A stretch of DNA of 64,000 bases from Benincasa hispida (taxonomy: Eukaryota; Streptophyta; Magnoliopsida; Cucurbitales; Cucurbitaceae), in the NCBI RefSeq assembly GCF_009727055.1, contig NC_052349.1:48342085-48406084 (forward strand). Reading direction: 5' to 3'. Positions 1 through 64,000 of the stretch are shown piece by piece. Made by a program: the position numbers and the translations under genes. Position 1 is the first letter of the stretch, and each line of letters begins with the position of its first letter. The notes beneath the pieces were generated by a model. The model worked only from the letters and a program-made list of their open reading frames with translations, was not told the origin of the DNA and searched no databases.

Positions 1-138
1 GGATGCATCACAGACTCCACTATGGAAGCCGAATACATAGTTACTTGTGAAGCTGCTACTGATTTGGAAGTTGTTCCAAATATGACTTTGCCCATCACAC
101 TTTATTGTGATAACAGTGGTGCTATGTTAAACTCTAAG
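1..138 (+). pseudogene. Copia retrotransposon RNase H domain, left half
   Basis: The open frame reads through the Ty1/Copia RNase H hallmarks MEAEY (around base 22) and YCDNSGA (around base 104). In the family this enzyme removes RNA from RNA/DNA hybrids during reverse transcription. About 11 codons usual between CEAAT and DLEV are missing, so this copy is already defective. The frame stays coherent up to AAC TCT AAG (130-138), then runs into unrelated organelle-type sequence. The next family codons resume at 8971. A second member of the family at 44690-44930 shows the same MEAEY and YDNSGA motifs. The element begins left of the window. Confidence 0.88.
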
Positions 139-414
139 GGGACTCTTCTAGTAGCGAAGGAAAAGGGCAGAGCTTTTTTCGTCGTAATCGTAATAGTGGG
201 CGGGTCTCATGAGATCTATGCCGACCGTTGGAATCAAATGAAGGTCGCATTAGATATAAATTGTCGAGCCCAACCAAAAAAGATGGGGCTCGGTATAGCC
301 ACAGTCCGGGCCCGGGGAGAATGGTGATGGAGATGTATTGCGGCCTTTTCTTGTTCAATCAACTCGAACCTCATTCTTCTGCAGTTTATGTTACGGATCA
401 GCCCCACTCTTCAG

Positions 415-469
415 GCCAGCTGCTTTGCTCAGCATCTTCTGCCGATTGTCAGCCTGTTCAGTTGACCCT
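415..469 (+). repeat. Inverted repeat arm, partner at 7864-7916
   Basis: The segment containing CAGCATCTTCTGCCGATT is found again in reverse complement at 7864-7916 with a few mismatches. Short dispersed repeats of this kind are common in plant mitochondrial DNA, and they support a mitochondrial source for the insertion. Confidence 0.75.
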
Positions 470-1422
470 TTTTTTCGCTTGTTCGTCAAGCTTTCGAGCA
501 ACTCTTTCAACTGCCGCCGGGTTGATATTGTATTGGGCAGGCTTGACTGTCATGGTATGCGTATTGGCTTCAAAACTAGACATAAGAGCCTACTGTGCAC
601 CTCCTCGATTCCGGTTCAAAGAACTCCGGATTGAAAAAGGGCGGATGCTATATCGCATTTGGCTTTGATTGACCCATGTTAAAAATTTGATAATCTCACC
701 AAATCTCTAATTTCTTTTTTTTTTTATATATATATTTAAAATCAATAATAATAAGATGAATGAGACTTTAGGTAACCCCAAAAGGTGGTAGGGTCTCAAT
801 GTACCATTTATATCTACACGGCTGCTTCGTTTTTTTTGGAACGCAAGCCCTCCTTACTTCAGTATGTCTTTTAGTATACTGGCCATCTTCTTCTTAATGG
901 CTGCCTGCCATCTTCCTTGTCGCCGTCCTTTGGCTTGGCTTATAAACTTTCAACGCCATCTTGTCTTTCTTTCTACCTTGTTCTTTGGATGCTTTCCCCG
1001 AATCGAGGTCTTAGCTACTCGTTTTCGAATGATCTTCTCCCGGTCTAATAGAGACTATTTTACCATCCAAATTGAGACTATCAAAAAGTGAAAAAAGTGG
1101 TGATTCAAACAAAGACTCTTTCTGGAAAGTGGTTACTATAACTTCATGAGCATACCTAGTATACGAGAAGGATGGAAATACCTGGTGAAATTGATTATCC
1201 AATTCTATTAAAGCAAAATTTAACAGTATATCTGTTATAAATTCAGAGGCTCCACGAAATTTGATTCGTGATTTTTCAGAATGGTTCGAAGAGAAAATGG
1301 ATTATGGGATTGTGTGACTTGAACTATTGATTGGGCCATGTAGATATATATATGTCTTTTTATCTGTCACATTGGGATTCATAACCAAATGTGTCTTTAT
1401 GTATTGAACTAACTTCGGGATT

Positions 1423-1535
1423 GGACACAGTATAAAAGATCTTTTAGAAGCACATATTCCGCTGGGGGGACGATTGGGGCGTGGACATAAAGGTCTTTAT
1501 GACACAATCAATAATTTGCTTCATTTTCAATTAGG
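1423..1535 (+). pseudogene. psaB: psaB (photosystem I P700 apoprotein A2) internal fragment
   Basis: The translated segment contains the photosystem I A2 stretches [26 protein letters not shown] and HFQLG in order, about 37 codons from the middle of a protein of roughly 734 residues. The usual second proline of IPPGG is leucine here, and NNSIH reads NNLLH. After FQLG the sequence diverges and hits a stop. It is a plastid gene scrap, most likely carried inside mitochondrial DNA before transfer to the nucleus. It lies upstream of the psaA piece at 2755, although in plastids psaA precedes psaB, so the two pieces are not one intact transfer. Confidence 0.9.
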
Positions 1536-2754
1536 TACCTGGATCAATTAGAGTTCACGCTGCCCGCCCTGAACAAATAGGAGGCGTGGGCCACAGGTCG
1601 CACGGTCGAGCTGCTTCGCCCCTCTCCCTATCAGTCGAGCTGCTTCGTGGACATATATGAAATGGAATAAAGATGGACCAAGCTACTTATGAATGTAACC
1701 ACAATTAACATCACTACGGTCGGGCTATCGCACACGGAGTCAGAAGTGAATTACGAGTTGGACCCTTTTGCGAATCGAGCGAGTCCGCTCTAGAAAGTCA
1801 CTGATAACTTCTTCTCGCAATGAGACAGAGTACACTGATATCGATGAGAGGTATAGAATTACAGACAGAGTGAGATGTAGAACTTGTACTAGATTGAAAG
1901 AATCAATGGCAATAGAATTCCTGCTCAGGTTAAATGTAACTCTAAGGCACTTGTTGATGCTCAACATGCTAATTCTAGCATCTTTTCATAGGTTTTTGCT
2001 GACTCTCTCCTCTAGTAAAAGAGTTTACCATCTGAACCTGGAGCTTTCTAAATTCCTTTCCTAAAGCTTTTGAAGAAAAAGCGAATCAGAGCCATGCGAG
2101 GGAGGACAGTGAGCACTATTATATAAATGAGGTAATAGAAGTCAGACTTCTCTGCAGGCCTCATATTAATCTTAGAAAAGAGATGCTTCTTTCTCATGTT
2201 CATTGACGGAAGTCTTTGGCTAACCATTTCTACTTCTCAAAAAAAGAATACCAAAATGATTCATAAGGTGCCCCTGGATTAGATCATAACTGCATTCTTA
2301 AGTCACTATAGATTTATTGGGAAGTGCATATGTTGTATACCCTTCTCTGCTACCAAATCATAGATCTTCCAGAGAAGACCAAAGCGAATGAGCTCACTCG
2401 ATTCGTGTCTGATCCTCCATTCTTTCTCATAGACTGATGCTGAAAATCTTTCTTAAGGAAAGAACATTTAGTAAGGACTGATAAAGCTAGAAGAGGTTTT
2501 TTATGCTATTTCAACATCCAACGAGATTGAAGAGTCCTTAATAGGGGACTATGTCAATACCCTTGAAAAGAAATTAAACACTAATTTAGCTGCTCTGTCT
2601 CTCGCTGTCTTAAGTTCAGTGTTGTGTTTTGGCTGGGCTCTCGCATGTCCAGGGTCCGTCCCGAGAGAGCGGAGCGTACCGCCCTGCCATAGTCGCGAGT
2701 CTGTTTATAGTCGCGGGTCTCTTTGTATGTGTTTTCCGGAAAGAGGAGGACTCA

Positions 2755-2928
2755 ATGATTATTCGTTCGCTGGAACCAGAAGTCAAAATTTTGGTAGATA
2801 GGGATCCCATAAAAACTTCTTTCAAGGAATGGGCCAGACCGGGTCATTTCTCGAGAACAATAGCTAAGGGTCCTGATACTACCACTTGGATCTGGAACCT
2901 TCATGCTGATGCTCACGATTTCGATAGT
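2755..2928 (+). pseudogene. psaA: psaA (photosystem I P700 apoprotein A1) 5' fragment
   Basis: The start ATG and the first 58 codons of photosystem I A1 are readable: MIIRS at the start, then [30 protein letters not shown] and HADAHDFDS. Roughly 60 bases before the ATG also look like the plastid psaA leader, including a GGAGGA ribosome-binding-like stretch eight bases or so before the start. After FDS the frame continues into unrelated codons and stops near 3004, so over 90% of the gene is absent. It cannot make a photosystem subunit and is a plastid-derived scrap inside the organelle insertion. Confidence 0.93.
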
Positions 2929-3330
2929 GGCATTGCCCATATATGTGAAACCCTGTCAAATGAACCATATCTCTACAAGTTCTATCTTCCTACAAGAAAG
3001 GAATGATTCTTCTTAGGCTGAAACCAGCTCAATCCAATCAGATCCCTCTTTCGAGGGACTTGTCTTGTACTCCATTAGGCAAAAAGTGCAGTCGAAGGCC
3101 CGTAATGAGATTTGATTTCGGAGATCGCGAGATTGGATTTCTTTTTCATAAAAAACGAAGCTTATTATTCTCTTCTTGCTTATCACCGACTTTCCGAGCT
3201 GACGCCCCTTGAATTCCAAACAATTGAAATTATGGAAATTTATGAAATATAGTGGGGCCCCCCTTATTTTGAGTGCCCTAGTAGTCGCGCTCTTACCCAG
3301 GTGCTGCATTGTTCGGAGGAGGTGATTTTG

Positions 3331-3407
3331 GTAAACCGATGAATGAGCTGAGGCTCCCATGTCTCGCCGATCCTTCGAAAAAGTCAGGTCATCAAACGAC
3401 TCATAGG
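3331..3407 (-). repeat. Inverted repeat arm with conserved reading frame, partner at 6301-6378
   Basis: The reverse complement of this 77-bp stretch resembles 6301-6378. In both copies the same frame is open and reads a related peptide with the core RRDMGASAH followed by SVY. The two copies differ at several residues. This may be a duplicated piece of an unrecognised mitochondrial ORF. Confidence 0.7.
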
Positions 3408-3821
3408 GAGTCAGAAGCAAGTGGAGTCAAAGGCGGGTCAAACTCACATAAGCGGAGGGGGAGACGGGTTAAATAACGAAAGAAAGATGGAACCAGATGC
3501 ATTCTTAAAAGAAAGCGCTTTGCCTTACCTATGATGCAAAATCAAATTGGATGATGCAAGCTGGAGAGGGTCCCCAGTGAATGTGAAATATAGGTTTCAG
3601 AAAAAGGAATCGAGGTTATGAGAGTAAGTGGAGTTGGGCGGGCTACTCTCCAGGGCCTCATTCATATCTCGAGGAGTGCGTTAGTTTTCGACTGAGGGAC
3701 AAGTCAGTGTACTTTAAGAAGCTGTTGAGTACCCGATGAGATAGATTGAAATGTATCTATTTTCGTCCCACACAGAGACAAAAGGCTGATCTTTGAATAG
3801 GAAAAAGAGTGGATCTGCAGG

Positions 3822-4059
3822 GAATTAGCTTATTCGAAAGGAAAGGTAACTGACTGCGTATCAGCTGTTCTATAACCATATTTGAGCCCAAAGAAGAAAA
3901 AGAACGAACTAAAGCGAGGAGCTGTCTCTTATACACATCTAGATGTGTATAAGAGACAGGAATTAGCTTATTCGAAAGGAAAGGTAACTGACTGCGTATC
4001 AGCTGTTCTATAACCATATTTGAGCCCAAAGAAGAAAAAGAACGAACTAAAGCGAGGAG
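3822..4059. other. Assembly artefact: Nextera mate-pair junction with duplicated 100-bp flanks
   Basis: Bases 3922-3940 are CTGTCTCTTATACACATCT, the 19-bp Tn5 mosaic end, followed directly by its reverse complement at 3941-3959. This is the circularisation junction adapter of Nextera mate-pair libraries, not plant DNA. The 100 bases on the left (3822-3921) are repeated on the right (3960-4059), as expected when an untrimmed mate-pair read fills a gap. The reverse-strand ORF crossing it (3757-4110) contains the tell-tale peptide SYTHLDVYKRQ and is false. Confidence 0.98.
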
Positions 4060-5548
4060 TTCATTGGCCATACATAGTGAAGGGGGATTTTCTCTTGCCT
4101 TTTCTGACATAATTCGGGGCTATCGGTTCTACGAAATTACGTGAGAGAAAGAACCTCTTGGTGGAGTCCCCCCGAGATTTCCGAGATGCTAGCACAATTG
4201 ACCTTGAGAGAGAAAGGGCTTGGCATTTCACTCTTTGTTGTGGGGTTGTCATGGATTGGCCGGCCATACGGATAAGGAAGTCCGAGGAGTTTCGTTCCCA
4301 TTGGAGATGCAAGTATTGTCGTAGCTGTTGTCGAGGGGAGATGCGAGCACTTTTGCCGAAGCAGGAGCGGGAGCAACTTCTAGAGCAAATTCTGATTAAA
4401 CTCGATCACTTGGCGAGGGGGTGTAGGAGGTCTTTTTGAGTGCATGTTTTTCATATCGATCAAGTGGGTTTCATTTCATTTTCAACATATAGTCCTACTC
4501 CAAAAGATCAGTAGTCGGGACCTGTTGCTTCCCTTCGAGTCGCTTCCTCAGATTTTGGATCCCTCTTTCAGGTTCGTCGATTTTTTCGACGTTTCTTATC
4601 CTGTTATGTTACTCTCGGGTTTGTCGGACCGCCTACCCTTGGTACTCGGGATACAGGAATATAACTCGGAATGGATAGTGGAAATTCTCTCTCGGGCTAG
4701 TTGTGATTGGTTGGATTCGTGTTTGGTAGTATGATCGATATGCCGATCATCCTCCTCTCTTACTGGGGTAAACAAACGCTTTCTAACAGCCTATTAGACC
4801 TAGCAAGGAAAGCTGGAGTAGAATAGAACGCCGAGGAGCTACCAGAGTAGGGGGTTTTAACTGCCCTGATAGACGAAAAGCCAATCATCTCTATGGTAGG
4901 GAAATGGACCAGGGTCCCGGAAGATTGCTTTAGTAGATTCGGGAGATATTGTGCTATAAGGGAAATGTGAGACTGATCTCAAGAAGGCAAAGAAAAAATG
5001 GGGCATTCGGATGCTTCCAAGATAGAAAAGATAGTGATAAAGGAATCAACAGTTGCTCCTGAACCCTTGAATTTGACATATAGGTTGTTCAATCAGTCAT
5101 TCCCTGCAACTTATCGTACTGATTCTCATTTCGGTGATTTCCAAAAAGTCTTTATTGCATTTTTAGAGCAAGAAGCAGAACTACAAGAAAAATGAAAATA
5201 TGTGCATCATTGCCTTAAAAACAAACGACCAGTTTCCCAGCCGAAAGAATGGGGAAACAAATGCGCTAAGACCTGTAGTAAGCCAGAGTAAGATGTATGA
5301 GGGTGCGAGTCACAAGAGTCTTCGAATGTCGAATTATAGAATCTCCGGGGCTTTCCTAACCACTCTCATTTTGTTTTTTTTATCTTCTTTGTCTGAAAAT
5401 GGGTTTGGAATATCAATGTAACATACTATTTGACTCTGTTTAACAGATATTCTTCTTTACAGGTACAATCAATACAATAGTGAGGGCGTAGGGCGATCGG
5501 ACCAGGCCAAGTCAGAAAGGCTTTAATGACTCAAGGTTCATATTAGGG

Positions 5549-5707
5549 AAGGGAGAGTGAGGGGAAGAGGGGGCTGCCCTCGGCCTGATCATCCTATTCG
5601 CTCCAACAGACAGGCATGGTTCTGTAGNAAGGGAGAGTGAGGGGAAGAGGGGGCTGCCCTCGGCCTGATCATCCTATTCGCTCCAACAGACAGGCATGGT
5701 TCTGTAG
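5549..5707. other. Assembly artefact: N-gap with duplicated 79-bp flanks
   Basis: A single N at 5628 separates two identical 79-bp copies (5549-5627 and 5629-5707). An exact duplication abutting a lone N indicates two overlapping contig ends that were joined without merging. The locus probably has one copy. Confidence 0.9.
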
Positions 5708-8700
5708 TCAAAGCAACTTTGTCACTATGGGCCAACCCTTTCTCTTGACATACCACAGGGCAGGGGTAGCGAAGCTAAGAAGGATAGAAGCCGGAGGCGA
5801 AGGAGGCATTTACGCTCACTAGACCGGAAGATTATTCCACTTCAACCAAGCTCCCACTACAGCACGGGGAATGAATAGCTCTTGCTACAAAACTAGCACC
5901 CTACTCTGTTACTGGTCCAAACATACAGCCTTCCTTATGGGGAGAGCTATAAAGAGAAGACCGTTTCGTGCTTTCCGTGCATTGGGGTACACCCATAGGT
6001 GGTGCACGCCATGTGATTGAAAAAATTCGAACATGTTCCACTTTTTCAAAAAAACAACCCGTGCTCATCCTTTTTCCAAATCTTTGGGGGCTATGGATTG
6101 GCTTTTGGCCCGGCCTTGCTCTTTTTAAAAGGCACCGATTCACGACCTTCAGACAGGATGCTCTAGTTGCTGCTGGTAGCTCTTAGCTGAATGCCTTGCT
6201 TCGCCCCACTAGCTGTAGGCAGGACCTAGGTGGACCAAAATTGAAAGATGTAATTGTTTTTTTTAGCACTGTTGATAGTTTTGTTTACAACACACATACC
6301 CCTATGAGCCGTTTGACGACCCAACTTTTTTGAAGGGTCGGCGGGATATGGGAGCCTCAGCTCATGCATCGGTTTACCGAAGCTGCCACAGGATTGTGAA
6401 AATCTACTGTGTGTAAAAGGACCAACGATGATTTATAGGGAATCTTTCGCCCGGGAAGGTGGATCAAAGAAAGGTAGCTTGCTTCTCTCCTGGACGGATG
6501 GCGGCAGCCGACTTCATTTCTTTTCTTTCCAAGCTGTTTGACCGAAAGAATAAAAGAAGTGCGTATGTTCAGAACACGAGAAAAAAAGAGATATCTAAAG
6601 CAGTTCCTCTTCCTGCTGCGCTTTATCGCCCGGTGATTCTCAAATATCGCAGAACAGAATTTGGTGACGAAAGGTATAACTTGTACAAATCTTTCCATTT
6701 TTCAATTCGATCCGATCCATTCGTTCGTCGAGCTATTTACTCGATCGTAGACAACCCGCTCAAAAGGCAAGGGGAATGAATTCGAGAACTTGATTGACAT
6801 TGAAAGATATGTGTACCAAACAAGCAATATGCCGATTGATGTACCAACCAAGCTAGCTCGACCGAGATATTTGATTGGACAGAAGAACAACGGATTGAAT
6901 AGGGCTCCGGCTTAGTTTCTTGTGTACCAGATAGAAGACAAGGACAAGATCCAAATCTTGTCCAAGCCCTGAAGGGGATCTTTCAGGTGGGCGGGGTTAT
7001 CGGTTTTGTTCTGTTCTCTCTCTCTACCTCTTCTTTTTTACTTAACTTAACAATCTTTTGAAGCCGAGCCTTTCCAGCAATGGGGCCTAGGGACCGATAT
7101 GATGATTGGTTTAGGTAGGGTGCCTTAACCTTTTCTGTCTGATGACTTGCTAAGAAAGTAAACTTGACCCCTAGCTACCTTTTACCTAGTGCTTAAACTC
7201 ACCGATACTGCTTTGAGAGACTGCAGGCTTAATCGAGACTGTTAAAAACTTCTCGGATTAAACAAAATCTATTTAGATCTCATTAGTCAAGGCACTGCCA
7301 GTACTTACTTTATTGACATTCTGTCTACATATGGCCCTTTTGTAGGTATGAGTTCAGATGGAGAAGATTCTGATACGAAAATCTCACCAATGGGGATTAG
7401 TCAGATTCGGCAGCTGAGGATCGCTTTGTGCTTGACTCCACTCACTACCTTTTAGCGTGAATGGATAAAGAAAGGCCCTAAAAAAATTATAGTATAGTAT
7501 GTTCCGCGGCTTCGGCAGCCCTGCTCCATTAGGTAGCCACACCGAGGGGGCTTTGTCCCTCTTTGCTACTCTAAGAAGCTAATTCTCAGATGTGACTCTT
7601 CCCGGCCTGGCCGCTTAGTCGCAGGAAGATTCCTTAACTGAGGTCGCGTCCTACCAGTTCGCTAAGTAGACTTACTCTACCGAGGGGCAACAAAGGCTGG
7701 AACTATTCCTGCCAAAAACATAGTGCGTGTTTGGTAAAAATAGAATGATCCCTTGGCTCGGGCAAGAAAAGGAAAAGGTTGTCGTACTCTTACCTTTTCC
7801 GTCGGACGATAGGAAAGTTTGAGCTGAAAGATTGAATCATACCGGGTGATTGGAATCCTCTGAGGTCAACTGAACAGGTTGATAATCGGCAGAAGATGCT
7901 GAGAAAAGCAACTGGCATTAAATACGTCGATAAGAAATCCGCGTAAGAGCCGGATTGCACTTCATAGATCATTAAATCCTCCAATATGAAGAGTAAATTG
8001 GAGGGGCTTACCCTCTGGTGAATGAACTCAAGCTTAAGTGTTACCGGTCTATGAACTGATACAGATTCATTGAAATAACATATATAGAATGAAGAACTAA
8101 TATCGAAGGAATGAGTCACAAACAATTGAAAAGAAATAGCAACTATTTAATTAACTATACCATTGAGGATTGGGGTTATTTACATCCGAAAGTTGAAATT
8201 GCTGTAAATACTGGTTAACTACATGATCGACCGTGTTTCCCATAAACTATTATGAGTTCGAGCTTGAGGACGAAGAGGATGAACATTTTCTTTTTTCTAT
8301 CCATTCAGAAGGATGCCTCTCTAACAACTATTCATCTGCAAAGATCTCGCCCAAATAGAGAAGTGAATATAAAGGCCAAAGAGTGATCTTTGAACGCTAC
8401 TACGCATCCTTTAAAAAGAGTCTCGTGTAAGGTAGGTTTGGGTATAACATTGGGCTTTTAACCTAATGATAAGAATGCCTCTGAGATTCAATCATAAACC
8501 ACTTTTCCTTGGTTGTATGTAAACTCCCCCCCCCCCCTTCACCCCCCACCGCTAGAGAGCGTATCGAGGATTTGGAGGGAGGGCTGCAAGTGCTGCGGGC
8601 GAAGCAGCAAGCACTCATAGTGTAGGCAGTCACCCACGGGCCTCGTCTCTTAGGGGTCGCGCCCTCTCTTCCTGATTGGACAAGTACGTAGAGATCTTCG

Positions 8701-8970
8701 TGGTACCGGGGAAGGAGTCTCAATCGATCTTTTCTAGGATTCCTTATCACGCCACGTGGACGATTTCCTTGGACCATGTAAGAATTCGTCGTCCGATTCA
8801 TCTTCTTGTTCCTGGATGCTTCATAGGAATCCATCGCTACCCCCCGCTGTCATCAGTGACTCATAGGTTTCCCTCAGCTCAGTCTTTTTGGTTCTTGAGA
8901 ATGGTCCACCTCTTCCAGGACCAATGCCTTTTTATAGTATTAGGGCATTCCACATATGCTTTATAAAGCC

Positions 8971-9180
8971 AAAGATGCTAGGAGTCATCAAAGAGCAAAC
9001 AATTGAATGGAAATATCATTGATTTGGGAGATTTGCATCGAGGTGACGTGACTGTCATGAGAATGCTTTGGAGCACAACGTTGCTAATCCATTTACAAAG
9101 GCTTTCACAAATAAAGTGTTCAAGGGTCATCTTCAAAGTCTAGGTCTACGCGATATGCGACATATTGTCCACGGCAAGTG
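8971..9180 (+). pseudogene. Copia retrotransposon RNase H domain, right half
   Basis: The codons following the break at 138 resume here: AAA GAT GCT AGG AGT CAT corresponds to the family's K-E-P-R-S-H, then EHNVANPFTKAF and KVFKGHLQSLGLRDM near the normal C-terminus. Two small deletions shift the frame between about 9015 and 9070 and there are in-frame stops, so it is dead. Together with 1-138 it is a single RNase H domain split by the organelle insertion. The element's polypurine tract and 3' LTR are not visible. The Gypsy LTR begins about 20 bases further on. Confidence 0.88.
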
Positions 9181-9201
9181 GGAGATGTTACTGGGGTATA
9201 G

Positions 9202-11371
9202 TGTAACATCCCAAAATTTTGTTCTTAATGTAATTTCAGTATTTGTAATATTCAAGATCATTTTTTAATTTTGGAAATTTAATTGGATTACTGAGATTTA
9301 ATTGGAAATTATGCCACCCAATCTTAATTTTTAAATCAATGTCGAGAATATAATTCAATTTTGGAGGGAAGGGTTGGTTTTGAGATTTGTGGGAGGAAAG
9401 GATTTAACAATGCAAAATAAGATATGATAGATAAAATAAAAAATAAAATTTATATTTAATATTATATTATATTTTATCTTTTCTTTTTTTTCCTTTTTCT
9501 TCTCAGTTCCCCCCCCCCCCCCCCCACACAACACAGAGACTCAAGCCTCCCTCTCTGAAACCCACGCGATCGAGACCCCAGAACTCCCACCATTTTCCCT
9601 TGCTGTCGTATGCCCTAGTAGTACCACCACTCACCAGCCGAACCGCTTGCCTTACCCTGTGTCCGTGTCAATCAAGTTCGTTGTCTAGAATCTGTCACCA
9701 TTCGGGTTTCGTCTGGTGCCGTCCAACCCAGTCGTTGTTCGCCAACTGTCCATCGACGCCTCTGTGGATGCCAACGAACGTTGCCTAGTCGACGTTATTT
9801 GTTTTGTCACCAGATCTATTTTTGGGTAAGATCTTGGTGGGTTTTATGAATTTTCTTGAATGGATCTTGATTACCCATTTGATTTTGGGTTAATTTTGAT
9901 AAAATCCATTATGTGTGGGCCATAGATTCGAGTTTTAGCGGAGTTTGAAGATGAAAAACGTGTTGTGCAGTGTTACAAAGGTTTGATTTTGGGAAGTTTT
10001 GGTACCTTTGGCCCTTTTGGATTTAGGGTAATTGTTGAAAATTTAGTTATTAATTATTGGTTTTTATTTATGTTCAGATTGGACACGGACACATAAATTG
10101 AACTTTGGAACTGACTTCGAACCAAGCCACAACTTTGTTAAGCGTAATTTGGGGACCTTTGGTAATTTGCTTAAATTCAATTAGACCCCAATGAATAAGT
10201 TGAAAGCATTGGATTTATTGTTTTTGGCCAGGGGTGCTAAATTAAGGATTGTAATTTATGTTATAGGAGGTATTCTGGTCTTCCAAAAGTGCTAAAGGAT
10301 TCACTGCTTGGATTAATTTTGGGAATATCGATTTGAGGTAAGTAATGTTACTACTAGAATTGCCCATGTGCCAGGCAATATAGTTATGATTTATTGAGAA
10401 TTTTTGTTGACTAGATGTTCATATATGCCTTCTATGTTATGAGGATTTATTAGACTAGATGTACATAAAGATATTTGAGTGCTAGCATGATTTGATATAT
10501 TATTATTCTATGAGATTCTATTTGATATGAGGATGATGATATGTATGTTTATGTTATAGAGCCATGTTATGATACCTTTGATGTTGCAATAGTAATAGCG
10601 TCCTCACTGTTAGTTAAATACCCACTAAAGGTTGTGTTTCCTTCGAAATTCACTAGAGGTGGTGGTTTCCTTTGGGATCCACCAGAGGTTGTGTTTTCTT
10701 TTGGATTCACTAGAGGTAGTACTTTCCTTCGGGATTCTCCAGAGGTTGTGTTTTCTTCAGGATTCACTAGAGGTGGTATCTCCTTCGGGGTTCACTAGAG
10801 GTTGTGGGTCCTATGGGACTTACTAGAGGTACTGGGTATACTTAACTATAGTAGGATGAAATTAAGATATTAATGTATATATGTGTTCCATGAGGACTAG
10901 GGGCGTGCTTACGTCCCACTAAAGATAGGTGTCTAGAGGACATAGATGCCTATCCTGACCCCAGTAGTGGGGGTTGCTTACTGAGTATTTTATACTCACC
11001 ATTTTTCATGTGGATGTTTCAGGTAAGGGTGGGGACGTGCCGACTAATGACAAGAGGAATCCATGACGAGCCACTAGGGACCAGTTTTGTGCTTTCGCTC
11101 ACGATATTTAGATTTCTTTTCATGTTTTTCAGTTTTCAGTTTTGATGTTTGAAGCTTACTGTTAAGATTTGTTTTCAAACTTATTTATTATCATCTATGA
11201 TTTATGGGTACCTTATCATTTGATTTTAATATTTGAATTTAATGGAGGTATTTTAAATTTACCTTATTTATTTAGCATTTATTTCACTATAAAAAGGTGT
11301 CATTTTAAGTTCCATCCATGCATATGTTTTGTAACGGCCTAGCCTTAGTCCTAGGGGGTCGGGTCGTTACA
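9202..11371 (+). mobile_element. Gypsy-A 5' LTR (Ty3/Gypsy)
   Basis: A 2170-bp LTR bounded by perfect 6-bp inverted termini, TGTAAC at 9202 and GTTACA ending at 11371, followed at once by a primer-binding site. It contains a C-homopolymer (about 9508-9525), a minisatellite (10622-10835) and no convincing protein-coding capacity. The matching 3' LTR is not in the window. The internal region continues through gag (11590-11804, 18463-19200), protease, RT (19770-20401, 38053 on), RNase H and the start of integrase, ending at about 39216. Confidence 0.9.
10622..10835 (+). repeat. Minisatellite in the Gypsy-A LTR, about 28-29 bp x 7
   Basis: Seven to eight imperfect units each contain CACTAGAGGT or CACCAGAGGT followed by a T-rich stretch and TTCGGGATT-like ends. 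The unit is 28-29 bp, so frames drift and the ORF at 10541-10798 is just the translated repeat. The U3/R position of this array within the LTR is not known. Confidence 0.88.
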
Positions 11372-11388
11372 ATTGGTATCAGAGCCCA
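11372..11388 (+). other. Gypsy-A primer-binding site (initiator tRNA-Met)
   Basis: Immediately after the LTR terminus comes ATTGGTATCAGAGCCC. TGGTATCAGAGC is complementary to the 3' end of plant initiator tRNA-Met, the usual primer for minus-strand DNA synthesis in this class. Its position fixes both the LTR end and the plus orientation. Confidence 0.92.
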
Positions 11389-11589
11389 TGTTTTGGGTTT
11401 TGAAGACTGACTTACTACGTAAGTCTAGATAGTCCCTGTAACCTAGTAACGGATTCCTCGTCATCGCGTGGTATGTTCTACTAATGAAAGTTTTCATTAC
11501 ATACATGAGATTAGTTGATGTAATGTTTCAATAGCATGTTTTCTTGAGAAAGATCCGGAAAAATAGAGCTGATTTGTGAGTTCATGACA

Positions 11590-11804
11590 GGACATGGTAC
11601 CTAAGCTTAGACCAAGAAAAGTAGTTAGAGAAGGGGTTCGGGACCCTCAAATGCAACATCTATAAGTTCAGAATCCTCCCCCTCCAAGGGTGCAGAAAGA
11701 GGGAGCTGGTGGAAGTCAATCGTCTCGATAGCTTCAGATCCACCTATGGCTCAAGTTGATGAAAAAGCAACGGAGACAACAATTGGGGAAGCTGTTACAT
11801 CCTC
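11590..11804 (+). pseudogene. Gypsy-A gag N-terminal coding remnant
   Basis: The stretch reads as a degraded gag leader (PKLRPRK-like and proline-rich peptide, then a glycine/serine-rich run) and is interrupted at 11804 by the Copia-2 insertion. The gag resumes at 18463 directly after the duplicated target site TCCTC. Frame breaks are present. Confidence 0.6.
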
Positions 11805-13684
11805 TGCTAGATTGTATCAACAAGTAGCAGAAGAAACAAGGATCAATAAGCACTCTAATTCATTAATTTTGGCAGAAATTAAAGCATGCTCTTGCAGAAA
11901 CAAGTAGGTTTCAAGTCATACCTTTGTAGAACTTCTTCAAAGCTCAAATTCTAGCTGCAAATCTCTCCAAATCTCATTGTAGACCACCTCAAGATCTTCC
12001 CTACTATTCTCTTGGTGCTCTAGATTGAGTTGTGGGACTCAAAATAAGGTTGAATGAAGGGAATTTGGAGAAGAGCCCACAACAGCAACTCACTTGAAGA
12101 ACACCTTCTTCACCACAAAATTTTCAGCAAAAATTCTACCGATTGCATACCTCAAATTCACTCCAATCTTCTCAATATATTGGAGACAATCATGCAAAGA
12201 AGATGGCTGCATGAGATATAGCCCATGCTAGGAGTAATTGAAGCCTAAAGTAATGGGTTTTGTGTGAGCAACTATGAAGGTGATAATGGAAAAAACCAAA
12301 TTTCCATTTTTGTGTTTTGCTTATCTTTTTCAACTTTTTCAAATTGATTTCAAAAATCAATTTTGATTTATAAAATTGAAAATATTATTAATTTTACAAA
12401 ATTAATTTCATAAATTAATTTTCTTAATAAAATTAATCAATAATTATTTAAACAATTTAAATAATTCTAATTAATTTAATATCAAATATTACATTAAATT
12501 TACACAAATTCACCTTCATATATTTAAATCATATTTAAATATTAATTCTCCAATTCTGTTTAATTCTTAAAATTAAACGTGTAATTATATCTCATATAAT
12601 TACAAATTCCTTTAATTCTAATTTGAACGGTTCAAATTAACTTATCACGTTACTAGCTAATCCATTTATGAGCTAGTAGGGGGACCTTGTGGACCTACAA
12701 ATCAGGGGCTCTAATGATCAGAGATCAATTGGCTAAACTCATTAGACCAAACTAATTCCCATTTGTTAACTAATGGATCACTCTACTAAAGCCTATAGTT
12801 GAACTCCCTTCACTATAGATATATTATGTCTGCTCGATATAACCAGGATTAGTAAGTTAACCCTTCACCAGTTGTTCATAATAACGGGCTGGGTTAGATG
12901 TCGTTTTACCCCCAAGATTACCTCTTGTTCCTTAAGTCCCATTGATCATCTAATGAACAATTGATTTGTGATCCAATCAACAAACTGAGTCCCTCTCGGG
13001 CGAATGAGAGGGTAGGGATCTTGTTCAAGACTCGAAGTCAACACTTTAAGGGAACAACCTTTCTACTATCCCTAAAAGTGGGTAGAAGTGAATTCCTTCT
13101 TGCACCCTATGTCCCCAGCTAACTATTCGGTCTTACCCCTGAAATGGGAGGTTATTGAGCCGGCATTGTTGAGTCAACCTTTACCTATTCAAATCTAAGG
13201 ATAATCCCAAATAAATAGGAGTTCATAGTTAGCTCAGATTGAGGTCAAGTTACCTAGGTCATCGTTTTGAAATAGTCAGTTTTAAACAGTAAATAGCGTT
13301 ATAAAGTAAGAGTGACTGATTTCGTGGTCGATCTTGTACAAAATCCATTTGCACAGGACGCCCCCACTCATCATGTCATAACATGTACGAATTAGGACCA
13401 CTTCGTTTGTAGCACTTTAAAACTCTTTGTAACAACTACAGAGTAGGCCGCATCTAATAGTGTTACCAGAATAAGGCACCCAACCTACTATAGATCATTT
13501 TGACTATTTACTCGAACCTAATCCACTCTCTACATAAAGTTCAAGTACTCATGTAATAGTCAAGGGAATTTTAGGTTTATTAGATTTCTAATAAGAAATA
13601 CATATATCCAATAACAACTTATTGAATTTTCAGAATAATTCTTATTGTTTACAAACCATGAGTTTTAGGACATAAAACCCAACA
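11805..13684 (-). repeat. Copia-2 3' LTR
   Basis: On the element strand it starts TGTTGGGTTTTATGTCC at 13684 and ends near GATACAATCTAGCA at 11805. It is full length (1880 bp) and preceded by the polypurine tract. Related LTRs occur at 17794-18462, 48423-49744 and, as a tail only, 49745-49977. Confidence 0.88.
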
Positions 13685-14395
13685 AACTCCCACTTGGACT
13701 AAAAATCTAGTGGTAACTTATATATCCAATATATAAGATCGTGTTTCTGAGTTTTATAGAGAAATACAATAAACTAGGGCATTCCATACCCATGGTTTAC
13801 CATTCGGTATCCCATACCCGATTTACCATTCAGTATCCCATACTCAATATTTCTCCTACTTGCCCTAGGTTATTAACTTGGTATTCCTAGTCTTACTAGG
13901 TGATTCTCAAACACTTTAGCCGAGAGAATCATTGTAAACATATTTAGTGCACAGTAGGCTTTTATTAAACTATATGGGGAATGCATCTTATACTCAATAA
14001 TGACCAAGAAGTCATACTTTCCTCACACTACATTGAGGTACTCTCAACTCTTTGAGTTAGACGCGTCTGACCTGAATTAACAACTCTTGTTAATAGTCAA
14101 ATCTAGAAATATTTTAAACTTTTAATACTCTGATCTAATTGATTTCTAGCCGTTTTTAAATATCTGAATATTTGCAAAGGGCTTTTAACAGTTTGATTCT
14201 TAACAGAAGTTTCTATGAGATAGAACAAACATAAATTTCGAAAATGAACATTTCATTTACAACAAAACATATACATTTTGTTTTTTACAAGATAACAAAA
14301 GTGAGTAAGATCAAGCAGCAACTTCTCCCATTGGTCAAGCTGAGAAAGTGGTCCTCAGGAACTAGTTAGCCTGTTTAGCTTTCTCTGCTCTCTTC

Positions 14396-15193
14396 TCAGT
14401 GAGGTACTGAGGGCAGTTTCTCTTCCAGTGCCCTTCTTCGTTGCAATGGAAATACTTCCCTTTGTCTACAGATTTTTTCTTGCCTTTCTTTCCAGGCGGT
14501 TTCTTCTTCCCTTTCTTTCCAGGAAGCAACATCAGGCTTTTGGGAGGACGTTCCTCCCTTCTTAGCAGTAGTAACGTTGTCTTTTGATTCCATACCTTTA
14601 GTTCTTAACATAGTTTGGTAAGCTTGCAGCTCATTTATCAGAGTAGTCAAGCTATATTTAATTTTATTCATGAGTACATTTGTGCAGAACTGCGGGAAAC
14701 TCTTCAAAAGAAATTCTTGAATAAAATCGACTTGACTTCTCTCGTCAACAACAATGTTGTTTACTTTCGTCACATTAAAGTGGACCATCATGTCTAGGAC
14801 ATGTTCACGAATAGAGGCCCCTTCTTTCATGAGGCTGTTGTAAATGTACTTTATGGCATCATGCCTTAGGGTGAATGACGTTTGTCCAAACATCCGTCGT
14901 AGAGATTCCATAATCTCTTTGATAGTAACCATATCCTCATGTTTCTTCGCCAAAACATCAGATATACTGGTGAGGATATAAGCACGGGCTTTATCATTTA
15001 CCCTGATCCATCTATCATACACATCCCGAACAGTTCGGTTTGTGTTGGAGCTCAGAACGGGAGGACAATCCTCTATTAAGACAAACTGTAAATCATTTAT
15101 CACCAGTATAATGTTCAAATTTGGTTTCCAGGTTACATAATTATCCCTAATCAGTTTATCCGATGCCAATAGTTGTATTATCAAACTCGCCAT
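14396..15193 (-). pseudogene. Copia-2 gag polyprotein (UBN2-type), frameshifted at the zinc knuckle
   Basis: The start at 15193 (MASLIIQLL) matches the usual Copia gag opening. An in-frame ATG 17 codons earlier is less typical. The body contains the gag landmarks RDNYVTWK, AYILTSIS, IMESLRRMFGQTS and REHVLDMMVHFN. Gag forms the virus-like particle that packages element RNA. In the present frame the C-terminus is scrambled. One frame over, the knuckle residues appear as HCNEEGHWKRNC, so a small indel lies at about 14460-14480, and the first cysteine of the knuckle is tyrosine. Pol is absent downstream. Confidence 0.85.
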
Positions 15194-16909
15194 TATGAAA
15201 TTATAAACAAATTTTATAAGTGAATTGCTTTTGAATCCAATCAAGTTTTAGCAAAGTAATAATATACTCAAGATTATTTTTGCAACGATACTAGAGTAAG
15301 AAATTCTTGACTAAATACTATTTATAGAATAAGTCATATTCCGATAGTCATTTAGGTACCGCTTTTGGTCAGAAATTATTAACACTTTAATAATTCTGTA
15401 AGTGTAACCCATTTTTTTCAGACGACAGAGGTTGGCCCTAACTATGTTACCGAAGTGGAGAGACATGGTGGGGAATAGACCTAAGAAATCCTATCCATCT
15501 CTAGGGCTTGAATTGTTCTAAATCCTATGTTACAACCCTCCGAGGGGATAGTCGTCGTTAATCAACTAGCAAAGGGCTGCTTAAAGCACACCAGCAGGTG
15601 CAACATAGAAATCTCACGGTCCAAATTAACGGAAAAGACCACAGGATATGTTGACACATTTCCTTCACCCACTTACTATGAACTACTTCCCCCGTTTACC
15701 TTGTTATTGACTCATACAAAACACTTTTCGTATGGAGGTTACTCCCAGGGTTACACGAAGCATTATATGAATCTCACAGTGTAAACTATGTGGAGAAGTG
15801 GTAGTTTGAAATCTATATATCGTATATTTGATTTCTATTCGAACAACTTCCCTTATTCACTGAAATCGAGATTTATGCTAAAAATACTTTCAGTATGGAG
15901 GTCACTCCCAGGGTGACACGAAGTACCGCATAAATCTGGATTGTGAACACTTAGGGACGTAATAACTAAAAATAACGTATCGTATATCACTGAAGTTTTC
16001 TAATAAATTTATCATATAGAAGTTATTGAACTCCCACTGAAGTGTTCTATTAAAAAGGGTTAAATTTATACTTAGGTTTTTTTCCGACTAATAAAAACAA
16101 CCCTAATTCCAAGTGGTTTATCCAAGTATAACATTTATAAAAGGATTTAAACCTACGATGTCTAGGTGATAACTGTTTTATTACCTCATATCGCTCATGT
16201 ATGCTCATAAAACTAGTTACCAACGCTCAATAATTCGACCATAATCCCCAGGTAGGAGGTATTTCGTAGACCGTTAACTTAACCCCCAGCCTCAGACAGA
16301 ATTATATACTGGGTGAGTTTGTAACCCGAGTTTTACAATTTTAACGTCCTATTTTAACTATTAAAATGAGTGGTTAACCTACGTGAGCATGTAGTTGTTC
16401 TTTGTTATGGATTTTAAATGTCTAATCCAATTTTATAACAGCTTACAAAATTTTAGACATGCTAAATATCCACAACTTACATCAAAGGCATTCAATATTT
16501 AATATAACAATTATATTAAATACAAGAAACCCTGAACATACATACTATATATTATAACATATTATAACATACTTTCAATGCTTGTAACATGCTTCCTATG
16601 GTGAGATTTTAAATCTACATGGCATATTGTATGCCCATAAAATATTTATTTAATTATAACATACATCAAATGCATAAATAATTAAACACAAACTGATATG
16701 GTTTTAGTTTTGGCATAAACAAGTAAACAAAAGCCTAATGATTACAAAATAGCTTTAAAATCGCTTCTGGACCGCTTGAAGCGCTCCAGAAAAGTCTGAA
16801 CCGGACCAGCCAAAAACTATTTGAGGCTGAATCGGACAGGAGCTCAAGAAAACTGGCCGAACCGACTGCTTTCACTCCATGCTCGAAATCTCGCTGAGGC
16901 TCATCGTGT

Positions 16910-17480
16910 AGCATTGACAACTATCTTATAGTTTTTGCCTGATCGTGTAATGCCATCGTATAACGCTTGACCAAACTTCACGATTATGTAGTGTCTTCCT
17001 TCTATCATATAGTGCCATCGTCTAATACTGGACAATGCTGCACGATCACTTAACACTATCGTGCAGCACCATTGTCTAGCGCCGGACAAATACTACACGA
17101 TTGCTTAGCGCCATCGTATAGCGCCACTTCTTGATCGTTTAACGCATGCACAAAGGTAGACGATCGTGTAGTGCTATCACATAGCACCTCTTCACATCGT
17201 TGTGCAAATCTACACGATCGTGTAGTGCCATCATATAGCACTTCAACGCATCATTTAGCTCCCACACAAAGCTACACGAGCACTTCAACGCATCATTTAG
17301 CTCCCACACAAAGCTACACGACCTGTCTCTTATACACATCTAGATGTGTATAAGAGACAGATCGTGTAGTGCTATCACATAGCACCTCTTCACATCGTTG
17401 TGCAAATCTACACGATCGTGTAGTGCCATTGTATAGCACTTCAACGCATCATTTAGCTCTCGAAGGTACACGATCGTCCA
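16910..17480 (-). repeat. CGATCG-type motif array in the Copia-2 leader
   Basis: Degenerate units around ACGATCGTGTAGTGCCATCG recur roughly every 30-60 bases, each containing the palindrome CGATCG or a decayed version. The array includes an exact 42-bp tandem duplication at 17238-17279/17280-17321 next to an adapter artefact. Similar arrays occur at 34080-34260, 39900-40440 and 48003-48170, all in Copia leaders or LTRs. Confidence 0.75.
17163..17429. other. Assembly artefact: Nextera junction in Copia-2 leader with duplicated flanks
   Basis: The 38-bp mosaic-end dimer lies at 17323-17360. The 69 bases after it (17361-17429) closely repeat 17163-17231, and a 42-bp unit is duplicated just before it. 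The peptide MCIRDR in the reverse frame is the translated adapter. The true sequence is likely shorter here. Confidence 0.96.
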
Positions 17481-17779
17481 GCTTTTCTTTACATCGACGA
17501 TATTTGAGTAGAGGCTAAAAAACTGGAATCTGCAACTCGGCCTTTTTCACTTGTTTCTTCAATTACATCTTATTTTCAACTTTAATGACTCCAAATAAAT
17601 TACAGACTCTTGAGAACACATATAAGCTCATCAAACAAGAGCCAATTACAAATTTAATTGAGAAATCAAAGAGAAATTAAATGCCAAAACTCAGAAAACC
17701 CTATCAGTACAACATTTCATATAACTCATGAAAAACACCCACCATGCCAAAATTAAACCGAATTGAATGCTTATATGAT

Positions 17780-17793
17780 GCTTTGATACCAAT
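17780..17793 (-). other. Copia-2 primer-binding site
   Basis: On the minus strand, immediately after the LTR end TCCAACA, the sequence reads ATTGGTATCAAAGC, a slightly altered initiator tRNA-Met primer site. It fixes the minus orientation. Confidence 0.9.
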
Positions 17794-18462
17794 TGTTGGA
17801 TTGTATCTGCAAGCAACGGAAGCAACAAGGATCAACAAGCACTCTAATTCATTAATTTTGACAGAAACTAAAGCATGCTCTTGCAGAAAAAAATGGGTTT
17901 CAAGTTATACTTTTGTAGAACTTCTTCAAAGCTCGAATTCTAGCTGCAAATCTCTCCAAATCTCATTGTAGACCACCTCAAGATCTTCCCTACTATTCCT
18001 TGAGGTCAAGTTACCTAGGTCATCATTTTGAAATAGTCAGTCTTAAACAGTAAACAACGATATAAAGTAAGAGTGACTGATTTTGTGGTCCGATCTTGTA
18101 CAAAACCCATTTGCACAATACGCCCCCACTCCTTATGTCATAACATGTACGAATTAGGATCACTTAATTTGTAGCACTTTACAACTCTTTGTAACAACTA
18201 CAGATTAGGCCACATCCAATAGTGTTAACAGAATAAAGAACCCAACCTTATTCATATATTATAGATCATTTTGACTATTTACTCGAACCTGATCCACTTT
18301 TATGTCTCCACATAAAGTTCAAGTACTCATGTAATAGTCAAGGGACTTTTAGGTTTATTGGATTTCTAATAAGAAATATATATATTCAACAATAACTTAT
18401 TGAATTTTTAGAATATGTCTTATTGTTTACAAACCACGAGTTTTAAGACATAAAACCCAATA
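17794..18462 (-). repeat. Copia-2 5' LTR, internally deleted
   Basis: It shares both ends with the 1880-bp LTR at 11805-13684 (TGTTGGATTGTATC at the left, AAAACCCAATA at the right) but joins sequence equivalent to about 12008 directly to about 13240. The outer terminal dinucleotide is TA rather than CA, a point change. Confidence 0.88.
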
Positions 18463-19260
18463 TCCTCCCTAATGGAAAGACTATAAGAGTTGATCCCCAA
18501 CGCAATGGCGGGACAGACTGGCCAGAACCAGGCTTAGAAGGAGCAACTACCACCAGTTCAGTTGCAACAGACCCAGTCACCGAGTTAGAACATGCAGGGT
18601 CTATCCCATGAAGCTAAGCACTTGAGGGATTTCAGGATGTTTGAACCTCGACCATTCAATGGATCGTTGAGGGATCCCACTAAAGCCGAGATGTGGCTGT
18701 CCTCGATCAAGACTGTTATATGAGATGCCCGAAAGAGCACAAGCTCCAATGTGTAGTTTTCAAGCTAATTGGCAATGCAAAGATTTGGTGGCATTCAGTA
18801 GAGAAAATGATTGATAATAGTGGAGGACTTACAACCTTGAAGCAGTTTAAAGAGCGTTTTTACGAGAAATATTTCTTAGCCAACACCCGATACAACAAGC
18901 GATTGATGCTGAGGATTGATGCTAACTTCTAAGAGGGAGAAGAGTATAGGAAGTCGCTCGGAAGTGGAACCTTCGTAGGTTAGAAAAGGAAGGTTGAGTC
19001 AAGGGCTCTTGAGCCTCAGCAAAGGAACTAGAATGCAGTTAATGCTCTATGTTAGTGGGGACAACAGGGCTCTTAAGTTGTAACTGTCAAGGAAGATAAG
19101 TCGATCTGTACAACCTGTGGTAGATGTCATTAGGGGCGTTGTCTGGCCGGTACTGAAGTTTGTTTTCGATGTGATTAGAAAAAACATATGTAAGAGAAAT
19201 TCCCAAGGAGGAACGTGTTAGAGATCAGGGGTCAGCCCGTAAGCTCATTTAAAAGAGGCT
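18463..19260 (+). pseudogene. Gypsy-A gag, central and zinc-knuckle part
   Basis: Gag resumes after the Copia-2 target duplication. Readable landmarks are FRMFEPRPFNG-like codons, the retrotransposon gag core (AKIWWHSVEKM, LKQFKERFYEKYF) around 18770-18880, and a decayed CCHC zinc knuckle CTTCGRC...GRCLAG...CFRC near 19108-19180. Several in-frame stops are present (for example after GMAGQTGQNQA-like sequence and at 18930). Confidence 0.8.
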
Positions 19261-19286
19261 CGAGCCATCAGCAGTAGCAGGGTGGA

Positions 19287-19560
19287 GTGTTTTCTACTAC
19301 TCAGCGTGAGGCCGAGAAGTCAGGCACAGTTGTGATAGGTACACTTTTCATCTTGAGGCACCATGCTTTAGTTTTGTTTAACTCCAGTTCTTCGCACTCT
19401 TTCATATCCTCAGCATTTGTAAATCATGCCATGTTAGGATCAGAACCCTTACAGTATGCTCTGTCAATTTCCACTTCATCAGGAGAAATCATGTTAGCTA
19501 CTAAAAGATAAAGGCATGTCAGGTAGAGATAGCAAATCATGCATTAGATGTGACCTTGAT
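19287..19560 (+). pseudogene. Gypsy-A aspartic protease remnant
   Basis: The frame reads LFNSSSSHSFISSAFV, which corresponds to the pepsin-like retroelement protease motif LFDSGSSHSFIS. The catalytic aspartate is asparagine and the glycine is serine, so the enzyme would be inactive. A stop follows at 19509. Confidence 0.82.
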
Positions 19561-19739
19561 AATTCTAGATATACATGATTTTGATGTGATACTGGGCGTG
19601 GATTGACTAGCTGCTAATCATGCCAGCATAGATTGCTCCCATAAAGAGGTCATCTTTAACCCTCCTACAGAAGCCCATTTTAAGTTTAAGGGGGTTGGGA
19701 CTGTGGTCCTACCCAAAGTAATTTCAGCACTGAAGGCCA

Positions 19740-20401
19740 ATTGACTGTTTCATCAAGGAACCTGGGGTATTATGGCCAGTGTGGTTGAAGTCACCTTGGC
19801 TTCAGAATCAGTAGTAAGAGACTTTCTAGATTTTTTTGTAGATGATTTTCCCGGACTACCTCCGCTGTGGGAGATAGATTTTTCTATTGAGTTGGAGCTA
19901 GATACAAATCCCATTTCGAAAGCTCTATATAGGATGACACCAGTAGAGTTGAGGGAACTTAAAGTCCAGTTGTAAGAGTTGTTGGATAAGGGCTTCATAC
20001 GACCCAGTGTACCACCATGGGGTGCACCAATACTTTTTGTAAAGAAGAAGGATGGATCATTGTACATGTGAATTGCCTACAGAAAATTAAATAAAGTGAC
20101 CATAAAGAATAAGTATCAACTTCCCATGATTGATGACTTGTTTGACCAGTTACAGGGAACTACCGTGTTCTCTATGATTGATCCTCCAGTCAGGATACCA
20201 TCAGTTAAGAATAAAGGACAGTGATATACCCAAGACATCTTTCCGTTTGAGGTATGGGCATTATGAGTTCATCGTGATGTCATTTGGTTTAAAGAATGCC
20301 TCCAGAGTATTTATGGCCTAATGAATAGGGTGTTCGAGGAATTCCTCGACACTTTTGTTATAGTTTTCATTGATGATATCTTGGTTTATTCCAAGATCGA
20401 G
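19740..20401 (+). pseudogene. Gypsy-A reverse transcriptase, N-terminal half
   Basis: RT landmarks appear in order: [63 protein letters not shown] and FIDDILVYSK at 20368-20397. Stops occur at several points (for example in VQL-stop-ELL and YM-stop-IAY). The last codons before the break carry the catalytic FIDD. The rest of RT resumes at 38053 after the Athila-1 insertion. The style matches Tekay/Del-like Gypsy elements. Confidence 0.88.
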
Positions 20402-21896
20402 TGTTAGGTTCTTAAAGGTTGCATATTTTTTATGTTAATTTCCCTAAAATTGTGTTGATTTTATGTTTTAAATGCTTATTTTGGGGTAAAACGGTTCCCG
20501 AGACATTTAGGAGTCGTTAAGAGAAGATCGGGCTAAAAAGGATCCAAATTAACTAAGAAAATCAACAAAATTGAAGAGAATTGAGTAAATTACAAAAATG
20601 CCATCGAGAATGTAGCATCACGACCCTAGGAGAGGCATTGAGCAACGCTTGACGATCGAACATTCAATCTCACTGCAAAACAGGGCAGCGTTACAAAGCT
20701 CCCCACAGTGTTGCAACACTCCGGATTTTGACGCACATCACCATGCGTGCCTTGCATTGACAAGCGTTGAGGCGGTAGCGTTGCAATGCAAGCCCAACGC
20801 TTTGAGGCTTCATCAATTTAGCATTGCAACACTACCTCAACGTCATGACGCTACCCTACGTACTATAAAAGAATTTCTTTCATTTTTGCAAAGGGGAGGA
20901 AGAAAATCCATGGAGGCTGGGATCTCTCTCCGAGTTGTTTCACTTCTTTGGTAATTCTTGCTCCAATTTAGGTTAGATTTTATATATTTTTTTGAAATGT
21001 AAATAAATCTCTTGTAATTCTTCATACAGTTTGTCAACGAATTTGTGAAGTTGATTGAATCTTGTTTCTATTTCAAGGGTTCTTGTAAATTCCTTTGAGG
21101 ATTTTACTTTCTTATTCAATTACAATCTGAATTATGCTTTCTTGAATCTGATTTTTGAAGCATGTTGAATGATCTAAATCTTGAACATGAATAGCCTAGA
21201 TGCTTGGTTTTGTCACAATCGTTGTTGAATATGTTGCTTTGAATGTGTTCGATGGAGTGTCTAGCCAAGTTCTACAAGAGGCAATAGTAGTTGTGTGTTT
21301 GATGGCTATCCTAGGATGCATTAATTACTTGATTTGGGAAAATTTTGGTTAATTGAGTAAGCTACCTTAACAATTAATCAACGCAATTAAATTCTATAAC
21401 CTAATGCACATGTTTTCTATTCTATATGGCCGCTATCGAACCCAATAGAAGTAGGAGCATGTAGGACGCTATCCAATTAAATTTTGATTAGGACGCTCTC
21501 TCAACGTATTGCTAGTTGTTGGTCTTTGTAGAGGCTAGCTTGATCGAGTTGAGTGAGTAGTTGCGAGCATAATCCGATTGTCAATAAACTCTTAGAATTC
21601 GATGATAGGAATTGCATTGAACGTCTAACTTGAACTAGAAGCAAGACCATTCCTTACTTGTTTGCATTCATCTTTTGTCTTTTGATTTCTTGTACTTTTT
21701 GTTCAATTTTATCAACCCCCATTTTATTGCTTTAATAGTCAAGGTTAGTTAAGAAAGGATAAAATTAAAACCTTCCCTATGGATCGACCTCTTACTTCCA
21801 CTTTAACTACTAGTTAGTTAGGTTGTTGTTTGAGCTTTATAAATATTGCTTGTTTCAAGTTAGGCAGAACTAATGACACCTACTTTAAACCAAACA
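20402..21896 (+). repeat. Athila-1 5' LTR
   Basis: Paired with 36525-38047. The two differ by many substitutions and small indels, so the insertion is not recent. ORFs at 20649-20954 and 20843-21037 are translations of LTR sequence. Confidence 0.88.
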
Positions 21897-21991
21897 AAAT
21901 GGTGCCATTTTTGGGGAAGGCTAAGCCATTTAATCTTTTTCTTAGCTAATTTGATTAGCAAACTGGTTATGAAGTGGAAATATGGATGATA

Positions 21992-23600
21992 TGTGTTGAC
22001 GGAATTGCGTTGTGCACTCAAGTTTCTCCAGTGGAATTCAAGTGTATATTCCTCTGAGTTTCCTGGTAAGTCCAGGGTCGAACACAGGGACTTGTGAAAA
22101 TAGATTGCGTTGGTAATTTTGATGAAAACTTTGCGGAAACCGGGTAAATAAATAAAGTGTTGTTTTGTTGTTTGCGTTGATGAAAAATAAATAACAAATG
22201 CGGCGGAGTTTGAAAAGAGTTGGTAAATGGAAAATGCGATGAATATGCGGTGAACAGGTTGAGAAAGGTTTCGGCTAACACTCCTTAGAATGCATTCATG
22301 CTTGCGATCATACAACATGCATACAACAGTAAACTACCTCTCAGTGCGAATACCACGGCTTCTAAGGCCAGAACGCATGTGATATATATGCGATAAGTCT
22401 ACAGGGTTTACACATAAACCTCTATTTCTATTTATGCGATGACAACATGATGTCCACACAAATATGCGACCACATAATATCATTCCCATCTCTAGGATAC
22501 ATGCGATACAAGTTGACCAACAGAGCTTATCTCTTAGTCCCTATCTCTTGTTTATGCAAGCTAATCTTGCTTTTTTTAATCCAGATTCTAACCTAGCTCT
22601 CTCGAGACATTAGGTTCTTTCTTTAAACTCTTTCTCGAGTAACTCTAAAAGATATTTTGCACAGCATAAAACAAGACAATCGCAAGCAATAAACTTCCTA
22701 GGTCATGTTAGCTTCTCAAACCATTCGACTAGTTTAGCTACTCATGCGTATTAAGAGAGTGAGCAGATGTAGAAATAGAACTTCCATTGAATAGATATGA
22801 GGATAAGTTTAAAATAACAATGCAAGTATAATAAAGAGCCTGGTAGCAATTTCTTGCTGCCAGGCGTTTACACTGTTTCTACTCGTGCTCTAAAGATAAT
22901 CTCGCTCTCGTGAGAGTTGGCCCGCTCTCTGCTCTTATGCCCCAAGGTTCTCTCTCAAGTTGCCCTGAGCGATCTCCGGCGCCACCACTCTTCTCTTGCT
23001 CCACCTTAAATGGAAAGGAAATTATGAACAGAAGCAACTAGTTAACTCGTCAACTGGTTGTCAAAACGGTGAACCCCTTTTCTGAAGAATGCACTTGGTA
23101 TTTATAGAGCATCCATGGTGAAAAGGCGGCTTCTCTCTCCTGGTTGTACAGATGGGACAGCTTTAATTGCTGATTGATGCACCGAATGATTGTTACCGAT
23201 AAAGCTGAATGTACTTTGTAATCGTTATCGGCTGTCAACTTAATTTGGATTCGACTTCATCGCTCTTAATTGGCCTTTCACCCAGATGCGCCCACCATGT
23301 TACGTTGACCAAGTTGCGGTGATCCTTCTCGGGTGAATGTTTGCGAGCACGATCAATGCAAAGTCTTGCGGTGAAGTTGCACTCGACCAATGAATTCCTA
23401 TGATCGCAATCTTTGCATTACGTTAACGCATATTCTGCACAAAATTACAAAAATCAAAGTTCTAATGCGCTGAACACATGCGACCGTAATATTACGAAAT
23501 TGATGCTTAATGAACGCAAAGTAACATATTTTATCAATGCAATCTGATATTGTTTAAGAACTTAGCACTATGATAACGTGCATTTTTGCCCGTTATCACA
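21992..23600 (-). repeat. Athila-2 3' LTR
   Basis: Starts TGTGATAACG at 23600 on the element strand, just after the polypurine tract, and ends GTCAACACA at 21992. Termini are TGTG/CACA. ORFs inside (21860-22318, 22018-22281) are not genes. The partner LTR is absent. Confidence 0.75.
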
Positions 23601-23614
23601 CCCCCAAATTTAAA

Positions 23615-24860
23615 CAATGCTTGTCCTAAAGCATAAGCTAAAGATTCCTTTAGCAAGTCAACTGCAAAGTTCTTTTCCTAGACTTCTCAAGGATACCTCA
23701 TTCAAATCTTATATACCATAATTTTCTTAAGTCTTATTCAAGTTTCTTCTTAAAATATTTCTAAGACCTAAGGATTGCAAGCTTAACTTTAAAAAGGACT
23801 TTACTAAATTCAAGAACATCGCATGATTTATTTCAAAAAGAAAAATTTTCTACCGAGGTGTCAAATGATTTTATCCTTGCACAAAAAAATTTCTTCATTG
23901 ATATATATATTTCTGACCTTGTGCTGATCCAAGTGCCTTGCCTTCGTTTTGGCTTGCCCCCACGTGTGTCATGCGGACATCCAACTACGAGCAATGCACT
24001 CTTTCTCAGACTAAACTCATACCTATTTGGCAGTGGAGTTGCGGTCATTTATTTATGCATTGATCCTGGTAACTTACTTTCGTTTTGGTTTGCCCTCATG
24101 TGCCTTTCACAACTTAACTCTTATCAATATAGGTTTTCCATTGCGTTGACAGTGGAGTTGTTATTCTCGATTTTTTTTAATAAATAGCAAGGTCAAAAAC
24201 AATTACCCCACCCCCAAATTTAAAATGCGGCAATGTCCTCGTTGACAAAAGATGAAAATAAGTCATGCGATGTTCTAGAATGCGTTGTAAAGAGAGCTTG
24301 AAAGAAAGCTAGCAAACCCCTAACTTCTAGAAATATTTCATGAGGTGACTATCTTAAGACTAAGTTGACTCTAGTGTATACGAAAGAAATAGAAGCATAT
24401 TTTTCATCATTGAAATCATACTTGGCAAAGAACAGAATGCGGTAAACTACTAAATTTATCTATGTCAAATGATTGCGGTGATTAAAGAGGATGCGGTGAT
24501 AAAATTTGAAGACTAAAATGCAATGTGATAGTACAAAAATGGAAATAAAAATAAGGAAGAGTACACCCCCAAATTTTGCGTTGTCGCCCGCATTGTATTG
24601 ACGTATCCATTTTTGCGGCGATCTCTCTTCTTTGGGTTGCGGTGATGGAATAAGATAAGTACTTCTTCGCGTAACATCTCTGCAATCCAATGCCTCGATC
24701 GTTGCAAGAAAAGCAAAGAGAGGGTCAAATTATTTTAAACAAAATAAAATTTGTTATCGCATTTTTTTAATATTTTTTATATATTTTTTTTGAAATAATG
24801 ATAGTGACAGTAAAATAAGGAAAGATCAGGATTTGAAACGATAGTAAAAATTCCGAGTAG
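23615..24860 (-). other. Athila-2 3' non-coding region
   Basis: Between integrase and polypurine tract. Repeated CCCCCAAATTTAAA-like tracts (23600, 24210, 24565) resemble reversed polypurine tracts. No domain or env-like protein can be recognised. Confidence 0.5.
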
Positions 24861-26173
24861 TGGAGAAAAGAATTGAAGAATTGAGGTTTCTCAAAACTTG
24901 CGTCCCTGATAAGTTGCGATCATTTGATAACGCAGGGACAACCTACTTCCTTCTTCATTCAAAGTTCTTTAGTTCCAGGGAGTCGACTTGGCGATGCCAG
25001 TCTTCTCCATGGTATGCCTTTACTCACTGCCCATTGACTTTGAATATGTTGGTTCCATCGTCATTTGATAATTCCACTGCGCCATGCAGATGTACTTGTC
25101 GAATTACGAACGGTTTGACCAACGTGACTTTAGCTTTCCTGGGAAAAGTCGCAGACGTGAGTTGAATAGCAAGACCTTTATAAATCTTCGCATTTTCATA
25201 TGCGTTGTTCCTCCATTCTTCTAGCTCGATCAGTTGCATTTTCCGCGCTTCCCATGCCTTCTTCAAATCAAAATTCAGCTTCTTTATTGCCCACAGTGCT
25301 TTATATTTCAGCTCCAAAGGCAAATGACACGCCTTACCAAATACCAACGCATAGGGGAGAATACTTATGGGTGTTTTAAATGTGGTCTGGTATGCCCACA
25401 ACACATCATCAAGCTTTGTTGCCCAGTCCTTTCGTGAAGGCTTTACTACCTTCTCAAGTATCAACTTAATTTCTCGATTGGACACTTCAGCCTGACCACT
25501 CATTTGCGGATGGTATGCGGTGGCCACTTTGTGGAGGATATTGTACTTGCGTAGTAGCTCATTGATATTGTGATTGATAAAGTGGGATCCTTCGTCACTT
25601 ATGATGGCACGAGGAGTGCCAAAACGAGTGAAAATATATTTCTTGAGGAACTGGGAGACTACCGCCACATCACTTGCGGCGCATGCTATTGCCTATACTC
25701 ACTTGGAGACATAATCGATGACCAATAAAATATAGTGTTTACCATGCGAAGGAGGGAATGGTCCCATGAAATCAATCCCTCATACGTCGAATAATTCCAG
25801 CTCCAAGATAGTGTTCATTGGCATTGCGTTCTTCCATGAAATGTTGCCTGTGTGTTGGCATCGATCACATTTATTTGCGTAGTTACCTGCATCCTTGAAT
25901 AATGTAGGCCAAAAGAATCCACTTTGCAAACTTTGGTTGCGGTGCGCTGCCCTCCAAAGCGCCCACCATATGGTGAGTCATGGCATTGTGATAATATGCG
26001 TTGTTGAGCAGCATTTGGTACGCATAACGGAATAATCTCGCATGTACCTCTCCTATACAGATTCGGCTCATCCCAATAATAATGTCTGCATTCATTCGTG
26101 AGCTTCTTCTGTTGATGATAAGTGTAATCTTCAGGGAATTGTTCACAAACCAAATAATTGACGATGTCCGCAT
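24860..26173 (-). pseudogene. Athila-2 integrase
   Basis: The 25024-25668 frame carries the core of a retroelement integrase: [34 protein letters not shown] with the catalytic glutamate, and [15 protein letters not shown]. Upstream (25815-26173) are parts of the zinc-binding region, CHDSPYGG-like and C..C near NISWKNAMP in another frame. Stops near 25690 and frame changes separate the two, so the gene is broken. In the family it inserts element cDNA into the chromosome. Confidence 0.88.
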
Positions 26174-26228
26174 ACTAGGAAAATTCTTCTATGTGGAATA
26201 GCTGCTCATCCGAGAACATGACACTCAC

Positions 26229-26645
26229 CTAAGTCTCATTGTGGTCAACTTCAAGATTTTCCAGTCTAGACAAATGATCTGCAACCTGATTCTCTGTCCC
26301 TTTCCGGTCAATTATTTCGATATCAAACTCTTGAAGAAGGAGAACCCATCTGATCAACCTCGGTTTTGCGTCCTTCTTTATCATTAAGTATTTGATTGCC
26401 GAGTGATCGGTGTAGATGAGTACCTTGGTTCCCAACAGATATGCCCAAAATTTTTCCAACGCAAAAATCACAGCCAGGAGTTCCTTCTCTGTGGTGGTAT
26501 AATTTGTTTGAGCAGGGTTTAAAGTTTTACTCGCATATGCGATGGGGTGCAAAATTGTTTTTCTCTTTTGCGCTAAAGCTGCCCCCATCACATGCCCGCT
26601 TGCGTCACATATTGATTTCAAAATGGTAAATCCAATCCTGCGCAA
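26229..26645 (-). pseudogene. Athila-2 RNase H
   Basis: The frame shows [58 protein letters not shown] and [16 protein letters not shown], the standard Gypsy RNase H order with the catalytic D, E and D present. This is the best-preserved domain of Athila-2, but RT upstream is frame-broken, so it is not expressed as an enzyme. Confidence 0.9.
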
Positions 26646-26699
26646 TCAAGACGGGTGCGGTTAATCAGCCCATTTTTAAACTCTGAATTCGTTACGGCA

Positions 26700-27460
26700 A
26701 TTGTTGTCGAACTTAAAATTTCTGTTCAGCCTCTAGTAACGCACTTAGTGGTCGTGCTATCTTAGAAAATTCCTTGACGAATCGTCTGTAAAATTCGGCG
26801 TGCCCCAAGAAGCTTCGCTTTGTTTTTCCACTCCAAGCCATCCCAGAGACTTTTAGTCCCAACACTATACCCTCCTTGATAATGAAATGACATTTTTCCC
26901 AGTTGAGCACCAAATTCGTCTCTTCACATCTCTTCAGAATTTTCTTTTAAGTTGGCTAGGAGACTTCATAAGTGTTCCCATAAACGGAAAAGTCGTCCAT
27001 AAATATTTCTACTGAGTCCTCGAGATAATCTTGAAAAGATCGCCATCATGCACCTTTGGAACGTGCTTGGCGCATTGCAGAGGCCGAACGGCATGCGGCG
27101 AAAAGCAAATGTCCCATATGGGCAGGTGGAATGTGGTCTTGTCTTGATCTTCAGGAGCTATCATGATTTGATTGTATCCGGCATACCCTCCAAGAAGTAG
27201 TAAAAATCATTCCCTGTGAGTCTGTCTAGCATTTGATCGATGAATGGCAGGGGGAAATGATCTTTCTTTGTGGCCGGTTCAACTTGTGGTAGTCCATACA
27301 TATCCGCCATCCAGTAATGGTCCTTTGTGGTATTAATTCGTTGTTCTCATTTGGGACTACTATCATTCCGCCCTTCTTCGGCACACATTGAATGGGGCTG
27401 ACCCACATGCTATCTGCTATGGGGTAATGCCCACATCTAGCCATTTGATAATTTCCTTTT
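26700..27460 (-). pseudogene. Athila-2 reverse transcriptase
   Basis: Motifs in element order are WVSPIQCVPKKGG and TGWRICMDYHKLN (27444-27300), IFMDDFSVYGNT containing the catalytic FMDD at about 27010-26980, and FLGHAEFYRRFVKEFSKIARPL near 26800. Several frame changes and stops fall between them. The metal-binding aspartates of FMDD are kept, but the reading frame is not. Confidence 0.88.
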
Positions 27461-28049
27461 TTACGACCTCTTTCATCGCAGGGTTGAGTCTATGTTGATG
27501 TTCAATTGTTGCTTTGTGTTAATCTTCAAGACGAATATGGTACATGCAGTACGCGGGGCAAATTCCTCTAATGTCAGTGAGCGTCCAGCCAATTGTTCAC
27601 ACATGTTTCTTGAGAATGCTCATCAACGCATTCTCCTGTTCTTTGTTGAGCGCAGAGGAAATGATCACTGGCAGCTTCTCATTCTGCCCCAGAAATGCGT
27701 ACTTCAAATGGGTTGGTAGGGTCTTCAATTCAAGTGTTGGTGGTTCCACCATGGAAAGTTGCATCGTTTTTCGTTCTTCTTTTGGCTCTACTTCTTGCGT
27801 TGCGATCATCTCTTCTTCTTTGTTTGTTTTTGCTACGATCACATTGTAGGTAGCAACGGATGCGTTGGCATCCTCTTCTTCACACTCTTCATCAGAATTT
27901 TCTTCTTCAATCAAATTCAGGTCATCATCAGAATCTTGCAGGTCTTCTTCATTCGGGAATTTCATGGCACGAATTATATTAAATTTGAGCTTCTGTCCGT
28001 TTATAGTCAAAGTGATTTCTCCCTTGTGCACATCAATTTGAGGACGACT

Positions 28050-28720
28050 TGGTGATAGAAAAGGTCACCTCAAAATGATGGCACATCTTTGTCGGCCTCG
28101 TAGTCTAAAATGATGAAGTCAGCTGGCAAAATAAATTTATCAATCGTGATTAGCACATCTTTCACCTTACCTTCTGGATGAACCAGAGATCTGTCAGCCA
28201 ATTGAAGAGTCACTGATGTGGGAACAAGTTGCCCACATTTAATTGTCTAAAAATTGACAGCAGCATCAAATTTATGCTGGCCCCCAAGTCACACAAGGCT
28301 TGCCCAATATAGAGTCCTCCTATGGAGCTGTCTCTTATACACATCTAGATGTGTATAAGAGACAGGTCTCCTTCTTTGTTGGCTTTGAGGTCAACGCAAC
28401 CTCTGGTTCTACTGCTTCATTTTCTCTTTCTTCTTCTTGCATTACCGCAATCTCAGGTTCAGCTACAATGGAAGTTGTTCTACNNNNNNNNNNNNAAAAT
28501 TGACAGCAGCATCAAATTTATGCTGGCCCTCAAGTCACACAAGGCTTGCCCAATATAGAGTCCTCCTATGGAGCAAAGAATAGTAAAGCTCCCAGGATCG
28601 ATCATCTTCCGTGGGATTATGGATTTGGAACTTTGCGTTAATTCCACCGTGGCAAATTTTCCAGCTCCCCTCTTCTTAGTTACCATGTCCTTCAGAAACT
28701 TGCCGTAGGCAGACATTTCC
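28050..28720 (-). pseudogene. Athila-2 aspartic protease region
   Basis: The frame at 28480-28720 reads DPGSFTILCSIG, IGQALCDLRASINLMLLS. The usual active-site string is DLGAS; here the glycine is arginine, which would probably disable the protease. A near-identical copy of part of this stretch lies at 28251-28327 because of the mis-assembly described at 28251-28980, so the protease region is duplicated artificially. Confidence 0.8.
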
Positions 28721-28980
28721 TCAATCGCTTCACTGAAAGGAATGTTAACATGTAATTGTTTTACATAGATAAAAAGCATTAGTACTGTACCTCTTCGTTT
28801 TTCTTCTTCCTTAGTCTCTGAGGGAAAGGTGGAAATTGAACTTTCATGGTTCCCGTTTCATTAGGTTTTGGGGTCAACGCAACCTCTGGTTCTACTGCTT
28901 CATTTTCTCTTTCTTCTTCTTGCATTACCGCAATCTCAGGTTCAGCTACAATGGAAGTTGTTCTACTATGCTCCTTCTTT
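28251..28980. other. Assembly artefact: Nextera junction, 12-N gap and crossed duplications
   Basis: A 38-bp mosaic-end dimer lies at 28328-28365 and twelve Ns at 28484-28495. The bases before the adapter (28251-28327) reappear at 28497-28573, and the bases after it (about 28387-28483) reappear at about 28870-28970. This is a mate-pair read placed across a gap: each half duplicates true sequence further right. Only one copy of each probably exists. Confidence 0.97.
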
Positions 28981-30200
28981 TCTCCCTCCACAGTCTTTCC
29001 ACTGCGCAATGTCACAACCTGATATTGCTCCTCACCTGATCCCCCCGAGTTGCATGGATGTTCGGTTGAACTTAGCAGCGGCCTTTGCGGTCTACTTTTC
29101 AGCTCACTCGCAATTTGACACATCTGTAATTCAAGATTGCGGATGGACGTGGCCTGACTTTAAAGCACCGTCTCATTTTTCTCTATATATTGTTTCAATA
29201 GGCTCTCCAAAGAAGAGGATTGCGGTGGTTGTTGTGAGCTACTTGCTTGATTGCTCGGTTGACCGTTGTTGCGTTGAAAAAATCCTGGTGACTCTTCTTT
29301 TTGTGCCACAGGTTGAAAATTTTGTTGTTGATTCTTCCAAGCCAAATTGGGGTGGTTTCTCCACCCAGGGTTGTAGGTGTTTGAAAAGGGATTATTTTTC
29401 ACAAAGTATACAGATTGTGGATTTTGCGGGCAATCTTCCATCGCATGCCCATTACCGCAAGGCGTACACCTTATGGTGTTTTGATCGATTGCGTTAATTT
29501 TCCCACCTTGCGATGTTGGGCTGCTGATCGCCATTCCTTGGATCAAATTCATCATTGCGGTCATTTGGCTTTGTAATGAAACAATAGCACCACTATTTGT
29601 GTCAGAGTCTTTAAGTCTCAATCTTTGGTCACTCTCTCTTCATTCTTCATGGTTCTTAGAGGTGCAATCCAGGATATTCTTGCCTCATCATATGTTTTGT
29701 CAAGCAGACCACCAGCGGCTACCGCATTGGCAGCAGTCTACGAAGCGGGATTCAAACCATGATAGAAAATCTTCATTTGAAGGCAGTCTGGTAACCCATT
29801 ATGTGGACAATCCCGGACCAACCTTTGAAACCTCGCCAAGCATCGCTGAGCGATTCGTCCATGTCTTGTTCAAAATTTGTAATAAGCTTCCTTCGTCTTG
29901 CATTCTCGGTAGATGGAAAATACTTCTTCATAAATTTTTCCATTACCTGTTCCCAAGAAGTGATCTCTCTCGATTCGAGAGAATATGCCCATTTCCTAGC
30001 CTGATCACAGAGAGAAAATGGGAATAACGTTAGTCGAACTTCTTCAACAGAGATGTTCGGGAACAAAAAAATATTGCATATTTCAATAAAACTTCGTAGG
30101 TGAGTGTGCGGGTCCTCGCCACACCTTCCTCCGAATTAACCTGCAGTCGGGATGATCATATTGAGCCGCTGATTCTTCGAAATTCCTACCAAGGTAAGCG
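28780..30200 (-). pseudogene. Athila-2 gag
   Basis: Gag of the Athila type. Near the right end are DPHTHLRSFIEICNIFLFPNI-like codons in one frame, then LTLFPFSLCDQARKWAYSL, ITSWEQVMEKFMKKYFP and FEQDMDESLSDAWRGFK. A zinc knuckle in the form CTPCGNGHAMEDCP lies at about 29450. A glutamine/asparagine-rich stretch follows toward protease, with a basic/acidic linker (28779-29123). Frameshifts at about 29820 and 29640 break it. Confidence 0.85.
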
Positions 30201-30235
30201 GTTGGATTTAATAATGTGTGAACTTGCTAATAGCT

Positions 30236-31607
30236 GATTGTGAGCAGGATTCAATTGAGTTTCACCTGGAGATTCAAACCTCCGTTCTAGTTGAGGTCCA
30301 TCAAACACCTCAGCTTGCACACTCCATGCTTACATTGGAGAACCATTCAAAGCCTTCCATCGTTTGTGGCACTAAAGCCGATCTAATAGAGGAGTTTCCT
30401 TGGACCGACGATGAAGATGATATTTATTTCATGCCATATTCAAAACAAGTAAGAGGGATAAGTATGAGCCTGTACCAAACCTCAAGGAATCTCATATAAA
30501 ACAGTTAGAGGCTTTTGAGCCTAGAACAGTACTTTGTCCTAGAATTTTTTGCATCTTTGATTACTGCTCGTATTTTCCTTATAAGTCTGAGTCAGTTGTT
30601 GAGTCTTTTCTTTCTTTCGACTATTTTGGGTCATTTGAGTCTTTTTACCAAATATAGAAAATCCAAATTTGACCTGTCTGGTTCTCGAAAGAGGATGAGT
30701 TCTCTTATAGCCCTTCCAAGCTATATAGATTCATCCAAGAGAGGACTGGATAAGTATGAAAATTTTTATGTACCTTGAAAAACATAAAAGAGAGGTCATA
30801 TCGAGCAATCGATGTTAAAAAATTTTCCTTCTTGGAGGTAGTCAGCCATCAAAAATAAAACAAAAATTTCAGTTTTCTTTTAATAAAGAATTTCCATTTC
30901 TAAGTTTTTCATTTTTAGATTAAATTTTTCTAGAATTAGTTTTGATTTTTAGAGTAAACTCTATAAGTTTGTAGTTTTAGTTTTGATTGTTTCTAGAAAA
31001 AAAAAAATTAGAGCACAGCGTTGTGACGCTGCGAGGCAGAATCGCGTTTTAAACGCAGATTTTGCCATTTTTAAGATACAATTCTCTTATTCAACTCATT
31101 TTCTCTCAATTTTTCTTTCCACCTCTCACCGATTCTTCATCCCCACTTCAAATCCAAGCTATTTTTCTTCCAAACTCATCAGTTCCTTAACTTTTCAAGG
31201 ATTTCTATCTTGAAAATTTTTAGGTTTTCTCCAAAACTCCATTCTAGGGCTTTCTTTTATCTTCCTCTCAAGCAAGGGATTCAAATACCAAAGGTAAGGC
31301 ATTTTTCTCTTTCTTTTAACTTTTTATGATTATCTTGAATGTGATTTGAGTTGAGCTTGATAGAAGTTTAAATTTTGTTGATGAGAAATCTGAATAATGC
31401 TTTATTTGCTTAAAAGAATGCTTTTTCTTTTGAATTGTTGAGTGTTGGATAATTAGCAATAATATGTTTGGGAATTTTTCTACTTGCAGGTTCCTAATTC
31501 GATTAGGGGTGTGAGATTATTTTGTTTTAGAGTCTTTTAGAAGAGGGAATTAGAATTTTCTTAGATTTCAACCCCTGTTTTGTTTATTTTTCTTAGAAAA
31601 CTTTTCC
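30236..31607 (+). other. Athila-1 internal region, mostly non-coding
   Basis: A short open stretch at 30260-30496 reads an acidic peptide (EEFPWTDDEDD) of unknown type. The rest is pyrimidine-rich leader sequence (CTTTTCTTTC-like) of the kind that precedes genes in Athila/Tat elements. No domain is recognisable. Confidence 0.45.
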
Positions 31608-32415
31608 ATGGGTCCTAAGCCTAAGAAAGGAAAGAATGTTGCCAATTCAAGTGGTAGGAATTCTCCTCCACATCTTGAGTCTAATATCCCTAGGTTTGTT
31701 TCTGAGGGAGCCAAGTGTATCTCATCAAGTGGTAGCTCTTAGGAACCTAGTTCCAGAGAGAGCTTTAACTTTAGAGCCAAATTTCTATCCCCAAATCACT
31801 TCCGAAATACGAGAGAGAGGATGGGAAGCCTTAGTAGCAAACCCTAGTGATGCTATTGTTCCTTTGGTTAGAGAATTCTACGGCAATATAGACCTAGATA
31901 GAGATGTATCTTTAGTAATTGATGTTAAAGTCTCTTTCTCTTCTTCTAGAATTAATGAAACCTTTGGTCTAGCTCAGTTTTACGATAAGTATGGTCGGTT
32001 CCTATCTCAACCACTGGACGAACAGGAAATTATTGAAGCCCTCTGTGGGCAAGGTGCTTAATGGACGCGTTCAGGTGGAGTTGCAGTAAGGTTTAGATCT
32101 ACAGACATGTCTGTAGTAGGTCAAATCTTGCATGCTTTTGTATGTTTTAGACTGATGTCTGTCCTTAGATTGATCAATGTAACTCGAGATAGAGCAAAAC
32201 TTGATTACTGTCTCATTCAGGGTATGTCCATTAACATCGGGAGAGTAGTTCATGCTTCTAAAAGACGATGTGGATGTTGTTCTACAACGGGCAACCTTGG
32301 ACACCCTAGCTTAACAACCTTGTTGTGTCAAAGGTTCAGAGTAGAAATACCCAGAAATGAGGAGCGCATGGGGCGTAAAGCTCCAATTTCTAAGACTACC
32401 ATCTCAGCTTTCTGA
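31608..32415 (+). pseudogene. Athila-type plant transposon protein (Transposase_32-like), broken
   Basis: The ATG at 31608 opens MGPKPKKGKN, a basic start common to this family. A frameshift near 31730 moves the reading into the frame carrying ITSEIRERGWEALV, VREFYGNID and INETFGL. A stop at 32062 interrupts it, after which the same frame continues to 32415 with MSVVGQILHAF. The pattern of WE.L, V.EFY.N and a following INxxF matches the plant-specific retroelement protein often annotated as a putative plant transposon protein. The function in the family is unknown, and the assignment is from memory of the pattern. Confidence 0.65.
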
Positions 32416-33621
32416 GGTCGTGGAGTTAAGGAACTCCACGAATAAGAACAAGAAGAGCTAGATAAGGAAGATGAGCATTTAGGAGAAGAACCACTTAGGG
32501 TAGAACTTTCCAGTCATCCTCATGAACAACCCGCTAGTGGTGAAACCTTAGGTAAGCAAGCACTTAGAACTACCACTGAAGCCTTAAGGGTGAGTCGTGA
32601 AACCACTTGTCAAGTTAGGTGTATGCAAAGAACGATCGATTTCATGTGCGAAAGAGACCGTCTCTACTACGCTCGCATAGGTTTTCAGTACAATCTTCAG
32701 CAAGAGCCCAACTTACCTGACTTGGGCTGATTTGGCATCACACATATTTTCCTGGTATCTTCTTCCATTTTGCCCTATCTTTTATCTTTCATTTTTCATT
32801 TTCACCTTTTATTGCTTTCCTTTATTTTCTTTCTAGGTTAGCTTTTCTTTTCCTTTCTTTTTCTTTTTCTTTTCTCTTTTGTAGGAATAAACAAGAATGA
32901 AAGAGGAAAAAAAAAAGAATAGAAAAAAAATGTCCACCACCATCTATTGCGCGAAATCAGGGAAGTTCTTCTGTTCCCTTTATCATTTTATCTTTATGCT
33001 TAATTTTTAGTTTTATAAACATTAAGGATAATGTTTAGTATTTAAGTTGGGGGTGGGAACATTGCATGTTCTTTATTAGGATTGTAAAAATGAGCCATGC
33101 TGGAAAATTTTGCTTTGTGATATCTTTACATGTCTGGAACCCTTGAACATCTGAGCTCAGATTATGTGGATTTTGTGATCTTGATGATATATATCTCGAT
33201 TAGGCTCTATTACATCCCTCTGGAATTCTTTCTATTCTCTTTAAAAAAACACACACAATATCATTGTCTTGGTATCATTTCTCTTATTCCTCATTTTTTG
33301 CTTTCAATGCATGATTCATCTAAGTGTGTTCATTCATTCAAGAATAACATTCACTTTGTTTGCCATGATCATTTGCTTTTCTCAATATTTTGATTCTTAT
33401 CAATGAACTTTGATGACACATTCTCTCAAGCAATGATACAAATCAATTTTAAATTTCTTAAAATTTCTTCTTACAAAATTTGAAATTCATTTTTCAAAAG
33501 AAACTTTCTTTTCCTTTTAACTTCATAAAAAATTTGAATACTTAAACTTTAGATTTATTTAGAATCTCAAACTCTTAGAAATGTCATATCTACTTGATTT
33601 TCTTTGTCACCCCGATAGGAT
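32416..33621 (+). other. Athila-1 internal non-coding region with internal polypurine tract
   Basis: Contains GAGGAAAAAAAAAAG-type purine runs (about 32900) and TTAAGTTGGGGGTGGG at about 33037-33052, which resembles an Athila polypurine tract although no LTR follows it. No gene is seen. Confidence 0.5.
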
Positions 33622-35746
33622 TGAAGGAAATCGGATATGAGGATTTCCATGAGCAGTGGAAGGATCTTTCCAAATTTCAGTTGTATATGGACTTTACAAT
33701 TACAATAAAAAACGGAAACGAACGGTTATGCACAAAATAGAAATTACAGCATGCTTTACTACAGATCAAGGAGAATCAACAAACTTTTGCAGACTAATCT
33801 TTAAGTTCCTTGATCACGAATGCTCGATCATAGCAACACAACAACACACAAACGTTCAATCAACACGATCGCTACACTGCACGAACATCGTGCACTCGAA
33901 CTAAGCGATCTCCAAGGTCATGAACACCATGAACACCGCGAACGGCCTCCATAGAACCTCGACAATGTCGAGTTGAGTATGACACCACTAAGAAAGTTAT
34001 CTTGGTATTCTCGGTGTGAGAATCCAGAGGGTGGGCTCTGTGTGGACTTGGTTTGAGGTAAAAAATCAGAGGAACCACAATCGTGTAAACGATTGAGCAA
34101 GTGGGAGATGGAACAACCTATCATATAGGTCGATGCCCAATCGTTTAGGAAAAGCTATGTGGTCGTCTAGCAAAAGCTATATGATCGTTTAACTCATCGT
34201 CTAACTGAATGTCTATCGTGTAAGAACACTCCACGATCGTTTAGCTAACTCCAAGCCGTCACTTAGTAAATCTGATTTACTTGACAACTTCTCCGTGAGA
34301 ATTTTCTGAGAATGGAAATCTCAAAAACACAATTTTGCATACCTTATTTCTTTTCTTACTAAAATTAGGAAAACATTTTCCCTTTTATCACACGGTTACC
34401 ATGAAACTACCAATAACCTCCCACTCAATTGGTTATTAGAGAAAAAGAGATAATTATCCAATAATTAATATTATTATAAATATAAATGATAACTAACTTA
34501 CCATAATATATTTATAACCTATAGTTTTAATATTTCATCTCATGAAACATATAAACTATAGCTCTTTTTCTATTTCATGGTACTTAATGTAAATCTCATT
34601 TACATTTATCCTCCACTTGATATATCTCATACACCATACCGATTATATCATATATGATCAAATTACCTCTTATCAATTTGAACATTTCAAATCAACATCA
34701 AGAACTGATTCTCAATTTGAATCCATTGAGCTACCAAGGGGACCTTATGGACCTGTAGCTCGAAGCTCTAATGGTATGTGAATAACTGACTAAACTTTTT
34801 AGTCACGGGATCCACCATCCGTTAACTACCAGGAACTTCACTAAAGACCGACAGCTGAACTCTCCTTACTACAAATATATTAAGTGTCCATCTTAACCAA
34901 TGAACAGTGCAACAACCCTTCACAGATCGCTCGTAAGTACAGCTCGGCCAATAACCGTTATGCCCCTGTAGTTACATCTAACTTCTTAGGTACCACTAAA
35001 TCCTCTAATGAACATAAGTCATAGTCCTACTGTGACTGAGTCCTCTCTTCCAAAGAGAAGATGTGGCCACTATGTTCAAGTCCTGGAATCAACCCTTAAG
35101 GGAGCAATCTATCTATTTACCCCTGCTTCAGGGAAGGAGTGAATTCCATCTTGTGTGTTGAGTTTCCAGCTCCCAAATCAGACAAGTCCCCAAAAAGGTA
35201 GGTATGTTGAGTTGGCAATCTGGCCAGTCTCACCCATACTAATCAAAGGACCGCCCTCAAAGACAGGAGTTCCCAAAACACTCAGGATTGAGGTCGTGTC
35301 ACCTATGGTCGTTTAGGTGAGATGTAAGTCTCCAGTATCAATGGTGTTATATATAGAGTCTAGTTATCTCATGGTTCGATCTTATACAAACTGTTTATAT
35401 AGGACACCCCCGCTCGCATGTCTCCACATGAATGGTCAAGATCTACCATCTATAGTAGTTTACAACACTTGCAAACCTCTACAAAGTCGGCCATATCCGT
35501 AATGTCACTAGGATCAGGTATCCCACCTTAATCCTTATACTACAAACCTATCTAGGTTATCATTTAAGGCATGATCCACTTGTTTATCACATATACATGC
35601 TTAAGTTTGCATAAGATAACCATAAAGCTTTGTTTATTGGATATGAAGTAAATGCCAGAATGAAATAACAATTATTTTATTCATAAAACAATATGGATAA
35701 TTACAAACAACGAGACTCCGGGAGAATTAGGACACCAATCCCAACA
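33622..35746 (-). mobile_element. Solo Copia LTR inside Athila-1
   Basis: Bounded by TGAAGGAAATCGG at 33622 and ACACCAATCCCAACA at 35746 (TG...CA on either strand), without PBS or polypurine tract on either side. It resembles the LTR at 39494-41970 over most of its length, for example GATCCACCATCCGTTAACT in both. Flanks AGGAT and AGAAC do not form a convincing target duplication. It contains a CGATCG-type motif array (34080-34260). The likely origin is recombination between the two LTRs of one element. Confidence 0.75.
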
Positions 35747-36524
35747 AGAACAACCGTTGGTCTAGGAACAACCATCTTGTTTTGGAGGAAAGTCTAGACA
35801 TTGAGGAATAAAAAGGGCCTAGTGAATAAAAATTGCTAGCACACACAGAAAAAAAAAAAAAGAAAAGAAAAAAGAGAGACAAGCTTGTTAATTGACATAA
35901 CGAAATAGCATAACCTTCACTAACATGTGTGTATGCATAGGTAGAGGTGAAAAGAGCTACCTCTATCGTGTTTCTATTAGGGCCCACGAGAAAAGAGCGA
36001 TAGGTTCCCGGCAGTGTGAGTGTGAAAGTTATCCCTCTAAGTAAAAGAAATGCCAATTTCGTTTTATGTGTGTGAGTTTAAATGACACACTTGTATTAGA
36101 ATTGCCTCTATCTAATGCAAGTTAGGTATATCCTAGACCGATAACCAACCTAGTGTAGGGCAAAGAGGAATTGAGAGTTGGATATAGCCTTTCCACTAGT
36201 TTTAGCTTTTAAATAAACTAAAACTGAGTAGTCTTTTCTTTTATGGCTTTACAAGAAAAAGATGTTTTCTTTTCAAAAATAGGCTTCAATTCTTTGTTAG
36301 AAAAATTTTAAAGGTTTAAATGCCCATTTGTATCATTTGTTTGCTTGATTGTTGAGAAGAGAGATGTGAATCAAATTTTTGGGAAAACCACATGAACATA
36401 CTGAACATTTATGAATGAGTTCTTTGAATAAATGCACATTTGATATTCATGTTTTTGCTTGAATGCATGTATATTTCTAGTTTAGGCTTGCTTGGGTCGA
36501 CCAACAGCTAAGTTGGGGGTGTTT
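35747..36524 (+). other. Athila-1 3' non-coding region and polypurine tract
   Basis: No gene. Ends with CAACAGCTAAGTTGGGGGTG TTT at about 36500-36524, the element's polypurine tract directly before the 3' LTR. Confidence 0.8.
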
Positions 36525-38047
36525 TGTTAGGTTCTTAAAGGTTGCATATTCTCTATGTTAATTCCCCTAAAATTGTGTTAATTATTTGTTTGAAATGCTT
36601 ATTTTGTAGGTAAAATGGTCCCTGAGGCATTGAGGATTCGTTAAGAGAAGATCAGGCTAAAAAGAATCCAAATTAATCAAGAAAATCAACAAAATTGAAG
36701 AGAATCGAGTAAATTACCAAAATGCCATCGAGAATGCAACATCACGACTCTAGGAGAGGTGTTGTGCAACGTTTGATGGAAAAACATTCAATCTCACTGC
36801 AAAAAAGGGCAGCATTGCAAAGCTCCCCATAGCGTTGCAACGCTCCGGATTTTGACACGCATCACCACGTGCGCCTTGCATTGACAAGCATTGAGGGGGC
36901 AGCGTTGTAACACAAGCCCAATGCTTCGAGGCTTTTTCATCGATTTATCGTTCCAACGCTACCTCAACGTCGTGACGCTACCCTGCGTACTATAAAAGAA
37001 TTTCTTTCCTTTTGTGAAAAGGGAGGAAGAAAATCCAGGAGGCTGGGATCTCTCTCTGAGTTGTTTCACTTCTTTGGTAATTCTTGCTCCAATTTAGGTT
37101 AGATTTTATATTTTTGTTGAAATGTAAATAAATCTCTTGTAATTCTTCATACAATTTGTCAATGAATTTGTGAAATTGATTGAATCTTGTTTCTATTTCA
37201 AGGTTTCTTGTAAATTTCTTTGAGTTTTCTACTTTCTTATTCAATTGCAATCTGAATTATGCCTTCTTGAATCTGATTTTAATTCTTGAAGCATGTTGAA
37301 TGATCTAAATCTTAAACATGAATATCCTAGATGCTTGGTTTTGTCACAATCGTTGTTGAATATGTTTCTTTCAATGTGTTCGATGGAATGTCTAGCCAAG
37401 ATCTACAAGAGGCAATAGTAGTTGTGTGTTTGATGGCTATTCTAGGACACACTAATTACTAGATTTGGAGAAAATTTGGTTAATTGAGTAAACTACCTTA
37501 ACAATTAATCAATGCAATTGAACCCTAAAACCTAATGCGCATGTTTTCTATTCTATATGCCGCTATCAAACCCAATAAAAGTAGAATTATGTAGATTTGC
37601 TAGGATTTGGCCTATCCAACCTTAATCAATGATTAGGACGCTCTCTCGACTAGGTTATTGCTAGTTGTCGGCCTTTGTAGAGGCTAGCTTGATCGAGTTA
37701 AGTGTGTAGTTACGAGCATAATCCAATTGTCAATAAACTCTTAGAATTCGATTATAGGAATTGCATTGAACGTCTAACTTGAACTAGAAGCAAGATCATT
37801 CCTTACTTGTTTACATTCATCTTTTATCTGTTGATTTCTAGTACTTTTTGTTCAATTTTATCAACCCCCCATTTTATTGCTTTCATAGTCAAGGTTAGTT
37901 AAGAAAGGATAAGAATTAAAACCTTCCCTGTGGATCGACTTATTACTTCCACTTTAACTATGAGTTATTTAGGTTGTTGTTTGAGTTTTATAAATATTGT
38001 TTGTTTTAGGTTAGTTAGAATTAACGACACCTACTTTAAACCAAACA
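36525..38047 (+). repeat. Athila-1 3' LTR
   Basis: Pairs with 20402-21896 and is followed by the duplicated target CCGAG. Confidence 0.9.
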
Positions 38048-38052
38048 CCGAG

Positions 38053-39216
38053 GTAGAACATGAGGAGCATTTGCGAAAAGTTTTGGAGACGTTAAAGGCC
38101 AATAAGCTATATGCTAAGTTTTTGAAGTCTGAGTTCTAGTTGAGGCAGATGTCTTTTCTAGGGCATGTGGTGTCGAAGGAAGGAGTCTCCGTGGATGAAC
38201 TGGCCCCAGCCAACCACCGTCAATGAGGTGCACAGTTTCCTAGGGTTAACAAGCTACTATAGGTGATTTGTGAAGGATTTTTTCTGCATGGCCACCCCTT
38301 TGACTCAGCTGACCCGGAATGGGGCCTCTTTCATTTGGAGTAAGGCTTGTGAGAAGAGTTTCCAAGATCTCAAGCAAAAGTTGGTTTAAGCTCCAGTTCT
38401 TACAGTGCTAGATGGATCAGGTGGTTTCGTTATCTATAGTGACACTTCCAAGAAAGGATTGGGATGCGTGCTAATGCAGCAAGGTAGAATGGTTGCTTAT
38501 GCTTCTCATCAGCTAAAAAATCATGAATAGAATTATCCCACCCACGATTTGGAATTGGCAGAAATAGTTTTCGCTCTAAAGATCTAGAGGCATTATTTAT
38601 ATGGCGAGAAGATACAGATTTTCACTGACCATAAGAGTTTAAAGTACTTCTTCACTCGGAAGAATTTAAACATGAGGCAACGAAGGTGTTAGAGTTGGTG
38701 GAGGACTATGACTGTGAAATTTTGTATCACCCAAGGAAGGCGAATGTAGTGGCAGATGCCTTAAGTAAAAAGGTAGCCCATTCAGTAGCCTTCATTACTA
38801 GACAGACTCATTTGTGCAAGGAGTTAGAGCGGGCCGACACTGCAGTAGCAGTGGGAAAAGTCACAACACAATTAGTGCAGCTGTCATTGCAACCGAGTCT
38901 AAGGCAGAGAATTATTGATGTAAAGCGATGTGACCCTTATCTGGAGGAGAAAGTTCGTAAGGTGGAGTCATGTCAGGATGGTGAATTCTCTGTATCAGCG
39001 GAAGGTGGTCTTCTCTATCAAGGACGTTTGTGCGTGCCAATAGATAGTGACCTTAAGAATGAGCTATTGTCAAAGGCTCACAGTTCCCTGTTTTCAATTC
39101 ATCTCGGCAGCACCAAGATGTACCAGGACTTGAAGCGTTACTACTGGTGGAATGACATGAAAATAGAGATTGTTGAGTTCATCAGTAAGTGCTTGGTGTG
39201 CCAGCAAGTGAAAGCC
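38053..39216 (+). pseudogene. Gypsy-A RT C-terminus, RNase H and integrase zinc finger
   Basis: RT resumes with VEHEEHLRKVLETLK and FLGHVVSKEGVSVD. RNase H follows with [41 protein letters not shown] and RKANVVADALSKK. The open segment 38686-39220 then has the integrase zinc finger: SLFSIHLGSTKMYQDLKRYY and CLVCQQVKAP. Stops and shifts occur at about 38139, 38390, 38530 and 38670. Sequence diverges at about 39218, so the integrase core, chromodomain if any, and 3' LTR are absent. Confidence 0.88.
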
Positions 39217-39493
39217 CCGATCTTCTTCATGAACGACTCAAGACTCAAACAAACTTTGTATTATAGACTCGATAATGATTATTAATGCCCAAAAATGCAG
39301 GGGCCTTTACAAACCACCGCAAATGTAAAAGAATTAATTCAAACCGAGGCAAACATCCACGAAAACATCCATTAATCCACAAATCCACAGCAATTTAACA
39401 ATTAAACAGAGTAGAAATGCACCCACCAAAAATCTATATGTAATTCGTTGCAACAATGAAATTGGAATATCAGAATCTGGCTTTGATATCAAT
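39217..39493 (-). other. Leader of Copia-3 with primer-binding site
   Basis: On the minus strand the sequence just after the LTR end (GATCCTTCA) reads ATTGATATCAAAGCC, a decayed initiator tRNA-Met PBS. The remaining 250 bases leftward are untranslated leader. It is cut where Gypsy-A sequence begins. Confidence 0.65.
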
Positions 39494-39899
39494 TGAAGGA
39501 TCTCTTAACGAAGAGCATCCATGAGTGCATTCGGATCTTTTCGATTTTACCATGACTAAAATACAAACATATATATTCTAACAGACAGTTATGCAATTTA
39601 TATGAATTAAAGGCATGCTTCGAACAATAAAAATACGAAGGGAAAGAGTTCTCATACTAGTTGAAGACGCTCTTCAAGTGATGATCTTTGATGCAGCGGA
39701 AGACCTTTACGCGATCTCTATCGCCCAGCAAGCAAGTTGTCTGCAGCAGCACGATCGTCTACATGAACGGCAACAACACGAACTATCACGAACAAGTGAA
39801 CGCAGCGGGGACGACTCCACCAAAATAGAGCCCTTGGTATTCTCGGAGTGAGAATCCAAAGTGTGGTCTTTGGTGAGTTTGGTAGAGGTTGAAGAAAGA

Positions 39900-40440
39900 A
39901 CTAATCGTGTAGACGATGAGCAAGTGGGAAAGAAAAGGAAGCTATCATATAGCTAAGTGTTTATCGTTTAGAAGAAGCTACACGATCGTGTAGAATCCTA
40001 GGTATCTGACTACTTTCAATGTTGTCTTACCCTGGAAAGGCCCTGACCCTGCCAACCAAGTCCAAATAAAAAAGAAAGCTTTTTATAGAGAATTTACTGT
40101 ACTTGAAGCTACTTCCTCAACTAAAGCAATTGTTGATGGAGTTTCTGCTACTTCTACAACAACTAGGGAAAGAACTGGAACTTGAGCAAGAGCTACTAAA
40201 TATTTGACCTGGAAAGATTGATCGTCCATCTTTAACTAAACGATCGTGTAGGTTTTACTAAGAGCGATCATTTAGTTAAAGGTGGACGATCGTTTAGAAA
40301 ACACAGCACACTATGCGATCGTTTAGGAAAGCTAAGTGATCGTTTAGGGACTAGCGTGCGATCGTTTAGGCGCAAGGTGTGCAATTGTTTAGGCACTGAG
40401 TGACTATCGTATAGGCTCTCAATTATGCGATCGTTTACAT
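39900..40440 (-). repeat. CGATCG-type motif array in Copia-3 LTR
   Basis: About ten copies of GCGATCGTTTAGG-like motifs, for example at 39979, 40243, 40287, 40316 and 40358, interrupted by the non-repeat stretch 39994-40182. Shared with the arrays at 16910-17480, 34080-34260 and 48003-48170. Confidence 0.8.
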
Positions 40441-41235
40441 TTTCACATCGATGCCAATTTTTTCGAACTTTTGCAAAATGAAACTAATTTTCTTTTTATC
40501 CTTCGGTTACCATAACCGAAGTGGCTGCTCCCACTAACGCACATCCAAGAGAAGTTTTAGGCTAATTATCATATAATTAACCAATTAAGTAATTAATAAA
40601 TATAATCATATTATATTCTTACTCTATAGTTTGATATCACATATCTACTATAGTAATTTCTCCTCTACTTGATATAAATCATATTTAAATCTAATTTCCC
40701 CCAAAATAATGTATCTAATACATTTAGCCAATTATATCTTATATAATTAACTAGTCCAATTATATCATATATAATCGAACTTTCTCTTGTCAATTTGAAC
40801 ATTTCAAATTAACCCAAATATTGATTCTCGACTTTATCCAAGCTACCGAGGGGACCTAATGGACCTGTGGCTCGAAGCTCCAACGGTCTGTGAATAGCTG
40901 ACTAAACTCTTTAGCCACGAGATCCACCATCCGTTAACTGTCAGGCATTCCACTAAAGATCAACAGCTGAACTCTTCTTACCACAGATATATTTCTGTGT
41001 CCATCGGATATAACCAATCATGAGTATGATGACCCTTCACAAATGCTCGTAAGTATAGTTAGACCAATTTACCGTTTTGCCCTTGCAGTTACATCTCACT
41101 CCTTAAGTACCTCTGATTCCTCTAATGAACAATACAACATAGTCCAATCATGTATGAACACCTCTCGGGACAAGAGAAGGTGTGTGGCGCCACATCGTTC
41201 AAGCCTTGGAATCAGCCCTTAAGGGAGCTATCAGT

Positions 41236-41372
41236 CTACTTACCCCCTGCTTCGGGGAAGGAGTGAATTCCATCTTGTGTAGCTGAGTTCCCAGCTCCCA
41301 AATNCTACTTACCCCCTGCTTCGGGGAAGGAGTGAATTCCATCTTGTGTAGCTGAGTTCCCAGCTCCCAAAT
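41236..41372. other. Assembly artefact: N-gap with duplicated 68-bp flanks
   Basis: A single N at 41304 lies between identical copies 41236-41303 and 41305-41372, indicating unmerged contig ends. One copy is probably real. Confidence 0.9.
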
Positions 41373-41970
41373 CAGACGAATCCCCAAAATGGTAGGTTTG
41401 AATTAGCGACCTGGCCACTCCTACCCATATAAATCAAAGGACCGCCCTCAATGGCAGGAGTTGCCAACTCACGCAGGATTGAGGTCGTGTTACCTATGGT
41501 CATTCTAGTGAAGTAAAGTCTCTGTCATGAATGGTGTTATATAACGAGACGTTAACACTTCGTGGTCAAGTCTTATACAAACTCTTTGTACAAGACGCCC
41601 CCGCTCGCATGTCCCCAACAAGAATGATCAGGATCAAAGCATATGTGACAAGTCACAACACTTATGACCATTCCACAAAGCGGGCCGCATCCGTAGCGTT
41701 ACCAGGATAAGGTTTCCCTTCTATATCCATATACTATAGACCATTTTGGTTATCATTCAAGACATGATCCACTTGTATGTCACCACATACATGCTTAAGT
41801 TACATACAGATAACCAGGGATTTTATGTTTATTGGTTTGTGGTAAAACAAATAAAATACAACTGAGCAAAATACAAGATGTGAAGTAAATATCATATATT
41901 ATCAACACAAGCATTCATACAAACTATTTATAAACTACAGGACACGAGACTTTAGGGCATCAACCCCAAC

Positions 41971-42466
41971 ACATTCATCTTTGCCGCTTTGAAGTGGACC
42001 ATCATGTTCAGAACATGTTCACAAACAGATGTGCCTTCCTTCATTTTAGAGTTGAAGATGCATTTTAGAGCTTCATGCTTGAGCTGTCCAGACGATTGTC
42101 CGAACATTCCCCACAGAGACTCCATGATCTCACGCGCCGAGACCATAGGCTCATGCTTCTTGGTCAAAACTTCAAGTGGCGTGTTCATCTCATTCGCCCG
42201 TGTCCATCTCACGCGTCGAGACGATAGGCTCATGCTTCTTGGTCAAAACTTCAAGCTCGAGCCTTCTTGTTCACCCGTGTCCATCTCTCATAAGCCTCCT
42301 GAACATTTCAAGTGGCGTTCTGAGGCGGAATAGAAGGACACTCCTCTGTAAGGACGAACCTCAGGTCATCGATGATTAATATTGTAGTTATCGTGTGTTT
42401 CCAACAAGCGTGATTCTCGGTAGTCAACTTATCAGCACTTAAAAGAGTTAATGTGACTGTAGCCAT
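41971..42466 (-). pseudogene. Copia-4 gag fragment
   Basis: On the minus strand the gag starts at 42466 (MATVTLTLLSADKL-like) and shows RFVLTEECPS-like, IMESLWGMFGQSS, LKHEALKCIFNSKMKEG and HVLNMMVHFKAAKMN, then ends abruptly at the Copia-3 LTR edge. A partly repeated stretch, with CTCATGCTTCTTGGTCAAAA at about 42151 and again at about 42229, breaks the frame. Related to Copia-2 gag. It cannot form a full capsid protein. Confidence 0.85.
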
Positions 42467-43444
42467 TTCTACATTGCTGAAAATAGAACAAACTTAATGA
42501 GTCTATGCAATACCACTTTTAACACCAATTTTAGTTTTAGCAAAATAGTTTCCATGTACCCTAAGTGAAAAATCATCTATTTCGCAATGATGCCCCAACG
42601 AGGCAGGACAAAAGTCACCGGTGGGGTGATCAGATACCTCATCACTGGGATGAGACACTCTTAACCATTAGGCAGAAACAACTCTTGTAACTGACCCTAA
42701 CAATTACCATTTTTTGGTCAAGAATTTTTAACCTTTTTTGGCCCTAGAGTCCTGCTCTAATGAGCCCACCGTAAGGTAAAAGCAGATTAGGACAAGAGAC
42801 TAAAGCGACCTTATCCTATACAGGAGATCAGATAAAGAGTCGTGCAAAATTTCCATCCTATAGGGGGACACTCCAAGGGTGCCTCGAGGCGATGCACAAA
42901 ACGTTATCCAACCTAATGAGAGAGATCGTGAGATATGTTGTCACGCGTCCTACTCCCACTTATTATGAACATTCTCTCCATTTACCTTGGTATTGACCTA
43001 CCCAAACACCATCCTTTAGGGGGACACTCCCAAGGTGCCACGAGGCCAAGGATAGATCTCACGGTGTGAACATAAAGGGAGAAACGTGAAGATATTTAAG
43101 TGAAGTATCATATACCCCAAGTACCTCCCACTGAATGTTCTACCTAGGGGTTCATTAACTTAGATGATTTGGCTATGATTTTATCTAAGTCTGTTTAAAT
43201 TGCTAAAAAAAAAAAAAAAAAAACTCTTGTCTTTGATATTAAACAAGTTCAAGTCAAGTCCCATTAAACTCTTTAACAGACCATCCTCAAATTTTAATGC
43301 ATGCATCAAATCTATCTAATTCACCTTTCTAGGTAGGTTCCCATGTAGGGTTTTTCCATTTCCGTTAGCTTAAGTAATATAAAATCAATCAATCATTGAT
43401 TCAACTAACATACACTACGAGGCTTTAGGGCATATACCCCAACA
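42467..43444 (-). other. Copia-4 leader and LTR terminus remnant
   Basis: Non-coding. It shares the GGGGACACTCCCAAGGTGCCACGAGG duplicated elements (about 42866, 43019) with the Copia-2 leader in altered form, has an 18-A run at about 43205, and ends ACGAGGCTTTAGGGCATATACCCCAACA at 43444, the same LTR end as at 41970. Only that short LTR end is left. Confidence 0.55.
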
Positions 43445-44990
43445 CCTTCATCATAAGTTAATGAAGGAGCCAACACTTCAGATTAGTCTCGTCCTTCTTA
43501 ATTGTTGAGAGAGCCTCGACGCAGTGGGAGGGTTGTGATACAACTTGACCATTACTTGGGTTTAACAAAAACTCAGGATGTCATACCAGATGATGGTTTT
43601 GAGGATCAATTATATTATAAACAAGCAATGAATGACGTAAACGAGGACCAATGGGTCAAAGCCATGGACCTTGAAATGGAGTCCATATTCTCCAATTCAG
43701 TATGGAAGCTTGTAAATTTACCTGAATGGGTCAAAACCATAGGGTGTAAATGGATTTACAAAAGAAAGAGAGATGTAGTTAGAAAGGTATAGGTCTTCAA
43801 AGCTAGACTTGTAGCAAAGGGTTATACCCAAAGGGAAGGGGTTGACTATGAGGAAACTTTTTCCCTTGTTGCTATGCTTAAGTTTATAAGAATTCTCTTG
43901 TCCATAGCCACATATTATGACTTTAAGATATGGCAAATGGATATCAAGACTGCATGTCTGAATGGCAATCTTGAGAAGAATATCTTTATGTCTCAGCCTG
44001 GGGGGGGGTTATAGCCCAAGGTCAGGAGCAAAAAGTTTGCAAGCTAAATCGATCCATTTATGGGTTGAAAAAATCATCTAGATCTTGGAACATTAGATTT
44101 GATACAACGATCAAATCTTTTGGTTTTGATCAAAACGTTGATGAACCTTGTATCTACAAGAAAATCATTAACGATAAAGTAGCTTTTCTAATACTTTATG
44201 TGAACAATATCCTACTCATTGAGAATGATGTAGGATACCTTACTGACATTAAGGAATGGATGGCATCCCAGTTCCAAATGAAAGATTTGAGAGAGACGCA
44301 ATATGTACTTGGGATCCAAATCATTAAGGATCGCAAGAATAGAATGCTAGCTCTGTTTCAAGCAACCTATATCGACAAAATGTTGGCTCGATATTCGATG
44401 CAGAATTCTAAGAAGGGTTTATTACCTTTCAGGCATGGGGTTGACTTGTCTAAGGAACAGTGTCCTAAGACACCTCAAGAAGTTGAAGATATGAGATGTA
44501 TTCCCTATGCCTTAACTGTGGGCAGCTTAATGTATGCTATGCTCTACACTAGGCTAGACATTTATTATGCAATGTGAATTGTTTGCAGGTACTAGTTCAA
44601 TCCAGGGTTAGACCACTGGACAATGGTTAAGAACATCCTGAAGTAGGGAGCTGTAGTATGGTGTAGTATCAAGCTAGGATGCATTGTAGATTCCATTATG
44701 GAAGCTGAGTATATAGTTGCTTGTGAAGCAACAAAATAAGTAGTTTGGCTAAGGAAGTTCCTAAGTGATTTAGAAGTGGCTCCAAATATAGACTTGCCCA
44801 TCACCTTATACTATGACAATAGTGGGGCAATAGCCATTGCTTATCAATTTACGAAGGCTCTCAAGGCTAAAGTGTATGAAGGTCATCTAAACAGTCTAGG
44901 TCTACGAGAAATGTACATTGTATAATCTAGGTAAGTGAAAGATGTGTAATGGATATATGGATGCCCTAGCTTATTGTATTTTTTTTCAAT
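43445..44990 (+). pseudogene. Copia-5 pol: RT and RNase H, broken
   Basis: Plus-strand Copia polyprotein remnant. RT motifs in order are RRSGRVV, NDVNEDQWVKAMDLEMESI, VKTIGCKWIYKRKRD, ARLVAKGYTQREGVDYEETFS, WQMDIKTACLNGNL and SIYGLKKSS. The catalytic site reads YVNNILLIEND at about 44200, where the family has YVDD, so both metal-binding aspartates are asparagine. A run of nine G at about 44001 and a stop at 43790 break the frame. RNase H (44690-44930) has MEAEYIVACEA and YYDNSGA, but about 45 codons between NSGA and TKAL are deleted. Protease, gag and most of integrase are absent. Confidence 0.9.
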
Positions 44991-45037
44991 AATCCTGCCT
45001 TTGGATTGTGTACAACCCACTGACTAGAGTTTTAGTT

Positions 45038-46613
45038 CAAGTGGGAGTTTGTTGAGTTTTATGCCCTAAAACTCGTAAATAGTAAATGTTATTAATTGAC
45101 CGTCATCAATAAATGTTATAGATGTTAAATCGATAAATGTTATTATTTGTATTGTTGTCTATTTTGTCTTAATAACCTCAAATCCAATAAAATAACATCC
45201 AAGGCTATCTTATGAGTCTTGAACTATATGTGGAGACATATAGGGATCAATGTTCAAGATACAGCCTAAAGGGTTTATAGTATAGGGATAAGACCAGGTA
45301 CCTTATCTTGGTAACACTATGCATACGACTCACTTTGTATTTTATACAAACGTAATGATCCAATGTGTTCGTGTAGGTGACATGCGAGTGCAGGTATCCT
45401 ATGCAATGAGTTTATATGAAACTGGACCGTGAAATAGGAACCACTAAATGTAACATTGTTGACTAGTTTGGTTCCTATTTCAATAGGATGACCTAGGTGA
45501 CTTAGTCTTAATCTTGATTACCAACTTCTTTTCATGAGGGATTATCCTTTGATTTGCATGGGTGAGGGTGGCCAGATCGTCAACCCAATATGTCTACCAT
45601 TTTGGGGACAAGATCGAGTGGAGAGCTTGGAACATAATAATACAAGATGGAATTCACTCATTCCCTCCTTGAGGATAAGTAGATGAGTGTTTCCTATAGT
45701 GGTGTCTCCGGGACTTGAACAAAGGGTCCTACCTTTTCATTGGCCTAAGAGAAGTTTCCGTTTATTGGTTGGACCATAAACAAGTTGTTCATTAGAGGAG
45801 CACTGGTACTTAAGAAGCCCGAGGTAACCCAAAGGTAAAATGGTAGTTTGACCCAGTTTGAGTTACAAACACTCGTGAAGGACTAACTTGCTGGTATTGG
45901 TCTATATCCGTGGACACAGAAATATATTTGTAGTGAGAAGCGTGCAACTATGGGTCTTTAGTGGAGTGTACCAAAAGTTAATGAATATTTATTATCGTTG
46001 GAGCTTCTGATCTATAGGTTCACCAGGTCCCCTCGTTAGCTCACTAGAGGATACTTAAGAGGGATAATTTTAATTGTTCAAATTAATTTGAGGAAGCTAT
46101 ATATTAATGTGATTAATATATAATTAATTCTGAATATGATCTATAATCAAATTGGAAAGTAATATTTGAATAAGATTCAATTAATTAATTTAAGTGAATT
46201 AAATTCACAAAGAATTAATTAATAGAGGGGTTTTGCACGTATACATCGGATGTATATGATTATTAAATGTATACGTTAAATTGGGTTTAACGTATAAGTA
46301 GAAATCAAAGTTAAATAAGAGTTATTTAATTAGGTTAATTAATTGGATAACTGTTATTTAATTAAATAGACTAATTATTAAATAAATGTTATTTGATTAA
46401 TTACAGAAAAGGAAAATATATTGGAAAAGATGCTTGGTCCTTCTCTATATAAAGATCTCCCTATGGCCCTTTTGGAATGCACTAAATACACAACTCTCAT
46501 TGCAGAGAAACTTTGACAATACACGACTTCTTAGTGTAATTTTGTAGAATTTTCTCTAAGCTATAAATCCTCTCTACTCTACAAAACCTTATTCTCCTCT
46601 CCTTCTCTCAACA
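45038..46613 (+). mobile_element. Copia-5 polypurine tract and 3' LTR
   Basis: The tract CAAGTGGGAGTTTG precedes the LTR start TGTTGAGTTTTATGCCC at 45050. A TATA box (CTATATAAAG, 46445-46454) is followed by pyrimidine-rich sequence, as in an LTR promoter. The LTR end is set tentatively at CTCTCAACA (46613); it could extend to about 46925. Confidence 0.75.
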
Positions 46614-46924
46614 GTTGGATACCACCTATCCCTCTATTGGAATCCTAAAGAATAACAAGGTAACTCTCGTGATAGTGTTTGAGATCGTTCAAGAAGTCGT
46701 TTGTGATCAAAACCGTTTGGATATCCATTCATTGGAATCTTGGAGAGGATTATTCGTGACACTTGGGGAATCTACAAACGTAAGAATCGTTCTAATCCTT
46801 TCCCCATTAGCATGCTAGTTTACGTGTTTATCCATTCCGTCTATTACAATGATTTTATTTATTGTAAAAATCGAATCGTTGGATGGAAAACAATCTCACA
46901 CGAGAGATGCTTCCTCTGTAGGAT
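46614..46924. other. Retroelement-derived stretch, end of LTR or leader
   Basis: No gene. Frames open at 46615-46818 and 46740-46928 have no recognisable domain. Probably the U5 or downstream part of Copia-5. Confidence 0.35.
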
Positions 46925-47205
46925 TTGATCCCTTAGATGGATCCACTATCTTCTCGAGAATGCCTTTGATTTCTTTGTTTGACAACTCTATCAGACCATT
47001 AGTCTGGGGGTGGTATGATGTGGCCATACAATGTTTCATAAAATGCGACCCTTCATCACTTATTAAGGCCCTTGGCATTCCATATCTGCTAAAGATGTTC
47101 TTTAAAAGGAACTTCTTCACCATCTACCCATCATTAGATGCGGTGGCAATAGCTTCAATTCATTTGGAGACTTTTGGATTGAGTTATATAATTCTAAATA
47201 TTAAA
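46925..47205 (-). pseudogene. Gypsy/Athila integrase fragment
   Basis: About 90 codons on the minus strand carry [27 protein letters not shown] and SYHPQTNGLIELSNKEIK, the catalytic core of a Gypsy integrase. About 15 codons usually found between SHF and the YHPQ motif are missing. It is a lone fragment with no neighbouring pol. The peptide is distinct from the integrase of Athila-2 at 25024-25668. Confidence 0.85.
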
Positions 47206-48422
47206 TAAAATAACTTCTTATTTTATTAAATAAATGAATATTGTTTATACATCACAAACCACGAGATTTAGAGCATAATCACCAACGAAAACATACATCA
47301 ATATGTAGTAAGTTAAGCATGAAGTTAGAGAGAAGAAGAAACATACGTTTGAAGAATCGTTCTTCAAACTTCTCCTAGTCTTCACAATTTCTCAACAAAC
47401 CAATCTTCCACGAAAAGTAACCATAGGGTCTTCCTTGCTCTTGGCAAGAATCGGTTTGTGGGAAGCGACTTTTGAAAGAGAGAGGGCATCTTGTTGTGGA
47501 TGAGAGTTTTTCTACAGAGAACTCTTTCTCTGAGAAAATAACTTGAGTGAGATGGTTCTCTAAAAAAGAACTGGCGAGAGATGATGAGGAGATTGATAGA
47601 GATGGAAGGAGGTGATAGATTGATATGGGAGGAAGTGGTTTTTCTCTACAAAGACCAACTCTACAAGAAAAAAACTTTCCCCTCCAAAGAAACCCTCACT
47701 TCACATTCATTTAGTTAAAATGAAATAAAATTCATTTAATTAAAATAAATAAATAAATAATCAAATTAGTCAATTGATTTTTAATTAAATGTACATTAAA
47801 TCATATCCAAATGCACATCTCTCTCAAAACCTATGGTTTTCATATGAATCTCATTCATATTTATTAACCTATAGTTTTAATATGAATCCTATTCATATTG
47901 ATTATTTGAATCATATTCAAATAATAAATCTCCTTCACTATAAATTTTAATTTTGAATCTCATTCAAAATTAACTTTATATTATAATGTACCTATATACA
48001 TTATATGTAAGGCTATCGCATAGCTCTTCAACGCATCGTTTAGCTCCCAAGCGAAGCTACACAATCGTGTAGTGCCATCTTATAGCGCTTCAACGCATCA
48101 ACGCCCGTAGCTACACGATCGTCTAGCTTTTCTTCACATCGTCTGCCTAAAGCTAAACAATAGTCTAGCACTGAACCTCAACGACGATATAAACAAAGGC
48201 TGAAAACTGGAATCTGCAACTCGGCCTTCTTCACTTGTTTCCTCAATTATAGCTTAATTTCAACTCTAATGACTCCGAATAAATTATAGACTCTTGAGAA
48301 CACATATAAGCTCATCAAACAAGAGCCAATTAGAAATTTAATCGAGAAATCAAAGAGAAGTTAAAAGCCAAAAAACTAAAAAAAAAAAAACATATCAGTG
48401 CTCTTAGAGCTTGATATCAACG
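47206..48422 (-). other. Copia-6 leader with CGATCG-type motif array
   Basis: Non-coding on both strands. An LTR end-like stretch (CACGAGATTTAGAGCATAATCACCAAC) lies at about 47248-47275. From 47998 to 48400 the sequence closely follows the Copia-2 leader (for example CTCTTGAGAACACATATAAG), including the motif array 48003-48170. A decayed PBS, GCTTGATATCAA on the plus strand, sits at about 48409. Confidence 0.65.
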
Positions 48423-49744
48423 TGAACCATCTCAAATCTTTCCCCACTATGCTCTTAGAGCTTTAGGTAGAGTTGTGAGACTCAAGAACAACTTGAAGAT
48501 GTGAAGAAACAAGAAGATCTCACAGTAGCCCGACTGAAGAAGACAGTTTCTTCTTCAGAAAATTCTCTCAAAATTCTGTATTCCTTTTTTCTCCAACAAC
48601 TCCGATGAACATGCAAAGAGATGGAGTGCATGGCTTGCAGCTCATGCTTGGAGAATCAAAGTAGAGAAGGTAATGGTTTGTGTATGAGCATAAAGATGAT
48701 AGTAATGGAGAAAACTCATTTTCCATTTTGTACAACCATGCAAAACGTTTTTTCATTTTCTTTTTAAAATATAAAATGACTTTAAATCATTTTAATTCAA
48801 AATTTTATTCTCTTAAATAAATTTCATAAATTAATTTAATATCAAATATTAAATTAATTTTTGCACAATAATCATCTTCATATATTTAAATCATATTTAA
48901 ATATTTATTCTCTTGTTCCGTTTAATTTGAACGTTTCAAATTAATTTCTCAAGCTATCCTAAAGCTTATCCATTTACGAGCTAATAAGGGGACCTCGCAT
49001 ACCTACAGATCATGGGCTCTAACGATTCGAGATTAATCGGCTAAACTCATTAGACCGATCTAACCCCTTGTTCAAGACCCAGAATCAGCACTTGAAGGGA
49101 ACAACCTCTCTACTAACCCTAATCGGGTAGGAGTGAATTCCCTCTTGCACCCTATGTTCCCAACTATTCATCTGGTCTTATCCCCAAAATGGTAAGCTTA
49201 TTGAGTATAGGCAATTTGGTCTACTCTCAACGTTTGCAAATCAAAGGATAATCCTAAACAAACAGGAGTTCATAGTTAGCTCAGGACTAAGGTTAAGTTA
49301 CCTAGGTCATTGCTTTGAAATAGTCAGCCTTAAATAGTAAACAGCGTTATAAAGTAAGAGTGACAGGTTTCGTGGTCTGATCTTGCACAAAAATCATTTG
49401 CATAGGACATCTGCACTCCTCATGTCTTAACATGCACGAATTAGGATCACTTCGTATGTAGCACTTTACAACTCTTTGTAACAACTACAGAGTAGGCCGC
49501 ATCCAATAGTGTTACCAGAATAAGGTACCCAACCTTATTCATATACTATAGATCATTTTGACTATTTACTCGAATCTGATCCACTTGTATGTCTCCACAT
49601 AAAGTTCAAGTATTCATATAATAGTCAAGGGACTTAGGTTTATTGGATTTCTAGAAATCAATATATTCAACAACAACTTTATCGAATTCTCAGAATAAGT
49701 TCTAATGTTTACAAACCACGAGTTTTAGGACATAAAACCCAACA
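48423..49744 (-). mobile_element. Copia-6 5' LTR (Copia-2 family)
   Basis: Starts TGAACCATCTC next to the PBS remnant and ends AGGACATAAAACCCAACA at 49744. It resembles the Copia-2 LTR at 11805-13684, although a stretch near 49080 is shorter. Confidence 0.8.
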
Positions 49745-50262
49745 ACCAAAATTAGGCACCTAACCTTATTTATATACTATAGATCATTTTTTACTATTTA
49801 CTCGAACTTGATCCACTTTTATGTCTCAACATAAAGTTCAAGTACTCATATAATAGTCAAAGGACTTTTAGGTTTATTGGATTTCAAATAAGCAATATAT
49901 TCAATAACAACTTATTGAATTTTCAGAATAAGTTCTATTGTTTAGAAACCACGAGTTTTAGGACATAAAATCCAATAAACTCCTACTTGGACTAAAACTC
50001 CAGTGGTAAACTTATATATCCAATATATAAGACGGAGTTTCTAAGTTTCATAGAGAAATAAAATAAATTAGGGCACCCATACCCATGGTTTACCATTCGA
50101 TATCCCATACCCGATATTTCTCCCACTTGCCCTAGGTTATTAACCTAGTGTTCCTAGTCTTACTAGGTGATTCTTAAACACTTTAGCCGAGAGAATCATT
50201 GTAAACATGTTAGTGTACAATAGGTATTTGATTAAACTTTATGAGGAATGCATTCATTGATA
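49745..50262 (-). mobile_element. Truncated Copia-2-family end (3' LTR tail plus start of internal region)
   Basis: Matches Copia-2 bases about 13490-14000: the last 200-odd bases of an LTR ending AAAATCCAATA (49977), then AACTCCTACTTGGAC (decayed polypurine tract in reverse) and internal sequence. It abuts Copia-6 directly, so it is a second, 5'-truncated copy or a recombination scar. Similarity fades at about 50262. Confidence 0.8.
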
Positions 50263-52554
50263 CTATTTTAATATATGTATGTATGTATCATTTATACAAT
50301 TGATATATCATGATTTTAATTGTGTCATGATGGAAGTTATTTTGTTTTCACTCATATTAGTTTGATTTTGATGGTTAAATTTAGGTTTTGACATTAATTT
50401 TTTTTATGTTTTAATTTTTTATTTGATTCTGATGGTATATTTTAATTGTATTAATAATGTCAACTAATATAACAAAATATAAAGTATATCAATTAATTTG
50501 TTCTATTTTTAAAATTTTGATATGGTTTTGATGACATGTAAGTTACATTTAATTTGGTATCTCAAGCGTGTACATATATGCTTCAAATTTCATATATGAG
50601 TGGACTTATATATCATATTTAAAGAGAAAGAAAAGTATATCAACGATATTGTTGATATACCAATTACAAAGTATAGCATTCAAAATGATACACTTAAATA
50701 TAATATTTGTATTTCAATTTTATATAAGGACTAATTCAAATGCATTTCATGTTATATCATTAATATATCAATAATTTGTACTAAATATAACATTAGCATA
50801 TCAATAATTTATCAACACTATGCAAAATTCATTTAAAACTTAACAGTGGTGTATCATTAGTATATTAATAGTCATTAAACATTTACTTCAAGTATATCAT
50901 TGGTGTATCAATAGTATTCCAATCACATTAATTCTCAATTAAATTTTAAGCATAACATTGATGTATTAGTACTATATCAACGTCAATTCAAAATTAATTT
51001 CAAGTATAACATTGGTCTATCATTAGTAATCAATACTTCTTAAAAACACATTTGTTTCAATATATCAGTAATAGATAACCACTCTTTCAATATTCAATTT
51101 CAAGTGTAACATTGATGCCAACATAATTTACCAACAAAATGAATTGAACCATTATAAGTTGATGAAAATGTACTAAAATAAGTACTTTAAAACAAATGAA
51201 TAAAGATTCAAATTAAGTCTACAAGTAATAGCAAATGGATGAGCACTTGCTGAGTAATAAGTTTGGTATAATGAATGTTAAATAATTGTATGATTGACTA
51301 TTTTATCAAACATAAAATATATCAGTGAACTAATCGATATATCAAACATAAAATATATCAGATATATTATTGATATACATATGATATACGACACTAAAGA
51401 TGATAAAATTGGAATAATAAAAAGGGTGGCGACTTCCTTTCTATGTTTGGATAAGGTAAAGCACATGTTGTGTACTTGATGAAACATATCCATTAAGAAA
51501 AAGAAAAAAAGACAAATACTTTTTCTATATTGAATATGTGATTAACTTGATTATAATTGAACGCACTAAAATATAATGCCCTTTTAAAATATATCTGAGC
51601 AAATCTTTTTTGTTACTTAAAAATAAAGTTCATTTTAGGTCAAGCTATAAAATTGTTTTAAAATATAATATCCTACTTTCAATATTCATTTTTAAAACTG
51701 TTCCTAAAAAATGTGAATATATGGCTAATGAAAGGCTGATGTTGTTAGGAGGGCAAATTAAGTAATTTAAATTTAAAAATAAATTATTAAGCAATTGTAA
51801 ATATAATAATCAGACTCAAAATATTAATAAATAATATAAGAAGATTTGTATTAATAAATAATATGACAAAATTTAGATCTAACTCTCAGAATCGACTATA
51901 TTAAAGATGTTAAAAAAATTTGACTCGAAAAATCCGATCAACCCAACACAATTATATAAATATGGATTGGATTCAAATAAATGAAAATTTCATGAGTTGA
52001 GTTAGTTTATGAGTTCACCTAAATAATTCAAACTAATCTGATCTTATTATTAGTTTTAAAACGTATGTTTTTTTAAACTTTCAATATAATTATATATACA
52101 TCTATTTATTTAAACTTTGCTTAGTTTCAAGATTTTTTTAAAATTATTTATTATCCAACAATTATTAAAAAAATGGTACTTTGGAAATAACTTTCTATCA
52201 TATAGATTGAAATTGATTTGCTAATCTTAATTCAGTATGTGAAAATAATTAAACAAATTCTTTTATATATGAACATGTTACTTCTTTTCGAAACAAAATT
52301 TTAAGTAATGATTCTGAGTAACCTGAACCAACTTAACTCAAATGTTTCATGGTCGGATTGGGTCCATGATTTAATAAGAAATGTTTGGGTTGAAGAAATT
52401 TACAACTCAAACGATTAGGTTGAGTCTAAAATGTATTTCAACCCAACCTAACCCAATCCACGAAGTCCCCTAGACTATATCGCTAATTGAAATCTATCAA
52501 CAATAGAGTCTATTATTAATTTTGATATTTTTTTAAAATACTGTTAAATACTTA
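50263..52554. other. AT-rich intergenic DNA
   Basis: No gene, RNA or clear transposon. The degenerate tandem repeat at 50640-51130 lies within it, with ATATATCAGTG-type echoes at 51300-51390. ORFs of 60-70 codons here are chance stretches in AT-rich sequence. Confidence 0.6.
50640..51130 (+). repeat. Degenerate tandem repeat around TATCATTGGTGTATCAATAG
   Basis: Units of about 55-65 bases each carry TTCAAGTATAACATTGGTGTATCAATAG or a decayed version (about 50755, 50846, 50889, 50945, 51001 and 51100). The repeats are too diverged to fix the unit length exactly. Confidence 0.55.
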
Positions 52555-52854
52555 GGCCCTGTTTGGTAACCATTTGGTTTTTTATTTTTGTCTTTTGAAA
52601 ATTAAGTCTATTTTCTTCCTATTTCTTACCATGATTTACATTTTTTAAGTACAATGGTTGAATTCTAAGCTCAACTCCAAAAACAAAAATAATTTTTTAA
52701 AAACTACTTTTTTTTTCAAAATTTGGCTTGGTTTTTTTAAATCATTGGTAAAAATAAGATAACAAATGAAGAAATTTAGAGGTAGAAATAGTGTCTATAA
52801 ACTTTAAAAATAAAAAACTAAAAACCAAATCCCAAATTGTTACTAAATAGGACT
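52555..52854. mobile_element. MITE-1 (hAT-like ends)
   Basis: About 300 bp begin with GGCCCTGTTTGGTAACC and end with GTTACTAAATAGGAC, imperfect inverted termini. There is no coding capacity and no clear target duplication. Same family as 54769-55058 and 61121-61813 by the shared GTAACCATTTGGTTTTT terminus. Confidence 0.7.
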
Positions 52855-54768
52855 TTAATTATTAACCTTTAGTGTAAATTATTTGTGAGTATACAATGGA
52901 AGAAATTAATGAATGTAAATATTACGGTTTTTTGTGTATATATATATAAAAGTATAAATTTGGGTAGGAAGATTTGAATCAACATCTAAGTAATAACTGA
53001 GGTAAACTCTTGTTTGGCCAATTTTATATGATCAATATCATTTAATAAGTTTTGATCATTTTTTTTAAAGGAATAAGTTCTGATGATTATTCTTACTCCA
53101 ACCTATGCCAATAAATAATTTAAATTTTTCCTTAGGCTTGCAAGAAGCTATTTATTATATTTACTATCTAGTCATCACTAAAGATATGAGATAAATTGAT
53201 AAAATACTTTTTCCACACTTCTGATATCATTAAGGATATTGAGATAAATGAATAAAATATATATTTTCTCCTTACTTCTTCAAGAGTGACGACTAATTAT
53301 GGTAGTCACATTTTCATGAAAAATTTAGGGCATATTTGGTTCGCGATCTAGATATTGTCTCATGTTTTCATATTCATTGAATTTAATAACTATATGTTTG
53401 GTAGACAACTCAAATTCTTTCTGAGGAACTATTTTCAAATTCTATGATCCAAATTGTGTAAATTCTGATAACAACATTTTTATGTTTTCTTTGTAACCAT
53501 AATTTGAATTCTAAAATTTAAAATGCAGAATTATATTAAATAAAGATAAAAATATTTAGAAATATAGTATGTCATGTTATAAATATCATTTTTTTTAATA
53601 AAATTAAAAAATGTATTGTGTAAAGTATTAAAAATTAAATTATGTTAAATTCTAAGTTTGGTTCATATAGTTTGGATAAAGTTAAAAGTCGGTCTATATG
53701 ATTCTAAAATTTAGAATTTAGTTTCTATGATTTGATATAAATTCATATATTGTCCCTATAATTTGTTAAATCCTCCTAATAGTTTCTAACATAGGGACTA
53801 TTTATTATGATGTTTTTATCAAACCATAAACTATAAGACTTAAATTTTAACTTACTCCAAACCATGGGCTAAAATTTCATATTTTCCTATAAATTACAAA
53901 ATATTACAAAACAATAGTTATGGAATCTTTTTAACATAAAACATGTTCATAAATAAATTAATGATAATTTTAGTCAACTAATATTTAGTGGATAACTACA
54001 ACTAGTTTACAATTGTCTAAATTATAATTAAATTTTTGAATTATGCTACCAAACACATATTTGAAAACATGAAATACAACTCTATTTTTATTTAATCCCT
54101 TATTTTATTAAGATAATTATTTTAATAGGTAAAATTGCTGAAAATATTTTAAAATATAGTAAAATGTTACTATCTATCGGTGGGTTCGAATTCTCCTTCT
54201 CACTTCACAGATCATGGGTTTAAATCCCAGGTGTAGCAAGCATTTTTTTTTTATATATTTCATTATTACTTAATTTTGCAATATTTAAATATTAGTTTAC
54301 TTTTAATTTAAATTTTCCAATATTTAGATTTATGTACCATTTAAATTTTCAATAGATATATATTTTCCTAAAAAAATTGAATTTTGATGCAATATACACG
54401 TTTATATATAAAATTTTATAATTTATAATCTTTTTCACTCAACAATTACATAATATTATATCTGAGTTCGATTTTAATCAACATTATTTAAGGCAAATGA
54501 TATAAATGAAAAATAATATTGTAAATCAAAATTGAGTAGCATTTGAAGTAAAAAAACATTTATTTTATTATTGTTAATTTTGCATCAGAACTTATTTATA
54601 TTTGATAATGTAAATGTCTTGTAATTATTTTTTTATATTCTAATACATATTATATATTTTTTATTTAATTTACCTAATTAAATTATATTTAAATTATAAA
54701 TTAAGAAAAAAGTTAAGGGAAAAAAATACAAAAAAACAAGAAACAAGAAATTATCAAACAAACTCGAC
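52855..54768. other. AT-rich intergenic DNA with decayed inverted repeats
   Basis: Contains a probable larger MITE (about 53325-54100) with inverted CATGTTTTCAAATATGTGTTTGGTAG-like arms, and nested inside it an inverted pair around AGTTTGGATAAAGTTAAAA (about 53655-53690 and 53845-53880). No gene. Confidence 0.45.
54168..54258 (+). other. tRNA-like or SINE-like remnant
   Basis: GTGGGTTCGAATTC (54180) and ATGGGTTTAAATCCCAGGTG (54217) resemble two tRNA B-box/T-arm sequences, followed by a long T run, as at a polymerase III terminator. The cloverleaf cannot be completed, so a functional tRNA is unlikely. Confidence 0.3.
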
Positions 54769-55058
54769 TCATTTGGTAACCATTTGGTTTTTTATTTCTG
54801 TTTTTAAAAATTAAGCATAGAGACATTATTTCCACTTCCAAAATTTCTTCTTTAATTATCTATTTTACCAATAATTTAAAAAGCAAACCAAAATTTGAAA
54901 ACCAAAAAAAAAAAATTTAAACTTATTTTTGCTTTTGGACTATGGCTAAAAATACAATCATTGTACTTAATAAATATGCAAATCATTATAAGAAACGGAA
55001 AGAAATAAACTTAATTTTCAAAAACCAAGAACAAAAAACGAAATGGTTACCAATGACC
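54769..55058. mobile_element. MITE-2 (same family as MITE-1)
   Basis: Ends CATTTGGTAACCATTTGG and CGAAATGGTTACCAATGACC form inverted termini. About 290 bp, non-coding. Confidence 0.7.
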
Positions 55059-55685
55059 ATGTTTTTGTTTCTTTTTTTTCCCCTCAAGAAACAGAAAACA
55101 TAAATAGTTATCAAACATAATCTTATTTCTAGTTCTTCAATGAAAAATGGAAATGTTACGAAAGGAACCCTAATATTTCACTGTATTTTTACACTTTCTG
55201 AGGGGAAAAGAGAAATATGGGAACAAATGGTGAAGCTTTATCCTAACTCGAACGAAATATTGATCTCATCCTTTCAAATGTATAGAAAATCTGGCAGAAA
55301 ATGAATTGAAGTTCCTAGATTACAGAATATTCAAAAGGGTTTTGTTTAAAAGAACCCACTTATTTAAGTTCTGTTCATAATCTATGAAGAATGTACATGT
55401 AAAGGAAACAAAACACTTGACATTTCACAGATGAAAATGATTGTGACAGGAATTCAAATGACTCTAGTAGACAGTCCATACCATTTATAAAAGCTTACAA
55501 CAAATGCCAAACCAAATTAGAGTTTCACTATCACACTTAAAACACAAAGCAACATGTACATTATTGATTACGTCATCGCTTAAAAACTTGCAAGAGATTA
55601 TTCTACATGATGATATAATATATGATACCATTCTGATCCTTGTGCTTGGTAGATGGACTTTGGTATTTGTAGACATCATCTTCCC
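55059..55685. other. 3' flank of the LAZY1-like gene
   Basis: AT-rich, including the 3' UTR of the minus-strand gene to the right. I see no clear polyadenylation signal. No other gene. Confidence 0.5.
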
Positions 55686-56867
55686 TTAAAGCTCCAACAC
55701 CAAGTCTATAATGGAAACAACAAAACCTGATGAGTTCCATCAAAAACATCAAAATAATCTTCATTCAAAGTGCATTTCCATTCAATAGTTGAGAAATCAG
55801 AACTAAAGAGACAAAAAGTAAGGAAGAGTTCTGATGGATTCCTCAAAACAATCCAAACTTTCCATAGTTTTGGATTGCTTTTAGTTTGTAAGTCCAAATT
55901 TCATATATGTTTACCAGATGAAGATGTTTATCACATACATTTACTTTTGAATATTGGAAGACTGATTTTCTACTCTATCCTAACACTTGCACATGATAGA
56001 GATAAGAGAGAAGTATGTTGTCACCTTGTGCAGGAACAGTTAATCTGAGTAATTGATAATTAAACATATCAAAGGGTTAAGCTTAATAGTTAAACATTGA
56101 AGATGATTCTTCAAACTAGTGAATATGAAATGACTCACACTCTGCATCTGTCTTGATCCAGTGCCCTCTGTTTGCACTTGAGGTATCAACCCCATAAAGG
56201 GGCAAGCCCAAGTTGGTCTTCCAATAACACATTTCCTCTTTTGAGATGAATTCCTGACAATACGTTATTCGATCTTCCACTCTGTTCATCACACGTCCAT
56301 TATTGAAGTTATCGAAAGACGCATTCTCGAAGATGTATTTTTGGGACTTTCGGCCTTCGTCTGTAGCAGTAGAGGTTTCAGGGTGTATTTTTCTATGGAA
56401 CCTACGTAGCACCTGAATATCAAAATAATACACTCAAAAAGCTTGACAAAGAAAGAAACTGATTTTTAGTTGAATGAGTGTGTGTCAGAGGCACCAAGTG
56501 CTACGAATGAGTTCTATGTTTGGATCACATGAAAATACTTTTGGAAAAAGTCAAAAGCAAGCACCTCACAGTGTTCTGTGAGAAGAATCTTCTTGAGTAC
56601 TTTACCTGAAAACACTTCAAAAGTACTGTTTTGAGTTTAAACCAAATGTCAAAGTGAATTGTTATTAACTTTGTAACTATGCACTTTTTACTAAGATGCT
56701 TGTAACTGAAGTAGTAATTTTTGCTGAAAGCACTTATTTTAAAACTACTCCTGGGATCAAGTGTTATGCATGCATGACATATGTGTGTCTCTATCAGAAT
56801 CTCTCTTCATTTTTTGCCTGATGAATCACAGTGGACATTCAAGAATATTAATTTCAATAAGTAATAA

Positions 56868-56899
<32 letters not shown>

Positions 56900-58485
56900 G
56901 TTCTTTTCAAAATAATAATAACAATAATAACAAGAATAATGATAATAAAGCTATTGAAAACTAACCTTTTGGAGTTTCTTCTTGGTTGAATATGAATCAC
57001 CTGAGTCATATGTGCTTGAACCATGTGAAGAGGTACGAAGTTTCTTAAGCATCTTTTTCACAAAGCTTAGTGCAGATTTATTTGAATGCTTGACTAACAC
57101 CTCCTTTTTCTCAAAGTTCAGTTTGGAACTCTCATTTGCTGTTATAGTCCCTTGGAACAACTCTGAAGATGAAGGTTTTTCCTTCCTCATATCTATCATC
57201 TTGTCCGGAAGTTCAATTGTAGATCCAAATAGATATCCCTGAAGTGGACATGTTAGAGTCTTCCCATCATTTTCATCTTCGGTTACTTCTGTATGCTTGC
57301 CTGCAAGTGTGATAATACTAGCATGGCTTGTCCTCCCAGGTGATTGATCACAACAGTCTTCCTTAGTTTCAGATTCAAGAAATTTTTCCAACTCATAATT
57401 TATCAGTTTTAGGTCATCCTCTGTCACCTCATCTGGCAACTCAATCATGTTTTCAAAAGCCAAGGAGAATGTTGGTGTTGCAGGTTCAGAACCCAGAGTT
57501 CCAATAGTGAGGAACCCATGGAAAATATCAGATGAATTAGATAAGTCCCCACATTTTTCCAATATATTGTTGGCTTCAACTCCAAAAGATGATTGTTCAT
57601 AATCCTGACTATGGGGCTGCACGGTTCTGCAACCGAAACCTGGCTTCAAATAGATGTCTTCATCATCAACTGGTGTTTGTAATGACAGGCACATGCATGG
57701 GTTTGCTGAAACCAAAGAAAAAAAGAGTTCAACATTTCTGGAGTCAACCATGATTTCTTTTAATAAAATAGAAACAAAATCCCCTTTTGTTCATTAGTGA
57801 GACAGCGTAACTTGAATGTCCTTTTCTTATTTCCCTTCTACTTCTGGCAAGAGTACACAGTGGACCAATCTAAAAGTAATGTTACTCGGAAGTTTCAACA
57901 GTAGAGAAAGAGGCTTGAGAGTGAGAGGTTCCTACAGGTTCCCAGGTGGCCCCAACTTCTGAGAGAATGAAACCGTAATGTTTCTTTGAAACATCATGTT
58001 TGGCCATACTTCAGGCTTCAGCTAGACTGATTACCACGGTACGAAATGTTGAGAAATTGCAAGATTATATAGTCATGATGTTGTGAGGGTAACCTTTGAG
58101 GTTTTACATTTCTAACTTTGTTCTTGTAACCGTTCTTGTTCCCTAATTTAAGAAGTTTTCAACTAGTATACAACAAATCTTGGTATACACCAACCGGAAA
58201 AATCCCGACAGCAGAACTTGAATTGTACATCTTAATCATCATGGATGTACTATGTATGATCTGCTCATTTTTCTTGTTAAGATATGAATTATGATCAGAA
58301 ATAAAAGTGTGAGGGAAAGAGGTTGTTAAAATACCAATTGTGAAATCCTTGACCGACTCGATTCCACTTTGCCAAAATTTGTTGTGCATCCATCCTAATA
58401 ACTGCAGGAATGAAAGGCAACATTAATGGATGGGATGTTAAAGGGTATAAATCTTGAAGTGTATAGACTCTTCACTTACCTTCAT
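55686..58485 (-). CDS. LAZY1: LAZY1-like protein (IGT family), gravitropism and branch-angle regulator
   Basis: Coding exons on the minus strand are 58485-58480 (ATGAAG), 58401-58335, 57705-56966, 56412-56139 and 55705-55686, each joined by GT/AG introns in consistent phase. They give 1107 bases, 368 residues plus stop; Arabidopsis LAZY1 is about 358 from memory. Features in order: N-terminal MKLLGWMHNKFWQ; IGT signature GFLTIGTLGSEP; acidic EDDLKLINYELEKFLESE; a basic, serine-rich stretch with SFVKKMLKKLR; FHRKIHPE; ITYCQEFISKEEMCYWKT; GHWIKTDAEYLVLEL at the C-terminus, with an EAR-like tail. In the family these proteins act downstream of gravity sensing, affect auxin distribution and set shoot or branch angle; LAZY1 has been reported at the plasma membrane and in the nucleus. 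The final exon of 20 bases and the 6-base first exon are easily missed by gene finders. No disabling change is seen. LAZY1 rather than another LAZY/TAC member is inferred from the C-terminal region. Confidence 0.92.
56856..56950. repeat. ATA trinucleotide microsatellite in intron 3 of the LAZY1-like gene
   Basis: An uninterrupted run of about ten TAA/ATA units (56869-56898) is followed, after a short break, by a second interrupted run (56911-56948). It lies just 3' of the exon 3 donor in transcript order and is probably length-variable among cultivars. Confidence 0.9.
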
Positions 58486-61120
58486 TTTTTAAGCTCTCTT
58501 CAAAGACTTGATTCTTAGTTGTTTAGCTTGTCATAGGAGGCATAAATAGAGGACATTTGTTAGGTTTAGATATTTGAGGAAAATATAGCCTTAACAATTA
58601 AATATCCCAGAAGGGAAGTAAAATGCAGATTAATTTCCCTTTTAACTGTTGATGAGTTGGAATTCAGTGGATTCCTAGAATGATCTTAAAGAAGTGAGCA
58701 AATAAAACATATAGAAAGTTACAAAACTTTTGGTTGGCAATTCTTTTCAACATCAAATCATGTGGACAAATAGGAGAGTTGTTTGAGAACTCCAATTTGA
58801 AGGTTATAGTGTGATGAATTTGCATACGTGCCAAGATTAGGTTGCACAGATACACTATTGAATTGAATGTGTAGTTATCCTCCATGGACATACTAAAAAA
58901 GAGAGAATAGGTATGCGTATCTTTTTTCAAACAAATTTGAACTATAATGGTTGACAGAATCTCAGAATTGCTTATATCACAAAAAGTACTTTATATGGAA
59001 AGCCTACTAAGCCATTCTAGATAGAATGAGAGAGAAGTTATGCTTGTTTGATATTGTTGGCTGCAGAGATGATTAACACAAATGATCATGACCATGGATA
59101 TTTAAGGGTCCCAAATAGGTATGTTTTCAGACTTTTTAGTTCTTTGCTCCCCACTAAAAAGATTATTGTTAGGTTCACCAGTTCCACTATGTAGCAAAAT
59201 GCTGATACTGATTCATTTTAATCTAACTTCTAGCTTTAGTATCCTTCAAACGTTGCATGATTGAGTCATTGGTTATCTACCTGAGATTCCTTCATCTACA
59301 AAAATAGAAATGTCAGGGACTTGAACTCCCAACATCAAGAGGAGTACAAGTTAAACTCAATTTAGCAAAACGTCAGCATATACATTATACACTTAAGGTT
59401 TAAACTATATCATAGTTGAAGATGTATTAGCTGATCTATTCATTCTCTTAAAACCCTGTTGATCATTATCCAAACAAGATAATTTTACTAACTATCTAAA
59501 GTCACTAATTGACCCAAAAGCTTAAACTGATGGGTGAAGGTAAATTTAATATTATATTATTTAAAACTCCCTCTCACTTGTGGGCATAAAATATATAGAA
59601 GACCCAACAAGTGGAAATCAATATTAACTGGGGAGGAAATAATATTGCAATGGTAAGTTTGAATACAAGACCTTCTGGACTACTTGCCTGCTACTATCTT
59701 AAATCACCGATTTGACTCAAAGCCTTAAGTTGATGGGTGAAGGTAAATTTAATATTATATCATTTAGCAGATTAGAAGTTTAAACTCAGCTTGCTATCAT
59801 TTTTTGCCTGTAGGCTTATCAGATCCACAGCATAACCTAATGATATACATCGGCTGTTCAACTAAAGCCACAAATCAATAATGACTCAATACCATATTAT
59901 TGATTCCTTTCAAATTACCAATTAAGCCAACATATTCATGTAAGAGTTTACTTAATAGTTTGTTAAGATAATGACATAAATCGGCTTTGATTGGTCTACT
60001 TCTAATATCAGAAAGCAACTCCAGATTAGAGTTCCTAGATTTAGCATTTGTACGTAATCTCTCCTATCAATTACATATAGCAGTTTAATAATTGAAGGTT
60101 ATCTTTCTCCATCATGATCTTAAGCTCAAATCAAGATGGGACAATCGTCTGTCTACCTTACCCATACTCAGACCGACATAAGCTAAATTATTCAAATTTA
60201 AGTACAATCCTTCCATTAGGTGAGAAGTTTACTCAAATCACCACCAAATGGCTTCATAGCTGGAAGTGTTTAACTGGATTTCTCAGATTGATTGTATTAT
60301 ATTTAATGCTAAATTCCTGCTATTCAGGGATGGTTCTGATATGTTTCTTGTGTTCTTGTTCATGGATGAGAAAAAGAGACGTGACAAGTGCTTTCTTGTG
60401 CAATAAACACTCCATCAATATGTTAGTTAGAGCTAATACCAGTAGGCTTCATTCTGATAAAAGCTAGTTAAGTTAGTACCTATCAGTTTCTCAATTGTGG
60501 CAGTCATTTTTTTTTCTCCTGACTCTTCGATTTTAAGAGAGCTGGATGATTAAATTCCATTGGCTTTATTTGCTATTTTTTTTTTCGAAATCATTGAATT
60601 AAAAGTAGAAAGTGAATTCTCAGCAGGTTTCCAAATATGACAACCTACAAAAGCATAGCTTCTTTTTCATCCTAGAAGTTACTATTAAAGACATGTGAAC
60701 ATGTTCTTTCCAACCATCATTGATAACTATGATTGATTGGGGGTTGACAAGCTTGCCAATCTGCCATCAAAATCTACCAATTAGCTTTAAGTGGGTAAGT
60801 TAGCATCCTTATTTTCAGCTAAGCAACAAGTTACTATGAAACAAAATGAGTTGCCTCATTTGGAGAGCAGCAGAAAGGGCATCCACTCTGAAACAAATGC
60901 AAAACTGTGTAAAATGTGAGTCATTTCGTGGGGTAGGCTGTAGCTGGATCCATGCATGATCAGGCGTGGACATGTGAATTCCACGTGGAAATCTAGAAAT
61001 TGGGGAATTTCTAAATTCCCCATTCCCAATGGGGATGAACACATAATCTATTGATATACTGTACCCTTGAATTCAGAATTCTGGCTGTGTTCCATAGGTC
61101 CAAAATTGTTCATCTAACAT
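58486..61120. other. Upstream intergenic region of the LAZY1-like gene
   Basis: No gene found; the 60114-60467 frame has no domain. A direct repeat of about 60 bp with GATGGGTGAAGGTAAATTTAA occurs at about 59504-59566 and 59703-59765. A tRNA-like B-box in reverse (GGGACTTGAACTCCCAAC) lies at about 59313. A 20-bp hairpin GGGGAATTTCTAAATTCCCC lies at 61002-61021. The gene's promoter should lie just right of 58485, but I see no clear TATA box on the minus strand. Confidence 0.5.
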
Positions 61121-61813
61121 CCCGGTTGATAACCATTTGGTTTTTGAAAATTGTATTTGTTTTCTTACAACGACTTTCATCTATCCTAACTAAACATTTG
61201 TATTCTAAACCAAATTTCAAAAACAAAAAAGGTGTTTAAACTAGTTTTTTTACTCTTCAAAATTTGACTTGGGTTTTTTAATACACTCCTAAAAATAGAT
61301 AACAAAAGAAAAAAAAAAAGAAATCAACTAAGAAATATGGACACAGATACAAATACGTTGGGGATACACTCTTGGTTAAGAAGCATAGACACAGACATGA
61401 CGCTACAGTTTTTTATGCATGCGTATATTTCTTTTTTCCAATCTATGTTAAAAAAAGTTTTTTTTTTTTAAAAAAAATCTTATTTTAACATATAATTGAT
61501 TTGGGCTTTAAATATCGGTCCAACATAAAAGGTTTGACCATTTTTTCTTTAAAATATTTTCTAGACATGCCAGGAAGGTCCTAGACGTGTCCCCACGTGT
61601 CTGTAATTAAAAATAAATAAATAAATAAATATAGGAAACGAAAATTTGTGTGTCGGACAAGTGTCCGGAACGTGTCCGAAAGTGCCTGACTTGAACACTT
61701 TGCCTAAAATGGAGTGTCCATGTTTCATAGGAAATCAATAAGTAGAAGCAGTGCTTATAAGCTTAATTGATAAAAAAATCAAGACCTAGAAAACAAATGG
61801 TTATCAAAAGGGA
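61121..61813. mobile_element. MITE-3, host of a nested MITE
   Basis: Ends GTTGATAACCATTTGG and CAAATGGTTATCAAAAGGG are inverted; same family as MITE-1 and MITE-2. The length of 693 bp is explained by a 403-bp insertion plus its 8-bp target duplication (61328-61738). Without it the element is about 282 bp, like its relatives. Confidence 0.8.
61328..61730. mobile_element. Nested hAT-like MITE with 8-bp target duplication
   Basis: Termini CTAAGAAATATGGACAC and (reverse complement of the right end) CTATGAAACATGGACAC match at 14 of 17 positions. The flanks GAAATCAA at 61320-61327 and 61731-61738 are identical, and an 8-bp duplication is typical of hAT transposons. It is non-coding, so an autonomous hAT elsewhere would have moved it. 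Confidence 0.85.
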
Positions 61814-63427
61814 CCTAAGTTATCAAAGATTCGATCTTATACAAAATAAAGAGAGAGTTACAGCTTCTATTAGAAATCCAAATTGGTGTAAGTTAAGTGA
61901 TAGCTTTCAAGTAGCAAAGCCAGGTTCATGATTTGAAGCACCAAGATAAATGTGAATGCATTGCAAGTTAGAACTGATGTCGACAACACTGTCATGGTTC
62001 CCTCAGCAGTAGAGGGAGGTGACTATAAGTTTCTCAATGCCAAATATTGTAGAGTCATGTGCAAATTAATTTTCTTAGATTTGAAGATGTAATTATTTCA
62101 CTCCTAATTCAAGTTAGACAGTCAATTTCAAATGGGAAGTTTGAATTTCAAATGTCTAACCAAGAAGCCAAGTATCGCGAGAAAAATGAAATTTCCTGCT
62201 TCTACACTTAACCTTCACGACCATTTGAAACAACTATCATCACTTATTGCTTATCCTTACCAGTGTTTCTTTCTTCCTAAATTCTTGCTTGGGTTTGTAC
62301 TTCAAGAAACCAAAGGTGTAGGTTTACTGACAGTTAACTACCTTATCTTGTCCTTCTTGCCTCCTTGCAATTTTATTGTTATCCCTTTACTATTCACATG
62401 AACCATATAGCATCTAGGTTCTTTGTATAAAACATTTACTTGTCTGAAGATTGTTAATGATATACAACATGCTACATTTCATAACAAGTAACATTCAACA
62501 TCTCACATGCAGGACACATTTGTTCCAGGAAAACAAAAAGGAAAAAAATAAATAAATAACTAGATGACATACTGGGAGAAAGATGAGTAGAAGCAACTTG
62601 AAGGTTGAACTGGGCCAGAGATTTCAGATTCCAAATCCTATCTCTACTCGAATGCTGCCTAGGTGGGCAGCATTTGAAGCTGATAAAGAATATGCATTGG
62701 CAGTGAATTCAATCTCAATCTCATCCCTTGTCCATCCCTTTGGGGTTTGTAGGTATATGCTGGAGTAGATTACAAACAGCTGAGCAAAAGAAAGCTATTG
62801 GTATTGGATTTACTTCCACTTGAGTGCATTATAACATGAACAAATTCAACTAGAAAGACACAGGACTAAACTGTTTATGAAGAAATACCAAATAAAGAAT
62901 GGCCAATATCATGAAAATTATGAACACTGTAAAGCAAGACGATAATATACTTTCTCGTAACTTAAAACAGGAAAAGGGCAAAAGAACATACTCATCTTTG
63001 ATCATTTTCATACTTCATAACTCAATACCTTTATTAAATGTCCGTCTAAATTGACTCCTCACCTCATTTTTTTCCTACATCCTTTGAGTTCAAGAAAAGA
63101 TTTCTAGTCAAGCAACTGTAGAAGCATATAATCCTTTTTCTTGACACCACTATTCCTTCTACTTCTACATTCATTACTTCGACTTTACCCTAAAGTTTGT
63201 TAAATATCAACATTCTTTATCATACAGATTATAGTTTGGAGATCCTATTCTTATGTAGATACTGACAGTACAATAGTAAATAGCAACAGTTCTCCTTAGA
63301 AACAGTTTTTATTCAGATTCTGTATAAACTATGTTTGAACTGTTGACAATGGTCCCTTCGTGAAGAAATCTCCCAAAAATTTCGTAAAATCAAAGTTCTT
63401 CGATGTCGAAGAAGGGAGTGAACTCAC
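61814..63427. other. Intergenic or intronic DNA, no supported gene
   Basis: The plus-strand frame at 62132-62401 has no recognisable domain. On the minus strand, 62759-62624 is open for 44 codons after an AG acceptor (TPKGWTRDEIEIEFTAN...) and could be an exon of the candidate gene at 63470, but no donor or matching phase supports it. Confidence 0.35.
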
Positions 63428-63470
63428 ATTGAACGAAGGGAAAAATGGAATCGAACCCTTCATTGCTCAT
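63428..63470 (-). CDS. Possible first coding exon of an unidentified minus-strand gene
   Basis: On the minus strand an ATG at 63470 (context GGCGATGAGC) opens MSNEGFDSIFPFVQ and reaches a good donor, CAAT|GTGAGTT, at 63427. Upstream is a GC-richer leader with CTCTCTCTCTG-like sequence (63530-63570), as in plant 5' UTRs, and a local rise in GC content. I do not recognise the protein, and downstream exons are not established. Confidence 0.3.
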
Positions 63471-64000
63471 CGCCGATCAGAGAGGATTCTTGGAAACTTT
63501 CCCGGGAAATGAAGAATCCGATGGAAAATACTGTCGCCGTCCTTTCTCTCTCTGTGTTTAAAAACTAATAAAGAAATTTGATTATACTAATTTTTTAGGA
63601 CAAATGGATCAATCATGATATAAACAAATGAAAATCCAGATTAGTTCTAATGAAAGAAGTTAATTGACCCAAATAAATTGATTAATAGGGTAGGAAAGAC
63701 AAACCCAATAAAAATATTTCTTATATCAATGAAAAACAGTAAAGTTTTCATTTTTAGAACTACCCATCAAAAAAAATAATTGAAATTTGTTGGGTTTTGT
63801 TTGTTTTAGGAAGATTAAGCGATGAATCTTTTCTTAATTACAACTTGAAAGAAACAAATTAAAAATCAATCAAAATGTGCTGTTCAATATTTTTCTTAAT
63901 TAGAGGTGAAATTACTGTAATATCTGACCTGCGAAAAATAGGAAAAACAAATCAATTCCACTATTGTCACAGCGCACATTCCAACGAATCAAATCCTTTT
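63471..64000. other. Right-end flank: possible 5' UTR and promoter of the candidate gene
   Basis: GC-richer to about 63560, then AT-rich. No ORF, RNA or transposon is recognisable. Confidence 0.4.

Follow-up and report, generated by a model that had tools for sequence, protein, structure and literature searches.

A mosaic of mitochondrial and plastid DNA pieces within a decayed Copia copy of the wax gourd genome assembly

The RNase H region of a Copia retrotransposon copy in the wax gourd (Benincasa hispida) assembly is split by a scrambled patchwork of short pieces, several dozen in number, from mitochondria and plastids; this is probably a mosaic organelle insertion ('numin') that end-joining incorporated when an old Copia copy broke. 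The window, i.e. the whole stretch of 64,000 nt that was analysed, corresponds to C1:48342085-48406084, and the genome searched comprised 912,946,352 bases in 1,791 contigs. At the level of the assembly, the insert sits within the Copia copy on a 96-Mb contig. The features recognised are listed in Table 1.

Table 1. Features of the interrupted Copia copy and its insert, in window positions
Feature	Position	Strand	Basis
Copia RNase H, left part	1..138	+	Protein homologues; continuity with upstream L016
Mosaic organelle-derived insert	139..8970		Matches to other loci of the same genome
Plastid psaB piece, residues 290-336, one stop codon	1399..1539	+	Match to solved PsaB, E 6.3e-24
Mitochondrial nad5 piece, residues 78-105	1646..1735	-	Match to plant Nad5, E 3.8e-8
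Plastid psaA piece, 5' spacer plus ~58 initial codons	2713..2927	+	E 1.6e-38 (both PSI stretches of the frame together)
38-nt palindrome identical to the Nextera mate-pair junction adapter; assembly artefact	3922..3959		Lies between exact 101-nt copies
Unmerged contig overlap, one N (5628) flanked by exact 79-nt copies	5549..5707		Sequence repeats
Mitochondrial-type rpl2 scrap	~6447..6506	+	E 2.1e-5 to uL2m
Plastid ycf2 piece, residues 1118-1150	6654..6752	+	E 6.4e-11 to Ycf2; Pfam Ycf2 6.2e-10
Copia RNase H, right part and following stretch, to start of LTR-like sequence	8971..9205	+	Family-copy alignments

The RNase H domain lies in two parts, 1-138 and 8971-9187; the first ends in LYCDNSGAMLNSK, and the second begins with KDARSHQRAN and, after losses of 1 nt, runs on to LGLRDMRHIVHGKW. 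Homologues of the domain (179 proteins at E <= 0.001, the best named being a Cucumis melo gag/pol at 1.6e-12) identify the host site as Copia by its similarity to Copia gag/pol, and they run unbroken across the split, NSGAVANSK being followed directly by EPRSHKRGKHIER. A cucurbit source is supported as well. Both halves were matched in 114 of the 120 homologues listed (of 179 found), with the right half projecting 0-1.7 codons after the left in 63 of these 114, and with short or displaced right-hand matches in the remaining 51. The break was also examined at the DNA level in seven family copies with flanks from the same genome. The end of the left part and the start of the right part overlap by 3 nt in four of the seven (L009, L013, L014 and L015) and by about 2 nt in L012; with L011, alignment of the right half begins only at its base 51, and no right-half match was obtained for L010, because another sequence intervenes there. 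The family sequence at this site is TCTAAGGAACCTAGGAGTC, and in the window the insert separates TCTAAG from AAAGATGCTAGGAGTC; the overlap at the outer joints is 2-3 nt, two bases being identical. Since the halves are adjacent in the family copies, 139-8970 can be regarded as an insertion with no loss of Copia bases, and the overlaps fix the break point to about 3 bases. The proposals of an earlier note on this DNA, that the two halves are consecutive and that the integration point is clean with a small overlap, are thus borne out by protein and DNA comparisons alike.

The upstream part of the same Copia copy was located just outside the window (L016, C1:48332085-48342084), where an LTR-like stretch starts at L016:3106 and the element then continues to window base 1. 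The host copy is old, as its sequence shows: identity to the fetched relatives is 74-86% for most of its pieces, small losses shift its frame, and a gap spans about ten codons. Dating by the LTR pair was dropped, as a same-orientation 3' LTR of this copy was not found beside 9205. The family is abundant, with 3,819 first-look candidates in the genome, of which the best 40 were scored. The earlier claim that the insertion is younger than the Copia copy holds.

Six-frame searches of the insert detected scraps of organelle genes, every one of which breaks off abruptly, and three of the six frames had no PDB match. The nad5 piece is certainly mitochondrial, and the psaA, psaB and ycf2 pieces are certainly plastid in identity; the latter may have arrived either directly or through mitochondria. 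The psaA piece encodes PsaA from the first residue to about residue 58 at 2755-2928, and its DNA runs on past 2927 at other loci; the psaB piece corresponds to the DNA block 1398-1536. The Nad5 piece has S-P at a place where plant Nad5 chains have S-L. C-to-U editing occurs in plant mitochondrial RNA, and it would explain this difference if DNA, not edited RNA, had moved. No intron or tRNA remnants were detected in the insert by Rfam or ARAGORN. Two open reading frames, considered as possibly common to other plants, were rejected as such: the fused part of the psaA fusion ORF was absent from 13 aligned psaA hits (120 listed of 240 found), and none of the 8 hits to the rpl2-ycf2 ORF, which cover 25-37% of the query, spans the fusion. 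A search of plasmid records with 139-8130 matched only the adapter, and a 27-mer from the insert had no match in viral contigs.

The structure of the insert was deduced from searches of its own genome with 139-3000 (45 matches including self; best 40 of 277 candidates scored), 3000-5627 (47 matches including self; best 40 of 1,264) and 5708-8970 (47 matches including self; best 40 of 293). With three matches to self, four to the adapter and one in-window duplicate taken out, 131 were kept, and 8 from fetched loci, one of which repeats an already counted place, brought the total to 139. The matches define 43 blocks of 27-299 bp in the insert (median 130 bp, mostly 80-300 bp), which cover 5,988 of 8,832 nt as matches to other loci among the best 40 candidates per search; on the same basis, 24 stretches (2,844 nt) have no match elsewhere in the genome. 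Both Copia-flanking ends (139-316 and 8704-8970) are among these unmatched stretches, which also contain the nad5 scrap, the greater part of the rpl2 scrap and a match found later (2339-2464). None of the 20 touching block joints is crossed by any of the 139 matches, crossing being defined as extension by at least 15 bp on each side, a count that is partly circular because these very matches served to draw the block limits by hand. Independently of these limits, other loci run past the block ends into sequence that is absent from the insert. Two or more separate matches were found in 14 of the 54 loci examined; in L052, L055 and L064 both fall within one block, and the other eleven, which reduce to ten places as L046 and L061 coincide, unite blocks that are far apart in the insert. 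There are also two inverted repeats, 88% and 90% complementary, which arise where pieces from the same source regions overlap (L041, L074), and L073 and L074 are themselves mosaic loci. Dispersed modules with fixed ends, first suggested by identical block ends at many loci, were rejected; beyond the block, organelle sequence carries on at the other loci, so the ends are peculiar to the window. The organelle origin in the earlier note thus stands on psaA, psaB, ycf2, nad5 and rpl2, but not the length of 8.8 kb, the real one being about 8.6 kb (see below), and its single NUMT gives way to a mosaic of blocks from both organelles.

Nine of the inner joints were readable, i.e. locus sequence was available on both sides, and the bases shared there number 2, 2, 3, 2, 0, 0, 1, 1 and 2. 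Sharing of 2-3 nt at five of the nine has P of about 0.007 against blunt joining, under which a joint shares at least 2 nt by chance with a probability of about 0.16; the other four share 0-1 nt, and joint 3834/3835 has no base in common. For the remaining 11 touching joints, overlaps of -2 to 10 were taken from BLAST ends only. The pieces thus touch directly at 20 joints, and the nine readable ones among these are blunt or show microhomology.

In four of the 43 blocks, compared with majorities built from 8, 5, 3 and 2 loci, the window differs from the other copies at 18 of 877 sites with no gap, and 12 of the 18 differences are C>T or G>A. This divergence is as would be expected of aged nuclear DNA, and fresh organelle reads misplaced in a scaffold should not show such drift. 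The figure is rough because at least one psaA difference may represent an older plastid state, the partial protein P0005 carrying the window's residue at that site. With about 7e-9 substitutions per site per year as the plant rate, 2% divergence would correspond to around three million years.

The assembly contains errors inside the insert, as the earlier note had suspected. The palindrome at 3922-3959, identical to the Nextera mate-pair junction adapter, is flanked by exact 101-nt copies (3821-3921 and 3959-4059), adding 138 nt together with the duplication, and exact 79-nt copies (5549-5627 and 5629-5707) surround the N, adding 80 nt. Allowing for both duplications, the real insert length is about 8.6 kb, compared with 8,832 nt as assembled; both artefacts duplicate local sequence without changing its order. 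The same 38-mer was found in 7 viral-contig stretches and, as matches of 39-42 nt, in 5 plasmid records, and therefore fits library residue. The adapter sequence is printed in PMC7357533. According to PMC6856369, the B227 assembly of wax gourd, almost certainly the one analysed here, was made of Illumina contigs by ALLPATHS-LG, followed by mate-pair scaffolds, gap filling with PacBio reads by PBJelly, and anchoring on a genetic map; figures given in PMC9905507 are a contig N50 of 68.5 kb and a PacBio coverage of about 15-fold. As physical structures, the outer junctions depend on this one short-read and low-coverage PacBio assembly. The insert could be a chimera, in which mate-pair scaffolding and gap filling misplaced organelle or NUMT contigs between two Copia contigs, the Copia copy being uninterrupted in the plant. 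The two errors just described, the contig N50 and PacBio coverage, and adapters present at two other organelle-derived loci (L031, L043) all favour such an origin, but neither N nor adapter was found at the Copia joints, both halves reach the same site within 3 nt, which a misjoin would need to have hit twice, the blocks have drifted by about 2% from other copies, and bases are shared at the joints of the patchwork. On balance we regard a chimera as quite unlikely.

Two further explanations were considered. Plastid pieces occur in plant mitochondrial genomes, and all the genes recognised are organellar, so the order seen here might already exist in the mitochondrial genome, with a single stretch of 8.6 kb then transferred to the nucleus as a simple NUMT. 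However, longer NUMTs of the same order should cross the joints, and none of the 20 is crossed by the 139 matches; the blocks have different neighbours at other loci, and the insert, with its plastid pieces and joints uncrossed by own-genome matches, appears not to be collinear with one mitochondrial stretch. This makes a simple NUMT very improbable. Stepwise growth, by repeated insertions or from older nuclear NUMTs over more than one event, would account for the overlapping pairs of pieces, which are 10-12% apart and thus exceed what is expected from two copies at about 2% each, and other loci are mosaics as well (L073, L074). Against it, the blocks abut end to end with no block interrupting another, and no recurrent insertions were seen in the rice comparison of PMC6215612; we consider this course of events unlikely.

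In the capture that we favour, an old cucurbit Copia copy would have broken in its RNase H region, and end-joining would have sealed the break, taking in short stretches of mitochondrial and plastid DNA, several dozen in all, linked in a chain. The product would be a numin about 8.6 kb long, its inner joints sharing 0-3 nt and its Copia joints overlapping by 2-3 nt, which has since drifted as nuclear DNA. The analysis demonstrates that the Copia halves adjoin in the family, that several pieces are organellar, that the insert is a patchwork and that it has drifted from other copies; we infer that one event took place, that it began with a break repaired by end-joining, and that both outer joints physically exist. 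Such an insert belongs to an already known kind of event, since comparable numins (PMC6215612) and NUPT sizes (medians of 175-514 bp among those given in PMC3989485) have been published. The numins described in PMC6215612 occupy single nuclear loci and, like the insert, have pieces from mitochondria and plastids side by side; their joints are blunt or show microhomology, an end-joining pattern, and the sizes cited there are 3-92 kb with up to 100 segments, earlier cases being credited to Noutsos et al. 2005. The insert differs in its short and dense pieces, one example in that paper having 4 pieces in 3.6 kb, and in a host site that is a repeat with many intact relatives, so that the outer joints are readable too, whereas the survey, in its treatment of joints, covered inner joints only. 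A literature search found no paper that brings together NUMTs, organelle DNA and the wax gourd nuclear genome.

Simple NUMTs and NUPTs are likewise organelle DNA at a nuclear break but lack the dozens of pieces from both organelles; one such insertion, of about 210 bp, sits cleanly within the RNase H region of a further member of the same Copia family (L024, C9:43794195). The host, with RNase H homologous to Cucumis melo gag/pol, is a decayed and interrupted copy of a Copia LTR retrotransposon and serves only as the insertion site. A preference of organelle DNA for Copia was rejected because only two of 19 loci (L019-L037) hold this family, L024 with a block inside a Copia copy and L023 with Copia about 1.1 kb away, and the family is abundant.

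The locus also serves as a warning that this assembly retains library adapters and unmerged duplications inside organelle-derived DNA. Its wider interest is that a repeat with many intact relatives supplies the empty site, making the outer joints of a mosaic organelle insertion readable. From the window together with L073 and L074, it is tentatively conceivable, though doubtful, that wax gourd nuclei repeatedly captured organelle DNA that had been pre-cut to pieces of about 100-300 bp and chained. If so, the narrow piece size would reflect one degradation route, e.g. nuclease digestion of dying organelles, and the many Copia relatives, serving as dated empty sites, would make the outer repair joints readable genome-wide.

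Further full or nearly full copies of the Nextera mate-pair junction adapter, the first copy of which lies within the organelle insert, were found at the places listed below, and these are library residue still in the assembly.

Further copies of the adapter in the window, in other organelle-derived loci of the same genome (L031, L043) and in contig C11
Copy	Location
Full or nearly full	window 17323-17360
Full or nearly full, third in window	window 28328-28365
Full or nearly full	L031:1745-1782
Full or nearly full	L043:2492-2527
Full or nearly full	C11:74059120
Full or nearly full	C11:20408372

Near the third adapter, a 12-N gap is flanked by a 103-bp duplication (98%; 28381-28483 and 28864-28966), which is probably another assembly artefact. 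Single Ns were seen in two further loci, at L015:2570 and at L036:1500, the latter between overlapping copies of the plastid psaA block, an unmerged overlap of the same type as that around the lone N at window 5628.

Judged by eye, the interrupted Copia copy is truncated at about 9205 by an LTR-like stretch (9202-11371), which runs from TGTAACATCCC to GTTACA, with TTGGTATCAGAGCC following it. Outside the repeats, a 279-aa open frame is present on the minus strand (56951-57790); it looks like a candidate LAZY-type plant gene.

This Copia family provides a second case of organelle DNA within its RNase H region: in L024 (C9:43794195-43794395 with flanks), a mitochondrial-type insertion of about 210 bp, with a few-base overlap at the insertion site, interrupts that region in a different copy of the family. 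The inserted sequence is the same block as window 2054-2254, in reverse orientation. In addition, two loci themselves look like mosaics: of the short blocks that make up the insert in the window, four occur separately in L073 (around C7:42599169) and three in L074 (around C1468:456050).
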